This document shows, piece after piece, positions 1-57,861 of a stretch of 57,861 nucleotides of DNA. Positions within the stretch are counted from its first letter, which is position 1; every line of letters begins with the position of its first letter. The stretch is from Acidimicrobiales bacterium. GTDB lineage: Bacteria > Actinomycetota > Actinomycetes > Mycobacteriales > QHCE01. Both the position numbers and the translations under genes were made by a program. The stretch lies in contig QHCE01000080.1 in assembly GCA_003243955.1 (NCBI GenBank), positions 1 to 57,861 on the forward strand, written 5' to 3'. A model generated the notes under the pieces. The model did no database searches. It was given only the letters and a program-made list of their open reading frames with translations, and was not told where the DNA came from.

Positions 1-125
1 CGCACTGACCACCTGAAACCGCCATGCGTCACCCACCTCGCTCACCTTCCACTGCGCCAATGTGGAGAAAGGTAGCGCCTTCCTAGGACACTCTTCTACG
101 CATCAGCTCCGTATCAACAGCTGAT
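1..125. other. Window edge, no assignable gene
   Basis: No recognisable gene. A minus-strand reading frame starting with GTG near position 46 stays open to the window edge, but only about 15 codons are visible, which is too few to call. The stretch lies downstream of hemQ. Confidence 0.4.
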
Positions 126-884
126 TTACGGCCAGCGGGCGACGATGTCGGCGAGCTCACGGCGGCGGCCGGTGTAAAACGGCACCTCGACCCGGACGTG
201 CCGGCGGGCGCTTGAGGCCCGCAGCTCCCGCATCAAGTCCACGATCCGATGCAGCTCGTCTGCTTCGAATGCCAGCATCCACTCGTAATCTCCCAAACCA
301 AACGACGCGACAGTGTTGGCGCGCACGTCAGGAAAGCCCCGCGCCATGGCGCCATGCTCGGCGAGCATGGCGCGGCGCTGCGCATCGGGCAGCAAGTACC
401 ACTCGTAGGAGCGAACAAACGGATACACGCACACGTAGTCGCGGGCGGGTTCTCCAGCCACAAACGCCGGCAGATGGCTTTTGTTGAACTCCGCGGAGCG
501 ATGCAGCGCGGCCTGCGACCAAACCGGCCGTAAAGCCGCACCGATCCGGGTTTGCCGCAGCTGGGAGTACGCATCCTGCAGTAGCTCTATCGAGCCCGCG
601 TGCCACCACACCATCAAGTCCGCGTCAGCCCGCAGCCCGGCAAGGTCATAACTGCCCCGAATAGCCACCCCAGCGTCGATCAGCTTGGTCCACAGCTGCT
701 CCAGCTCGGCCAACTGAGCCGTCTGATCAGCATGGTCACCGCGCTGCGCGGGCGCGGCGAACACCGACCACATCGTGTACTGGATAGCGGAGTTGAGCTC
801 AGTAACGCGTCGTGCATGCGCGTTACTGGGCCGTGTCGGGGTCTCGCTGGTGTCCTCTTGAGTCATGGCTGCCACCGTACTCAC
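126..884 (-). CDS. hemQ: Coproheme decarboxylase HemQ (ChdC)
   Basis: Peroxide-dependent coproheme decarboxylase of the chlorite dismutase superfamily. It performs the last step of the coproporphyrin-dependent heme pathway of Gram-positive bacteria, turning coproheme III into heme b in the cytoplasm. Visible family signatures are IQYTMWSVF (about residues 34-42), YPFVRSYEWYLLP (about 154-166) and RRAMLAEHG (about 170-178), whose His is the likely proximal heme ligand by family knowledge. At 252 aa it is near the usual length. Two starts are possible: GTG at 884 or ATG at 866. A TACGGT box seven bases before the 866 ATG favours a leaderless start there. It lies downstream of hemE-hemY on the same strand, separated by a repeat element. 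Confidence 0.93.
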   Translation of the reverse strand: MSTVAAMTQEDTSETPTRPSNAHARRVTELNSAIQYTMWSVFAAPAQRGDHADQTAQLAELEQLWTKLIDAGVAIRGSYDLAGLRADADLMVWWHAGSIELLQDAYSQLRQTRIGAALRPVWSQAALHRSAEFNKSHLPAFVAGEPARDYVCVYPFVRSYEWYLLPDAQRRAMLAEHGAMARGFPDVRANTVASFGLGDYEWMLAFEADELHRIVDLMRELRASSARRHVRVEVPFYTGRRRELADIVARWP

Positions 885-914
885 CTACTCAAACGGAATA
901 AGAGCGACCGACAA

Positions 915-1005
915 TAGGGCATCTGCCAAGGCCGCAGGAGCCGCCGCCTACGACGAAAGTGGAGCAAGTCGGCTCACAACCATGTGGAACACAGGCAGGG
1001 ACCTA
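915..1005. repeat. Short repeat element, family 2, copy A
   Basis: A 91 bp element between hemY and hemQ. Its first 26 bases (TAGGGCATCTGCCAAGGCCG and the next six) recur exactly at 56141, and its last 12 (GGCAGGGACCTA) recur at 56264. The two ends are imperfect inverted repeats (TAGGGCATCTGCC against TAGGTCCCTGCC), so it looks like a non-autonomous element flanked by TA. Compared with copy B it lacks about 44 bp of internal sequence. Confidence 0.75.
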
Positions 1006-1017
1006 TCGGCGGACGCT

Positions 1018-2427
1018 CTAAGCCAGCAGCGCGTCGGCGGCGCGTTGTGCGGAGCTGATGCAGCCCGTAATTCCCACCCCGTCGTATCCGGCGCCAGCCA
1101 GCGCGATGCTTCGATCCTCGCCCAGTAGGTCCCGCGCTTGCGCCACACGCGCGTTGTGCCCCACGGTGTACTGCGGCATCGCGCCATCCCAACGCTGCAC
1201 CTTGCTAGCCAAGGGCGCGGGTAGCGGGCCGAGCACGAGCTGCAACTGCGCCAGCGCGGTTGCTACCAGCTCCGTATCATTGCGCCGCAGTGCCTGTACG
1301 TCCCCGTGTCGCCCCAACGAAACACGGACCAGGCTTACATCCGGCGCCGCCTGACCCCACTTGTGGTCAACAAAAGTTGCCGCCTTGATGATCAGGCCGC
1401 TGCTGCTAGGAATCAGCATTCCGCTTCCGTCCGGTAATACCAGCTCAGGGAACGCAAAACTGATCACGGCAACACTGGCGTAGTCGATGGCGGCCAGTTC
1501 AGCGGCGACCTCGGGAGCGACCTGGCGCAACAGCCGCGCCGAAGTGGGTGCCGGCGTTGCCAGTAGCACCGCGTCGGCGGAAACCAGCTGCCGATCGTGC
1601 CCGGAACCTACTGTGAGCTCCCAACCTTGCTCTCCGCGATCCAGCCGGCGAACCGGAGCATCGCAACGCACTTGCGCAACCGGCTCTCCACGGTGCTTGG
1701 CTGCGCTCAGCGTCTGCTTAGCTGCATCGACGAGCCGTCGCATGCCACCGCGCAGTGCACCGAATGTGGGGCCCCCCTTAGCCACAGCCCGCACAGCCTG
1801 GGCCGCACGCAGTAACGAGGAGTCACTGCGTAGCGCGGCCGCTAGAGCCGGAATGGTCGCCTGCAACGACAACGCGTCCACATTTCCCGCGTATACCCCG
1901 CCGAGCAGCGGATCGATGATGTTGTCTACCACCACGTCACCGAATCGCCGTCTGACCAGCTCCCCCACGCTGACGTCGGCGACCAACGGCTCCCCCGGTA
2001 GATCGGGTTCGGCGGAGATCTGACGACCGGCCGCGGCCGGCAGCAGTCCCGCATCAACCAGCGACGCCGGATCGGCCGGTACGCCCATCACCGTGGTGGT
2101 CGGCAGCACGTGTAGTGCACCGTTCAGGAAAATGTGCGCCTGACCGGTGTGTGGATGTATCACCTCGTCGCTAAGCCCCAGCCGCGAGACGAGCTCCAGC
2201 GCGGCAGGTGTGCGTACAAGAAACGCGTCGGCTCCTAGCTCAATGGCCTGTGTGTGACCATCCCAACGCAGCGTGCCACTGAGAAGTTTTCCGCCCAGGT
2301 TCGACGACTGTTCCAGCACCGTGACTCCGATAGCGCCAACATCGGGGCCCGCGCGGTCGCAGATAGCAAGTGCCGCGGCCAGGCCGGTGATACCGCCGCC
2401 GACCACCGCGATGTGCCGCGGAGCCAC
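1018..2427 (-). CDS. hemY: Coproporphyrinogen III oxidase HemY (CgoX)
   Basis: FAD-dependent oxidase that converts coproporphyrinogen III to coproporphyrin III in the Gram-positive heme pathway (historically called protoporphyrinogen oxidase). The N-terminus has the dinucleotide-binding fingerprint VVGGGITGLAAAL at about residues 8-20. The C-terminus has a matching FAD-contact segment, IALAGAGYDGVGITG, near residue 450. Length (469 aa) is typical. The GTG start at 2427 overlaps the last base of the hemE stop codon (TAGTG), so the two are probably translationally coupled, with hemQ following. This reading of function rests on family and context; substrate specificity cannot be seen directly. 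Confidence 0.94.
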   Translation of the reverse strand: MAPRHIAVVGGGITGLAAALAICDRAGPDVGAIGVTVLEQSSNLGGKLLSGTLRWDGHTQAIELGADAFLVRTPAALELVSRLGLSDEVIHPHTGQAHIFLNGALHVLPTTTVMGVPADPASLVDAGLLPAAAGRQISAEPDLPGEPLVADVSVGELVRRRFGDVVVDNIIDPLLGGVYAGNVDALSLQATIPALAAALRSDSSLLRAAQAVRAVAKGGPTFGALRGGMRRLVDAAKQTLSAAKHRGEPVAQVRCDAPVRRLDRGEQGWELTVGSGHDRQLVSADAVLLATPAPTSARLLRQVAPEVAAELAAIDYASVAVISFAFPELVLPDGSGMLIPSSSGLIIKAATFVDHKWGQAAPDVSLVRVSLGRHGDVQALRRNDTELVATALAQLQLVLGPLPAPLASKVQRWDGAMPQYTVGHNARVAQARDLLGEDRSIALAGAGYDGVGITGCISSAQRAADALLA

Positions 2428-3503
2428 TAGGCACCCCCGCGCTGGTGTTGCACCAACTCAGCAGCGCTCTCGGTGCTGTAGCTGTGCACCAACTCCACTA
2501 CTCGCGTCAACACCCCTGGATCAGTCTGCGGAAGCACACCGTGGCCCAGATTGAAAATATGCCCTGGCGCGACGCGTCCCTGTCGAAGTACCCGCGCAAC
2601 TTCACTAGCCACCACAGTTTCACTTGCCAGCAACACGGCCGGGTCTAAATTGCCCTGCACGGCATAATCTGGCCCAATCCGCGCTGAGGCCTCGTCGAGT
2701 GGGACCCGCCAGTCCACGCCGACAACGTCAGCGCCCGCCGAAGCCATCGGCTCCAGCAGTTCGCCCGTGCCAACACCAAAATGGATCCGCGGCACCCCGA
2801 GTTCGCCACAGGCCCGCAGCACTCGGGCCGAATGCGGTTGCACGTATGCGCGATATTCAGCTTCACTCAGCACCCCAGCCCACGAGTCGAACAACTGCAC
2901 TACGCGAGCACCGGCGGCAATCTGCACTCGCAGAAACTCCGCGGCGATGTCAGCTAGCCGCCCGCACAGTGCATGCCACGTGCCGGGCTCGCTGTGCATC
3001 AGGGCCTTGGTTCTAGCGTAATCACGAGACGGGCCGCCCTCGATGAGATAACTCGCCAGCGTGAACGGGGCACCGGCAAAACCAATCAGCGGGATGTCAC
3101 CAAGCTGTTTGGTCAGCTCAGTGACCGCCTCAGTGATGTATGGCACGTCCTCGGAAGTCAGCGCACGCAGCTTGTCCACATCGGCCGACCGCCGGATAGG
3201 CGAACCGATCACCGGCCCAACGCCAGGTTTAATCTCCACATCGATACCGATAGTTTTTAGCGGCAGGACAATATCGGAGAAAAGAATCGCCGCGTCTACG
3301 TGATGGCGGCGGACTGGCTGCAGCGTGATCTCGGTAATCAGATCCGGAGTCTGGCAGACCTGCAACATGGGCAGGCCGGCCCGCAACGCATGGTATTCGG
3401 GCAGGGATCGACCAGCCTGCCGCATGAACCACACCGGCGTCACGGATACCGCTTCGCGACGGCTTGCGGCAATCAGTACGCTCACAACTATTGATGCTGC
3501 CAC
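2427..3503 (-). CDS. hemE: Uroporphyrinogen decarboxylase HemE
   Basis: Cytoplasmic enzyme that removes four carboxyl groups from uroporphyrinogen III to give coproporphyrinogen III, the substrate of HemY. The diagnostic N-terminal motif [12 protein letters not shown] is at about residues 27-38, and the active-site segment [17 protein letters not shown] lies mid-protein. The 358 aa length is standard. The start is GTG at 3503; no better ATG is available upstream in frame. It is the first gene of the hemE-hemY-hemQ unit and diverges from the DUF3000 gene, so the 85 bp between them should hold both promoters. Confidence 0.95.
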
Positions 3504-3588
3504 GCGCTTAACGCGGAGCTAGCAGTGGAGTCCGCATTCGGCGCGTCATATCCAGCTTTGTGGGCTTCGCGCGCTTACTGTAGATGGC

Positions 3589-4167
3589 ATGGGTCTAGGA
3601 GATGTCGCGGAGCTTCCCACCGCGGCACAACTACCAGCCCGCTTCTGCCGGGCAGTGGCAAGTGCTAGAACAGTAGACACCCGCCCAGAGATCTCCTTGG
3701 AAGAGATCGAGGCTCCCCGTCGGATTGCCCCATACTCATTTGCGCTGGGCGCGAGCGTGCTTGCCGGCGATGAAGAGCCAGTGACCGGAAGGCTCATCCT
3801 GCTACACGATCCTGCCGGGCATCCAGCATGGCAGGGGGAAACGCGCATCGTCAGCTACGTCACCGCGGAGCTGGAACCCGATATTGGGCATGATGCCCTA
3901 TTCGCACCGGTGGGCTGGGCGTGGCTGACGGAAGCCCTGCACATGCAGCAAGCCGGCTACCGCGCGATCGCCGGGACGATTACCCAAATCAGCTCCACCC
4001 GCTTTGGTGAGATGGCTGGCCCAGAGCAGACTACGGATGTGGAAATGCGGGCATCCTGGACACCCGAAGCCGATGACATCGCACCGCACGTGCGGGCGTG
4101 GTGCGCGCTACTGGCCTCGACCGCCGGCTTACCGCCGCCAGGAGTTCACTCGCTGCCCACCCGATGA
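3589..4167 (+). CDS. DUF3000 family protein
   Basis: Actinobacterial protein of unknown function, 192 aa, homologous in type and position to M. tuberculosis Rv2680, which also sits between the hem cluster and RNase D. It has no signal peptide or membrane segment, so it is probably cytoplasmic. The middle contains the acidic stretch ELEPDIGHDALFAPVGW and the end AHVRAWCALLAS-like helix typical of the family. The ATG at 3589 is preceded by TACTGT seven bases upstream, which suggests leaderless transcription. It is immediately followed by two hairpins at its stop codon. Confidence 0.85.
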   Translation: MGLGDVAELPTAAQLPARFCRAVASARTVDTRPEISLEEIEAPRRIAPYSFALGASVLAGDEEPVTGRLILLHDPAGHPAWQGETRIVSYVTAELEPDIGHDALFAPVGWAWLTEALHMQQAGYRAIAGTITQISSTRFGEMAGPEQTTDVEMRASWTPEADDIAPHVRAWCALLASTAGLPPPGVHSLPTR

Positions 4168-4186
4168 CGTTTTCAGGGAAAACGTC
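4166..4186. terminator. Hairpin 1 at DUF3000 stop codon
   Basis: Perfect inverted repeat GACGTTTTC-AGG-GAAAACGTC: a 9 bp stem and 3 nt loop that begins within the DUF3000 stop codon. There is no clear T-tract. Because the flanking genes converge, it can act on either strand. Confidence 0.6.
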
Positions 4187-4200
4187 GCTCCAGCACCCGT

Positions 4201-4233
4201 TTCTTCGACGTTTTCGGGGAAAACGTTGAAGAA
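4201..4233. terminator. Hairpin 2 between convergent genes
   Basis: Near-perfect 15 bp stem (TTCTTCGACGTTTTC / GAAAACGTTGAAGAA) around a GGG loop. Its core repeats hairpin 1, 14 bases upstream. It is a probable bidirectional terminator between DUF3000 and the coiled-coil gene. Confidence 0.7.
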
Positions 4234-4250
4234 TTAGGTTGAAGAATTAG
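4225..4250. repeat. Tandem 13-mer at a stop codon
   Basis: Two exact tandem copies of GTTGAAGAATTAG. The second contains the TAA stop (read on the minus strand) of the coiled-coil gene. The first would give the same stop in another frame, so it looks like a recent 13 bp slippage duplication. Confidence 0.85.
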
Positions 4251-5167
4251 CTGGTTTTAATACCCGCGAGCTCAAAGCTACGCGCACACGCTTGCTGGCT
4301 TCGTTGAGTGAGCTCGGCTCGCTTGGTCGGGTCGGTTTCATTGCTGGCTTCGGTCAGCGCTTTCAGGCAGCCGGTCAAACTTTGTTTGTCCTTATTGGCG
4401 GTTTCGAGATCTTTATTCGCCTTTGTCGCGTCACTAGTCAGCTTCTGCAACTGGGTCTGCGAGCTGTTCAGTTCATCAGTACCGCTGCCAATTTTTTGCT
4501 TTGCCTCCGCCAGCGACTGGTTAATCTCCTGAATCTTGGCGTCGCGTTGCTTCACGTTAGCCTGCGAATCGCTCAGTTGATTGGTGGCATCGCTGGCTTT
4601 TCCCATCTGGCTCACGTACATCGCTAGCAGGGTGGCGGAGGCGAGCAACAACGCCACGCAAACAGCAGCTAGCACAGGGTTTCTGGGCAGCCTCGTGAAG
4701 CGGTCACGGCGCGATCCACCCTCGGAATCCGCAGGCGCGAATTCCGGTGCCGGTCCAGCCTGAGCGGCATATTGCTCGTCATAGCTGTATGCCGGGTTAG
4801 CCTGCGCGGAGTCGTACTGCGCCGCGGAATACGGGTCCAGATCGCCAGGACCGCCGGGCGCATATCCGGAAGGGCCGTACGGCTGGGACTGCGATCCGTA
4901 CGGTGCTGGTTCCTCACTGTAGGGGCCGTAACCCTCAAATGGGACCGACCGATAGGCCGGATCGGGTTGGTACTCCGGCCCTGGTTGGTACTCCGGCTCT
5001 GGCTGATAAGCGGGCGGTGGCTGCGGTGCGGCGGAGGTCGGCATGTGGGCCGACACATAGGCACTGCTGTAGACCTGCCCGGCGCTGACCGGGCTAATCG
5101 GAGGCGGCGCCGCTGCGGCCGCCTCCGGTGACGCCCATGCGGGCGAACTCGACACCGGATATGTCAT
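4247..5167 (-). CDS. Membrane-anchored coiled-coil protein, Pro/Tyr-rich N-terminus
   Basis: Not a family I can name. From the ATG at 5167 (306 aa) it has three parts: a roughly 170-residue Pro/Gln/Tyr/Ala-rich tail with YQPEPEYQPGPEYQPD-type short repeats; one membrane segment (PVLAAVCVALLLASATLLAMYV); and a C-terminal outside part predicted as coiled coil (KQRDAKIQEINQSLAEAKQK) ending in a short Cys-containing helix. The ORF-track version starts at 5464, but the extra N-terminus reads as non-coding and would overlap RNase D. The ATG at 5167 has TACGCT six bases upstream, consistent with a leaderless start. The layout suggests an envelope or division-associated scaffold, which is inference only. 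Confidence 0.75.
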   Translation of the reverse strand: MTYPVSSSPAWASPEAAAAAPPPISPVSAGQVYSSAYVSAHMPTSAAPQPPPAYQPEPEYQPGPEYQPDPAYRSVPFEGYGPYSEEPAPYGSQSQPYGPSGYAPGGPGDLDPYSAAQYDSAQANPAYSYDEQYAAQAGPAPEFAPADSEGGSRRDRFTRLPRNPVLAAVCVALLLASATLLAMYVSQMGKASDATNQLSDSQANVKQRDAKIQEINQSLAEAKQKIGSGTDELNSSQTQLQKLTSDATKANKDLETANKDKQSLTGCLKALTEASNETDPTKRAELTQRSQQACARSFELAGIKTS

Positions 5168-5390
5168 AGTTTTAGCGTAAGCCCACCCGAGCTTGCCTGC
5201 CCAGTACGCAGAATACGCTATCCGAAGAGTCCACCGAAACAACCTATATGGCCGAGGTGTCTCGCCCAGGTAGGTAGCGGCGTAGCCGGCGCTAGTCGGT
5301 TGAGCGGCGTAGCTAGCGATACTGGGCGAAGCCCTAACTGACTCCGACCACGTTACCCAACGCGGTCCCAATATCGATACGGTTAACCAC

Positions 5391-6623
5391 GTGACACAAG
5401 CCTCCACCGCGCCGATTTCCGATCTGCTTGAGCCTCGGGAGGGCACACCAGTTCCAGTAGACACGATTGCCGCACTGACGGACGCCGCCCGGAGACTGGC
5501 TGCTGGTACCGGCCCCGTGGCTATTGATGCCGAGCGGGCATCTGGGTACCGCTACACCGGTCGGGCTTATCTCGTGCAGCTCCGCCGCGCCGGCAGTGGA
5601 ACAGTGCTCATTGACCCGCTGCCGTTTGAAGACCTCTCCCCCATCGCTCGGGTAATAGCCGGGCAAGAATGGGTCGTCCACGCAGCCAGTCAAGACCTGT
5701 CCTGCCTGGCTCAGCTTGGCCTGCGACCCGCTCACTTATTTGACACGGAATTAGGTGGCAGGCTCGCTGGATATGAACGCGTCAGCCTGGGGCTCATGGT
5801 TGAGCGGTTATTGGGCTTTCGGCTCGAAAAGGGCTATTCAGCTGCCGATTGGAGTACCCGGCCGCTGCCGACTGAATGGTTGACCTACGCCGCACTCGAC
5901 GTAGAGCTGCTGCTGGAGCTGCGCGAAGTCTTGCGCGCCGAGCTAGATCGCCAAGGCAAGCTGGAATGGGCCGAGCAAGAGTTTGCCGCCGTAGTGGCCG
6001 CGAAACCTCCCACCGTTCGCGCCGAACCATGGCGCAAGACGTCAGGTATCCACCAGGTCCGCAGCGGCACCGGTTTAGCTCGGGTACGGGCGCTCTGGGA
6101 GACGCGGGACTCCGTAGCTCGCCGTCGAGACAGCGCCCCCGGCCGGGTACTCTCTGACGCGGCAATCATCGCCGCGGCCCAGGCTGATCCCAGTACCGAA
6201 CGAGAACTGTTCGCGTTGCCAGTATTCGGCGGTCGTCCGCATCGTCGTCTTTCGGCAACGTGGCTCGCCGCACTCAGCGGCGCCAGAAGCCTCAGCGAGG
6301 ATGAGCACCCTGGTCCCGCACCAGTTCCGGACGGTCCCCCGCCGGGCTACCGTTGGGCCGAGAAAGACCCGCAAGCCGCTGCTCGACTTACCCGCGCGCG
6401 AGAGGCTCTTGGAGGATTGAGCACGCAGCATCGCATACCAACGGAGAACTTGCTGGCCCCGGACGCGCTGCGTCGACTGGCGTGGCGGCCCGTAGAGCCA
6501 GTGAACGAACACTCAGTGGCTGCGACACTCGCCGGGCTGGGTGCACGACAGTGGCAGATTCAGTTAGTAGCCGGACCACTTGCCGAGGCAATCGCCGAGC
6601 CGACCGAGGTTACCAGCGAGTAG
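5391..6623 (+). CDS. rnd: Ribonuclease D (3'-5' exonuclease, HRDC)
   Basis: 3'-5' exoribonuclease used in tRNA and structured-RNA 3' maturation. The DEDDy exonuclease motifs are visible: VAIDAERASGYRY (Exo I, D and E, about residue 43), VHAASQDLSCL (Exo II, about 93) and YAALDVELLLEL (Exo III, Tyr/Asp, about 165). A helical C-terminal half matches HRDC domains. At 410 aa it is normal for actinobacteria. The GTG at 5391 is preceded by TACGGT seven bases upstream. It corresponds to Rv2681, and the DUF3000-RNase D neighbourhood is conserved. Confidence 0.93.
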   Translation: MTQASTAPISDLLEPREGTPVPVDTIAALTDAARRLAAGTGPVAIDAERASGYRYTGRAYLVQLRRAGSGTVLIDPLPFEDLSPIARVIAGQEWVVHAASQDLSCLAQLGLRPAHLFDTELGGRLAGYERVSLGLMVERLLGFRLEKGYSAADWSTRPLPTEWLTYAALDVELLLELREVLRAELDRQGKLEWAEQEFAAVVAAKPPTVRAEPWRKTSGIHQVRSGTGLARVRALWETRDSVARRRDSAPGRVLSDAAIIAAAQADPSTERELFALPVFGGRPHRRLSATWLAALSGARSLSEDEHPGPAPVPDGPPPGYRWAEKDPQAAARLTRAREALGGLSTQHRIPTENLLAPDALRRLAWRPVEPVNEHSVAATLAGLGARQWQIQLVAGPLAEAIAEPTEVTSE

Positions 6624-6674
6624 CATGAGATAGGTCGGTTGGTTAGCTGTCACCTCTTCACTCAAGGAGAGCCC

Positions 6675-7907
6675 GTGTCTAAGGCCGAGCGTGAGATAGT
6701 TTTCGTCGACGGAGTGCGCACACCCTTCGGCAAGGCTGGCCCGCGCGGCCTCTATACCCATACCCGCGCCGATGACCTAGTGGTTCGCTGTATCCGCGAG
6801 TTACTGCGGCGCAATCCCAGCCTGCCGCCAGAACGCGTTGCTGAGGTTGCTATCGCGGCCACCACTCAGACTGGAGACCAAGGGCTCACCATCGGGCGTT
6901 CGGCTGCGCTGCTAGCCGGCCTGCCCCGCAGCACGCCGGGCTATGCCATCGATCGAATGTGCGCCGGTAGCCTCACCGCGGTAACGACCATCGCCGGGGC
7001 TATCGCGCTGCGTGCCGTTGATGTCGGGATCGCTGGCGGGGTGGAGCATATGAGCCATCACCCCATGGGTGATGGGGTCGACCCCAACCCCCGGTTCGTG
7101 GCGGAACAACTGGTGGATGAATCCGCTCTGGTCATGGGTGCCACCGCCGAAAATCTGCACGACCACGACTCTTCGCTGACCCGAGAACGTGCTGACGCCT
7201 ACGCATACGCCAGCCAGCGCAAGTATGCGGCGGCGGTCGCGACCGGGCGCATCCAGCCAGACTTGGTTAGCATCGCTACCCGCGACCCTGAGCTCGGCTG
7301 GGGTTTGGCCACAGCCGACGAACAGCCACGGCCGGATACGACTGTCATCGCGTTGGCAGGGCTACGCACGCCGTTTCGTCCTCACGGCCGGGTGAGCGCG
7401 GGTAACTCCGCCGGCCTCAACGACGGCGCGACCGCCTGCTTGATCGCCGCCGCCGAGGCCGCCGCGGAGCTGGAGCTGCCAGCGGCAATGCGGCTGGTCT
7501 CCCATTCGTTCGCCGGGGTGGACCCCGAGGTGATGGGCATCGGCCCTATCCCCAGCACCGAAAAGGCTTTACACCTGGCCGGGCTGAGCATAAACGACAT
7601 CGGTTTGTTCGAACTCAATGAAGCATTTGCCGTGCAAGTGTTGATGTTCCTGCAACACTTCGGTATCGCCGACGACGACCCTCGGGTCAATCCGTGGGGC
7701 GGCGCACTAGCGATCGGCCATCCGCTGGCGGCTTCCGGCGTCCGGCTGATGACCCAGCTAGCACGGCAGTTCGAGCAACGCCCCAATGTTCGATACGGCC
7801 TGACCGCACTATGTGTGGGTTTGGGGATGGGCGCCGCCGTGATTTGGGAAAACCCACACTACGCCGACGATATGCGGCCAGATGCGACAAAGGTAGGTGC
7901 GCGATGA
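6675..7907 (+). CDS. Acetyl-CoA C-acyltransferase (thiolase, FadA-like)
   Basis: Thiolase that cleaves 3-ketoacyl-CoA with CoA, the last step of beta-oxidation. The catalytic features are IDRMCAGSLTA (nucleophilic Cys, about residue 92), NEAFAVQ (His/Asn-region loop), GGALAIGHPLAASG (catalytic His) and LCVGLGMG (second Cys) near the C-terminus. The true start is the GTG at 6675, with a CAAGGAGA ribosome site six bases upstream; the ORF-track start at 6639 lacks one. The stop overlaps the next start (ATGA), so it is coupled to the FadB-like gene and likely forms the alpha2beta2 trifunctional complex with it (inference). Confidence 0.93.
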   Translation: MSKAEREIVFVDGVRTPFGKAGPRGLYTHTRADDLVVRCIRELLRRNPSLPPERVAEVAIAATTQTGDQGLTIGRSAALLAGLPRSTPGYAIDRMCAGSLTAVTTIAGAIALRAVDVGIAGGVEHMSHHPMGDGVDPNPRFVAEQLVDESALVMGATAENLHDHDSSLTRERADAYAYASQRKYAAAVATGRIQPDLVSIATRDPELGWGLATADEQPRPDTTVIALAGLRTPFRPHGRVSAGNSAGLNDGATACLIAAAEAAAELELPAAMRLVSHSFAGVDPEVMGIGPIPSTEKALHLAGLSINDIGLFELNEAFAVQVLMFLQHFGIADDDPRVNPWGGALAIGHPLAASGVRLMTQLARQFEQRPNVRYGLTALCVGLGMGAAVIWENPHYADDMRPDATKVGAR

Positions 7908-9988
7908 GCGTCGAGTTCCCAGACGAGCTGATAGCTCACGCGCTCACTCGCTACGTTCAGCCTTTTGGTCTAGAGGGAGAGATCGCGCTGGTGACGCTGG
8001 ATAATCAGCGTGACCACACCAAGCCCACCAGTTTCGGCCCCGCTGGGTTGCGCGGCCTGGGTGCGGCACTCGACGCAATCGCAACGCGCACGCCGAGTGT
8101 GCGTGCTATTGCTATTACCGGAAAGCCATACATTTTCGGTGCCGGAGCGGATGTCACTGGCATGCCGACCCTGCGCAGTCAGGAGCAGGTCCGTGAGGTC
8201 GGTCGACTTGGGCACGAAGTCTTCAGCAAGCTACGTGACTCTGCGATACCCACCTTCGCGTTCATTAATGGCCTGGCACTCGGTGGGGCGCTAGAGCTGG
8301 CGTTGCATTGTCACTACCGAACGCTCTCGGGTGGAGCACGCGCCATTGCACTACCTGAATGCTCCATCGGTCTGGTGCCTGGCTGGGGCGGTTCGTGGTT
8401 ACTGCCACACCTGATCGGCCCAGAGCAGGCAATCCGGGTAATTATTGAGCACCCATTGAGCCAAAACCGCATGCTCACATCGCAGCAGGCACATCGGCTC
8501 GGAATCGGCGATGCGCTGTTCGAACCGGCCGACTTTCTGGAACGCTCGTTGGAATGGGCAGTAAGCGTGCTCAATGGCGAGACCGTGATAACGCGCGCCC
8601 CAATCACCGGTGGTCCGGAATGGAACCTTGCCGTGACGGTGGGCCGCAAGATCGTCGACGAGCGGCTGCACGGCGCGGTCCGGGCGCCACTGAAAGCTTT
8701 GGAGCTGCTACAACTGGCGAGCACCGCCGGTTATGCCGAGAGCGCGGAAGCCGAGACGCAGGCACTTGCCGAGCTGCTCATGGGTGACGAGTGCCGGGCA
8801 AGCCTGTACGCGTTCAACCTGGTGCAGCACCGTGCGAAGCGTCCAGTCGGAGCACCGGCCGCTTCGCTCGCTCGTTCGGTCACCAAGGTAGGCGTGGTGG
8901 GAGCCGGGCTGATGGCAACCCAGCTGGCCGTGCTGTTTGCGCGCCGCATGTTAGTGCCAGTGGTGATGACCGACATAAACCCCGAGGCGCTGGCCGCTGG
9001 TGTGGCCCGTGCCCATGCTGACATCGACAGGCTCGTCGAGAAGAAACGGCTGAACAGCATTGCCGCATCGCGGATCAAGCGCTTAATCAGCGGCTCGGCG
9101 GACCGAAGTGACTTCGCCGATGCCGATCTGGTGATCGAGGCGGTGTTTGAGGAGCTGGATATCAAGCGGCAGGTCTTCACCGAGCTTGAAGAGATCGTGA
9201 CACCCGAATGCGTACTGGCCACGAACACCTCCTCGCTCTCGGTGAGCGCTATGGCTGAGCAGCTTCGGCATCCGCAGCGAGTCGTAGGGCTGCACTTTTT
9301 CAATCCCGTCGCCGTGCTACCGCTGGTGGAAGTGATCCGCGGCGAACACACCGATGACGCAACGCTAGCCACGGCATTCGCGGTGGCTCAACAGTTGAAG
9401 AAGTCCCCGGTTGGCGTGCGGGACGCCACCGCGTTCGTAGTGAATCGGGTGCTGTTGCGCTGCATGAATGAGGTCCTTGCCGCGATCGATTCCGGCACGG
9501 ACGTCGCAACAGCCGATTCCGCACTCAACCCGCTAGGCCTACCGATGTGCCCGCTTGCCTTACTGGATCTGGTCGGGTTGCCGGTCGCCCTACATGTATT
9601 GCAGAGCCTGCATGGTTCTTTCAGCGAGCGATTTCCTGTGTCAGCGACGCTGCGCCGTGCGGTAGATCTGGGCAAAACTTCGCTGCTGACCTGGCGAAAT
9701 GGTGTGCGGCACCTGGATCCAGATCTAGTCACTGCCGAGCGTGTCTCTGAGGCCCTTACTTCTGACCAGCTCCGTGATCGGGTGTTGGTGGCACTAGCGC
9801 AGGAAATAGGGCTGATGCTCGACGAACAGGTGGTGAGCGAAGCCGCCGATATCGACCTGTGCATGCTGCTGGGCGCGGGCTGGCCGTTTTACCTCGGCGG
9901 CATCACACCGTACCTGGACCGCACCGGTATCTCCGAGCGAGTTATCGGCCGGCGGTTCCTTCCCGCTGGTGTGGCCACCGCCCCATAG
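7904..9988 (+). CDS. FadB-like enoyl-CoA hydratase/3-hydroxyacyl-CoA dehydrogenase
   Basis: Bifunctional beta-oxidation enzyme, 694 aa. The N-terminal crotonase domain (about residues 1-280) has the oxyanion-hole segment GKPYIFGAGADVTGM and FINGLALGGALELALHC with the catalytic Glu region. The NAD-binding domain starts at KVGVVGAGLMA (about 325). The motif VVGLHFFNPVAVLPLVEV follows, and two C-terminal 3-hydroxyacyl-CoA dehydrogenase repeats end in GGITPYLDRTG. It starts four bases inside the thiolase stop. Its last seven codons (RFLPAGV) are duplicated 0.94 kb downstream, marking an insertion. Confidence 0.94.
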   Translation: MSVEFPDELIAHALTRYVQPFGLEGEIALVTLDNQRDHTKPTSFGPAGLRGLGAALDAIATRTPSVRAIAITGKPYIFGAGADVTGMPTLRSQEQVREVGRLGHEVFSKLRDSAIPTFAFINGLALGGALELALHCHYRTLSGGARAIALPECSIGLVPGWGGSWLLPHLIGPEQAIRVIIEHPLSQNRMLTSQQAHRLGIGDALFEPADFLERSLEWAVSVLNGETVITRAPITGGPEWNLAVTVGRKIVDERLHGAVRAPLKALELLQLASTAGYAESAEAETQALAELLMGDECRASLYAFNLVQHRAKRPVGAPAASLARSVTKVGVVGAGLMATQLAVLFARRMLVPVVMTDINPEALAAGVARAHADIDRLVEKKRLNSIAASRIKRLISGSADRSDFADADLVIEAVFEELDIKRQVFTELEEIVTPECVLATNTSSLSVSAMAEQLRHPQRVVGLHFFNPVAVLPLVEVIRGEHTDDATLATAFAVAQQLKKSPVGVRDATAFVVNRVLLRCMNEVLAAIDSGTDVATADSALNPLGLPMCPLALLDLVGLPVALHVLQSLHGSFSERFPVSATLRRAVDLGKTSLLTWRNGVRHLDPDLVTAERVSEALTSDQLRDRVLVALAQEIGLMLDEQVVSEAADIDLCMLLGAGWPFYLGGITPYLDRTGISERVIGRRFLPAGVATAP
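9954..9975 (+). repeat. Direct repeat, fadB 3' end, left copy
   Basis: GGTTCCTTCCCGCTGGTGTG plus GC inside the last codons of fadB. It recurs with one mismatch at 10896-10917. The two copies bound a 0.94 kb segment. Confidence 0.85.
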
Positions 9989-9998
9989 ACGGCCTAGA

Positions 9999-10738
9999 TC
10001 ACTTTTTCCTTGCCCTTACGTTCCGTAAGACTCCTCTTCCGACAGCACTAGCACTAGCTGCCACGGCCGCCACTGCGCTTCGAGCCGAAGACTGTAATGG
10101 AGAGGAGGCTGTGCTTGTGGTGGATGCGTTAAAGGGATTGTCTGCTCCATAGGCCTCCACCACCCTTCGTAGCTGACGTAAGGAGATTTGCGCTGGTGTG
10201 GAATCGGCACCCGTATGGTGGGGTGCAGGGAAAACTGGGGGTCGTACTTGCTCTTTAAGACGGGTGTTCAATGGCCTTTGTGTCAAAAAAGAATTCATGA
10301 TAAGAGCATCTACGTCTCTAATACGCTCCGAAAGTGGATATTCCGCGGAAGGCCTATCTGGGATTTTTGCTGCTGGTTCCGGAGCAGGAGGGCCATATGC
10401 GACCGCATAATTTTGGCGCATTTCTCCAACGAATCCTTCATAACGATCAAAAAAATCTTGCGCTGCGGTTGTATACCCTTTCCGGAAAGGCCGGAAACTT
10501 CTTGGCCCCCGATTTGGCCCGGCTCATATATTCCCCCGGTTTGACTGGGAGCAGATATAGGCCACCCGAGATCCTTTATGGGGGCACCACCGTAATCAGC
10601 TGCATATCTTTCTACAACAAAATCAAGGTCGCCGAGCAAAAGCGTTCGCAGATCCTCGGTCGAAGGGAGGGCCCTAATACCTGCTGCCAGGTTTCTTTGG
10701 GGAGGGAGGCTCTCGCGAGGACGCGTCGGTTGGGTCAT
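9999..10738 (-). pseudogene. Frameshifted gene of unknown function
   Basis: Two overlapping minus-strand reading frames join into one 246-residue protein if one T is added to a run of seven T (10449-10455). The first part starts at the ATG at 10738 with AGGA eight bases upstream and reads ...GIQPQRKIF. The second continues DRYEGFVGEMRQNYAVAYGP... and ends in an Ala/Ser-rich, basic tail (GRGVLRNVRARKK). No family is recognised and there is no signal peptide or membrane segment. The slip site is U UUU UUG, a legal -1 frameshift heptamer, so programmed frameshifting, gene decay or an assembly error are all possible. The gene fills the segment bounded by the fadB direct repeats and is more AT-rich than its neighbours. 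Confidence 0.6.
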
Positions 10739-10895
10739 GCTAGATCCTAACGCTAGTGCAGTAAACACGATTTTTGTGATGTTACATGACGGGTGAATAA
10801 TCTTACGGGAAAACGCGGCATCAATCGCTTTCGTCCCGCCTTTCAGGCTGTATCGCACCCCATTTCGCTACATCCGTGGCAGAATCACCTCTAAA

Positions 10896-10917
10896 GGTTC
10901 CTCCCCGCTGGTGTGGC
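10896..10917 (+). repeat. Direct repeat, fadB 3' end, right copy
   Basis: GGTTCCTCCCCGCTGGTGTG plus GC. Read in the fadB frame, the flanking bases give RFLPAGVASC then a stop, compared with RFLPAGVATAP in fadB. So it is an alternative, diverged fadB C-terminus, not a chance match. Its stop overlaps the mazF stop codon on the other strand. Confidence 0.8.
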
Positions 10918-10923
10918 GAGCTG

Positions 10924-11268
10924 TTAGATATCGATCATTGTGCGTAACACGGCCCGTGTCTGCACCACCTGCTCTGACGTGAGTTCGTAGATAGGGGCGC
11001 TACCGGTGAGTCGATTGGCGGAGACGGTGCGTTGCTGTTCCGTGATTGCATACGCCGGTCGCTTATCGGGTATGTCGATGCGAATCCGGTGCAGCAGGTG
11101 CGGCCTTTCCCGGGTAGTCAGCGGCATAATCGTGAGAACTGTAGAGCGGGTCAACCGCAAGTGGAAATGTGAGGAAACTACAAGCACAGGACGAGCACCG
11201 GCCTGCTCGTGACCGACAACAGGGTCGAGCTTTGCCCACCATATCTGCCAGGGAGCAAACGCTCTCAC
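10924..11268 (-). CDS. MazF/PemK-type mRNA interferase toxin
   Basis: Type II toxin, 114 aa, an endoribonuclease of the PemK/MazF fold. Family features are the N-terminal WQIWWAKLDPVVGHEQAGARPVLVVSS (G-x-E-x-x-x-x-RP), the conserved ITEQQRTVSANRL motif (Gln-Arg-Thr typical of the RNA-cleaving site) and a terminal helix. The GTG start at 11268 overlaps the antitoxin stop (GTGA), as expected for a coupled toxin. The gene ends exactly where the duplicated fadB 3' end lies on the opposite strand. Confidence 0.9.
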   Translation of the reverse strand: MRAFAPWQIWWAKLDPVVGHEQAGARPVLVVSSHFHLRLTRSTVLTIMPLTTRERPHLLHRIRIDIPDKRPAYAITEQQRTVSANRLTGSAPIYELTSEQVVQTRAVLRTMIDI

Positions 11269-11531
11269 GCTGCGGCCTCACTTTCCCAAGGATCCAAGGG
11301 CGCTGCGTCGAGGGCTTCTACTTCGCCCAGCTCTGCCATGTAGTCCGCGTAACCGGCGGGGTCTTCTCGGCGAAACCGTTCCATGGCGGCGAGAGCCTGT
11401 CGTTCCCAGTGCTCATCGGCGAGTAGCTGGAGGGCTTCATCCGCGGTTACCCCGCCGTAGTCCTCAGCCGCAATTTTCATCACACGCTCACGGGTAGCTG
11501 GGCTTACTCGCATCATGGTAGTGGCCGTCAT
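11265..11531 (-). CDS. Antitoxin of the MazF-type module
   Basis: Small acidic antitoxin, 88 aa from the ATG at 11531, which neutralises the adjacent MazF-like toxin and likely represses the operon. The N-terminal MRVSPATRERVMKIAAEDYGGVTADEAL looks like a ribbon-helix-helix-type DNA-binding domain. The C-terminal part (AMERFRREDPAGYADYMAELG) resembles a toxin-wrapping tail. The ORF-track start at 11579 runs through the promoter; 11531 is preferred because TATACT sits exactly six bases upstream. Confidence 0.82.
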   Translation of the reverse strand: MTATTMMRVSPATRERVMKIAAEDYGGVTADEALQLLADEHWERQALAAMERFRREDPAGYADYMAELGEVEALDAAPLDPWESEAAA

Positions 11532-11560
11532 GCTTAAAGTATACGGTGTGTTATACGAAC
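11532..11560 (-). promoter_or_regulatory. Leaderless promoter/operator of mazEF-like operon
   Basis: On the minus strand: TATAAC-ACACCG-TATACT-TTAAGC-ATG. TATACT lies where a -10 box would place the transcription start on the ATG. The duplicated TATAC element could also be an operator for the antitoxin (inference). Confidence 0.5.
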
Positions 11561-11606
11561 CGTCTAGCGCAGCGAGCACTCAACAAGATGGACGCCGATC
11601 CTCATA

Positions 11607-12266
11607 TCATTTTGGTGAGTGCGGCTGGATCGCCAACAACACTCCGGACCGCAGCCGCACCTGGGCCTGCGGCTCGGCAAACTCGTTGCTCACGCCGCGG
11701 CTACTGCCTGGCTCGAGCGCCTCGCCCCGGAGCTGATACCGCAGTCCCGCTGTCTCTACTCCCATGGCAGGACCATGCACTGGAAGCAACGAGACCAGCT
11801 CGCCCACCGCGCCATGTAGCTCTGCCGAGCGGTGAATCACCGTGCATGTCGCTCCGGCGTGGCGCGCCTGGATGTTCAGCCGCGCATAGCGCGGAGCGGC
11901 TACCAGCAGCAGGTTCGCCAGCTCATGGTCGGGGCGACCACCGTACGCCCCAAGCAGCACGACACGCCGCGGCTGAAACTCCAGCGCGGCGTCCAGCGCA
12001 AGTTCAAGGTCGGTGGCATCTTTCTCCGCCGGATATCGCCGGATACTTGCACCAGCGGCAGCGGCGGCATCGAGTGCATCAGCCGGAATCGAGTCAAAGT
12101 CCCCAACGGCGACAGCTACTTTGAGGCCCAGCTCACGGGCGTAGGCAACACCACGATCGGCACCGACCACGATTGCGTTAGCCGGCACGTCGTTCAGGTC
12201 AGCAAGTGAGGGTGGATCGCCGCCGGCGACCACAACAACCGTGATCACCGGCGGCTTCGGATCCAC
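11607..12266 (-). CDS. thiN: Thiamine diphosphokinase
   Basis: Transfers pyrophosphate from ATP to thiamine, making the cofactor thiamine diphosphate used by transketolase and Dxs, both encoded in this window. The family signatures are VVGADRGVAYARELG (about residues 33-47), AVGDFDSI (about 53-60), KDATDLELALDAALE (about 85-99) and LLGAYGGRPDHELANLLL. At 219 aa it is full length. The GTG start at 12266 comes two bases after the tpi stop, so it is probably the last gene of the gap-pgk-tpi unit. Confidence 0.88.
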   Translation of the reverse strand: MDPKPPVITVVVVAGGDPPSLADLNDVPANAIVVGADRGVAYARELGLKVAVAVGDFDSIPADALDAAAAAGASIRRYPAEKDATDLELALDAALEFQPRRVVLLGAYGGRPDHELANLLLVAAPRYARLNIQARHAGATCTVIHRSAELHGAVGELVSLLPVHGPAMGVETAGLRYQLRGEALEPGSSRGVSNEFAEPQAQVRLRSGVLLAIQPHSPK

Positions 12267-12268
12267 AA

Positions 12269-13081
12269 CTACACCAGAACTGTGTGTTCGCTGAACCTGC
12301 AGATTGCGACGAACTCCTCTGCCTGCAAGCTCGCCCCACCCACCAGTGCGCCATCCACGTCGGGTTTAACCATGATGCTGGCGATGTTGCTGGCTTTCAC
12401 TGAACCCCCGTACAGCACTCGGACCGCTTCGCTCACCTGGGTACCGAAGCGCTCATCGATCCGCCTCCGAATGGCGGCGCAGACTTCCTGTGCGTCGTCT
12501 GGCGTCGCGGTTTTCCCGGTGCCAATCGCCCACACCGGCTCATAGGCGATCACCAGCCCGGCGATCTGTTCACCCTTAAGGTGAGCAAGCGATCCGTCTA
12601 GCTGCGCCAGCACATAAGGCACATGCTCACCAGACTCACGTACTTCCAGACCTTCACCCACACATACGATAGGTGTGATCTGCTGCTCGAGCGCGGCCTT
12701 AGCTTTCGCGTTTACCAGCGCATCGTCCTCGGCGTGGTACTGCCGACGTTCAGAGTGCCCCACCACCACATAGCGGCAGTCGAGCTTGGCGAGCATCGCC
12801 GCGCTCACCTCACCGGTGTAGGCGCCAGCGGCATGCGCGGAGACATCCTGCGCACCGTAGCCAAGTAGCAGCCGCTCCCCCGCGATCAGCGTTTGAACAC
12901 TGCGCAAATGCGGGAACGGTGGCAACACAACGACCTCGACATCGGTGAGCTGCCGCTCGTCCAGGCTCAACGCTATCTTCTGCGTCAGCGAGATGGCCTC
13001 GAGGTGGTTGAGGTTCATCTTCCAGTTTCCAGCGATCAGCGGCCGCCGCTCAGTACTAGCTTCTGTGGCTTTAGCCACCAT
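12269..13081 (-). CDS. tpiA: Triosephosphate isomerase
   Basis: Interconverts dihydroxyacetone phosphate and glyceraldehyde 3-phosphate in glycolysis and gluconeogenesis. All catalytic positions are visible: Lys in GNWKMNLNH (about residue 20), His in [10 protein letters not shown] (about 107), Glu plus the flexible loop 6 in [14 protein letters not shown] (about 180), and phosphate-binding [10 protein letters not shown] and GALVGGASL. At 270 aa it is a little longer than usual, with an N-terminal extension of about 14 residues. It follows pgk after a 108 bp gap holding a large hairpin. In relatives tpi is normally followed by secG; here secG lies 33 kb away. Confidence 0.96.
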
Positions 13082-13128
13082 CGACTCCCATCCTCAGCAC
13101 ACCCGGTCAATAAGTACCGGCCCTATTT

Positions 13129-13183
13129 TGCCAAGTTAGGAGAAGTTGTGCGGGCACAACTTCTCCTAACTTGGCACTTTTTT
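13129..13183 (+). terminator. 23 bp hairpin with T6 tract between pgk and tpi
   Basis: A perfect stem (TGCCAAGTTAGGAGAAGTTG.../...TTCTCCTAACTTGGCA) with a minimal GG loop, followed on the plus strand by ACTTTTTT. It is an ideal intrinsic terminator, but for plus-strand transcription, while pgk and tpi are on the minus strand. It shares TTCTCCTAACTTGGCA with the 121 bp MITE family. Confidence 0.75.
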
Positions 13184-13189
13184 GACGCT

Positions 13190-15453
<2,264 letters not shown>

Positions 15454-15595
15454 CTATCGGGCGGGGCTACTCCTGCGTTGCCCTGCTTACCGATGCACAC
15501 GGAAGAGTCAGGTGTAGTAGGCGTGGGCACGGTGTTCAACGCGGGTACTGAGCCGTTCGTTACTAAGTCAGCCCGAAAGTAGCTGAATTTGCAGG

Positions 15596-15868
15596 TCAAA
15601 AGGCTGCACCAGTCCAGCTACTTTCGATCTGATTAGTAATCAGGATGGTGTGGGCGTCGTGGTCAAGGCTGTAGATGATGCGCCAGTCGCCTCGTCGAGC
15701 GGCGTAGTGTCCGTGGAGTTCCCAGCGCAGTGGTTTCCCGACTATGGTGGGGCGGTGACGTAGCGAGCTGAGAGTAAATTCGATGACGGCAACGGCGATT
15801 TTTTCCGGAGTGCGGTCTAGGTGCCGCCGGGCCGAGGAGGAGAAACGAATCTGCCACGATTCATCCAT
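15596..15868 (-). CDS. RelE/ParE-family toxin
   Basis: Type II toxin of 90 aa with the RelE fold, expected to cleave ribosome-bound mRNA. It begins WQIRFSSSARRHLDRTPEK, contains PLRWELHGHYAARRGDWRIIYSLDHDAHTI, which matches the usual L-G-x-x-x-x-R-x-G-x-x-R-I-x-Y core, and ends in a short hydrophobic tail. Its ATG overlaps the antitoxin gene by eight bases. It lies between gap and whiA, two genes that stay close in relatives. Confidence 0.88.
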   Translation of the reverse strand: MDESWQIRFSSSARRHLDRTPEKIAVAVIEFTLSSLRHRPTIVGKPLRWELHGHYAARRGDWRIIYSLDHDAHTILITNQIESSWTGAAF

Positions 15869-16160
15869 GAGGGTTGATTACTCGTCCGCTGCGTGCGGTG
15901 AAATCGTTGAGCACCTCACCGAGGCTGGCTGATTCACCTCGCCGGTACTCGACGACGCCGGCGTTGATGTCAGCCAATGCACCTTCTTGGCGAAGGGTGA
16001 CGAGGGTTTCCTCGATGGACTCCCACTCATCGACGCTGACCAACATCGCGGCGGGGTGACCGTTGCGGGTGACCATTACGCGTTGGTGGGTGCGCTCAAC
16101 TTCATCTACGAGCTCACTGAGGTGTGCGCGCGCTTCTTTTATCGGAACCACTACATTCAT
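15861..16160 (-). CDS. Phd/YefM-family antitoxin
   Basis: Antitoxin of 99 aa paired with the RelE-like toxin. The N-terminal Phd/YefM signature is VPIKEARAHLSELVDEVERTHQRVMVTRNGHPAAMLVSVDEWESIEETL. The C-terminal half is the acidic toxin-binding tail. The ATG at 16160 is preferred over the upstream GTG at 16166; TACTAT lies seven bases before it, consistent with leaderless transcription. Phd proteins usually bind their own promoter. Confidence 0.88.
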   Translation of the reverse strand: MNVVVPIKEARAHLSELVDEVERTHQRVMVTRNGHPAAMLVSVDEWESIEETLVTLRQEGALADINAGVVEYRRGESASLGEVLNDFTARSGRVINPHG

Positions 16161-16271
16161 GTACACAATAGTAGCCCTATTGAGGATCGATTACCTAGTA
16201 GGGCTTGTTGTAAGGGCGGCCGGCGAGACGGGGCCTGGCGCCTCTGCCGGGTAGCGCAAAGCCCAGCGGCG

Positions 16272-17252
16272 CTATTGCGCCAACATCTCCGGTGTCACAG
16301 CCGACTCAGTGTCGGCCATGCCAAGATCCCGCGCCCGCCTATCCGCCATGGCCAGCAGCCGCCGGATTCTTCCAGCGATAGCGTCCTTGGTCAGTGGCGG
16401 ATCAGCTAGCACGCCAAGCTCCTCCAACGAGGCTTGGCGATGCTCCAATCGGAGCCGACCAGCGATGAGTAGATGCTCCGGAGCATCGTCTGGTAGTAAC
16501 TCCATGGCCCGCTCCACCCGAGCGGCGGCGGCCACTGCGGCTCGTACTGAACGTCGCAAGTTGGCATCGTCGAAGTTAGCCAATCTATTGGCCGTAGCCC
16601 GCACCTCGCGGCGCATCCGACGTTCTTCCCACGCTAGTACGGCCGAATGCGCACCGATCTGGGTGAGCAGCGCACCGATGGTCTCCCCGTCGCGGATGAC
16701 TACGCGATCAACACCCCGCACCTCACGCGCCTTAGTGGCCACGCCCATCCGGCGTGCGGAGCCCACCAGCGCAAGTGCGGCTTCAGGCCCTGGACAGGTC
16801 ACCTCCAACGCCGACGACCGGCCGGGCTCAGTAAGCGAGCCATGCGCCAGGAAAGCGCCACGCCAAGCTGCGGTAGCGCAACACACTCCGGCTGAAATAA
16901 TCTGCGGTGGCAGCCCCCGCACTGGCCGGCCATGTGCGTCAATGAGACCAGTCTGACGGGCTAAATCGTCGCCGCCTTTAGCGACCCGCACGATGTAACG
17001 CGTATTTTTGCGTAACCCCCCCGGAGCGAGTACCGAAACCTCGCTGGGTCGCCCAAACACTTCAGCGATCTCATTACGCAGCCGCCGGGCCACATTTCCG
17101 GCATCCAGCTCAGCCTCTACCACCACGTGCCCAGCCACAATGTGCAAACCGCCGGAGAAGCGCAGCGCCGCGGCCACTTCAGCCCGGCGACAACACGACT
17201 TGGTGACGCTCACCCGACTCAGCTCGTCCTTGACTGCTTCGGTCATTGCCAC
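16272..17252 (-). CDS. whiA: Sporulation/cell-division regulator WhiA
   Basis: DNA-binding regulator, 326 aa, conserved in Gram-positives. In Streptomyces it acts with WhiB to control sporulation septation, and in non-sporulating relatives it influences division. The N-terminal LAGLIDADG-like half has [18 protein letters not shown] and [17 protein letters not shown]. The C-terminal helix-turn-helix contains [30 protein letters not shown]. Start GTG at 17252; an internal ATG two codons later is also possible. It stands in the conserved uvrC-rapZ-yvcK-whiA order. Confidence 0.95.
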
Positions 17253-17285
17253 AGCTAATCACCCACGCCAGCTTAAGAGTCTCCG

Positions 17286-17358
17286 CTGAGCCTATTGTTG
17301 CTCAGCAGACCGAAATTAAACCTATTTTTAGGCCTCAACGCTTTGGCCCTTGAGGCTT
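17286..17358. other. Small hairpins between yvcK and whiA
   Basis: The 151 bp gap has two short inverted repeats: CTGAGC/GCTCAG (17286-17305) and GCCTCAA/TTGAGGC (about 17331-17358). Neither has a good T-tract in the direction of transcription. They may be weak attenuators. Confidence 0.3.
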
Positions 17359-17403
17359 TGCTACCCGGCTGCTTGTGTTCTTTTTCCCCAGCCCCGGGAA
17401 AGG

Positions 17404-18480
17404 TTACTCGCCATCGAAGACAGCTCGGAGTGCGGCCGCGAGCGCAGCGGGGGCATGACGTGCGGTTCCGTCGTTGCGCGCGAGCGGAACCACCATGAGG
17501 TCCGCACCTAGCGCGGCAGTGGCTTCGCGCAGCGCAGGGTCGATCGTCATGGCATTGGCTTCATGACCACCTGCCTGGACAGCGTTATGGCAAGCATCCT
17601 GCCCAGTCAACGGCGTCACCACGGCCGGGTCGGCCAGCACCACGTCCGCTCGGAACTCCGGAGCGTGCTGGCTCAGCGTGTGCAGCAAATCTGCCGTCGA
17701 TAATCCCACGGTTTCTTCATCACCGATCAGGTTTAGTGTCAACAACCGCCGAGCCGAACTCGCCGCAATAGCTGAGCGCAACTCCGGCACCAAGAAATGT
17801 GGCAGCACGCTGGTGAACCATGAACCCGGACCGAAAATCAGCCAATCAGCCTCAGCGATAGCCGCAAGCACTTCTGAGGATGCCGGTGGCTCCAGCGGCA
17901 ATAGCCGAACCTGCTCCACGGTGCCCTTCGTGGTGGCCACGGCAACCTGTCCACGAACCACGCTGACCACGCTAGGCTGACCCGGCTGCGCACCCCGAAC
18001 ATCGGCCTCGATGCGCAGAGGGAGTGACGACATAGGCAGCACCCGACCGCAGGTGTGCAGCATTCGCCCCGCTTGCGCTAACGCCGCAACCGTGGAACCC
18101 ACCACCTCGGTCAAACCAGCCAGTAACAGATTTCCTACCGCGTGACCGCCCAGCTCGCCGTGACCGACGAATCGATGCTGAAACAGCGCCGCTGTCTTGG
18201 CAGATGTCCGGTCCTCACCCGCGAGAGCTACCAAAGCTTGCCGCAAATCTCCGGGCGGCAACATGTCGAACTCGCGGCGAATTCGACCACTGGAACCGCC
18301 ATCGTCGGCGACTGTGACCACGGCAGTGATCTCCATCAGCGGATCCGGAGAGTCATCCAGCTTGAGCCGACGCAGCGCTCGCAGCGACGCGAACAGGCCA
18401 TGTCCGCCGCCAAATGCCACTACACGCCGAACCTCAGACCCCTCGCTGAACTGCTGCTGCGGATTGCTCGGCGAGCTCAC
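17404..18480 (-). CDS. yvcK: YvcK/CofD-like UDP-sugar-binding protein
   Basis: Gluconeogenesis/cell-wall factor of the YvcK family (CuvA in mycobacteria), 358 aa, which binds UDP-sugars and supports envelope growth. It has the glycine-rich RVVAFGGGHGLFASLRALR near residue 20, VTVADDGGSSGRIRREF, PPGDLRQALVALA and LIFGPGSWFTSVLPHFLVPE. The GTG start overlaps the rapZ stop (GTGA). Together with rapZ it links carbon status and cell wall synthesis (family knowledge). Confidence 0.94.
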   Translation of the reverse strand: MSSPSNPQQQFSEGSEVRRVVAFGGGHGLFASLRALRRLKLDDSPDPLMEITAVVTVADDGGSSGRIRREFDMLPPGDLRQALVALAGEDRTSAKTAALFQHRFVGHGELGGHAVGNLLLAGLTEVVGSTVAALAQAGRMLHTCGRVLPMSSLPLRIEADVRGAQPGQPSVVSVVRGQVAVATTKGTVEQVRLLPLEPPASSEVLAAIAEADWLIFGPGSWFTSVLPHFLVPELRSAIAASSARRLLTLNLIGDEETVGLSTADLLHTLSQHAPEFRADVVLADPAVVTPLTGQDACHNAVQAGGHEANAMTIDPALREATAALGADLMVVPLARNDGTARHAPAALAAALRAVFDGE

Positions 18481-18878
18481 TCCAGCCCCAAGTCCCGGTG
18501 CGCCGCCGAAGCCTGAAGGCCGCGTTCAACCAGCAACATGACAAGAAACTCCGACGCCACAACGCTACGATGTTTTCCTCCAGTACAGCCAACAGCAACC
18601 ATCAGCTCATCTTTGCCCTTTCGTCGGTATCGCTCGGTCATGTCGCAGATCATCTCGGCATAGCATGTGAGGAATTCCACCGCTCTGGCTTGACCAAGTA
18701 CGTAGTCCCGAACCCGCGCATCGCGTCCGTTGAATGGCTTCAGCTCGGGAACCCAGAACGGATTGGGCAGAAACCGCATGTCAACAACAAAGTGCGCGTC
18801 AGTCGGAGCACCGTACTTGAACCCGAATGAGCGTAGCGCGACCCGGGGCGCATCCAGGCGGGGTTGAGAATTCATCAT
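18477..18878 (-). CDS. rapZ: RapZ reduced to its C-terminal domain
   Basis: Only 133 aa, less than half of a usual RapZ (about 285-300 aa). It begins at the level of the inter-domain linker and holds the full C-terminal domain: FGFKYGAPTDAHFVVDMRFLPNPFWVPEL, then VGCTGGKHRSVVASEFL and a final helix. The P-loop kinase-like N-terminal domain is absent, and only five bases separate this gene from the uvrC stop. There is no room for an upstream frameshifted half. In E. coli the C-terminal domain is the RNA-binding and amino-sugar-sensing part, so a partial function may remain (inference). Confidence 0.85.
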   Translation of the reverse strand: MMNSQPRLDAPRVALRSFGFKYGAPTDAHFVVDMRFLPNPFWVPELKPFNGRDARVRDYVLGQARAVEFLTCYAEMICDMTERYRRKGKDELMVAVGCTGGKHRSVVASEFLVMLLVERGLQASAAHRDLGLE

Positions 18879-18883
18879 GTTGC

Positions 18884-20992
18884 TTAAGCCCCCGTCGCGC
18901 CAGCGTGGTCAATGTCAACCGGATCGGCATCGGAGGAATTTCCGACAGATGATGGGGAACTCTCCGCCAGCGCCCTCACAATACTGCCGGCCAAGCCAGC
19001 ACCAACACCAGCAACCTCGGCGAGCTGCTGCTCGGTTGCGTCACGGAGTCGGCGCAGCGACCCGAAATGACGCAGCAAGGCTGTCCTACGCGCTTGTCCG
19101 AGGCCGGGAATGTCATCGAGTTCAGAACGTTGCAAACGCCGCGACCGTTTGGAGCGATGAAAAGAGATGGCGAAACGGTGCGCCTCGTCGCGTACTCGCT
19201 GCAGTAAATACAACCCCTCGCTGTTACGCGGCAAGATCACCGGAAATGGTTCGGCAGGTAGCCAAACTTCTTCCAATCGCTTCGCAAGCCCGCACAAGGC
19301 AACATCGTTAATTCCAAGATCTTTCAACACTCGCTCAGCCGCGGCAACCTGCGGCGCGCCCCCATCTACCACCACCAGCTGCGGGGGATACGCGAAAGAT
19401 TTTGGTGTATAAGATTCTGGTGTCGGAGAATTTGGTGTCGGAGTAGTGGAATCCAGCCCAGTTTTCCCGTCATCGTCTGCCTGACCCTGCACCGCAAGAT
19501 AACGGTTGAACCGTCGCCGTAACACCTGGGCGATAGCCGCGGTATCGTCGTGCCCGCGTTCGGCCAGCCTAGGATCGTCCCCGCTCCCGCGGATCGCACC
19601 ATACCCCTCGTCGCGCCCGCTCCCGCGGATCGCGAACTTGCGATACTGGGACTTACGAGGAATGCCGTCTTCGAAGACGACCATACTGCCGACGGGATCG
19701 CTGCCTGAGATGTGGGAGATGTCGTAGCACTCAATACGCAAAGGCGCCTCGGAAAGTCCCAAAAACTCCTGTAGCTGGGACAGGGCTAGCGAGCGAGCGG
19801 TTAGATCGGTCGCTCGTTTGAGTTTGTGTTGAGCCAACGCATGCTCGGCATTGCGATGCACGGTTTCCAGCAACGAACGCTTATCGCCACGTTGTGGAAC
19901 GCGTAACCGCACCTCGCAACCGCGTTCAGCGCTGAGCAGCTCAGCAAGCGCGTTCACGTCCTCTGGCAACTCTTCCAGCAAAACTTCACGAGGAATCGCC
20001 TCATTGGAACCAGTTGCCGAAGTAGAACCATTTCCCGTGGACCCGTCCGCCTCGTAAACACCACCGTAAATTTGGAGACAGAACTGCTCCGCCAATTCAC
20101 CGACACTGGCGTTATCAATCCGCTCCACCACCCAGCCCCTCTGACCGCGCACCCGGCCGCCCCGCACATGAAATACCTGCACTGCGGCCTCGAATGGGTC
20201 GGTAGCAAACGCCACCACATCCGCATCTGTGCCATCGGGAAGCACCACCGCTTGCTTCTCCATCGCCTTGCGTAGCGCCGCGACATCGTCGCGCAGCCTA
20301 GCGGACTGTTCGAAGTCGAGCCGCTTCGCCGCTTCCCGCATCGCCCGGTCGAACCGCCGCATCATCCGGTCGGTCTTACCCGCCATGAAGTCGCAGAAGT
20401 CGTTGACGATGTCACGATGCTCGGCCGCGCTAACCCGGCCCACACACGGTGCCGAACACTTGCCGATGTCGCCCAGCAGGCAGGGCCGGCCGATCTGGCG
20501 GGCTCGCCGGAAAACGCCGGAACTACACGTGCGCGAGGGAAACACCCGCAGCAGCAAATCCAACGTCTCTCGGATCGCCCAGGCATGTGCGTAGGGACCG
20601 AAATACCGCACGCCTTTCTTCTTCGGGCCGCGCATCACCTGTAACCGCGGATACTCCTCACCCACCGTCACAGCCAGACTGGGATAGCTTTTATCGTCGC
20701 GGTAGCGAACATTGAACCTTGGGTCGTACTCCTTGATCCACGAATACTCCAGCTGCAAGGCTTCTACCTCGGTGCTCACCACCACCCAATCCACGCTGCT
20801 CGCGGTGGTCACCATGCGTGCGGTTCGTGGATGCAACGCTGTCAGATCAGCGAAATAGGAGCTCAGCCGAGAACGTAAACTCTTGGCCTTGCCGACATAA
20901 ATCACCTGCTGCCCGGAGTCCCAAAACCGATACACCCCTGGCGACTCGGGAATGCTGCCCGACGCTGGACGATAGGTGGAAGGATCGGACAC
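18884..20992 (-). CDS. uvrC: Excinuclease ABC subunit C
   Basis: Makes both incisions in nucleotide-excision repair. The GIY-YIG domain is at residues about 13-95 ([27 protein letters not shown]), the UVR UvrB-binding segment around 205-240, the RNase H-like endonuclease after 370 ([33 protein letters not shown]) and helix-hairpin-helix motifs near the end ([21 protein letters not shown]). At 702 aa it is slightly long, with low-complexity inserts ([14 protein letters not shown], and a run of P/T/S repeats around 530-545). The GTG start has TAGGCT six bases upstream, so leaderless. Confidence 0.96.
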
Positions 20993-21143
20993 ACTCCAAG
21001 CCTATCGGGGCAACCGGCAGCTAATTCGGTGCAGTGACGGGCAGACCACGCTCGCTTCGCTGAACTGGATTCCTTGGCCCTGCTGAGAGGTTGACGAGTG
21101 ATCGCCGAAGTGAACTCTTTGAAAGAGTCAGCAGGAAAGATCC

Positions 21144-21686
21144 TTAGCCAATGTCGATCTTGAAGGTCGAGATTGTTCCGTCCTGCGAGGTCAGGGTGAC
21201 CGCTCCGAAGGTGATGATCGGGATCGATGCACTTCCGGTACCTCGGTAGAAGCCTGTTGCCTGAGTGATTCTCAGAGCGAGAGCGACAAGGGTAGCGGCC
21301 ATCTCGTCGTCGGCGTCGATCTTCGGTGCGGTAAGTGCGACTTGACCGTGAGCCTCTGCCCAATCGCGAATGGTGCGGGAGTCACGACTCATCTCGGGGA
21401 GGATGCTTTCGTTGGCCCATGCCCAGAGCCAGGAGCCTGCCGAAGGGTTATGACTACCGATGATCTGTGCCGGGGCGGTGGCGGTCTTGTCCGGGAATGC
21501 CCAGGTGATCATGCCGGTGCGTTGGTCGAGATCCCAGCGGTCCGCCGAGCCCAGCCCCCAGGACATGTGGGCCTGAGCCAGCTGGTCGATCATGTCGGTA
21601 CCCTGCAGGAGCATCAAGCCGAGACCGACGTGTTCGGGTTGCGCCGCAATGCTGTCTGGCCTGCTGTTTCGCTTGAACAATCCCAT
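21144..21686 (-). CDS. DUF6882-like protein
   Basis: 180 aa from the ATG at 21686, which has GGGAGA upstream; the longer ORF-track start is unsupported. The sequence WDLDQRTGMITWAFPDKT, AQIIGSHNPSAGSWLWAWANES resembles the DUF6882 family of actinobacterial proteins, which have no known function. There is no signal peptide or membrane segment. It lies between uvrC and the Rieske gene in a patch that is not part of the conserved order. The assignment is from motif memory and should be taken as provisional. Confidence 0.72.
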   Translation of the reverse strand: MGLFKRNSRPDSIAAQPEHVGLGLMLLQGTDMIDQLAQAHMSWGLGSADRWDLDQRTGMITWAFPDKTATAPAQIIGSHNPSAGSWLWAWANESILPEMSRDSRTIRDWAEAHGQVALTAPKIDADDEMAATLVALALRITQATGFYRGTGSASIPIITFGAVTLTSQDGTISTFKIDIG

Positions 21687-22000
21687 GCGGCGAAGTCTCC
21701 CAGAAAGGTTAGGAGAGACGTTCACCCGCCTCGGCATCCGACCGGCAGTTCGTGGCCCCGGCCGAACCGCAGGGCCTGCGCTCTGCATCAGGGTTCGAGG
21801 ACCCCGGCCCGGCGCCCACCCTGCCGGGCGCCACTCGGGTGACGGCACAGCCTGGCACTCCTCCAGCCTGCAGAAAGGGCTCAACCAATCCCAAGTCTTG
21901 ACCAGACGTTCGCGACCGAGATCAGACCGTACGGATGTCATTAGGTCTTGACAATTGCTCCGGCCGCCGGCACCGGCCGGCTACCCGGGTGGGAAAACAA
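21687..22000. other. GC-rich intergenic region
   Basis: The 314 bp between two divergent genes. It has an inverted repeat GGCGCCC-ACCCTGCC-GGGCGCC (21811-21832), a CCGGCC/GGCCGG palindrome at about 21960-21982 and a repeated GTCTTGAC. Visibly richer in G and C than adjacent DNA. No gene is supported. Confidence 0.5.
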
Positions 22001-23053
22001 GTGGATGTTCAATATACGCTGCCTGTCGTGCAGGAAACGCGCCTCGACACTGCTCGGATCCAGGCGGCTCGCCGGGTAATCGACCCGATCTTTCTCGACA
22101 CTCCGCTGTACCGCTGCGAGGCGCTGGAACCCGACCTCGGGTGCACGGTGAGCATCAAGCTCGAAACGGCGAACCCGGTCCGCAGCTTCAAGGCCCGCGG
22201 CACTGAGGTCGTCGCGAGCCTCCTGGCCGACAGCGACTCGCGAGCTGTGGTGTGCGCCAGCGCGGGCAACCTTGGCCAAGCCCTCGCCTGGTCCGGTCGC
22301 GGCCGGGGACTCGACGTCACCGTCGTGGCATCCCGCTTTGCGCCTGCGGCCAAGCTTGATCGCATCCGCGCATTGGACGCCAGCTTGGAGCTGGTGGACG
22401 GCGACTTCGACACAGCTCGCGAGCGGGCAGCGGCGCTCGCGCGGTACCACGGCATCCGTCTGGTCGAAGACAGTCTGGACATCGAAACCTGCGAGGGCGC
22501 GGCGACCATCGGCCTGGAATTGGCGGACACCGTGCCCCCGTTTGACACCATCCTGATTGCCCTCGGCGGCGGGGCGCTCGCCACCGGTGTAGGTCATGTG
22601 ATAAAGGCCCAGGCACCCGAAGTCGAGGTGATCTGCATCCAGCCGTTGGGCGCACCGGCGATGACGCTCTCCTGGCGCGAACGGCGCGTCGTCACCACCA
22701 ACTCGACCAATACCATCGCCGACGGCGTCGCCGGCCGGCGTCCCATCCCGGCCGTCCTGGACGACCTCCTCCTGGTCGCTGACGACGCCGTCCTGGTCCA
22801 GGAAACGTCGATCATCGCCGGTATGCGGATGCTCCTCGACCACGCTGGCCTCGTCGTCGAACCGTCGGCCGCGCTCGGCATCGCGGCGATCCTCGAAGAC
22901 CGTGAGCGCTTCGCTGGCCGGCACGTGGTCACCGTCGTGTGCGGCAGCAACATCGACGTGGACGCCTATCACGGGTGGATTGGTGCGGCTCCCCACCGTA
23001 CGAAGATGACCGGCGCGCAGAACCAGACCACCGAGACCCGCACCACAGCATAG
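22001..23053 (+). CDS. PLP-dependent threonine/serine dehydratase family protein
   Basis: Fold-type II PLP enzyme, 350 aa from the GTG at 22001. It has the cofactor lysine motif VRSFKARG (about residue 57), the substrate loop SAGNLGQALAWSGRGRG, and the phosphate-binding ALGGGALATGVGH. The C-terminal end reads VVTVVCGSNIDVDAY. It lacks an ACT regulatory domain, so it resembles catabolic dehydratases (2-oxobutanoate or pyruvate from Thr/Ser) rather than biosynthetic IlvA; substrate is not certain. Its start is unclear, as no strong ribosome site is seen at any GTG. High GC content compared with the window suggests a different origin. Confidence 0.85.
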   Translation: MDVQYTLPVVQETRLDTARIQAARRVIDPIFLDTPLYRCEALEPDLGCTVSIKLETANPVRSFKARGTEVVASLLADSDSRAVVCASAGNLGQALAWSGRGRGLDVTVVASRFAPAAKLDRIRALDASLELVDGDFDTARERAAALARYHGIRLVEDSLDIETCEGAATIGLELADTVPPFDTILIALGGGALATGVGHVIKAQAPEVEVICIQPLGAPAMTLSWRERRVVTTNSTNTIADGVAGRRPIPAVLDDLLLVADDAVLVQETSIIAGMRMLLDHAGLVVEPSAALGIAAILEDRERFAGRHVVTVVCGSNIDVDAYHGWIGAAPHRTKMTGAQNQTTETRTTA

Positions 23054-23081
23054 TCAAGATCTCTCATCCACGATTTCTCGC

Positions 23082-23245
23082 CTAGAAGGGTCCTCCCACT
23101 GTCTCTAGCTGATCCAGTATTGACTCTAGTTCCGCCGCCGGAATTAGATAGGCGGCAAGCTGCCGCGCTCGGTAACCGCCACGCGCTGCCCGCCTTGCCT
23201 TAGGAACATACTTCGAGGCGTTTTGCCGTAGCTCTCGTATACCAT
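23082..23245 (-). pseudogene. Decayed Phd/YefM-type antitoxin
   Basis: On the minus strand the bases read IRELRQNASKYVPKA, the hallmark start of actinobacterial Phd/YefM antitoxins. In another frame GGQRVAVTERG follows, and then back in the first frame QLAAYLIPAAELESILDQLETVGGPF and a stop. At least two compensating frameshifts separate these segments, and the start codon is out of frame. No toxin gene adjoins it, so the module has lost its toxin. Confidence 0.65.
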
Positions 23246-23285
23246 CGATTCTATACCTATCAGGGTGAAGTGCTACAGAGCTTGG

Positions 23286-23780
23286 CTATGCGGTGACAAC
23301 ATTTCCCCCGCTGATCTGCACCGAAATTGGATTCAGTGGCGAGCGGGCCGGGCCACGTAGCACTGCACCATCCGCCGCGTTAAATCGTGAGCCATGGTTC
23401 GGGCAGGTCATCGCGCCACTGTTCGGCTCGTCCACGATAGTGTTCTGGTGCGTGCACCGAGCGTCAAACGCTTTGATTACACCCTCCGATGGCTGGGTCA
23501 GCATGATGCGAAGCCCGCTCTGGTCAGTGACAAGTTTACCGCCGCCGACGGGCACATCAGAAACCTTCGCCAATGATGTGCTGCTATGTGGCGCATCGGC
23601 TGTCGGCTCGCCCGCTCCGGTATCTTTCGACGCGGTGGGAGTGCCGCATGCCGCCAGCGCGCCGACTCCGACGCACGCGGCAGCCGCCAGGCATAGTGCT
23701 TGACGTCGAGGAAGCCCTGCGACTTCGACCGCCCCCGCTGGTTGCATACCGCTAGTCAGCTTCTCGGTCGATTCAGTCAT
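23286..23780 (-). CDS. Rieske [2Fe-2S] lipoprotein
   Basis: A secreted or membrane-tethered Rieske protein of 164 aa. N-terminal PRRQALCLAAAACVGVGALAACG combines a twin-arginine-like start and a lipobox (LAAC). The C-terminal Rieske motifs CTHQNTIV and CPNHGSRF supply two Cys and two His ligands for the cluster, with the insert GAM between. Similar small Rieske genes sit near uvrA and uvrC in Pseudonocardiaceae. The electron partner is unknown. Confidence 0.88.
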   Translation of the reverse strand: MTESTEKLTSGMQPAGAVEVAGLPRRQALCLAAAACVGVGALAACGTPTASKDTGAGEPTADAPHSSTSLAKVSDVPVGGGKLVTDQSGLRIMLTQPSEGVIKAFDARCTHQNTIVDEPNSGAMTCPNHGSRFNAADGAVLRGPARSPLNPISVQISGGNVVTA

Positions 23781-23906
23781 CTCTCACTCCTGGTCGCCAT
23801 TGGCGGGATAGGAACGCGTACCACTCACCGGGTATATCTCGTGGCGCGCCACAATGTTGTGGACAACCGCAACGCTATCGCTACCCGGACAGGAAAGCGA
23901 CGTAAT

Positions 23907-26777
23907 TCAGCCAACTGCGGCCGCGAGTGCGGTGCGCAGAAACTTGCCGGTGTGGCTTTCAGCCACACTTGCCACGTGCTCTGGTGTGCCTTCGGCAACA
24001 ATGGTGCCGCCCCGGTTCCCACCTTCGGGCCCCATGTCAATGACCCAATCCACTGTCTTAATCACATCGAGGTTGTGCTCAACCACAACGATGGTGTTTC
24101 CTGCCGCGACTAGGCGGTCCAGCACACCAAGCAGCTTGCGGATGTCTTCGAAATGTAGCCCCGTTGTGGGCTCGTCGAGCACATAAATGGTTCGGCCGGT
24201 GGAACGTTTCTGTAGCTCAGTCGCCAGCTTTACCCGCTGCGCCTCACCACCGGAGAGCGTGGGTGCACTCTGCCCTAGCCGGACGTACCCGAGTCCCACG
24301 TCTACCAACGTCTTCAAGTATCGATGGATCGTAGTGACGGGTTCGAAAAATTCCGCCGCCTGCTCAATCGGCATTTCGAGTACTTCGGCAATCGTCTTGC
24401 CCTTGTAATGCACCTCCAGCGTTTCGCGGTTGTACCGCGAGCCTTTGCACACCTCGCACGGTACGTACACGTCCGGCAAGAAATTCATCTCAATCTTGAT
24501 CGTGCCGTCGCCAGCACATGCCTCACAGCGGCCACCTTTGATATTGAAGGAAAAACGCCCCTGTGTGTAACCGCGAACCTTTGCCTCTATGGTCTCGGCG
24601 AACAGCTTGCGGATCCGATCAAATACTCCGGTGTAGGTAGCGGGATTGGAGCGCGGGGTGCGCCCAATAGGCGACTGATCAACGCCTACTACTTTATCCA
24701 GCTGCTCGAGCCCGGTAATGCGCTGATGCCGTCCCGGGACCAAACGGGCTTTGTTAATCGTGTTGGCAAGCACCGCATACAGAATGTCATTGACCAAGGT
24801 CGATTTTCCGGAACCGGACACGCCAGTGACCGCAACGAAACAGCCCAGCGGAACCGCTACATCGATTCCGTGCAGGTTGTGCTCCCGCGCTCCTTTAATC
24901 ACGAGCTGCCGCTTCGGATCACGTGGTCGGCGCGTGGTCGGCACCTCGATCCGTGCTCGGCCAGACAAGTAAGCCCCAGTCAGCGACTCCTTTGACTCCA
25001 GCAGCTCCGACACCGGGCCAGAAACCACGACTTTGCCACCGTGCTCGCCGGCGCCTGGACCAATGTCAACTACCCAATCGGCGGTGCGAATAGTGTCCTC
25101 GTCGTGCTCGACCACGATGAGCGTGTTTCCCAGCTCTTTGAGCCGGAGCAGCGTTTGGATCAGCCGCCGATTGTCACGCTGGTGCAGCCCGATGGATGGC
25201 TCATCCAGCACGTACAGCACTCCGACCAGGCCAGATCCGATTTGAGTCGCCAGCCGAATGCGCTGCGCCTCGCCGCCAGAAAGGGTGCCCGCGGGCCGAT
25301 CGAGCGACAGGTAGTCCAGGCCGACGTTGAGCAGGAACGCCAACCGCTCCCCGATCTCTTTAAGTACCCGCTCGGCGATCAAACGCTGACGTTCGTCGAG
25401 AGAAACACTGCTCAGATACTCTGCGAACTCGCCGATGGACAACGCACAAACCTCGGCAATGTTGCGGCCATCAATGGTCACCGCCAGCACCTCAGGTTTG
25501 AGTCGAGCACCATGGCAGCTGGGGCACGCAATGTCGCGCATGTACCCCTCGTAGCGTTCCCGACTGTATTCGCTCTCGGTATCGGCGTGACGGCGTTCCA
25601 GGAACGGGATCACGCCCTCAAACTCGGCATAATAGGAACGTTCCCGACCGTACCGATTCTCATAGCGGACATGCACCTGGGTCTCGTGTCCATGCAGAAT
25701 TGCTTTCTGCGCGCGCCCCGGCAACGCGCGCCACGGCGTATTCACATCGAATGCCAACGCGTCTCCTAGGCCACCGAGTAGCCGCAGAAAGTATTCGCCG
25801 TTGTGCCCGGTAGCCCATGGGGCGATAGCGCCCTGCTCCAACGTGCGTTCCTCATCGGGTATGACAAGCTCGGGGTCGACTTCCTTCTTAGTCCCGATAC
25901 CGCTGCATTCTGTACAGGCCCCAAACGGCGAGTTGAACGAAAATGACCGCGGCTCTAGCGCTTCGAAGGACAAGCCATCATCCAAGCATGCTAAGTGCTC
26001 GGAGAATGTGCGTTCCCGATCAGGATCATCCTCGGCGAGGTCCACAAACTCCAGGATGAGTAGGCCATCTGCCAGTAGCAGCGCGGTCTCCACGGAGTCC
26101 GTGAGCCGGCGTTTAGCGCTCTCCTTAACACTGAGCCGGTCTACCACCACCTCAATGGTGTGCTTTTCCTGCTTTTTGGGCTTAGGTGGATCGGTGAGCG
26201 AGTGCAATACGCCATCGACCCGCACTCGGGCATAGCCTTTGGCCTGTAGCTCGGCAAACAAGTCCGCGTACTCGCCTTTGCGGCCGCGTACCACTGGAGC
26301 GAGCACTTGAAACCGGGTTCCTTCATCCATCGCGAGTACGCGGTCCACGATCTGCTGTGGAGTCTGCCGACTGATGCGTTTGCCGCATTGTGGGCAGTGC
26401 GGCACTCCGGCCCGGGCGTATAGCAGACGCAGATAGTCATACACCTCAGTAATGGTGCCGACGGTGGAGCGGGGATTGCGATTGGTGGACTTTTGGTCGA
26501 TAGAGACCGCCGGGGACAGCCCTTCGATGAAGTCCACATCGGGCTTATCCATCTGGCCCAGGAACTGGCGGGCGTATGCCGACAACGACTCCACATAGCG
26601 ACGTTGACCTTCGGCGAAGATCGTGTCGAATGCCAGGCTGGATTTACCTGAGCCGGATAGTCCGGTGAACACGATCATGCTGTCGCGCGGAAGCTCCACG
26701 CTAATGTCGCGCAGATTGTGTTCCCGCGCGCCGTGGATTACCAGTTTCCCCGGCGAAGCAGTGGATTGATCGACCAT
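23907..26777 (-). CDS. uvrA: Excinuclease ABC subunit A
   Basis: Damage-recognition ATPase of nucleotide-excision repair, 956 aa. Both ABC modules are visible: Walker [14 protein letters not shown] (about residue 40) and [15 protein letters not shown] (about 655), ABC signatures [13 protein letters not shown] and [13 protein letters not shown]. Zinc-finger cysteines occur at [25 protein letters not shown] and [14 protein letters not shown]. Upstream, a GTTCGA half of an SOS-like site lies near a possible GATAAC -10 box. Its partner uvrC is 3 kb away. Confidence 0.97.
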
Positions 26778-26904
26778 GGGCTGCGTTGCTCCAGATGCTC
26801 AAGATGGCGGTGGGGTCCGTTATCAAATCTAGCGACTGCTTGTGACAGTTCGACGGCGCGGAGGCGACACAAACACACAGCATATGTCCTCAACTTTCAA
26901 GAAC

Positions 26905-26929
26905 CTAGGTGCTAGGTGCTAGGTGCTAG
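26905..26929 (+). repeat. CTAGGTG x3 tandem repeat at vapBC promoter
   Basis: Three exact copies of CTAGGTG plus CTAG, running directly into the TAGAAT box of the vapBC promoter (26927-26932), which lies six bases before the vapB ATG. A change in copy number would move any upstream promoter element by 7 bp. Confidence 0.8.
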
Positions 26930-26938
26930 AATCACAAT

Positions 26939-27184
26939 ATGGCTAAAACAACGGTAAATATCTCCAATGAGCTTAAGCGCGAGCTCAAGTCGGCCGCGCT
27001 ACGCCGCAATCAAACTGAGGCTGAGATCGTTCGCGACGCCCTTTCGGAATTTATCGAAAACCAGCCCCCTCTACCTGAAGGGCGTTGGGGAATGTTCGCC
27101 AGCGGCGACACCCAACCCATGACATCCGAGCGCTTCGACGCAATACTCGCGGATGGTTTCGGCGCTGAGGGATTTGGTAAATGA
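26939..27184 (+). CDS. VapB-type ribbon-helix-helix antitoxin
   Basis: 81 aa. The N-terminal MAKTTVNISNELKRELKSAALRRNQTEAEIVRDALSEFI is a CopG/ribbon-helix-helix DNA-binding domain. The C-terminal tail (EGRWGMFASGD...FGAEGFGK) would bind the toxin, and such W-G-x-F/A-S tails are typical of VapB. It is followed 10 bases later by a PIN-domain toxin. The TAGAAT box six bases before the ATG implies leaderless mRNA. The pair lies between uvrA and an inositol-phosphatase gene. Confidence 0.9.
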   Translation: MAKTTVNISNELKRELKSAALRRNQTEAEIVRDALSEFIENQPPLPEGRWGMFASGDTQPMTSERFDAILADGFGAEGFGK

Positions 27185-27194
27185 GGACTCAGAA

Positions 27195-27623
27195 ATGCTG
27201 ATTTGTGATGCAAATGCCCTTTATGCGGCATACGATAAGGATGAGCCGCGGCATAAGGCAGTTGTAGCAGAACTGAAAGCGGCATCGCGAGAGCCAAAGC
27301 TTCTTTCACCTTTTGTCCTCGCCGAAGTTGACTACTTCATGCTGACTCGGTTGGGAACGAGAGCAGAGAACGCGCTGCTGCAAGACGTGGAAGATGGCGT
27401 GTACGAGCTCTGCCCCATGACCGGCAGTGACGTTGCTCAAGCTCGTGCTCTTATCAACCAGTACGAGGCCCTGGAGATAGGGCTCGCAGATGCCTCTATC
27501 GCCGTACTGGCAGCCCGGCATGAAACAACTCGGCTACTGACCTTTGACGAGAGGCACTCCCGCGCAATCACGCCGCTGTGGGGCGCCGCATTCACACTGC
27601 TTCCCACCGACAGCCGAGGCTAG
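27195..27623 (+). CDS. VapC-type PIN-domain toxin
   Basis: Ribonuclease toxin of 142 aa from the ATG at 27195, with AGGA eight bases upstream; the track start at 27153 overlaps vapB. The PIN catalytic acids are seen in LICDANALYAAYD (Asp), FVLAEVDYFMLT (Glu), EIGLADASIAVLAARH (Asp) and LLTFDERHSRAI (Asp). It acts on structured RNA such as tRNA in known cases, but the target here is unknown. Confidence 0.9.
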   Translation: MLICDANALYAAYDKDEPRHKAVVAELKAASREPKLLSPFVLAEVDYFMLTRLGTRAENALLQDVEDGVYELCPMTGSDVAQARALINQYEALEIGLADASIAVLAARHETTRLLTFDERHSRAITPLWGAAFTLLPTDSRG

Positions 27624-27740
27624 GTCGCTTGACTCCCGCTCGATTCCGTTTTGTCCCATGACGACAGGTGGTGGCGCTGCCAGACTCAGCCGATCGCCGG
27701 CCACAGGTATAGCACTTACAGTTAAAGCACACGCCCCGCT

Positions 27741-28562
27741 TTAATCCGCATAATCAGATGGATCGCCCAGCGAGCTCACCAGCTCGACCAACTCGTCGCA
27801 CACCCCCGGCGCAGCGCAGACCACCGATGGCTCTCGTAGCGTGAAAACTCGCCCATCCAACGTCCGGCTACTCGCACCCACCGCGCTGGTCATACAGATC
27901 CCTGGAGCAAGATCCCAGGGATGCACTGAGAATTGCACACTTGCCCCGAACTGGCCGCTGGCCACCCAGGCCAAGTCCAAGGCGCATGACCCCAACAAGC
28001 GGACCCGAAACGCGCGGTCTAGCAGCTTGGCCAACAACGCGTGCCGAAACCGTTCCGGAAAAAAATCGCTCTCAGTCCGTAAATTTCCCACCCCGACAAT
28101 GACCTGCTCCAGTTTCGCCGGTTCCCGTTGCCGCAGCACTGTGTCATTGCAGCGCGCTGAGCCACCGGCAACAGCCAGGTAACGCTGGTTGAGCACGGGC
28201 AGCCACGTCGCGCCGATCACCGGTATGCCACCTACCACCAGCGCGCAATTCATCCCGCTCAACGGGGAGTGGTGCATAAAATTAGCCGTACCATCGATGG
28301 GATCGATGAGCCAAACTGGTTCACTCGCATGTATATCGGCGCCCCCGAGCTCCTCGCCCGATACTCCGAACCCGGTGGTTCGAGCGAGCGTGTCACCAAT
28401 GAATCGCTCAAGTTCCAAATCGATAGCGGTCGCGTAATCTCTTGGGCCTTTGGTCACTGCGGCTACCGCGCCCATGCCATGGATAAAAGTGGGTTCAGCG
28501 CTGCTCAACACCGCGCCCACCTGCCGAGCAAGCTCTTCAAGCTCGGCGACCGGCAACGTCAT
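27741..28562 (-). CDS. Inositol monophosphatase family protein
   Basis: Metal-dependent phosphatase, 273 aa from the ATG at 28562, which has GGGG upstream. It has the family signatures GEELGG (metal-binding Glu), WLIDPIDGTANFMHH (about residue 90) and WDLAPGICM near residue 220. Members hydrolyse inositol phosphate, histidinol phosphate or fructose bisphosphate, and sequence alone does not decide. It is 10 bases after the dapF stop, so they probably form one transcript. Confidence 0.9.
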   Translation of the reverse strand: MTLPVAELEELARQVGAVLSSAEPTFIHGMGAVAAVTKGPRDYATAIDLELERFIGDTLARTTGFGVSGEELGGADIHASEPVWLIDPIDGTANFMHHSPLSGMNCALVVGGIPVIGATWLPVLNQRYLAVAGGSARCNDTVLRQREPAKLEQVIVGVGNLRTESDFFPERFRHALLAKLLDRAFRVRLLGSCALDLAWVASGQFGASVQFSVHPWDLAPGICMTSAVGASSRTLDGRVFTLREPSVVCAAPGVCDELVELVSSLGDPSDYAD

Positions 28563-28572
28563 AGTGAACCCC

Positions 28573-29601
28573 TTAACAGCCTGCACCCATCAACAGACAC
28601 TCCCCTTTGGCAACGATGACCGCGGCGCCAGTGAGTAACGCGGTAGATTCGGTGAGTTCTACGCGCAGCTGACCACCTGGCAGCTCGACTGAGACGATTC
28701 CGCTAGGCAGCCTCCGCGGATCGATATGGGATGCGGTCTCGACCTGTGCCGTACGTAGCGCGACGGCGGCCGCCGCGACCGCCCCGCTACCGCAGGAGTA
28801 AGTCTCACCCGACCCACGTTCGTGAACCCGCATGCGCACGGTCCAAGCTGTTTCGCATGCAGAGGCTGGCGCGGAATCGGCAGCACGCGGCGGCGTGATC
28901 AGCTCGATATTGACTCCTTCCGGGAAAATAGCGGCGTCATACCGGGGCGGGATGCTCAGATCGAATTGGTTCAGAGGCGTAGTGACCACGCAAACGGCGT
29001 GCGGATTACCCACGTTTACGGCGGTGGCGGGCAGTGTTACCCCGCCGATCTGAACCTCGGTGGCTGCACCTAGCTGTGGCATCGAAAGTTCCGTGGTTGC
29101 CGACCCAACAGCTCCCGTCTCACGCGACGAAAGCGGATGGACCCACACTCGTTTGACACCCCCGCGTGTCGCGATGGGAATCAAGCCAGGCTCGACAAGC
29201 CCCTCAGTGACCAGATAGTGCGCAAACACCCGTGTACCATTGCCGCACATCTGTGCCAGCGAGCCGTCTGAGTTGCGGTAGTCCATGAACCATTCGGCCG
29301 CATCCGCGTACTGCACACTATCGGCGTCTTTGGCCGCGGGCACTACTCGCAGCACGCCGTCGCCACCGATCCCAGCCCGGCGATCACAGATCGCCTGGAC
29401 TTGCTCAGGACTCAGCTCTAGCGTCGCGTCGAAATCGGGAAAGATGACGAAATCATTCCGAGTTCCGTGGCCTTTAGCGAACGGAACCCACATTGGCTGT
29501 GTCACGATACGCAGAGGTGGCGCAGATAGGTGCTGTTCTGCTGCGGCGCTCCCTGGCGCTTCGCCTGGCTGTGTTGTCGTCGTCGCCCATGCATCCAGCA
29601 T
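28573..29601 (-). CDS. dapF: Diaminopimelate epimerase
   Basis: Converts LL- to meso-diaminopimelate for lysine and peptidoglycan. The two catalytic cysteines are in MCGNGTRVFA and YSCGSGAVAAAAV, with the conserved KGHGTRNDFVIFPD start. The ATG at 29601 follows a strong GGAGGAGGAG site, giving 342 aa. A second ATG at 29493 would remove 36 residues and fit the usual 280-300 aa better, so the N-terminal extension is uncertain. Confidence 0.93.
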   Translation of the reverse strand: MLDAWATTTTQPGEAPGSAAAEQHLSAPPLRIVTQPMWVPFAKGHGTRNDFVIFPDFDATLELSPEQVQAICDRRAGIGGDGVLRVVPAAKDADSVQYADAAEWFMDYRNSDGSLAQMCGNGTRVFAHYLVTEGLVEPGLIPIATRGGVKRVWVHPLSSRETGAVGSATTELSMPQLGAATEVQIGGVTLPATAVNVGNPHAVCVVTTPLNQFDLSIPPRYDAAIFPEGVNIELITPPRAADSAPASACETAWTVRMRVHERGSGETYSCGSGAVAAAAVALRTAQVETASHIDPRRLPSGIVSVELPGGQLRVELTESTALLTGAAVIVAKGECLLMGAGC

Positions 29602-29686
29602 GAACTCCTCCTCCGCCTTGCCATACTCGACCAGATAGCACTAGCTAACTCCGTCGCCTCGCAACGAACGACCTATCCGCACGACC

Positions 29687-30661
29687 TCAGTCTACTACGC
29701 GCAACTGGGTCACCGAGCCGCCTTGCCCCGGCTGCGTCGGGATGGGCCCGAGAGCAACCAGCTGCACTGCCGGCTCCAACAAATCCTCACGCGCACCGTC
29801 TAACCAGTTAATCCGCGTGTCTCGGCGAAACCACGAACGCTGTCGGCGAACAAACTGTCGAGTGCGCAGCGCGGTAGCCGCGATCGCTTCAGCTTCGCTA
29901 AGCTCACCATCGATCAGCTGCAGTACCTGCCGGTATCCCAGCGCGCGACCCGCTGTCGGACCCTCGCGCAACCCCTGCTGGATCAAACTTTGCACCTCAT
30001 CTACCAAGCCCGTGCGCCACATGCGCCTCACACGGGCATCAATTCGTTCATCCAGCACTGCCGACACTGCATCTACCCCGAGATACACCGTGTCATACAC
30101 CGGCTCCGGAGTACGCAACTTCGCTGGAAACGGTTTGCCGGTGAGCTCAATGACTTCCAAGGCTCGGACAATTCGGCGTCCATTGCTGGGAAGAATGACC
30201 AAAGCAGCCGCGGGATCGATCTGTGCCAGCCGCCGGTGCAGAACATATGGGCCGTGCGCGGTGAGTTCGCGCTCGTATGTGCGCCGAATCGCCGGATCGG
30301 TACCCGGAAATTCCATCGCGTCCAGCGCGGCCCGCACATACAGCCCGGAGCCGCCTACCACAATGGGGGTGACGCCTGCAGCCAGCAGCGCATCTATGGC
30401 GGCGCGGGTCCGTTGCTGGTACTCGGCAACGTTTGCGCTCTGCGTCACCGGCCAGATGTCAAGTAGATGATGTACTACTCCAGCACGTTCATGCATCGAG
30501 AGCTTGGCGGTGCCAATGTCCATGCCGCGGTATAGCTGCATTGCATCGGCGTTGATCACCTCGCCGCCCACTCGTTGGGCTAACTGCACAGCAAGCGCGG
30601 ACTTCCCTGCCGCTGTGGGCCCGACCACCGCCACTACCCACGGCCCGGAAGGTGTTCGCAC
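29687..30661 (-). CDS. miaA: tRNA dimethylallyltransferase MiaA
   Basis: Prenylates A37 of UNN-decoding tRNAs. It starts RTPSGPWVVAVVGPTAAGKSALA with the P-loop near residue 15, then INADAMQLYRGMDIGTAK, HHLLDIWPV and GGSGLYVRAALDAM. The 324 aa start at GTG 30661 is chosen because it follows the ctaB stop by five bases and the longer start reads through ctaB. It shares dimethylallyl diphosphate supply with the Dxs-fed pathway in this window. Confidence 0.94.
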   Translation of the reverse strand: MRTPSGPWVVAVVGPTAAGKSALAVQLAQRVGGEVINADAMQLYRGMDIGTAKLSMHERAGVVHHLLDIWPVTQSANVAEYQQRTRAAIDALLAAGVTPIVVGGSGLYVRAALDAMEFPGTDPAIRRTYERELTAHGPYVLHRRLAQIDPAAALVILPSNGRRIVRALEVIELTGKPFPAKLRTPEPVYDTVYLGVDAVSAVLDERIDARVRRMWRTGLVDEVQSLIQQGLREGPTAGRALGYRQVLQLIDGELSEAEAIAATALRTRQFVRRQRSWFRRDTRINWLDGAREDLLEPAVQLVALGPIPTQPGQGGSVTQLRVVD

Positions 30662-30666
30662 GCGCG

Positions 30667-31632
30667 CTAAACCAGCACGTCTACGGCAATGGCCGCAAAC
30701 AATAAGGTGAGATAGGTAATGGAAGCATGAAACAGCAACATCGGACGCGGAGCAAGCTCCTGTCGACGGATGCAGGCATGTAAACGATAGGCACAAAAAA
30801 CGAACCAGCCGCCCAGCATGGTCGCGCTGACACCGTAAATCCAGCCCATCGCCAGCGGCCACAAAGCCAATGAACAGGCCACCATAGCCAGGGAGTGCGC
30901 CATAATCTGCCGTGTGACCACTTGCGGCGCGGCCACCACCGGCAGCATGGGAACTCCAGCGCGAGCGTAATCATCGGCGTAACGCATAGCCAGCGGCCAA
31001 TAATGCGGAGGCGTCCAGAAAAAAATCACCCCAAATAGCGCCAGCGCCGGCCATTCAAGGCTGCCGGTCACCGCGGACCAGCCGATTAACACCGGCATGC
31101 ACCCGGCTGCCCCACCCCACACAATGTTTTGCCGGGTACGGCGTTTGAGCAGCATGGTATACACCACGACGTAGAACACGATGGCGGTCAGCGCCAACCC
31201 GGCGGCGAGTAGGTTTGCCGCTACCGCGAGCAGCGCCATTGAAAGCGCGCCCAGGCCGAGGCCAAAGATCGTTGCGGCTCGCGGCGTGACTGTGTGGCGC
31301 GGCAGCGGTCTACGTGCGGTGCGGCGCATGAGCTGATCGATATCACGATCAACGACGCAGTTGAGAGCGTTAGCGCTACCCGCCGCTAGCGCTCCACCTA
31401 GCAACGTGGTCAGCACCAAACCTAGCGAGGGGATACCGCGGGCGGCCAGAAACATGGTCGGCAGCGTGCTTACCAGCAACAGCTCAATGATGCGCGGTTT
31501 AGTCAGCGCAAGGTAACCACCCAAGACGACTTTGATGCGTTGGCGGCGTAGCTGCACGTTGTGGGACTGCCCTATGCGGGCCTCAGATACGGCAGGCTGA
31601 GCGGCGACCGCAGCATCGAGCAATGTCGTCAC
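30667..31632 (-). CDS. ctaB: Heme o synthase (protoheme IX farnesyltransferase)
   Basis: Integral membrane prenyltransferase making heme o for cytochrome oxidase, 321 aa from the GTG at 31632. The active-site motif [24 protein letters not shown] is at about residue 80, with [21 protein letters not shown] in the second motif, and about nine membrane segments. The extended ORF start lies in the MITE upstream. It diverges from the tkt operon as in M. tuberculosis. Heme from hemQ would be its substrate. Confidence 0.94.
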
Positions 31633-31781
31633 GGGACCAGGGGACCTCTCCAAGCAACTTCCAGCCGGCACAACCCGGCGCCCAACCATGGTAACCAGGC
31701 GGTTGGAGTAGGTCAGGATCGGCTGCCTATCGACGACGGCGAACCGCGACTCCCCAGCAATCTCGGCTGACCGCGGCCTTA

Positions 31782-31901
31782 CAACATGGTGCACGATTGC
31801 AAGCTACTGCCATCATCGTCGATGAAACGACCAGGTCAGTGGCAGCGCATTTTTGCCAAGTTCTCCTAACTTGGCAAAAATTTTTATCGTGCACCACCTC
31901 G
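31782..31901 (-). mobile_element. MITE family 1, copy 1
   Basis: A 120 bp element flanked by TTA on both sides (31779-31781, 31902-31904). Terminal inverted repeats are CGAGGTGGTGCACGAT and CAACATGGTGCACGAT. The centre has TTTTTGCCAAGTT-CTCCT-AACTTGGCAAAAATTTTT, a symmetric terminator-like hairpin. It lies in the ctaB/tkt gap, inverted relative to copies 2 and 3. It codes for nothing. Confidence 0.88.
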
Positions 31902-31947
31902 TTACAAGAGACTCCTACCATCAGCAGCGCTGGCTAGAGCTTAATAC

Positions 31948-32070
31948 TCAGCACGTTACAACCGCCGCTGAAATACCTGCCACAGCTACGAGGCGACCGA
32001 TGTCATCGGGGTCACTGTTAATAATCCGATCTCCACCGTGAGCGGCCAGCACCAGTGTGGTGTGAAATCG
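31948..32070 (-). pseudogene. C-terminal remnant of a PIN-domain toxin
   Basis: A minus-strand reading frame of 41 codons encodes LVLAAHGGDRIINSDPDDIGRLVAVAG... and ends ISAAVVTC-stop. The SDPDDI segment and following helix match the C-terminus of actinobacterial VapC-type toxins. The catalytic front half is absent: in-frame stops appear immediately upstream. Probably a deleted toxin-antitoxin module. Confidence 0.5.
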
Positions 32071-32305
32071 AATCACTTATATCGGTCATACTACTGATTT
32101 TACACTAAAAGTTACATACCGCAGTGGGACTAGCGATCCAGGGCCTGTTTCAAAGCCTTCCCACCGTCTTGCACCATGACAAGCACATCCGCCTCTTTAA
32201 CTAATCTTCCAAAGCCAGGAGGGCATAAAGTGTCACGATGTGGGTAAGCCGATAGAGTCAAAGGTGGCAACATAGCCAGCCAAAGGCCAGTCAGATGGGG
32301 AACTT
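32071..32305. other. Gap upstream of tkt
   Basis: AT-rich DNA that should hold the tkt promoter. A minus-strand open frame ending at 32130 reads CPPGFGRLVKEADVLVMVQDGGKALKQALDR-stop and looks protein-like, but no family is recognised and it has no clear start. It may be another gene remnant. No RNA gene seen. Confidence 0.35.
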
Positions 32306-34474
32306 GTGAACAGCCCTGCTAAGAGCCAAAGATCCACTCGCAATACCCGCTCAAAGCCCGAGCCGCAACTAGATTGGTCGGCTACCGATGAGCGAGCCGT
32401 GAACTGGATTCGCGTGCTCGCCATGGACGCGGTGGAAAGAGCCGGTAGCGGACATCCTGGTACAGCGATGAGCTTGGCGCCTGCCGCCTACCTATTGTTC
32501 CAGCGTTTCTTGCGGCACGACCCTGCCGACCCGAACTGGGTGGGACGCGACCGGTTCGTACTCTCGTGTGGCCACAGCAGCCTTACGCTCTACATCCAGC
32601 TCTACCTGTCTGGTTACGGGTTGACTATGGAAGATCTGGGGCAGCTGCGGCAATGGGGTAGCCAAACCCCTGGACACCCCGAGTACCGGCACACTCCAGG
32701 AGTTGAGGTCACCACCGGTCCGCTCGGTCAAGGTGTTGGCAACGCCGTCGGGATGGCTATGGCAGCACGTCGCGAGCGAGGCCTATTCGATCCCGACGCC
32801 GTGGCCGGCAGTAGTCCTTTCGACCATATGATCTGGGGCTTTGCCTCCGATGGTGACATGCAAGAAGGTGTGGCCAGCGAAGCGTCCTCCCTTGCCGGAA
32901 ACCAGCAGTTGGGCAACCTCTGCCTACTGTGGGACGACAACCAGATCTCCATCGAAGACGACACGCGCATTGCCTTCACCGAAGACGTTGCCGCACGTTA
33001 CGCCGCGTATGACTGGCACGTGCAAGAGGTCGACTGGCGGCAGGGCGAGCACTATCACGAAGACGTTGCCGCGCTGGCCGCCGCGTTCGAAGCGGCACGT
33101 GCCGAAACGGATCGACCGTCCTTCATTAAACTGCGTACCATAATCGGTTGGCCAGCACCTACTAAGCAGAACACTGGAAAGGCCCACGGCACGGCACTTG
33201 GCAGTGACGAAGTGGCGGCAACTAAGCAGTTACTGGGCTTCGACCCGCAGCGAAGCTTCCCCGTCGAGAGCGACGCGCTCGAGCATGCCCGTGCCGTAGC
33301 ACGACGAGGCTCAGCCGCCCACCAACACTGGAACTCCCAGTTCGAAGACTGGAAACACCACAACTCCGAACGCTACGAGCTGTGGCAGCGCCTGGCCGCT
33401 GGGCAGCTACCCTCCGACTGGAAGCAGCAGCTACCAGAGTTTGATCCTGCAAAGACCAACTCCATGGCTACCCGAACAGCGTCGGGCAAGGTTCTGGCGG
33501 CACTAGCCGATGCGCTACCCGAGCTGTGGGGTGGCTCAGCTGACCTCGCCGGCTCTAACGACACCAGCATGGCCGGTGAGCCGTCGTTCATCCCGGCGCA
33601 GCACCAAACGAAGGAATTTGCCGGCGGCCCCTACGGCCGCACACTGCACTTCGGGGTGCGGGAACATGCGATGGGCGCCATCATGAACGGCATGGTGCTG
33701 CATGGCCCTACCCGCCCCTACGGCGGAACGTTCCTCGTCTTCTCCGACTACATGCGCCCATCAGTGCGACTTGCCGCATTGATGGGCATCCCCGTGACCT
33801 ACGTCTGGACCCATGACTCGATCGGGCTCGGCGAAGACGGACCTACGCATCAACCGGTGGAGCAGCTCACCGCGCTGCGCGCAATCCCTGGGCTCGACGT
33901 GGTCCGCCCTGGCGACGCCAACGAAACTACAGTGGCCTGGCAGGCGGCCATCGAGCGTACCGACGGGCCGACAGCGCTCTGTCTCACCCGGCAAAAGCTA
34001 CCCGTGCTCGACCGCACGCAGTATGCACCAGCTAGCGGGGCGCTCCGCGGTGGATACATTCTGGCCGAAGCCAGCACGTCCGACTCGCTACCCACCGTCA
34101 TTCTGCTCGCCAGTGGAAGCGAGGTGAGCCTTGTGCTTGCTGCCCGGGATCGGCTGGAGGCAGACGGCACGCCGACTCGCGTGGTCTCCATGCCATGTAT
34201 GGAATGGTTCAGCGCCCAAGACACCGCGTACCGGGAGCACGTGCTGCCTCGAGCGGTGCACGCACGGGTAGCGGTGGAAGCCGGGATTGCCGCACCGTGG
34301 CGCCAGTTTGTCGGTGATGATGGTGAGGTCGTGAGCTTGGAACATTTCGGCGCCAGCGCGCCTTATGAAGTGTTGTACGAGCAGTTTGGCTTCACACCGG
34401 ATGCGGTGGTGGCTGCGGCGCACGCAAGTCTGAGCCGCAACGCGGTGATCACTGGATCCACTACCGGAAACTAA
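32306..34474 (+). CDS. tkt: Transketolase
   Basis: Thiamine-diphosphate enzyme of the non-oxidative pentose-phosphate pathway, moving two-carbon units between sugar phosphates; 722 aa. Visible motifs: GHPGTAMSLAPAAY near residue 47, TGPLGQGVGNAVGMAMA, the cofactor motif GDMQEGVASEASSLAGNQQL, and the C-terminal domain FGVREHAMGAIMNG, THDSIGLGEDGPTHQPVEQL. The GTG start is used; the N-terminal 20 residues are basic and not conserved. It is the first gene of tkt-tal-pgi-zwf-opcA-pgl. Confidence 0.96.
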   Translation: MNSPAKSQRSTRNTRSKPEPQLDWSATDERAVNWIRVLAMDAVERAGSGHPGTAMSLAPAAYLLFQRFLRHDPADPNWVGRDRFVLSCGHSSLTLYIQLYLSGYGLTMEDLGQLRQWGSQTPGHPEYRHTPGVEVTTGPLGQGVGNAVGMAMAARRERGLFDPDAVAGSSPFDHMIWGFASDGDMQEGVASEASSLAGNQQLGNLCLLWDDNQISIEDDTRIAFTEDVAARYAAYDWHVQEVDWRQGEHYHEDVAALAAAFEAARAETDRPSFIKLRTIIGWPAPTKQNTGKAHGTALGSDEVAATKQLLGFDPQRSFPVESDALEHARAVARRGSAAHQHWNSQFEDWKHHNSERYELWQRLAAGQLPSDWKQQLPEFDPAKTNSMATRTASGKVLAALADALPELWGGSADLAGSNDTSMAGEPSFIPAQHQTKEFAGGPYGRTLHFGVREHAMGAIMNGMVLHGPTRPYGGTFLVFSDYMRPSVRLAALMGIPVTYVWTHDSIGLGEDGPTHQPVEQLTALRAIPGLDVVRPGDANETTVAWQAAIERTDGPTALCLTRQKLPVLDRTQYAPASGALRGGYILAEASTSDSLPTVILLASGSEVSLVLAARDRLEADGTPTRVVSMPCMEWFSAQDTAYREHVLPRAVHARVAVEAGIAAPWRQFVGDDGEVVSLEHFGASAPYEVLYEQFGFTPDAVVAAAHASLSRNAVITGSTTGN

Positions 34475-34525
34475 AAAGACATTGCGACTACTGCTCAACA
34501 GCGTCTATTCGAAGAGGTGCAGCTC

Positions 34526-35710
34526 ATGACGGACCCACTTGCCCGACTCTCCGCCGCCGGTGTAGCGATATGGCTGGATGACCTATCCCGCGAACGGCTG
34601 GACTCCGACGACACCCCAAAAAGCATCGCCACACTGAGCCGGACCCGGCATGTTGTGGGAATCACCAGTAACCCGACGATCTTCGCCGCGGCACTAGCGC
34701 CTGACTCGCCAGGAGCACATTCCTACACCGACACCCTGACGCAACTGCGCCGTAGCGGTGCTAGCGTCGAGGAAGCTGTTCGTGAACTTACAACCTCGGA
34801 CGTCCGACTGGCGTGTGACAAGTTACGGCGCATTTACGACCAGACCGAGCGACTGGACGGGCGAGTTTCCATTGAGGTCGATCCGCGGCTAGCCCACGAC
34901 ACTGACGCCACGGTGGCAGAAGCGGCCACGCTCTGGAAGACAGTGGACCGTCCAAATCTATTCATCAAGATTCCTGCAACTTCCGCTGGGCTGCCAGCGA
35001 TCACGCGCACGCTAGCCGCCGGCATCAGCGTGAATGTGACGCTGATCTTCAGTTTGCGGCGCTACGACGAGGTGATGGATGCGTTCCTAGACGGCATCGA
35101 GCAGGCACGCGACCACGGTCACGATGTGAGCAGCCTCGCTTCGGTAGCATCGTTCTTCGTCTCTCGGGTCGATACCGAAGTCGACCGACGCCTTGATGCG
35201 CTGGTAGATGCCGCCGAACACCCACGAAACATGAGCGAGAACTTGATCGCTGGAGAGATGAACACCTCGGCCGCACAACAACTTCGTGGGACGGCGGCCA
35301 TCGCTAATGCGCGACTGGCCTACCAGCGCTACCAGCATGTGTTCACCAGTTCGCGCTGGCTAGAGCTTGCCGCGGCGGGTGCCCGGCCGCAACGTCCGCT
35401 GTGGGCATCCACGGGGGTGAAGGATCCGGCGTACAGCGACACCCGCTACATCACCGAGCTGGTGGCTCCGGGCACAGTCAATACCATGCCCGAAGCCACG
35501 TTGCTGGCATTCGCCGATCACGGCGAACTGCGCGACGATGTCGTGACCAGCGGTTACACCGAGGCTGCCGAGACCCTTGCGGAGCTGGCTACGCTAGGCA
35601 TTGACTATGACGACGTCGTGACGACGCTGGAACGTGAAGGTGTGGATAAGTTCGCTGCTTCATGGCAGCAGCTATCAGAGTCAGTCGCACAGCAGCTGGG
35701 AGAGCAATGA
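34526..35710 (+). CDS. tal: Transaldolase
   Basis: Exchanges three-carbon units between sugar phosphates, 394 aa. The actinobacterial TAL family signature [13 protein letters not shown] is near residue 49. The Schiff-base lysine lies in [13 protein letters not shown], and [15 protein letters not shown]-like and [26 protein letters not shown] segments follow. Start is the ATG at 34526 with GAGGTG seven bases upstream. Its stop overlaps the pgi start (ATGA). Confidence 0.95.
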
Positions 35711-37437
35711 GCAGCACCGTCAGACATGCCACATCTGCACGTGGAGCCCGAATCGAGTCCGATCAGTACAGCGGCCCCACAACTCTTGACGACAATTTCA
35801 TGTTTGGCGGTGGGATCGCGGTAAGTGGTACCCGCGCAATAGCCAACCTTAATGAACGCATCGCCGAGTTGCTCATAAAAGACGTGCCGCACCGCCTCGC
35901 CGAGGGCGACCCAAACTTGTGGGGTGCGGCAGCGGCGGATGAGGCGCGCGATCGGCTGGGTTGGTTGACACTGCCGGCCACTTCGCGTCATCTCATCAGC
36001 GATCTTGCTTCCGTGCGTGAAGAACTGCGTGCAGAAGGGCTCGATCACGTGGTGTTGGCAGGGATGGGCGGCTCATCACTCGCTCCAGAGGTTATGGCGC
36101 GCACGCTGGGTGTCGACCTCACCGTGCTCGACACCACCGATCCCGCCCAGGTTCGCTCGGCGCTGAGTCAGCGGCTCGAGCACACCGTAGTCGTGGTATC
36201 GAGCAAGTCAGGTGGCACGGTAGAGACTGATAGCCACCGCCGGGCTTATTGGCAGGCGCTGCGAGATACGGGACTCTCCGACGATGAGGTGGCACGACGG
36301 TTCATCGTCGTTACCGATCCTGGCTCACCACTGGATTTGATCGGAAAACAGCTCGGCGTCCGGGAAATCTTTTTGGCTGATCCACGTGTGGGCGGCCGCT
36401 ACAGCGCGTTGTCGGCGTTCGGTCTGGTGCCGGCCGCGTTAGCTGGTGCCAGCGTGACCGAGCTGCTGGAAGACGCGGCGCGGCTGGGCACCACGTTGGG
36501 CTCAGACGGCCCAGCGCTGCGACTCGGTGTAGCGCTGGCGGTCGCGGCCCAAGCGGGCCGAGACAAGCTCGTCATCGCCGAGGACGGCACCGGGATGGTT
36601 GGTCTTGGTGACTGGGTGGAACAACTGATCGCTGAATCCACTGGTAAAGACGGTAAGGGGATTCTTCCGGTCGTGGTAGAGCGACCCGATCACGTTGCGG
36701 ATCCAGGAGAACGCGGTAGCGATGTGCTACTGACCACAGTTGGTGGCGCGCTAAAACTTGGGCATACAGGTGTGATTCCGGGTGCGGCGATACAGCCAGA
36801 CCTCACTGTAAACGGTCCGCTAGGCGCACAGTTCCTCACTTGGGAATACGCCACGGCTATAGCCAGCATATTACTGGGCGTCAACCCGTTCGATCAGCCC
36901 AATGTGACAGAGTCCAAGCGCAATACCGCGACGATCCTCGAATCGGGAAAGCTCCCCGCCGATGAGCCATTCCTGCGCACTGAGCACCTAGAGCTCTACG
37001 GCGACTCGACACTGTTCAACGACGTCCGCAGCGTTAGTGGCGCCGTGGCGTCTTTGATCGGCGCGGTCCCCGAGCGTGGCTACCTAGCGCTCATGGCGTA
37101 TCTGGATCGGTTCGGCAACTCCGCCGCGGCACAGCTGCGCGCTCTGGTGGCCCGGCGCACACAGCACGTGGTCACGTTCGGGTGGGGGCCTCGGTTTCTG
37201 CACTCCACTGGGCAGTACCACAAGGGTGGGCCGGCCACTGGCGGCTTTCTACAGATCACCGGCGCGGTAACGCAAGACCTATCCGTGCCTGACAAGCCCT
37301 ACAGCTTTGGAGAGCTGCAAGCGGCACAGGCCGCGGGTGATCGCGTCGCGCTAAGTAGTCGGAACCTCCCGCTGCTTCGGGTGCACCTCACCGACCGCGC
37401 CAGCGGCCTTGATGAGCTTATGGAGGCGCTGCGGTGA
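35707..37437 (+). CDS. pgi: Glucose-6-phosphate isomerase
   Basis: Interconverts glucose 6-phosphate and fructose 6-phosphate, 576 aa. It has the SIS-type sugar-binding [14 protein letters not shown] and [17 protein letters not shown], then [14 protein letters not shown] and [16 protein letters not shown] in the second half. The start is the ATG at 35707 overlapping the tal stop. A pgi gene placed between tal and zwf is characteristic of Pseudonocardiaceae-type operons. Confidence 0.95.
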
Positions 37438-38972
37438 GCAACCTCTCCGCTAGCTTGGTGAATCCGCTCCGGGATCCGGCGGACCGTCGACTCCCCCGGG
37501 TTCCTGGGCCCTGCGCACTAGTGATGTTCGGTGTTACTGGTGACCTAGCGCAACGCAAACTGATTCCGGCCGTGTATGACTTAGCTCACCGCGGACTGCT
37601 GCCGCCTAGCTTTGTCATGGTGGGCTTTGCCCGTCGAGACTGGGGTGAGGGTGAGTTCATCGAACTCGCTCGAAAGGCTGCGCAGGCAGGTGCGCGTACT
37701 CCATGGAGCGATCAAGTATGGCAGCGGCTTGCCGACGCCACCCGATTTGTCGGTGGCTCATTTGACGATGACTCTGCGTTTGACACACTCGCCTCCACAC
37801 TCGATGCGCTGCGGCACAGCCATGGCATTCCTGGAAACGCCGCGTTTTATCTCGCGATTCCGCCCGAGGCATTTCCGACAGTGCTGCGACAGCTGGAGCG
37901 CACCAAGATCGCCAGTAATGATGAGGCCGGCGGCTGGCGTCGAGTTGTGGTGGAGAAACCGTTTGGCACAGATGCCGAAAGTGCCCATACGCTAAATGCG
38001 CTGGTAGATGATGTATTCACCCCCCAGGACGTGTTCCGGATCGACCATTACTTGGGTAAAGAGAGCGTGCAGAATCTGCTCGCACTGCGGTTTGCCAACA
38101 CGTTGTTCGAACCGGTATGGAACTCGCATTACGTTGATTCAGTACAGATAACCATGGCCGAAGACCTCGGGATCGGTAGCCGCGCGGGATTTTATGACCG
38201 CGCCGGGGCCACTCGCGATGTGTTGCAAAACCATCTTCTTCAGCTGTTGGCACTGACCGCGATGGAGGAACCGGTGAGCTTCTCCGCGGAGGCGATCCGC
38301 ATTGAGAAGCTGAAGGTGCTGCGAGCCATCAGCCTGCCAGAGGATCTAGCCAGCGGCACGGTGCGCGGCCAGTACGAGCGAGGTTGGTGCTTAGGCGAGC
38401 GGGTGCTGGGTTACCTCGACGAAAAGGGTGTACCGGCAGACTCGACCACCGAGACGTATGTGGCAGTTGAGCTGGGTATCCAGACACGACGTTGGGCCGG
38501 CGTGCCCTTTTACCTGCGAACAGGCAAGCGCCTTCCTCATCGGGTCACCGAGATCGCGGTGTCGTTTGCCAAAGCGCCGCATCTACCGTTCAGTCAGACC
38601 GACACCGAACAGTTGGGCCGCAACCAACTAGTGGTTCGGGTGCAGCCCGACGAGGGAATGACGCTGAAGTTCGGTTCCAAGGTGCCTGGCAGCCAGATGG
38701 AGGTGCGCGACGTCGCGATGGACTTCCACTACGGCGAAGTGTTCACCCAATCCTCACCGGAGGCATATGAACGGCTGGTACTGGACGTACTGCTCGGCGA
38801 TTCAACGCTGTTTCCTACCGCCGAGGAGGTCAATGCGAGTTGGTGCGTCGTAGATCCGCTGGAACAGCACTGGCAGGAAAGCTCGCCCAAAAAATATCGG
38901 GCTGGATCATGGGGGCCACAACAAGCTGATGAGTTACTGGAACGAACGGGACGGACGTGGCGGCGTCCATGA
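37434..38972 (+). CDS. zwf: Glucose-6-phosphate 1-dehydrogenase
   Basis: NADP-linked entry enzyme of the oxidative pentose-phosphate pathway, 512 aa. The coenzyme-binding FGVTGDLAQRKLIPAVYDLA is near residue 32; the substrate/active-site motif RIDHYLGKESVQNLLALRFAN contains the catalytic His and Lys. The GTG start overlaps the pgi stop (GTGA). OpcA, encoded next, is its known activator. Confidence 0.97.
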   Translation: MSNLSASLVNPLRDPADRRLPRVPGPCALVMFGVTGDLAQRKLIPAVYDLAHRGLLPPSFVMVGFARRDWGEGEFIELARKAAQAGARTPWSDQVWQRLADATRFVGGSFDDDSAFDTLASTLDALRHSHGIPGNAAFYLAIPPEAFPTVLRQLERTKIASNDEAGGWRRVVVEKPFGTDAESAHTLNALVDDVFTPQDVFRIDHYLGKESVQNLLALRFANTLFEPVWNSHYVDSVQITMAEDLGIGSRAGFYDRAGATRDVLQNHLLQLLALTAMEEPVSFSAEAIRIEKLKVLRAISLPEDLASGTVRGQYERGWCLGERVLGYLDEKGVPADSTTETYVAVELGIQTRRWAGVPFYLRTGKRLPHRVTEIAVSFAKAPHLPFSQTDTEQLGRNQLVVRVQPDEGMTLKFGSKVPGSQMEVRDVAMDFHYGEVFTQSSPEAYERLVLDVLLGDSTLFPTAEEVNASWCVVDPLEQHWQESSPKKYRAGSWGPQQADELLERTGRTWRRP

Positions 38973-39003
38973 CGAATCAGATGATCTTCAGAGTCCGATA
39001 TCC

Positions 39004-39993
39004 ATGACCGTACTCACTGACACTTCCGGTAAGGAAGTATTGGCCGCACTTAGCGCGGCACGCACGAGTAGAGGCGGCGGCGCGTCTGGACTTGCGTTAA
39101 CGCTGGTTGTCGTCGCCGAAACCGATGCGGTTGACAGCGCCACGAGCTCGGCTTGTGTGGCCGCACAGGCACATCCGTGCAGGCTCATTATGGTCACTCG
39201 CGAATCTCCGACTGATGCCAACTATCGATTAGACGCTGAGATCTGTGTCGACGGTCGGCTCGGCACCGGAGAAACAGTGATTCTGCGAATGCACGGTCGA
39301 CTTGCCTTACACGCCGAGTCGATCACGCTGCCGCTGCTCGCGCCGGATGTTCCCGTGGTGGCTTGGTGGCAAGGGGTACCACCGGAGAAGATCGCCCGTG
39401 ACCCGCTTGGGGTATTCGCCGACCGACGTGTCACCGACTGCTCGCAGCACCCCGATCCGCTGACAGCTCTGCACCAACGCGCGCAGGATTATCGTCCCGG
39501 CGACACCGATATAACGTGGACACGAACCACGTCATGGCGGTCGCTACTGGCCGATGCCTTCGACACGATCGACGCGCAACCCGCCTCGATCGAGGTTCAC
39601 GCGCCGGTCGGTAACGCTAGCGCCGCATTGCTAGCGGGATGGCTGCAAAGCCGGCTGGGGGTCGTGGTGCGGTGTGGTCTGCCAGCCGATGATGAACCGG
39701 AGATCAGCGGAGTCACCGTGACGCTCCACGACGGCTCAACACTGACCCTCAAGCGCGAATCACCAAACTCGGTTGTCGTCCAGCAGACAGGTGGCGCGGC
39801 ACAGCAGCTACCGCTGGACCAACCCAGCGTCTGCGACGCTCTCGCCGAGGAACTGCGCCACCTTGACCCAGACCAGCCGTACGCGGCCGCGCTGCAAACA
39901 GCTACCGGCGTAGCGGTGGCCGGCGCTGACTACAGCGCCGCGGCCCGGATACATGAGTGGCACGATCCCGAGTTATCGGCGCCGGCTTCATGA
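39004..39993 (+). CDS. opcA: Glucose-6-phosphate dehydrogenase assembly protein OpcA
   Basis: Allosteric activator or assembly factor for Zwf, 329 aa from the ATG at 39004. The conserved middle region reads HPCRLIMVTRESPTDANYRLDAEICVDG, LHAESITLPLLAPDVPVVAWWQGVPPEKIA and VFADRRVTDCSQHPD. The track start at 38929 lies within zwf coding sequence and would add 25 residues. No clear ribosome site helps; 39004 is preferred by homology to MIIDL..DT-type N-termini. Confidence 0.92.
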   Translation: MTVLTDTSGKEVLAALSAARTSRGGGASGLALTLVVVAETDAVDSATSSACVAAQAHPCRLIMVTRESPTDANYRLDAEICVDGRLGTGETVILRMHGRLALHAESITLPLLAPDVPVVAWWQGVPPEKIARDPLGVFADRRVTDCSQHPDPLTALHQRAQDYRPGDTDITWTRTTSWRSLLADAFDTIDAQPASIEVHAPVGNASAALLAGWLQSRLGVVVRCGLPADDEPEISGVTVTLHDGSTLTLKRESPNSVVVQQTGGAAQQLPLDQPSVCDALAEELRHLDPDQPYAAALQTATGVAVAGADYSAAARIHEWHDPELSAPAS

Positions 39994-40006
39994 GTGCGGT
40001 GTCGTC

Positions 40007-40810
40007 ATGAGCGGCACCCACGTCGTAGTCCATCCGAGCGGGCAGCTGTTGGCCGAAGCCGCGGCCGCACGGCTGCTGGCACGTCTAGCTGACGTACAAG
40101 CCGCACGCGGCGTAGCTAGCCTGGTATTAGCCGGGGGCGGCGTCGTAATACAAAGCTTGGCGGCGATGAAAGCTAGCCCCGCTCGGGATGCGGTGGACTG
40201 GAGCCGCGTTGACGTGTGGTGGAGTGACGAACGTTTTCTCGTCTCCGGTGATCCGCAGCGGAACGAGACCCAAGCTCGACGCGCACTGCTAGACGCAGTC
40301 GCACTCAACCCCGACCGAATACATCCGATGCCAGCTGCCGTGTCCAGCATGCCCGACGCTGAGGGCACGCTCGGCACAGCACCCCACAACAGCTCGGCCG
40401 ACGACGGTGCAGCCGCCTACCGCGACGAGCTGGCTCGGCAAGCAACACCTGGTAAACAGCTGCCGCAGTTCGATGTCTTACTTCTGGGGGTCGGTCCCGA
40501 GGGACACACCGCTTCGATCTTCCCCGAATCACCGGCGGTGCACGAACAGCGGCCAGTCGTCGCGGTACACCGCTGCCCCAAGCCGCCGCCAACCCGGATC
40601 ACCATGACGCTGCCGACGATTTGCAGTGCGGAAGAAGTGTGGTTGCTCGCCGTCGGAGAGCCCAAGGCTGCCGCCATCGGGATGGCGTTGAGCGGGGCGG
40701 GTGAAGCACAGATACCGGCGGCAGGGGCACGCGGCCAGCTGCGGACGCTATGGCTACTGGATCGAGCCGCGGCCGCTGAAGTTCCAGCGCAGCTGCGCAC
40801 CCCGTGGTAA
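40007..40810 (+). CDS. pgl: 6-phosphogluconolactonase
   Basis: Hydrolyses 6-phosphogluconolactone, second step of the oxidative branch; 267 aa from the ATG at 40007. Motifs include LVLAGGGVVIQSLAAM (sugar-phosphate loop), VDVWWSDERFLVSGDPQRNETQARRALL, LLLGVGPEGHTASIFPESPAV and PPPTRITMTLPTICSAEEVWLLAVGEPKAAAI. A 15-residue loop (SSMPDAEGTLGTAPHN) lengthens the middle. Its last eight codons are duplicated 1.9 kb downstream. Confidence 0.95.
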   Translation: MSGTHVVVHPSGQLLAEAAAARLLARLADVQAARGVASLVLAGGGVVIQSLAAMKASPARDAVDWSRVDVWWSDERFLVSGDPQRNETQARRALLDAVALNPDRIHPMPAAVSSMPDAEGTLGTAPHNSSADDGAAAYRDELARQATPGKQLPQFDVLLLGVGPEGHTASIFPESPAVHEQRPVVAVHRCPKPPPTRITMTLPTICSAEEVWLLAVGEPKAAAIGMALSGAGEAQIPAAGARGQLRTLWLLDRAAAAEVPAQLRTPW

Positions 40811-40827
40811 CACTGGCCGTGGCAGCA
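40775..40827 (+). repeat. Direct repeat, pgl 3' end, left copy
   Basis: 53 bp covering the last codons of pgl, its TAA stop and 17 bases after it. It matches 42650-42704 except for four substitutions and a 2 nt insertion. Confidence 0.9.
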
Positions 40828-40874
40828 CGGCTAACGCCTTGCGGGGCGCTCACAATTCCACAGTCGGATCGTCC

Positions 40875-41037
40875 ATGCCACACTACGATTCACTCCTGGC
40901 AAAGAAGGTGCTCTTGTCCGCCGAGAAAATGCACGCCGACGAGGTGGCCGTACTACCAGAACACCAACCCTGCGAGCGCGATGAGTGCCAGGCACGTAAT
41001 TGATGAAGTCCTCGCCGAGCACCAGCACACCGCATGA
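40875..41037 (+). pseudogene. Small frameshifted gene after pgl
   Basis: A plus-strand ATG at 40875 reads MPHYDSLLAKKVLLSAEKMHADEVA. The protein-like continuation YYQNTNPASAMSARHVIDEVLAEHQHTA-stop lies in another frame and joins if the frame changes near 40945. The result would be a short helical protein of about 53 residues of unknown family. Without the shift the first frame ends CERDECQARN at 41003. Confidence 0.4.
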
Positions 41038-41123
41038 AACGGATCCACCGCTTGGTAAGGGTTGGCTGGCCACGTTCGCAGGTGTTTGACTTGTTCTACT
41101 GCAAAATCAGGCTTTCTTGGTTA

Positions 41124-41244
41124 CGAGGTGGTGCACGATAAAAATTTTTGCACAAGTTCTCTTAACTTGGCAAAAACACGCTGCCGCTGAACTCGTCGTT
41201 TCATCGACGATGATGGCAGTAGCTTGCAATCGTGCACCATGTCG
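41124..41244 (+). mobile_element. MITE family 1, copy 2
   Basis: 121 bp, flanked by TTA (41121-41123, 41245-41247). Termini CGAGGTGGTGCACGAT and ATCGTGCACCATGTCG form a 16 bp imperfect inverted repeat. The internal hairpin reads TTTTTGCACAAGTT-CTCTT-AACTTGGCAAAAA with one bulged base. Nearly identical to copy 3. Confidence 0.9.
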
Positions 41245-41311
41245 TTAGGCAATCCGGGTTGATGTCCCTGACAAGGTGAATCATCGGCGTTCAATGAGAT
41301 CGGAGATGAGC

Positions 41312-41878
41312 ATGGGTAGAGTCATTGTGACGGAGTTTGTTTCCCTCGACGGGGTCATGGAGGCTCCCGGTGGCGAGCCGGGATACGCACATTCGGGATG
41401 GACGATCCCCTACCACGATCCCGAGCAAATGAAGTACAAGCTAGACGAGACCCAGGCAGCACAAGTGCTGCTGCTAGGGCGAAAGACCTATCAGGGGTTC
41501 GCCGAGGCATGGCCCGAACACGACGACGAGGCTGGATTCGCCCAGAAGATGAACACAATGCCGAAGTTCGTCGTCACCACTACCTTGACCGACCTCGAGT
41601 GGCAGAACTCGACTGTGCTCCCGGGTCCGATCCAGACTTCGATACCTCGGCTGCGGGAGGAGATCGACGGGGAAATCCTGGTCCACGGTAGCCGGACACT
41701 GGTGCACTCATTGCTCCGGAACGGACTCATCGACGAGTTGCGGCTGATGATCTTTCCCGTAATCCTCGGCTCAGGTGCCCGGATCTTCCCGGACTCACCG
41801 GATGCGATCGCCCTCGAACTGGTCGATCACCGTCGATACGCCTCAGGCGTCGCGGTGCTCACCTATCACCCGCGATGA
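41312..41878 (+). CDS. Dihydrofolate reductase/RibD C-terminal family protein
   Basis: 188 aa from the ATG at 41312, with GGAG six bases before. RVIVTEFVSLDGVMEAPGG, LLLGRKTYQGFAEAWP and ILVHGSRTLVHSLLRNGLIDELRLMIFPVILGSGARIF are typical of the stand-alone RibD-C/DHFR-like reductases. The cognate substrate of these enzymes is generally unknown. It is cargo between the two pgl 3'-end copies and is not part of the conserved operon. Confidence 0.9.
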   Translation: MGRVIVTEFVSLDGVMEAPGGEPGYAHSGWTIPYHDPEQMKYKLDETQAAQVLLLGRKTYQGFAEAWPEHDDEAGFAQKMNTMPKFVVTTTLTDLEWQNSTVLPGPIQTSIPRLREEIDGEILVHGSRTLVHSLLRNGLIDELRLMIFPVILGSGARIFPDSPDAIALELVDHRRYASGVAVLTYHPR

Positions 41879-41962
41879 CCTGTCGCTCGCCCCGCGGAGT
41901 GCTAGCGTGGTTGAAATCTTAACTGTAGATACCGAGCCGGAAGGCTCCGTAAGGAAAATGCT

Positions 41963-42595
41963 ATGCCGGACGGACCAGACGACAAAGAGTGGGTCCGTAA
42001 GTTTGTTTGTGACCTTTGGGGGCCAGAGGTCACAAACAGTTTCACCAACAATCAGCTCCCGCTCCTAAGATTCTATGACAGCGTTCGTGACGGTGACATA
42101 CTTCGCGGCGACCGCGTGGGAGTTTGGCATGTCATCTATAACCGTTATAACGAGGATAAGGATAGGGCTCCGAATCCAATATGGGATGCGGCTGTATGCG
42201 TGAGCGGACGACGCAGCTGCGCCGTAGTATTTCCAGACCTTGTAGGTTCCACCCTTACTGTGGATGATGTCGGCTGCCAGGTTTACGTCCTAGGAAGGGT
42301 CCATAACAGCGAGATAAAGGCGACGGGCCGTGACTCGCAGGTCCATCTATTAGGACCGGTGAGCGGCACTTCTAGGATTCGGGTCGACCGTTACACCACC
42401 CTCCATGACAAGGAACCGGGCGTGATCTTCCGAGGCGAGCGAGAGCCAACGCCTGGCCATCTGCGGGAGCTTGTGCTGCCGCCCCTACGACCGCTTTTTT
42501 CAGCTGCCGATCTGCCCCCAAAACGGCCACGTTCGCCGTTACCCTCCGCGGCGTGGCGGCTGTTATCTGGAGGAAACCATGGGCGGCGCCGCTAA
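41963..42595 (+). CDS. Unknown protein, lower-GC, in the pgl-flanked cargo
   Basis: 210 aa, ATG at 41963 with AAGGAAA upstream. No family recognised. It has no signal peptide or membrane segment. The middle, STLTVDDVGCQVYVLGRV and SEIKATGRDSQVHLLGPVSG, has the regular short strands of a beta-solenoid or beta-helix; the C-terminus is basic and Pro-rich (PPKRPRSPLPSAAW...HGRRR). Base composition is visibly lower in GC than the pgl operon. Near its start the coding sequence forms an 11 bp hairpin (42005-42037). Confidence 0.6.
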   Translation: MPDGPDDKEWVRKFVCDLWGPEVTNSFTNNQLPLLRFYDSVRDGDILRGDRVGVWHVIYNRYNEDKDRAPNPIWDAAVCVSGRRSCAVVFPDLVGSTLTVDDVGCQVYVLGRVHNSEIKATGRDSQVHLLGPVSGTSRIRVDRYTTLHDKEPGVIFRGEREPTPGHLRELVLPPLRPLFSAADLPPKRPRSPLPSAAWRLLSGGNHGRRR

Positions 42596-42649
42596 GGAAC
42601 GTGGCTTGTCCATTTCACGGGTTGAGCTGTGATGTCAGGTCGTTGCAGC

Positions 42650-42704
42650 GCTGGAGTTCCAACGCGCAGCTGCGCACTCCGTGGTAGCGCTGGCCGTGGC
42701 AGCA
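42650..42704 (+). repeat. Direct repeat, pgl 3' end, right copy
   Basis: 55 bp orphan copy of the pgl end, still reading AQLRTPW-stop in its last codons. Differences from pgl include ACC/ACT and TAA/TAG, which are silent. It bounds a 1.8 kb segment. Confidence 0.9.
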
Positions 42705-42713
42705 AACCCCGAA

Positions 42714-42914
42714 CTAAGCCTCCTCAGGCTTTAGAAGCTGTCGGGAAATCTCGCGTACCTGCTGCACAGCGGCAGGTACTGGCATGGCGGCGTTTTCTGG
42801 TGGCGCCGATGGTGGTGTTGTGCCAGATGGCGACAGCCATGCTAGGAGTCGCTGGCCGATGCGGGCAATAGACTGGCGACCAGCGCTGTATACCTCTGTT
42901 TGTGGACGTTGCCC
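42714..42914 (-). pseudogene. Open frame abutting MITE copy 3, in frame with abiEii
   Basis: An uninterrupted 66-codon minus-strand frame starts directly after the left TTA of MITE copy 3 and ends at TAG: ...SAGRQSIARIGQRLLAWL... to ...REISRQLLKPEEA-stop. If the MITE and one TTA are removed it follows the abiEii stop in the same frame. It has no start codon of its own with a ribosome site. It may be a former C-terminal extension or a coincidence. Confidence 0.35.
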
Positions 42915-42917
42915 TTA

Positions 42918-43038
42918 CGAGGTGGGGCACGATAAAAATTTTTGCACAAGTTCTCTTAACTTGGCAAAAACACGCTGCCGCTGAACTCGTCGTTTCATCG
43001 ATGATGATGGCAGTAGCTTGCAATCGTGCACCATGTCG
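42918..43038 (+). mobile_element. MITE family 1, copy 3
   Basis: 121 bp, flanked by TTA (42915-42917, 43039-43041). Differs from copy 2 at a few bases (for example CGAGGTGGGGCACGAT). The right TTA is the stop codon of the AbiEii toxin gene, read as TAA on the minus strand. Confidence 0.9.
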
Positions 43039-43965
43039 TTAGATCGAAAGTGCTGACCAACAGCGGCTTGTGGGATTCCAGGTTCCCGGATCAGCATGGC
43101 TCAATAGTGGAGTGACGAACGCATCGGCTGCTACGGTTGCATCATGAAGCGTTTGACAACCCCGTAATCCGACTACATCTGCAGCCGCAGCGGGATAGTT
43201 CTGTCTCCAAGAAGAAAGGGCGGGAATCTCAAACCGCCTTGGCATTCGCAAATCGGTGCCGATACCGATTCGTCGTCTCTGCTCACTATTCAGGGCAACT
43301 TGTACAGCGCGACCAATGATAGGTTCCTGTTGCGAGATCAGCAGTAGATCGGCCAGATCTCGGTATCGAGTAGACGGGCTGGCGCCGTAAGAACGCCAGT
43401 GCCACTCATACATTGCACAGATCTTGTCAGCAAGGTGGTCCGGGAGCGGATATAGCAGTATCTTGGGCCAATCATTCGGCCAAGGCAGCGGTACAGTCGG
43501 TTCAAGCTGCACGGCCATGGGTTCCGCAGTCGGCATACGACGAACAACCAGGTCCACGTTGGCTGTGTCCATCTTCCGGTTCCCGAGTAGGACATCAAAC
43601 GTCATCTGAGCGCAGTCGGCTTCATCTGCGTGACGCGCCGGCCGCGTTTCGACGAACGCAAAGTAGTCGCCCAGATCTCTATGTGCTGCGCACCGAAGCG
43701 TGTTAACTGCCTCGTTCAGGTCGTCAAGTCCAGGCCTAATTAGGTCAATATCTCGGCTATAGCGCGCCTCACCCGGATAACGCACTAGCAGCGCCTGGCC
43801 CCCTTTCAACATCCAGCCTGGTTCTTGAAAAACTCGGGCCAGTAAGCGTTGAAAGTAGAAGTGTCGCGTCACATCTTGGGTATTTATTCCGAGTCGGCGA
43901 GCAACGCCTTGGGCTCGAGACTTCAACGCCGCTTCTAATGCCGATGGTGTCTCGTACATATTCAC
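43039..43965 (-). CDS. AbiEii nucleotidyltransferase toxin (type IV TA)
   Basis: 308 aa, toxin of the AbiE abortive-infection/type IV toxin-antitoxin system. The N-terminal half carries GWMLKGGQALLVRYPGEARYSRDIDLI, with the GG and DxD nucleotidyltransferase motifs. A mid-domain PLPDHLADKICAMYEW and TRYRDLADLLLI segment follows, and the C-terminus DPGTWNPTSRCWSALSI matches the family's closing motif. The start is GTG at 43965 overlapping the antitoxin stop (TAGTG); ATG at 43959 is also possible. Its stop is a duplicated MITE target site. Confidence 0.9.
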   Translation of the reverse strand: MNMYETPSALEAALKSRAQGVARRLGINTQDVTRHFYFQRLLARVFQEPGWMLKGGQALLVRYPGEARYSRDIDLIRPGLDDLNEAVNTLRCAAHRDLGDYFAFVETRPARHADEADCAQMTFDVLLGNRKMDTANVDLVVRRMPTAEPMAVQLEPTVPLPWPNDWPKILLYPLPDHLADKICAMYEWHWRSYGASPSTRYRDLADLLLISQQEPIIGRAVQVALNSEQRRRIGIGTDLRMPRRFEIPALSSWRQNYPAAAADVVGLRGCQTLHDATVAADAFVTPLLSHADPGTWNPTSRCWSALSI

Positions 43966-44981
43966 TACTGACCAATATAGTCTTTGGACCTGCTCCCCTT
44001 TGGCCGTTTTCGCGACCTAACCGCAAGGGGTCCAATGCCGGGTATTGCTGAGGCTGCCATCCGCTGGATGGAAGGAACCATAAATTGAGATCCTAGATTG
44101 CGGGTTACTTCCACAAGAGCGGGGATAACGGCTAACTTCTGGATTGTCTCCATGGTGGAAGGGATAGTCACCGAAGTGCTGATTCTGCGGATTGCCTCAG
44201 TAAACGCAGGGTCGTCGCCAAGAGAATGGAGAGCTTCAAGGCCGGGGTTGCCTACTAACGCGAGCTTGTAGCCCTCAACGAGTCCCGTGAGGGCGGCCAT
44301 ACTGGTACTTTCACGGACGCTATCGCACTCAAGCCGTTGACCAGCTTGCTCGACCAGGGCGCTCAATAGCTCGTCTCCCGAGGCTTCAGCAAGCGCATAC
44401 TTGGGGGCGAATCTGGAAATCCGCTCCGCTAACGAATCTAGATCCACCAGGTTTCGTCGCTCTGCGTTAGCGATGACGCCGCCAACATGGCCAGCGTCGG
44501 CGCCATTCCGCATCAAGTCCATTACAGTCCGTGTCACCGTCGTAACCGGTAGGCCATCGACGATCGTGACATCCTCAGGGTCAAGCCGCTCAATATGTAG
44601 CCGGATCCCGAGCTCACGGGTCGTTCGCCGGCGCGGGACCGTCAGCTCAGTTTCCGGGGCTGGAATGTCTCCCAACTCGTGCACTAAGCAGGCAGACCGG
44701 TGCGAAACTACCCCATCATCGACACCCAACCCGGTCCGTCTCCACGCTGGTCGGCTCGGATCAAGACGCAGCCAGGCCACCCGGCTCTCCAGATGCGAAG
44801 GCGGTGACGCACCTGTCACCCGATACACACCTCTGCCGACGTTCTGCAGTAGCTGTGCCTGGCATAACCGCAGTTGGGTCACCCGGTCGACGCTACGAGC
44901 GGCAGCTTGCGCTGCTGTGACTAAACCGGCTTGATCCGCAGCTATTTCAGCTAAAGCTCGGAATGCTTCATCTCGCTTCAT
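43965..44981 (-). CDS. AbiEi-family antitoxin
   Basis: 338 aa from the ATG at 44981, partner of the AbiEii toxin. The N-terminal winged helix (FRALAEIAADQAGLVTAAQAAARSVDRVTQLRLCQAQLLQNVGRGVYRV) matches AbiEi antitoxins that repress their own operon. It is followed by the AbiEi core (SHRSACLVHELGDIPAPETELTVPRRRTTRELGIRLHIERL, TRTVMDLM). The C-terminal 120 residues are not typical: a helical stretch with repeated PSxM/PGxG patterns ending in a basic tail. The ORF-track start at 45068 lies within the promoter. Confidence 0.88.
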   Translation of the reverse strand: MKRDEAFRALAEIAADQAGLVTAAQAAARSVDRVTQLRLCQAQLLQNVGRGVYRVTGASPPSHLESRVAWLRLDPSRPAWRRTGLGVDDGVVSHRSACLVHELGDIPAPETELTVPRRRTTRELGIRLHIERLDPEDVTIVDGLPVTTVTRTVMDLMRNGADAGHVGGVIANAERRNLVDLDSLAERISRFAPKYALAEASGDELLSALVEQAGQRLECDSVRESTSMAALTGLVEGYKLALVGNPGLEALHSLGDDPAFTEAIRRISTSVTIPSTMETIQKLAVIPALVEVTRNLGSQFMVPSIQRMAASAIPGIGPLAVRSRKRPKGSRSKDYIGQ

Positions 44982-45040
44982 ACAGCAAATATAACACTTA
45001 TTTGCAGCAATAGTTACGGATGAATGAAACTTTTGCTGTA
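44981..45040 (-). promoter_or_regulatory. abiE operator/promoter
   Basis: Perfect 9 bp inverted repeat TACAGCAAA (44981-44989) and TTTGCTGTA (45032-45040), with a related TTTGCAGCAA between them. TATATT lies six bases before the abiEi ATG, so the inner arm overlaps the leaderless promoter. This layout fits AbiEi autorepression (inference). Confidence 0.6.
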
Positions 45041-45242
45041 AGCAGTTTGGTTGGCTTTCTAGTATCAAACTACCGGTGACCAGCTTGCCATCCCCGAGGT
45101 TGTGGTAGGGGTAGCCGAACCTCTGCCGAGACGCAGAATATTAGAGTTATCAAGGACACTGTATGGGTGAATCCGGAGGACACCGGCCATGCAGCTATCA
45201 GACTTACAGGAAATAGGCCGATTCGGGTCCTCAGGCTAAACG

Positions 45243-45590
45243 TTAAACCTTTCCGCTGCGGCGGGCACGCAGGTTAGCCAGTGCCTCTTCCAATAGGGCT
45301 TTACCATCGGCGTCGCTGCGACGTTCCCGTACGTAAGCCAAATGGGTTTTATACGGCTCGTTGCGTGGAATCGGTGGGGGCGCCGTAGCGTCTTTTCCGG
45401 CCGGAAGCCCACAACGCGCGCAGTCCCAGGAATCTGGCTCCGAGACATCGGCCGCGAACGACGGCCGAGTGATATGGCCGTTGGCGCAATAGAAATCGAT
45501 GCGACGCCGCGGAGCGGAGTCACCACGCTCGGACTCACCCATGGGGCCAGCGCCGACGCGCGTACCCCGAATAGCAGTACCACCTGCCAC
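45243..45590 (-). CDS. rbpA: RNA polymerase-binding protein RbpA
   Basis: Actinobacterial transcription factor, 115 aa, binding the primary sigma factor and promoter DNA, stabilising open complexes. Family sequence: MAGGTAIRGTRVGAGPMGESERGDSAPRRR, then a zinc-binding knuckle CANGH...CARCG, and the sigma-interaction region THLAYVRERRSDADGKALLEEAL. The GTG start has AAGGAGAA eight bases upstream. It lies downstream of secG, as in relatives, and converges with the pgl operon across the accessory zone. Confidence 0.95.
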   Translation of the reverse strand: MAGGTAIRGTRVGAGPMGESERGDSAPRRRIDFYCANGHITRPSFAADVSEPDSWDCARCGLPAGKDATAPPPIPRNEPYKTHLAYVRERRSDADGKALLEEALANLRARRSGKV

Positions 45591-45658
45591 GATCAGGTTC
45601 TCCTTTACTCAGGTATTTCAACCGCAGAGGGCCGATTGCTGGGGATGCAAGCGCTGAT

Positions 45659-45898
45659 TTATGCGGCTTTCATCAGCAGCCCGAGACCGATCACGCTTGC
45701 GGTCCAAATTAGCGCCACGGCAACGGTAAACCGGTCAAGGTTTTTCTCCGCGATAGAGGAGCCGGAGAGGTTGGAGCCCATACCTCCACCAAACATGCTG
45801 GACAATCCGCCGCCCTTACCGCGATGCAGCAAAACAAAGAGCACAACCAGGGCGCTGGACACGATCAGTGTCACAGTGAGCACGGCAACCATGTCCAC
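45659..45898 (-). CDS. secG: Protein translocase subunit SecG
   Basis: Small SecYEG subunit with two membrane helices (VAVLTVTLIVSSALVVLFVLL and FTVAVALIWTASVIGLGLLM) and the conserved loop HRGKGGGLSSMFGGG. Two starts: GTG at 45898 or ATG at 45892, the latter with TATTCT exactly six bases upstream, which favours leaderless translation from the ATG (77 aa). In relatives secG directly follows tpi; here dxs is its neighbour. Confidence 0.95.
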   Translation of the reverse strand: MDMVAVLTVTLIVSSALVVLFVLLHRGKGGGLSSMFGGGMGSNLSGSSIAEKNLDRFTVAVALIWTASVIGLGLLMKAA

Positions 45899-46170
45899 AG
45901 AATACGTGAGGCCGCAGAAGTCGGACGTACCGCTCCCCCGACCACACTTTCCGCAGCATAAATCGACGTCCCATCCTATATCGGCCTCGAAATCAAACTT
46001 CGCCCTAACGCTCTTTCTGACAACTTGTGCCTAGCTGTCGAAAGGGCCCTGTCTAAACGTAGCGCGTTAGCCCAAAGACTCCGCTCGCGATCCCAGTCCA
46101 GGGCGCTTCATCGAGCTGTGCATTTCGAAGAAATTCGTGGGTTACGTTGCGGGGTACAGCTTCTGTGCTA

Positions 46171-48150
46171 TTACTGAGCGGACATTATGTCGTCGGTCTT
46201 TGCCAGCTGCAGCACCCATTCGGTGAGAGTCCGGGCAACCTGCTGAGGGGTGAGGCCAAGCTCGGTGAGGATCTGCGCCCGGCTTCCGTGGGGCACAAAG
46301 CGAGTCGGCACACCTAGACACCGCACAGGCGTGGTGACCTGCGCATCGGCCAGCTGCTGGGCGACCGCGGTACCGACCCCGCCACAACGCAAACCGTCTT
46401 CGGCGGTCACTACCAGTCGATACTGCCGGGCCAGCTCAATCAGTTCAGTCGGTGGTGGAATTACCCAGCACGGATCAATCACGGTAACGCCGATACCTTG
46501 CTCGCCAGCGCGCTGCGCGGCCTGTACTCCGAGCTCGCCGAATGCACCCACCGCCACGAACAACACGTCGAGCTGGCGATCATGGTGCAGCACATCTAGC
46601 TGTCCCACTCGATCTACCGCGGGCAACTCCGGCGGAGCACTACCAGTGGGAAACCGCAGCATGGTGGGCCCGTCGGTCACCGCGACCGCCTCGGCCAGCT
46701 GTTCGCGCAGCCGCACAGCATCACGCGGTGCGGCTATCCGCAGCCCCGGTACGGTCGAGCCGATCGCAAGGTCCCACACCCCGTAATGGCTAGGCCCGTC
46801 TGGGCCAGTAATCCCCGCGCGATCCAACACAAACGTAACCGGAAGCCGATGCAGCCCGACATCAAGCAGTAGCTGATCGTAGGCACGGTTCAGGAATGTG
46901 GCGTACACCGCCACCACTGGATGCATGCCGCCCATGGCCAAACCAGCCGCGGACGTCACAGCGTGCTGCTCGGCGATACCAACGTCGAATGCGCGCTCAG
47001 GATAGGCACGCATCAACTGCTCGATGCCGGTGGGTCCCGCCATCGCGGCGGTGATGCCGACCAAGCTCTCCCGCTTACTCGCGAGGTTGACTAGCTCCTT
47101 AGCAAATACCGATGTCCAGCTCACACCCAAACTGCCGTTGGAAATGGCCTTGCCAGTCTCGGGATCAAACGCCGAGGAGCTGTGCAGGCAATCTGCCTCA
47201 TCATATTCGGCGGGCTGATAGCCGTAGCCCTTGCGCGTAATGGCATGCACGATCACCGGATGGCCGTACCCAGCTGCTAGCCGAAGCGCGGTCTCCATGG
47301 CCACTACATCGTGCCCATTGACCGGGCCGACGTATTTTAGACCAAGGTCTTCAAACATCGCTGGGCCAAGTAGGGCATCTTTGAGTCCTCGCCGAATACC
47401 GCGGAGCACATCGCGCACGCTATGTCCGACCAGGGGGGTCCGCAGCAGCGTGCGGTGGATCGCGCTCAATGCCCGCTCGTAGTTGGGACTGAGCCGCAAC
47501 GAGGCTAAATGATCAGCCAAACCACCGATGGTTGGAGAGTAGGAGCGGCCGTTGTCATTCACCACGATGATCACCGGACGGTCCGGACCCGCGGCGATGT
47601 TATTCAGCGCTTCCCAGCACATTCCACCGGTAAGCGCGCCATCACCGACAACCGCAACGACCGCACGGTCGCGCTCCCCTCGTAGCGCATACGCTTTGGC
47701 AAGCCCATCGGCGTAAGACAGCGCGGTGGAGGCGTGCGAGTTCTCCACAAGGTCATGGTAAGACTCGGCTCGGCTCGGGTAGCCCGAGAGCCCGCCGCGG
47801 CGGCGCAGCTCCTCGAAGCCGGCTTGGCGCCCCGTAAGCATTTTATGCACGTACGTCTGATGCCCTGTGTCAAAAATGAGTCGATCCTTGGGTGAGGCGA
47901 AGACTCGGTGTAGGGCAAGCGTCAGCTCAACCACGCCCAGATTGGGGCCCAGGTGACCGCCAGTACGGGACAGCTTCTCAATCAAGAAGTCTCGAATCTG
48001 AGCAGCAAGGTTTCCCAGCTGCTGTGCGGGTAGCAGCTTAAGTCGCTCTGGGGTATCCACCTCTGCCAGCAACGGCCAGCTCTGCCGTTCCGCCGCCGAT
48101 TCGGAAACTAACGGCTCAGAGGCTAAAGGAGTTGGGAGCTCAGAATGCAT
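46171..48150 (-). CDS. dxs: 1-deoxy-D-xylulose-5-phosphate synthase
   Basis: Thiamine-diphosphate enzyme combining pyruvate and glyceraldehyde 3-phosphate at the start of the MEP isoprenoid pathway, 659 aa. Motifs: [21 protein letters not shown] and [15 protein letters not shown] (His), the cofactor motif [36 protein letters not shown] and [19 protein letters not shown]. The ATG at 48150 has TAACCT seven bases upstream. It follows RNase D in mycobacteria; here a 36 kb block lies between. Confidence 0.96.
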
Positions 48151-48174
48151 AACGGTCAGGTTACTACCGAACTC

Positions 48175-50196
48175 CTACGAGCGTAGGTCAGTCGGCTCCC
48201 GCAAACCCCGTCGAACGTCACCAGGGCGCGATCTGCGTTCCTTATTGTCCACCCGATCGGCAAGCTGCGCAGAAGAGCTCAGCTGATAGGGCACGCTCGT
48301 CACCATAACGCCGGGCTCGAACCGGAGCCGACTTTTAAGCCGAAGGGCGCTCTGGTTATGCAGCAGATTTTCCCACCAGTGACCGACCACGTACTCGGGC
48401 ACGAAAACTGTGACCACATCTCGGGGACTTTCACGACGGATATCCTTGACGTAAGAAACCACGGGGTGAGTAATTTCACGGTACGGCGAGTCGATCACTG
48501 TGAGCGGTATCGGGATCTCACGCTGCGCCCATTCACGCTGCAGTCGCGCGGTAGCGGCTTCGTCGACGCTCACCGTGACTGCGCTGAGAGTGTCGGGCCG
48601 AGTCGCACGGGCATAAGCGAGCGCGCGTAACGCTGGCTTATGCAGGGTGGAGACGAGCACGATGGTGTGGTTGCGCGACGGCAGCAAACCACGCTGCTCT
48701 GGCGGAATCAGCTCCGCGGAAACTCGATCATAGTGACGACGGATTCCCAACATGACCAGATAAACCATCGCCATCAGTACCAAGGCGATCCAGGCGCCTT
48801 GGGTGAACTTAGTAATTAGCACCACAACCAGTACGGAACCGGTCATGCTCAGGCCGACCGCGTTGATCGCCTGGCGGCGACGCATGCTGCGGCGTAGTAC
48901 CTGATCCCGCTCCATAAACAACAGACGCTGCCAGTGCCGAACCATGCCGAGCTGACTGAGGGTAAAGGAGGTGAAGACACCCACAATGTAGAGGTGAATC
49001 AGGGCGCTGGGGCTGGCGTCGAACACCACTAGCAGAACCCCGGCTGATACCGCCAGAAACAAAATGCCGTTGGAGAAAGCCAGTCGGTCCCCGCGGGTAT
49101 GCAGCTGCCGAGGCAGGTATCGGTCCTGCGCGAGAATGGACCCCAGCACCGGAAAGCCGTTGAACGCGGTGTTGGCGGCCAGCACCAGGATCAGCGCAGT
49201 CGTAATAACCACAAGGTAGTAGGCCAGCGGAAAACCGGAGAACACTGCTTCAGCGAGCTGCGCCATCACGGTCTTCTGCTGATAACCTTCGCCGGCGCCA
49301 ACGAGCTGTCTCGTGGGATCCTCCACGTACCGCAGCCCAGTCTTGCTGGCCAGTAGCAGTATCCCCCCCATCATCGTGCTGGCGACTACCCCCAGCAGCA
49401 GCAGCGTGGTTGCGGCGTTGCGGCCCTTAGGTTTACGGAAGGCGGGCACACCGTTACTAATCGCTTCGACGCCGGTAAGCGCCGCAGAGCCCGCAGAGAA
49501 CGCTCGCAACAGCAAAAACACCAGCGCAACGCCGGTGAAGGAGCCTTCGGCGGCGAGCTTGAAGCTGGCACTTTCGGTGCGCACTTGATCGCCTAGCAGG
49601 AAAATGCGCACCAGTCCGTACCCGATCATCCCCAGCACCGCGATCATGAAGCCATAGGTTGGGATAGCGAATGCGATACCGGATTCTCGCACCCCACGTA
49701 GGTTCATCGCGGCCAGTAGCACTACCACTGCTACCGCTATTACAGCTGGCCGTTCGGCAAGCCAGGGCATCAACGAGCCAAGGTTCTCCACGCCAGCAGC
49801 CACAGAGACGGCTACCGTGAGCACGTAGTCCACAAGCAGCGAACTGGCGACGACCAAGCCGTAGCGCTGCCCCAGATTGGTGGTGACAACTTCATAGTTG
49901 CCGCCACCTGATGGGTATGCCTGCACATTCTGTCGGTAAGACGTAACCACGGTGAGCAGCACCACCACGACTGCCGCGCCCACCCATGGCGAGAGGTGGT
50001 AGATGGCCAGACCGGCCACGCTCACAGTCGCCAGGATCTCCGCTGGTGCATAGGCGACGGAGGAGAGTGCGTCGGAGGCGAAGATTGGCAGCGCGAGGCG
50101 TTTGGACAGCAGGGTTTCCCGAAGCCGCTCGGTGCGAAAGGGGCGTCCTAAGAGCAGCCGCTTTATCAGCGTTGCAGATGATGGCACGTCTGACAC
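48175..50196 (-). CDS. APC-superfamily transporter (Rv2690c-like)
   Basis: Amino-acid/polyamine/organocation-type permease of 673 aa with about twelve membrane segments. The N-terminal cytosolic stretch KRLALPIFASDALSSVAYAPAEIL precedes helix 1 and YPSGGGNYEVV the third. A C-terminal soluble domain of about 190 residues after the membrane part (HTIVLVSTLHKPALRALAYARATRPDTLSAVTVSVD) resembles universal-stress or KUP-type tails. It sits beside ceoB/ceoC in a divergent arrangement as in M. tuberculosis, so potassium-related transport is possible but not shown. The GTG at 50196 is preferred to the track start. Confidence 0.88.
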   Translation of the reverse strand: MSDVPSSATLIKRLLLGRPFRTERLRETLLSKRLALPIFASDALSSVAYAPAEILATVSVAGLAIYHLSPWVGAAVVVVLLTVVTSYRQNVQAYPSGGGNYEVVTTNLGQRYGLVVASSLLVDYVLTVAVSVAAGVENLGSLMPWLAERPAVIAVAVVVLLAAMNLRGVRESGIAFAIPTYGFMIAVLGMIGYGLVRIFLLGDQVRTESASFKLAAEGSFTGVALVFLLLRAFSAGSAALTGVEAISNGVPAFRKPKGRNAATTLLLLGVVASTMMGGILLLASKTGLRYVEDPTRQLVGAGEGYQQKTVMAQLAEAVFSGFPLAYYLVVITTALILVLAANTAFNGFPVLGSILAQDRYLPRQLHTRGDRLAFSNGILFLAVSAGVLLVVFDASPSALIHLYIVGVFTSFTLSQLGMVRHWQRLLFMERDQVLRRSMRRRQAINAVGLSMTGSVLVVVLITKFTQGAWIALVLMAMVYLVMLGIRRHYDRVSAELIPPEQRGLLPSRNHTIVLVSTLHKPALRALAYARATRPDTLSAVTVSVDEAATARLQREWAQREIPIPLTVIDSPYREITHPVVSYVKDIRRESPRDVVTVFVPEYVVGHWWENLLHNQSALRLKSRLRFEPGVMVTSVPYQLSSSAQLADRVDNKERRSRPGDVRRGLREPTDLRS

Positions 50197-50296
50197 CGTA
50201 CTGGTGAAGTATCCGGCGGCGGCTGGCGACACTCAGTCCCGCGTCCAATATAGGTAGTTCGCGCCACAGGTACATGGAGCCGTGTAGCCTGCGCAC

Positions 50297-50977
50297 GTGC
50301 ATGTGGTGATTCTGGGATGTGGGCGCACTGGCGCCACGCTCGCGCACGACCTACTGCAGCGAAGTCATACCGTGGCGATAATTGACCGCGATATCGCTGC
50401 GTTTCGGCGGTTGGGCAACGGGTTCGAAGGTCGGGTTGTAACCGGCAATGGCTTCGATAAAGGTGTGCTGCTGCAGGCTGGAATCGAGCAGGCTGAGGCG
50501 TTTGCCGCGGTGGCCAACGGCGACAATTCCAATATCATCGCCGTCCGAGTAGCACGGGAGACATTCGGTGTGTCGCGAGTGATTGCCCGGATATACGACG
50601 CGCGCCGCGCCGAAGTGTACGAGCGGCTAGGTATCCCGACGATCGCTACGGTTCGGTGGGCGGCGCACCGGATGCTACGGGCGCTCTGCCCCAGCGAGGA
50701 CCCGGAGATTTGGCGCGATCCGACCAGCATGGTGGCGTTGATCACCCCGGCACTCCATCCAGATTGGGTAGGCCGTCGGCTCACCGAATGGGAACTCCAG
50801 ACCGGCGCGCGAGTCGCTTACATCACCCGGTTCGGCATCGCCACCTTGCCCACCTCATCGATGGTGCTGGGCGATGGCGACCAGCTCGCAGCACTGGTTA
50901 CTGACGCTATCGCGGACCGGGTGGTCTCTATCACGAGTAGCTCACCAGTTGAATCCAGCATTTCAGGAGCTCAGTGA
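50297..50977 (+). CDS. ceoB: TrkA-type potassium-uptake regulator CeoB
   Basis: 226 aa cytoplasmic RCK protein. The NAD-binding fold MHVVILGCGRTGATLAHDLL begins at residue 1, with ATGD-type loop replaced by AVANGDNSNI and IARIYDARRAEVYERLG later, then a TrkA-C domain (WELQTGARVAYITRFG). GTG at 50297 with TAGCCT six bases upstream. It overlaps ceoC by one base (TGATG) and diverges from the permease. Confidence 0.94.
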   Translation: MHVVILGCGRTGATLAHDLLQRSHTVAIIDRDIAAFRRLGNGFEGRVVTGNGFDKGVLLQAGIEQAEAFAAVANGDNSNIIAVRVARETFGVSRVIARIYDARRAEVYERLGIPTIATVRWAAHRMLRALCPSEDPEIWRDPTSMVALITPALHPDWVGRRLTEWELQTGARVAYITRFGIATLPTSSMVLGDGDQLAALVTDAIADRVVSITSSSPVESSISGAQ

Positions 50978-51630
50978 TGCGCATAGCTATCGCGGGGGCC
51001 GGCAACGTGGGGCGTTCCATTGCCGGGGAACTGCTCGATCACGGCCACGAAGTCATGATTTTGGAACAGAATCTGGCGCAGATGCGGGCACAGCTGGTAC
51101 CAGGCGCGCGCTGGGTGCTGGCCGATGCATGCGAAATGTCCGCGCTGGAGGATGCGCGACTGGAAACCTATGACGTGATGGTCACCGCTACGGGGGACGA
51201 TAAAGCAAATCTAGTGGCGGCGTTTCTGGCCAAGACCGAATTCGCAATTACTCGAGTGGTGGCCCGAGTGAACCGCGCGGAGAACGAGTGGTTATTCACG
51301 CCTGCCTGGGGTGTTGATGTTGCGGTAAGTAAGCCACGACTGCTGGCGGCGTTAGTGGAAGAGGCGGTCAGCGTGGGCGACGTGGTGCGGCTGATGACGC
51401 TACGTCGCGGCCAGGCCAACTTGGTGGAGATCACGCTGCGGCCAGATACCAGCTTCGCCGGAACTGCGGTACGCGATGTAAGTCTGCCGCGTGACACCAC
51501 GTTGGTGGCCATTGTGCGTGGTCCGCGAGTGATCACACCGAGCCCGGATGAGCCCTTGGAGCCAAGCGATGAGCTGATGTTCCTGTGCGCACCAGAGTTC
51601 GAGGACGCGCTCCATGAAGCACTGTCCTAA
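50977..51630 (+). CDS. ceoC: TrkA-type potassium-uptake regulator CeoC
   Basis: Paralogue of CeoB, 217 aa: MRIAIAGAGNVGRSIAGELLDHGHEV at the start, DVMVTATGDDKANLVAAFLAKTEF in the nucleotide-binding fold, and a TrkA-C domain after about residue 135. ATG at 50977 with GGAG seven bases upstream. The pair probably forms a heteromeric gating ring for a TrkH-type or neighbouring transporter (inference). Confidence 0.94.
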   Translation: MRIAIAGAGNVGRSIAGELLDHGHEVMILEQNLAQMRAQLVPGARWVLADACEMSALEDARLETYDVMVTATGDDKANLVAAFLAKTEFAITRVVARVNRAENEWLFTPAWGVDVAVSKPRLLAALVEEAVSVGDVVRLMTLRRGQANLVEITLRPDTSFAGTAVRDVSLPRDTTLVAIVRGPRVITPSPDEPLEPSDELMFLCAPEFEDALHEALS

Positions 51631-51643
51631 GGCCAAGAGTGCA

Positions 51644-53071
51644 TCAATTACCGGGCGCTCTAAGTAAATTTTGCAGCTGATGGTGAAAACCATGCAGCTG
51701 AGAGGTGCTTCTCGCCGCTGGATGCGCGGCAAGCTCGGTATCTAGTATGCGTAACTGCGCGACCGAGCGTGGGGAGCGTACCGCGGATGGGGCAAGGGTG
51801 GGCAGCGCCGTGTGTAGCGCTGTGTCAATGTCGCCCCGCCATATGTGACTGCGAGCCAGCCACACCCGATTGTATAGCGCCTCGCGCGGAAAATGCGCAT
51901 CATCAACCGCGCAGTTAGGAGCCAACAACCGAGCTGCTTCAACAAGCCGATGCTGCGGCGCCTGAGTCGCCCGCACTAGCGTCAACAAGCCATGACCCCG
52001 GTGAACTCTGCTCTGCACGGGTCCAAACCAATACAGCCAAACCGGTCGGTTCTCTAGTGCGTCCGGTTGCTCCATCAGATCTTGCGCGGTTGCCATATTG
52101 GTTTCAAAACCGTATGCGTTGCCCTCCAACGCTTCAGTGTGCGCAACCAAACCACTCACCAGCGACCGCAGCGCTAGCGGACCATCCTTGGCGGCCCGTA
52201 CTGTGACATCAACTAGCGCCCGAGCCTCCCGAGCCTTCCGACGATAAATCGCCTGATGGGTCAGCGCCGCAAGTAAGTAGGCGCCGTAGCTGCGATCACC
52301 AATGCTATGCGCAGCACGCAGCCCAGAATAGTAATACCGCTGCGCAAGGCCATGCTCCTCAGCATCGTAGGCCATCCAGCCAGCAATCTGACATAAAGAC
52401 ATCCACAACCGAAATAGTTCCCGCAACACGGCGCCGTTCGCAGCATCACCGGAACGCATTTGCTGGCCGATGCTCAGGAAATACTGATGCACGAAACGCA
52501 GGTTCTCCAGACTGCCACCCTCAGCGTCATCTAGCCGACGCATTCGCTCCACAACCACTGAAGCGATGTTGGTCATAGAAGCAGTGATGATGCGGCCATC
52601 ACGTGCCCAATTGCGAGACTGAACCAACTGCAGCGGAGTAACCGAATGCTCCAAATACGATAAGGCTGGCCCGACTAAAGCGTCGCCCCACACCGGAAAG
52701 AATGTGCGGTGGTTGAAATCAAGTACCGCCTCCCCATGCTCGTGCCAGCATTCCAGCGCCCGCACAGTGCCCGAATGGCACCACGGGCCAGCCATGCCAT
52801 CAAACGCCGAAAGCCACAGCTGCGACCGCTTCGCTCGGCCTTTCCACAACTCATCCAGCGTGACGGTGCGTTCCAGCTCCTCTGAAAGCACATGCGCCAC
52901 CACTGTGGGCACTGGATCACGCGGAACGCGCTCCTGATTCACCCACTCAGCCACAGTCGAGCGGGATACGTAACCAGCACCAAGCGCTTCGTTGAGACGG
53001 CGCGCCAGCCGCGACTGTGACCAGCCCAGCTCCTGTAATAAATTCAGCAAAACCAGGTTTTTGTCGACCAC
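51644..53071 (-). CDS. HTH regulator with TPR-like repeats (paralogue 1)
   Basis: 475 aa from the GTG at 53071, which has GGAGG five bases before it. The N-terminal helix-turn-helix LLQELGWSQSRLARRLNEALGAGYVSRSTVAEWVNQERVPRDPVPTVVAHVL resembles the XRE-like domain of Streptomyces-type TPR regulators. The rest is helical repeats (AGWMAYDAEEHGLAQRYYYSGLRAAHSIGDRSYGAYLLAAL). Function unknown. It separates ceoC from DUF3159, which are adjacent in M. tuberculosis. A paralogue follows. Confidence 0.8.
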   Translation of the reverse strand: MVDKNLVLLNLLQELGWSQSRLARRLNEALGAGYVSRSTVAEWVNQERVPRDPVPTVVAHVLSEELERTVTLDELWKGRAKRSQLWLSAFDGMAGPWCHSGTVRALECWHEHGEAVLDFNHRTFFPVWGDALVGPALSYLEHSVTPLQLVQSRNWARDGRIITASMTNIASVVVERMRRLDDAEGGSLENLRFVHQYFLSIGQQMRSGDAANGAVLRELFRLWMSLCQIAGWMAYDAEEHGLAQRYYYSGLRAAHSIGDRSYGAYLLAALTHQAIYRRKAREARALVDVTVRAAKDGPLALRSLVSGLVAHTEALEGNAYGFETNMATAQDLMEQPDALENRPVWLYWFGPVQSRVHRGHGLLTLVRATQAPQHRLVEAARLLAPNCAVDDAHFPREALYNRVWLARSHIWRGDIDTALHTALPTLAPSAVRSPRSVAQLRILDTELAAHPAARSTSQLHGFHHQLQNLLRAPGN

Positions 53072-53285
53072 GAAAACCTCCAACACAGTACTCTTCCGGC
53101 CAGCGCAAAGGCCCAATTGAGAAAATGCGCGCAGCCCCGAAGGCACAGAACAGTCGCCTTTTACAGTCTGCTAGCTCATACGTTACCGCCACAGGCTGCC
53201 AACCGCCGATTCCGGCCCTAAACATCCACAAGTCGGCGATTAGCTGATTGTGGCCACTGAATTCAGTCAGTGCTGAGGCGATTCG

Positions 53286-54731
53286 TCAGGCAGCGAGCGC
53301 AGGTCGCAGTTGCTTTCGCAACTCACGTACCTCCGGCAAATTTCGATCGCTCCGCAGATTCGCTAAATCCTTATCCAGATCAAACAAGACCTTGCGGGAG
53401 CGTTGCGAGGCAACCGAAGGCGCTCTCCTCAGCGCCGTTGCCGCCAAGTCCAGGCCACGGTGCAAGTCTCCTCTCTTGGCATGTGCGCGAGCCAACCACG
53501 CTCCAAATAACATAGCGTCTCTGGGAGCAGCGGCTTGCTCAGCAATACTTCTTTCCAGCAAAGACTCAGCGCGACCTATCAAGGCGGCGTTACCTCGAGA
53601 TGCTTGAAGCGTGTACATAACCAGTGCTTGCCCTTGCACCGCGTTGGCAAGGGCTGAGTCGAACCAGTAAAGGTACTCCGGTCCACCGCCCATCTGGCGA
53701 GACTGCTCTAGTAAACCGGCAGCTTCGTCAGTTGCAGACTCGAATTCATGTAGATCGCCGCTCGCCGCGCGTGCATGAGCAACCCGTGTCGTGACAATCG
53801 TCCGCACTAAAGGATGCGTTGCGCGTGCAGCGCGGACAGCGGCGTCAGCAAGTTCGTTGCCTTCCTGTAACTGGTTGCGTTCCACAGCGTGATAGGACAT
53901 ACACGCTAAGATATGAGATCCGAGATCGGCGTCTCCTATGTTCTGCGCAGCCTGTAAACCCGCTAAGAAATAGCGCTGCGCAAGACCATGGCGCCCTGCA
54001 TCGAAAGCCATCCAACCGCCGATTTGTGCGACCTGCGCAAATACGCTCATCAGCTCTTTCGCGGCACCCTTCACGCTGAAAGTTCCAGATTTTAAGTACC
54101 CTGCAATCTGATGAAGGGCGACGCCAACTTGATTAAGGTTCTCTGGGCGTCCTCCTTCTAAGTCGTCCATGCGCCGAAACGCACCAATAAGCGTCCAAAA
54201 ATACTCGAGCAACGCCGGAGAAACCTTGGCTGCGGAGAAACGAGAGGAGCCCAAAATCTCATCGAACATCCCTGTGGGCGGTACGTTTTTGAGGTGATCC
54301 AGGTACTGCCACGCTGGGGTAGTCAACGCAACGCCGGATACAGTCATGAAGTTGCGGCGATCTGCCTCAAACATTAGTCCTCCACTTGCCAGCCAATTAT
54401 TGAGCAGTGATTTTGTGCCCTGCAGATCCCGTGACACACGCATTCCTTGATCAGCGGGCACCCAATCGGCAGAACCCACAACACCGGACCACAAGTGACC
54501 CGGCATCACGTGCCGGCCCAACGCCTGAGACAACAGATGCGTAACCACGCCGGGTAGTGGCTGCCGCGGCACTCGCGACATATGTACCCACTCCGATGCA
54601 GTCGTCCGAGATACATATCCCGCACCCACTTCGCGATTTACCTCATGAGCAAGACGCGAAACCGACCACCCAGCTTGGTCCAAAAGTCCGGACAGCTCAT
54701 CATGATGTCCACCACGACAACTGACCATCAC
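53286..54731 (-). CDS. HTH regulator with TPR-like repeats (paralogue 2)
   Basis: 481 aa, same architecture as its neighbour: N-terminal LLDQAGWSVSRLAHEVNREVGAGYVSRTTASEWVHMSRVPRQPLPGVVTHLL, then helical repeats with GGWMAFDAGRHGLAQRYFLAGLQAAQNIGDADLGSHILA. The two align over their whole length with many substitutions, so the duplication is old. The start (ATG 54731 or 54728) is not certain. Upstream is AT-rich with an inverted repeat. Confidence 0.8.
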   Translation of the reverse strand: MMVSCRGGHHDELSGLLDQAGWSVSRLAHEVNREVGAGYVSRTTASEWVHMSRVPRQPLPGVVTHLLSQALGRHVMPGHLWSGVVGSADWVPADQGMRVSRDLQGTKSLLNNWLASGGLMFEADRRNFMTVSGVALTTPAWQYLDHLKNVPPTGMFDEILGSSRFSAAKVSPALLEYFWTLIGAFRRMDDLEGGRPENLNQVGVALHQIAGYLKSGTFSVKGAAKELMSVFAQVAQIGGWMAFDAGRHGLAQRYFLAGLQAAQNIGDADLGSHILACMSYHAVERNQLQEGNELADAAVRAARATHPLVRTIVTTRVAHARAASGDLHEFESATDEAAGLLEQSRQMGGGPEYLYWFDSALANAVQGQALVMYTLQASRGNAALIGRAESLLERSIAEQAAAPRDAMLFGAWLARAHAKRGDLHRGLDLAATALRRAPSVASQRSRKVLFDLDKDLANLRSDRNLPEVRELRKQLRPALAA

Positions 54732-54800
54732 ACCACCACCCAGGCATCACCGGAATACACTGTGAGACTAGCCCCGGCACTAGGTCCACACACAGGAAAT

Positions 54801-54834
54801 GCCATAAAATTGTATATATAACAAGCAATTTTGG
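54801..54834. promoter_or_regulatory. AT-rich inverted repeat upstream of regulator 2
   Basis: GCCATAAAATTG ... CAATTTTGGC around TATATATA. The arms share AAAATTG/CAATTTT plus GCC/GGC. Candidate operator or promoter for the regulator gene. Confidence 0.4.
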
Positions 54835-54942
54835 CAGGCTTCACCCAACGGCATGCGCGGCGATTACCGGCTCAGGCGCCAAGCTAGCCCACACCAGCCG
54901 AACCCGACAGCGCTAAGGCAGCAAATCTTGGCTTCAGCTAGC

Positions 54943-55704
54943 TCAGGTATGTGAGGCGGGTTCGCTTGGTAATTGGTCGGGTAGCTGAACCGCCGGTTGA
55001 TCGAGCAGTTGACCGGCGATCAGCTCCGTCTCATTGCGCTGCTCGCGTGCTACTACTTTGCCGCCGTAATAGACTGTGAACGCGAACGCGGCAGCATACG
55101 GTGCCACGCCCAAAATCCGGGCGATGCCCAGCCCTACGGTCAACTCCGACAGGTAGAGCCACAGCTGCACACCCCCTCGGAGAAAAAATACTCCACACCA
55201 CAGCACCGATAACCAGCTAAACGCCTTCCGTAAAGCTGGTCGGGATTGCCAATCGGCGAAACTGCCCGTCAACACTGACCAGGCATAGCCAATCAGCGGG
55301 CGTCGCACCCCAACCGATACCGCAAATGCCGCCCCATACACAAAATTCGTGATGATGCCGGGCAGAAAGAAATCTTGTGCGCGGCCAGTCTTGGCCGCGA
55401 TTAGCGCGGCAAGTCCTACGCCCAACAATCCAGTGAGCGCATGCCGAGGGGAATCCCGTTGTAACAGCCGGTATCCCGCGATAAGTACGGCAGCGATAAC
55501 CGCGGCCCAAATGGAGAACTTCAGCGACGTGAACACATAAGCACCGACAAATACCACGACCGGCAGGCTGCTCTCGACGGTGCCTCGCACACCACCAATC
55601 TGATCGGTGACAGCCTCGCGAAGCGAAGGCTCGGTCGCACTGGAAGGTTTCTCATCGATTGGCCGCTGTGGCGCGGAATGGGATGACTGCATAGAGTTGG
55701 TCAC
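54943..55704 (-). CDS. DUF3159 family membrane protein
   Basis: 253 aa with about six membrane helices (VVVFVGAYVFTSLKFSIWAAVIAAVL, GLLGVGLAALIAAKTG, FFLPGIITNFVYGAAFAVSVGV and two more), typical of DUF3159 proteins found only in actinobacteria (compare Rv2693c). N-terminal and C-terminal tails are disordered. Function unknown. Its start overlaps the OB-fold gene by four bases (ATGA type), so the two are co-translated. Confidence 0.88.
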   Translation of the reverse strand: MTNSMQSSHSAPQRPIDEKPSSATEPSLREAVTDQIGGVRGTVESSLPVVVFVGAYVFTSLKFSIWAAVIAAVLIAGYRLLQRDSPRHALTGLLGVGLAALIAAKTGRAQDFFLPGIITNFVYGAAFAVSVGVRRPLIGYAWSVLTGSFADWQSRPALRKAFSWLSVLWCGVFFLRGGVQLWLYLSELTVGLGIARILGVAPYAAAFAFTVYYGGKVVAREQRNETELIAGQLLDQPAVQLPDQLPSEPASHT

Positions 55705-56090
55705 GATCCGCTGGCCTCCAGCGCGTAGTTCGGGTTGTACATCACTCTACGGCCCTCCCGCATCGCGACACGGCCGCGCACCCGCAGTTGTCTACCCGCC
55801 ATGATTCCAAGAATCACCGCTCGCCCCAGCCACACCAGCGTGACGCTGCCGCTGCCATCAAATAGCTCAGCCTCCACAGTGGGGCTGCTCAGCGAGCCCC
55901 AACTAGGTATGTGTTGCACCGAGCGGAGTCGACCGTAAAGTTCAATCAGCTGGCCACGCAGACAACTATCTATCCGGGTGGCGCCCGATTCCGCGGCTGC
56001 CTGGCACAATTGCGCCGCCTCTAGCTCATCATCGGAGGTCGTAATGCGGCGCAGTAGACCATGCTCAACGACAGAGGGCTGTTTAGTCAC
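55701..56090 (-). CDS. OB-fold nucleic-acid-binding protein
   Basis: 129 aa from the GTG at 56090. Similar in place and type to Rv2694c: LRGQLIELYGRLRSVQHIPSWGSLSSPTVEAELFDGSGSVTLVWLGRAVILGIMAGRQLRVRGRVAMREGRRVMYNPNYAL is an OB-fold of the RecG-wedge type. The longer track start at 56171 reads through a repeat element and is rejected. Function unknown. Confidence 0.85.
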   Translation of the reverse strand: MTKQPSVVEHGLLRRITTSDDELEAAQLCQAAAESGATRIDSCLRGQLIELYGRLRSVQHIPSWGSLSSPTVEAELFDGSGSVTLVWLGRAVILGIMAGRQLRVRGRVAMREGRRVMYNPNYALEASGS

Positions 56091-56140
56091 GGTTCCCAGC
56101 TTTCCAACTGTCAATACGTCCTTGGAGACTGTCCTTCCGC

Positions 56141-56275
56141 TAGGGCATCTGCCAAGGCCGCAGGAGCGCACCGCCTACGCCACACCTATGCCGGCTTGCA
56201 AGCTGCGCCGGGCATAGGCAAGGCGACTGCCCGGGTGCGGGTGCCCCGTGCGAGAACAGCGCCGGCAGGGACCTA
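56141..56275. repeat. Short repeat element, family 2, copy B
   Basis: 135 bp between the OB-fold and DUF3710 genes. It shares 26 bases at its left end and GGCAGGGACCTA at its right end with copy A. Its centre has a strong hairpin, CCTATGCCGGC / GCCGGGCATAGG (about 56186-56217), absent from copy A. Flanked by TA. Confidence 0.75.
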
Positions 56276-56292
56276 GAGCGTCTGCATTTACT

Positions 56293-57225
56293 CTAACGGG
56301 TTAGCGCGAGCTCCTCCTCATTGAGGAAAGGCAAGCCGCGGATCTCAATGGTTTCGTCGGCCACTGGACCATATCGCTCACGATACGTGGCGTCAGCGAG
56401 ATACGACGAGCGTGCTGGAGTTTGCTCGCGCGGCGGCCTAGATTCACCAGCTAACCCCGTCTCACGAGCTACCTGCGAGGCAAGTCGCGCGCTGGGCTGC
56501 TCGGGTGCCACCGGCTTGGTAGCGGCCGGCTCCGGCATGCGCATGGGTAGTGGGTCGCGCACCGGACGCGGCTCAATGCCCCGTACCACAATCGTGTTTC
56601 GCAGCACGTCGAGAAGGATTTTGCTCGCCGCCGGATCGCTGGCAGCCGCTCCGGTGAACATCGCGCGGATAAACCAGCGCGGCCCGTCTATTCCGAGGAA
56701 GCGCACAAGTTGACGACCGTTTTGGCTCGGCAGGTTTGCTAACAGCTCTAGGTCGAACTCCCCTTCACATTCACGTGGGGCGTAGTTTTCAGCTTCCAGC
56801 TTGGCTCGTAGATCATGTCGGATGTCATCCCATGCTCCGTCCTCGCGGGGAGCAGCGAACGGTATGACCTGCATCGCGCTGTTGCCCTGCACTAAAACGA
56901 TTGCGCTGATGTGATCGTCTTCCACCTGCGGGTGGATATTGACACCGGGCAGTACTGGGACCCGAAGCGCACCAAGATCGACGCGGGTCAGGGTATCTAC
57001 GGGGAGCTCGCCTGAGTCGAATGGGCCGCTGGTTGAAACGGAAGGAGGCAGGGCCTCATCACCCGAGATCAAGCTTCGCGACGCCGAGGCTGATGTCGCA
57101 TCATCTCTAATAGGTGCATCGTGTGCTTCCAGGTAGTTCCCGGTGGGCTCATCAAGGCCATCAAAGCCGCGATCAGCTCGCTCGGCCTCGATACGGGCAT
57201 GTCTACCCCGTCCTCGACGAAACAT
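56293..57225 (-). CDS. DUF3710 family protein
   Basis: 310 aa, actinobacterial family of unknown function (compare Rv2696c), conserved next to dut. Core: VDLGALRVPVLPGVNIHPQVEDD, AMQVIPFAAPREDGAWDDIRHDLRAKL and RFLGIDGPRWFIRAMFTG. The N-terminal 70 residues and the C-terminal 70 are disordered, acidic or Pro-rich. ATG at 57225 with GGGGAAGAG upstream. Cytoplasmic by lack of a signal. Confidence 0.88.
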   Translation of the reverse strand: MFRRGRGRHARIEAERADRGFDGLDEPTGNYLEAHDAPIRDDATSASASRSLISGDEALPPSVSTSGPFDSGELPVDTLTRVDLGALRVPVLPGVNIHPQVEDDHISAIVLVQGNSAMQVIPFAAPREDGAWDDIRHDLRAKLEAENYAPRECEGEFDLELLANLPSQNGRQLVRFLGIDGPRWFIRAMFTGAAASDPAASKILLDVLRNTIVVRGIEPRPVRDPLPMRMPEPAATKPVAPEQPSARLASQVARETGLAGESRPPREQTPARSSYLADATYRERYGPVADETIEIRGLPFLNEEELALTR

Positions 57226-57384
57226 CGCTTGCTCTTCCCCCCTCGGCTGGCAGTTCAGCCAACCATTCCGGCACCCCCATTGTGGCTGCTGGAGCTCTGG
57301 TTGGCAAACACACCAGTGCTACTCCCAGCGACTGCTAGGAAACGGCTCCGTGCAGTTCTTTACTGTATTACTGCTGGTTCCTGT

Positions 57385-57831
57385 TCAGTGAACCCCGGTA
57401 GAACCATGTCCGCCGGTACCTCGAGTTGATTCGGGTAGCTGGTCTACCGGCATAAATTCAGCGTGCGCTACCGGTTGGATCACTAGCTGCGCAATCCGGT
57501 CGCCACGCGCGATGTGCACAGCGGTCCGCGGATCAAGGTTGATGAGGTTCACCAAAATCTCGCCCCGATAACCGTGATCGATTGTACCGGGTGCGTTCAC
57601 CATGGAGATACCGCAACGAGCCGCCAACCCGGAGCGAGGGTGAACAAAGGCGGCGTAGCCCATCGGAATGGCTATCGCTATGCCAGTAGGCACTAGCGCG
57701 CGTTCACCAGGATGAAGTGTGAGGTTTCTTACAGATACTAAATCAGCACCAGCGTCGTCGACATGTGCATACGTTGGCAATGGCAGTTCTGGATCTAGCT
57801 GCTGAATCAGCACTGAAATATGTTGCGTCAT
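57385..57831 (-). CDS. dut: Deoxyuridine 5'-triphosphate nucleotidohydrolase
   Basis: Hydrolyses dUTP to dUMP, keeping uracil out of DNA. 148 aa trimeric type: DAGADLVSV (motif 1), [10 protein letters not shown] (motif 2), [17 protein letters not shown] (motif 3), [13 protein letters not shown] (motif 4), and [10 protein letters not shown] (motif 5). The ATG at 57831 has TAGTGT six bases upstream. It is the first gene of dut-DUF3710-OB-DUF3159. Confidence 0.96.
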
Positions 57832-57861
57832 GCCAGCACACTAGATGATCTATTCCAAGGG

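Follow-up and report, generated by a model that had tools for sequence, protein, structure and literature searches.

Bacterial genes expressed through -1 frameshifting include dnaX and the orfA/orfB pair of the IS3 family, in which an in-frame X_XXY_YYZ heptamer lies within a same-strand overlap of two frames and the shift goes in the -1 direction. In Escherichia coli, 61% of such heptamers shift above background even without stimulators, although the efficiency is then at most about 10 times a background of about 0.05% (PMC4066793). Transcriptional slippage usually takes place on A or T runs of about 9 or more (PMC1088944). Single genes that change frame and have no relatives were also collected in the GeneTack survey, where overlapping genes are expected to make up 33% of the orphan frame-shifted singletons, with sequencing errors and indels sharing the remainder (Antonov et al. 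2013, PMC3711429).

The entry of foreign DNA behind a conserved gene has been described as well. Genomic islands that use site-specific recombinases are found at gene 3' ends, with the 3' end duplicated on both sides and the host gene intact. In homology-facilitated illegitimate recombination, one end of the incoming segment has a homologous anchor and the other is joined illegitimately (PMC3240628), and a comparable scheme, in which the 3' end is displaced, has been invoked for the T6SS immunity arrays of Vibrio (PMC5361080). A homologous anchor combined with an illegitimate far end gives exactly the order of host gene, donor segment and displaced host tail.

The window analyzed here is a stretch of 57,861 nucleotides from the genome of an Acidimicrobiales bacterium (GCA_003243955.1, contig QHCE01000080.1). 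It carries, on the minus strand, two open frames that a preliminary description had presented as the halves of an unknown gene joined at a U UUU UUG slip site, with programmed frameshifting, transcriptional slippage, recent decay and assembly error as the options (Table 1). According to our analysis, they are best read as one orphan coding region of about 245 codons, foreign to the genome, inserted behind fadB and broken in its frame by an indel of the single-nucleotide class, and we give this reading a probability of roughly 0.55. The insertion, which duplicates the tail of fadB, is more interesting than the slip site and merits follow-up itself.

Table 1. Features of the fadB insertion and its surroundings in the window (an asterisk in a peptide is a stop codon).
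Feature	Position	Strand	Remarks
fadB-type 3-hydroxyacyl-CoA dehydrogenase/enoyl-CoA hydratase	7694..9988	+	Intact; insertion site at its 3' end
Proximal copy of the 22-nt repeat	9954..9975	+	In the fadB 3' end; reads FLPAGVA
Insertion interior, 920 nt	9976..10895		GC 0.525, below every sampled same-length stretch of the window
C-part, orphan	9999..10454	-	151 codons plus stop in the -1 frame; ATG first occurs at 10421
N-part ORF, orphan	10310..10738	-	ATG 10738; about 95 codons to T7, then 47 zero-frame codons to the stop at 10310 (142 codons in total)
T7 run, candidate slip site	10449..10455	-	10455-10449 in reading direction; U_UUU_UUG, in frame with the ORF upstream
Distal, displaced fadB 3' end	10895..10927	+	Contains the repeat at 10896-10917; reads RFLPAGVASC*
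PemK/MazF-like toxin gene	10924..11268	-	Adjoins the insertion; overlaps the displaced fadB end with its stop
Small gene, probable antitoxin by position	11265..11579	-	Upstream of and overlapping the PemK/MazF-like gene; no Pfam family

The elements on which the slip-site proposal had been built are present. The heptamer was found in the frame of ATG 10738 (minus-strand triplets CAG CGC AAG ATT TTT TTG ATC GTT ATG AAG around 10440-10470), and the -1 frame does stay open for about 150 codons, with no stop from T7 until 9999. In the 920-nt segment, the open runs of this strand reach 185 and 174 codons, and their summed length, as well as the single-shift composite of 289 codons, exceeds that of dinucleotide shuffles of the segment (p=0.001 in both cases), therefore the segment codes or once coded. 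An AGGA motif lies six nucleotides 5' of ATG 10738. A codon model matched to the local GC of third codon positions gave z scores of 1.59 for the N part and 2.76 for the -1 frame, whereas the zero frame past T7 scored 0.27, in agreement with the earlier remark that it loses protein character there. The competing plus-strand ORFs did not outscore random sequence (z -0.23 and -3.67). The coding score is weak and no relatives appeared in any collection searched, which would suit open frames that arose by chance in a segment that never coded on the minus strand; considering the frame lengths, the AGGA motif and the poor scores of the rival strand, this is very improbable. A weak codon-usage signal is what foreign DNA would show.

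The scores of the N part, the -1 frame and the zero frame support a single protein whose reading changes from one frame to the other within 10440-10499. This interval holds 97% of the frame-switch posterior, and less than 1% lies downstream of 10440. However, 71% of the posterior falls in 10470-10499, upstream of T7, so the run is one among several possible switch places. The coding statistics lend weak support to the reading of both parts as one unit near T7. A perfect 14-nt palindrome, CCTTTCCGGAAAGG, is located just 5' of T7 (about 10475-10490), within the stretch of highest posterior, and could possibly be an indel-prone site.

The C part has its own ATG at 10421, preceded by AAGGATTCGTTGGAGAA, and this purine-rich upstream sequence makes a second overlapping gene possible. 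The locus would then consist of two genes translated by coupling, an N ORF spanning 10738-10310 (142 codons) and a 140-codon C ORF, or of one gene and a chance frame. The overlap of the frames exceeds 100 nt and, as mentioned above, overlaps are expected to account for about a third of the orphan frame-shifted singletons (PMC3711429). Nevertheless, the -1 frame is already coding-like upstream of this ATG (10454-10422, mean 0.287 per codon), the zero frame carries no coding signal past T7, and a switch downstream of 10440 has a posterior below 0.01, which makes this arrangement unlikely.

Concerning the heptamer itself, a programmed slip at U_UUU_UUG is not supported. The motif is present, yet it is unremarkable, as at least one in-frame X_XXY_YYZ is expected by chance with a probability of 0.39 in a 214-nt overlap of the same composition and of 0.12 in 60 nt; a second heptamer, A_AAG_GGT, is found nearby at 10481. 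Folding of 67, 97 and 127 nt downstream of T7 and of 91 nt across the site showed no stimulatory structure (z -0.25 to 1.26, pseudoknots being outside the model), and no SD-like motif of the list in PMC4066793 was found 6-17 nt 5' of T7 or anywhere in the upstream 30 nt. A search against Rfam returned no element at the locus. The locus shares with dnaX and orfA/orfB the in-frame heptamer, the same-strand overlap and the -1 direction but, unlike them, it presents no stem-loop, upstream SD-like element, conserved family or similarity to transposases or DnaX. Programmed frameshifting or slippage at this site would produce a full-length fusion beside the 142-residue product. The heptamer does lie in the correct frame and direction within the overlap, and many heptamers shift in E. 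coli without stimulators; but given the low efficiency of such unstimulated shifts, the chance-level motif, the lack of homologues that conserve it and a switch-point weight that falls mostly upstream, this explanation is highly doubtful. Transcriptional slippage on T7 fares no better, the run of 7 being shorter than the usual length. Hence, the proposal that a slip site joins the two halves was not borne out and, as a frameshift claim, the locus is ordinary: a single orphan gene with a chance-level heptamer and no conservation.

A break at or near a homopolymer, in a draft assembly of 91 contigs and 94.8% completeness, also raises the question of a consensus or assembly error in the 7-base run, in which case the gene of the organism would be intact and encode one protein of about 245 residues. 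However, no comparable break was seen in about 30.9 kb of long, mostly conserved genes of the window. The remaining two T7 runs of the window lie in intact conserved genes, encoding an inositol monophosphatase and a UbiA-type prenyltransferase, and several further T7 runs elsewhere in the genome sit in long intact ORFs; systematic errors at T7 runs were rejected on this basis. An error at this one site is improbable, and decay is the best reading of the one-nucleotide-class indel. We infer one ancestral gene that would have arrived on a foreign fragment and then most likely lost its frame through an indel at or just upstream of T7. The break would most likely reflect a genuine mutation of a weakly constrained gene, and U_UUU_UUG would be incidental or merely a mutation-prone run. 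Among the options of the preliminary description, recent decay by a frame-shifting indel is therefore the one that fits best, with the switch near T7 and no stimulators, but the data do not fix the break on T7 itself, 71% of the posterior being upstream.

Neither half matched sequences of Pfam, PHROGs, NCBIfam, PADLOC or PDB, and no relatives of either were found in viral contigs, phages or plasmids, nor among several hundred genomes at the order and class level. The N part had no relative in contigs of named GTDB genomes. Weak and discontinuous matches, such as one in genome G131 with stops inside (E 5.6e-4), were dismissed as chance. Single-sequence AlphaFold2 models were too poor to be the basis of a fold search, with a pLDDT of 34.6 (N ORF) and 59.7 (C part). 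Like the GeneTack orphan singletons (Antonov et al. 2013, PMC3711429), the locus is a lone gene with no homologue and a single frame transition, and no difference from them excludes it from that group.

Both frames lie inside a 942-nt unit flanked by a 22-nt direct repeat (9954-9975 and 10896-10917), identical at 21 of 22 positions. The genome contains no further copy, even at three mismatches, and none is expected in Markov shuffles. The proximal copy is the native 3' end of fadB, RFLPAGVATAP*, and the distal one reads in frame AGG TTC CTC CCC GCT GGT GTG GCG AGC TGT TAG, with a silent CTT/CTC difference at Leu. The FadB tail aligns across relatives, mostly as RFLPxGVASxP, and a second copy of it within 1.5 kb was seen in 0 of 28 relatives (best match, 16/22). 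With the native tail before the insert and a displaced tail in frame behind it, the insertion thus entered at the fadB terminus, with the working end of fadB kept. The insert contains only the orphan frames. An element with a site-specific recombinase is not supported, as there is no recombinase in the insert and no common attachment sequence (the 22-nt site is unique in the genome), and inspection by eye revealed no integron cassette or attC site.

The insertion sits in the interval between fadB and the thiamin pyrophosphokinase gene (tpk). In G001, the sole genome of the same family compared, this interval is syntenic but its contents differ, with genes that we take, from reading their sequences, to be acyltransferase-like and ferritin-like, and an unrelated orphan of 1130 aa; therefore, the interval is variable. 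Kinship of the orphan halves with the 1130-aa protein, which occupies the same slot, was rejected by BLASTP. This protein (L095:7170-10562) has a weak APH-like match at residues 864-962 and is absent in the other 40 genomes searched. The window holds three modules of the toxin-antitoxin type: PemK/MazF-like (10924-11579), ParE with Phd/YefM (15596-16166) and AbiEii/AbiEi (43039-45068).

A second case was found in the same window, at 40787-43042. The 3' end of the 6-phosphogluconolactonase gene (39953-40810), at 40787-40827 and encoding QLRTPW*, is repeated at 42664-42704 (38/41), and the insert encloses a RibD_C gene (41276-41878) and an orphan (41963-42595). A separate interspersed repeat of about 128 nt occurs in this part of the window (41121-41248 and 42915-43042) and also at 31776-31909; it has inverted-repeat ends (TTACGAGGTGGTGCACGAT...ATCGTGCACCATGTCGTTAG) and about 20 good matches across the genome, and it looks like a MITE or REP-like element.

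A protein-level scan of gene tails against other actinobacteria was noisy, with low-complexity Arg/Gly/Pro tails, so a DNA-level test was used instead. In 2.36 Mb of the genome (sampled loci, with overlaps between neighboring stretches counted in), 24 of 79 short repeat pairs combined a copy at an ORF 3' end with a partner downstream, compared with 3 in the mirror arrangement of a 3' end with the copy upstream, 5 of a 5' end with the copy upstream and 7 of a 5' end with the copy downstream. The same four arrangements accounted for 1, 0, 3 and 2 of 46 pairs in 0.99 Mb of other actinobacterial loci, a set in which many species represent a single syntenic region. The excess over the mirror controls is solid, but its size is approximate because of this single-region control set and of rows that could be tandem paralogues (L195, L185, L286).

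Once rows were merged, about 20 loci presented a gene tail duplicated behind an insert, for example L216:1399-4416, L292:4483-6247, L289:7773-9768 and 14482-16554, L269:10304-14529, L287:17814-18760 and L253:12023-15651. Most copies are in frame to the stop with silent or near-silent differences, as behind genes of 1023, 901 and 387 codons, and the host genes include those of GcvT and a proteasome subunit. The cargo comprises AbiE toxin-antitoxin genes, a Fic-domain protein, MFS transporters, a methyltransferase, an acetyltransferase, an arginase-family protein and family-less proteins; no recombinase was detected among 18 cargo proteins from the other tail-duplication loci.

The architecture at fadB fits homology-facilitated illegitimate recombination. 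Recombination anchored on the 3' end of fadB would bring in a foreign, GC-poor fragment; fadB would keep its intact end ahead of the insert, and a displaced duplicate of this end would lie on the far side. The duplicated host 3' end, with its silent difference between RFLPAGVATAP* and RFLPAGVASC*, corresponds to such an anchor; a circular donor that integrated by a single crossover would leave an identical arrangement. As in the described cases, a foreign gene lies behind a conserved anchor, the recipient 3' end has moved downstream and the insert has no recombinase. Unlike them, about 20 loci behind unrelated genes are affected in one small genome, and the repeats are only 22-200 nt long. With genomic islands at gene 3' ends, the locus shares the 3' end duplicated on both sides and the intact host gene, but here the targets are many and unrelated, the inserts measure 0.4-5.3 kb and the searched cargo proteins include no recombinase.

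It is a speculative and rather unlikely idea that this lineage has a dedicated or unusually active route that adds accessory genes directly behind conserved genes, the incoming segments being addressed by a copy of the 3' end of the target. If so, the host gene would stay intact, the displaced tail would mark the far side, and the fadB orphan would be one of about 20 insertions of a single or a few genes. Independently of this idea, duplicated gene tails are an easily scanned scar of the entry of accessory genes between conserved ones, and their several-fold excess over the mirror controls in this genome opens the way in which a little-known actinobacterial lineage gains genes to direct testing.
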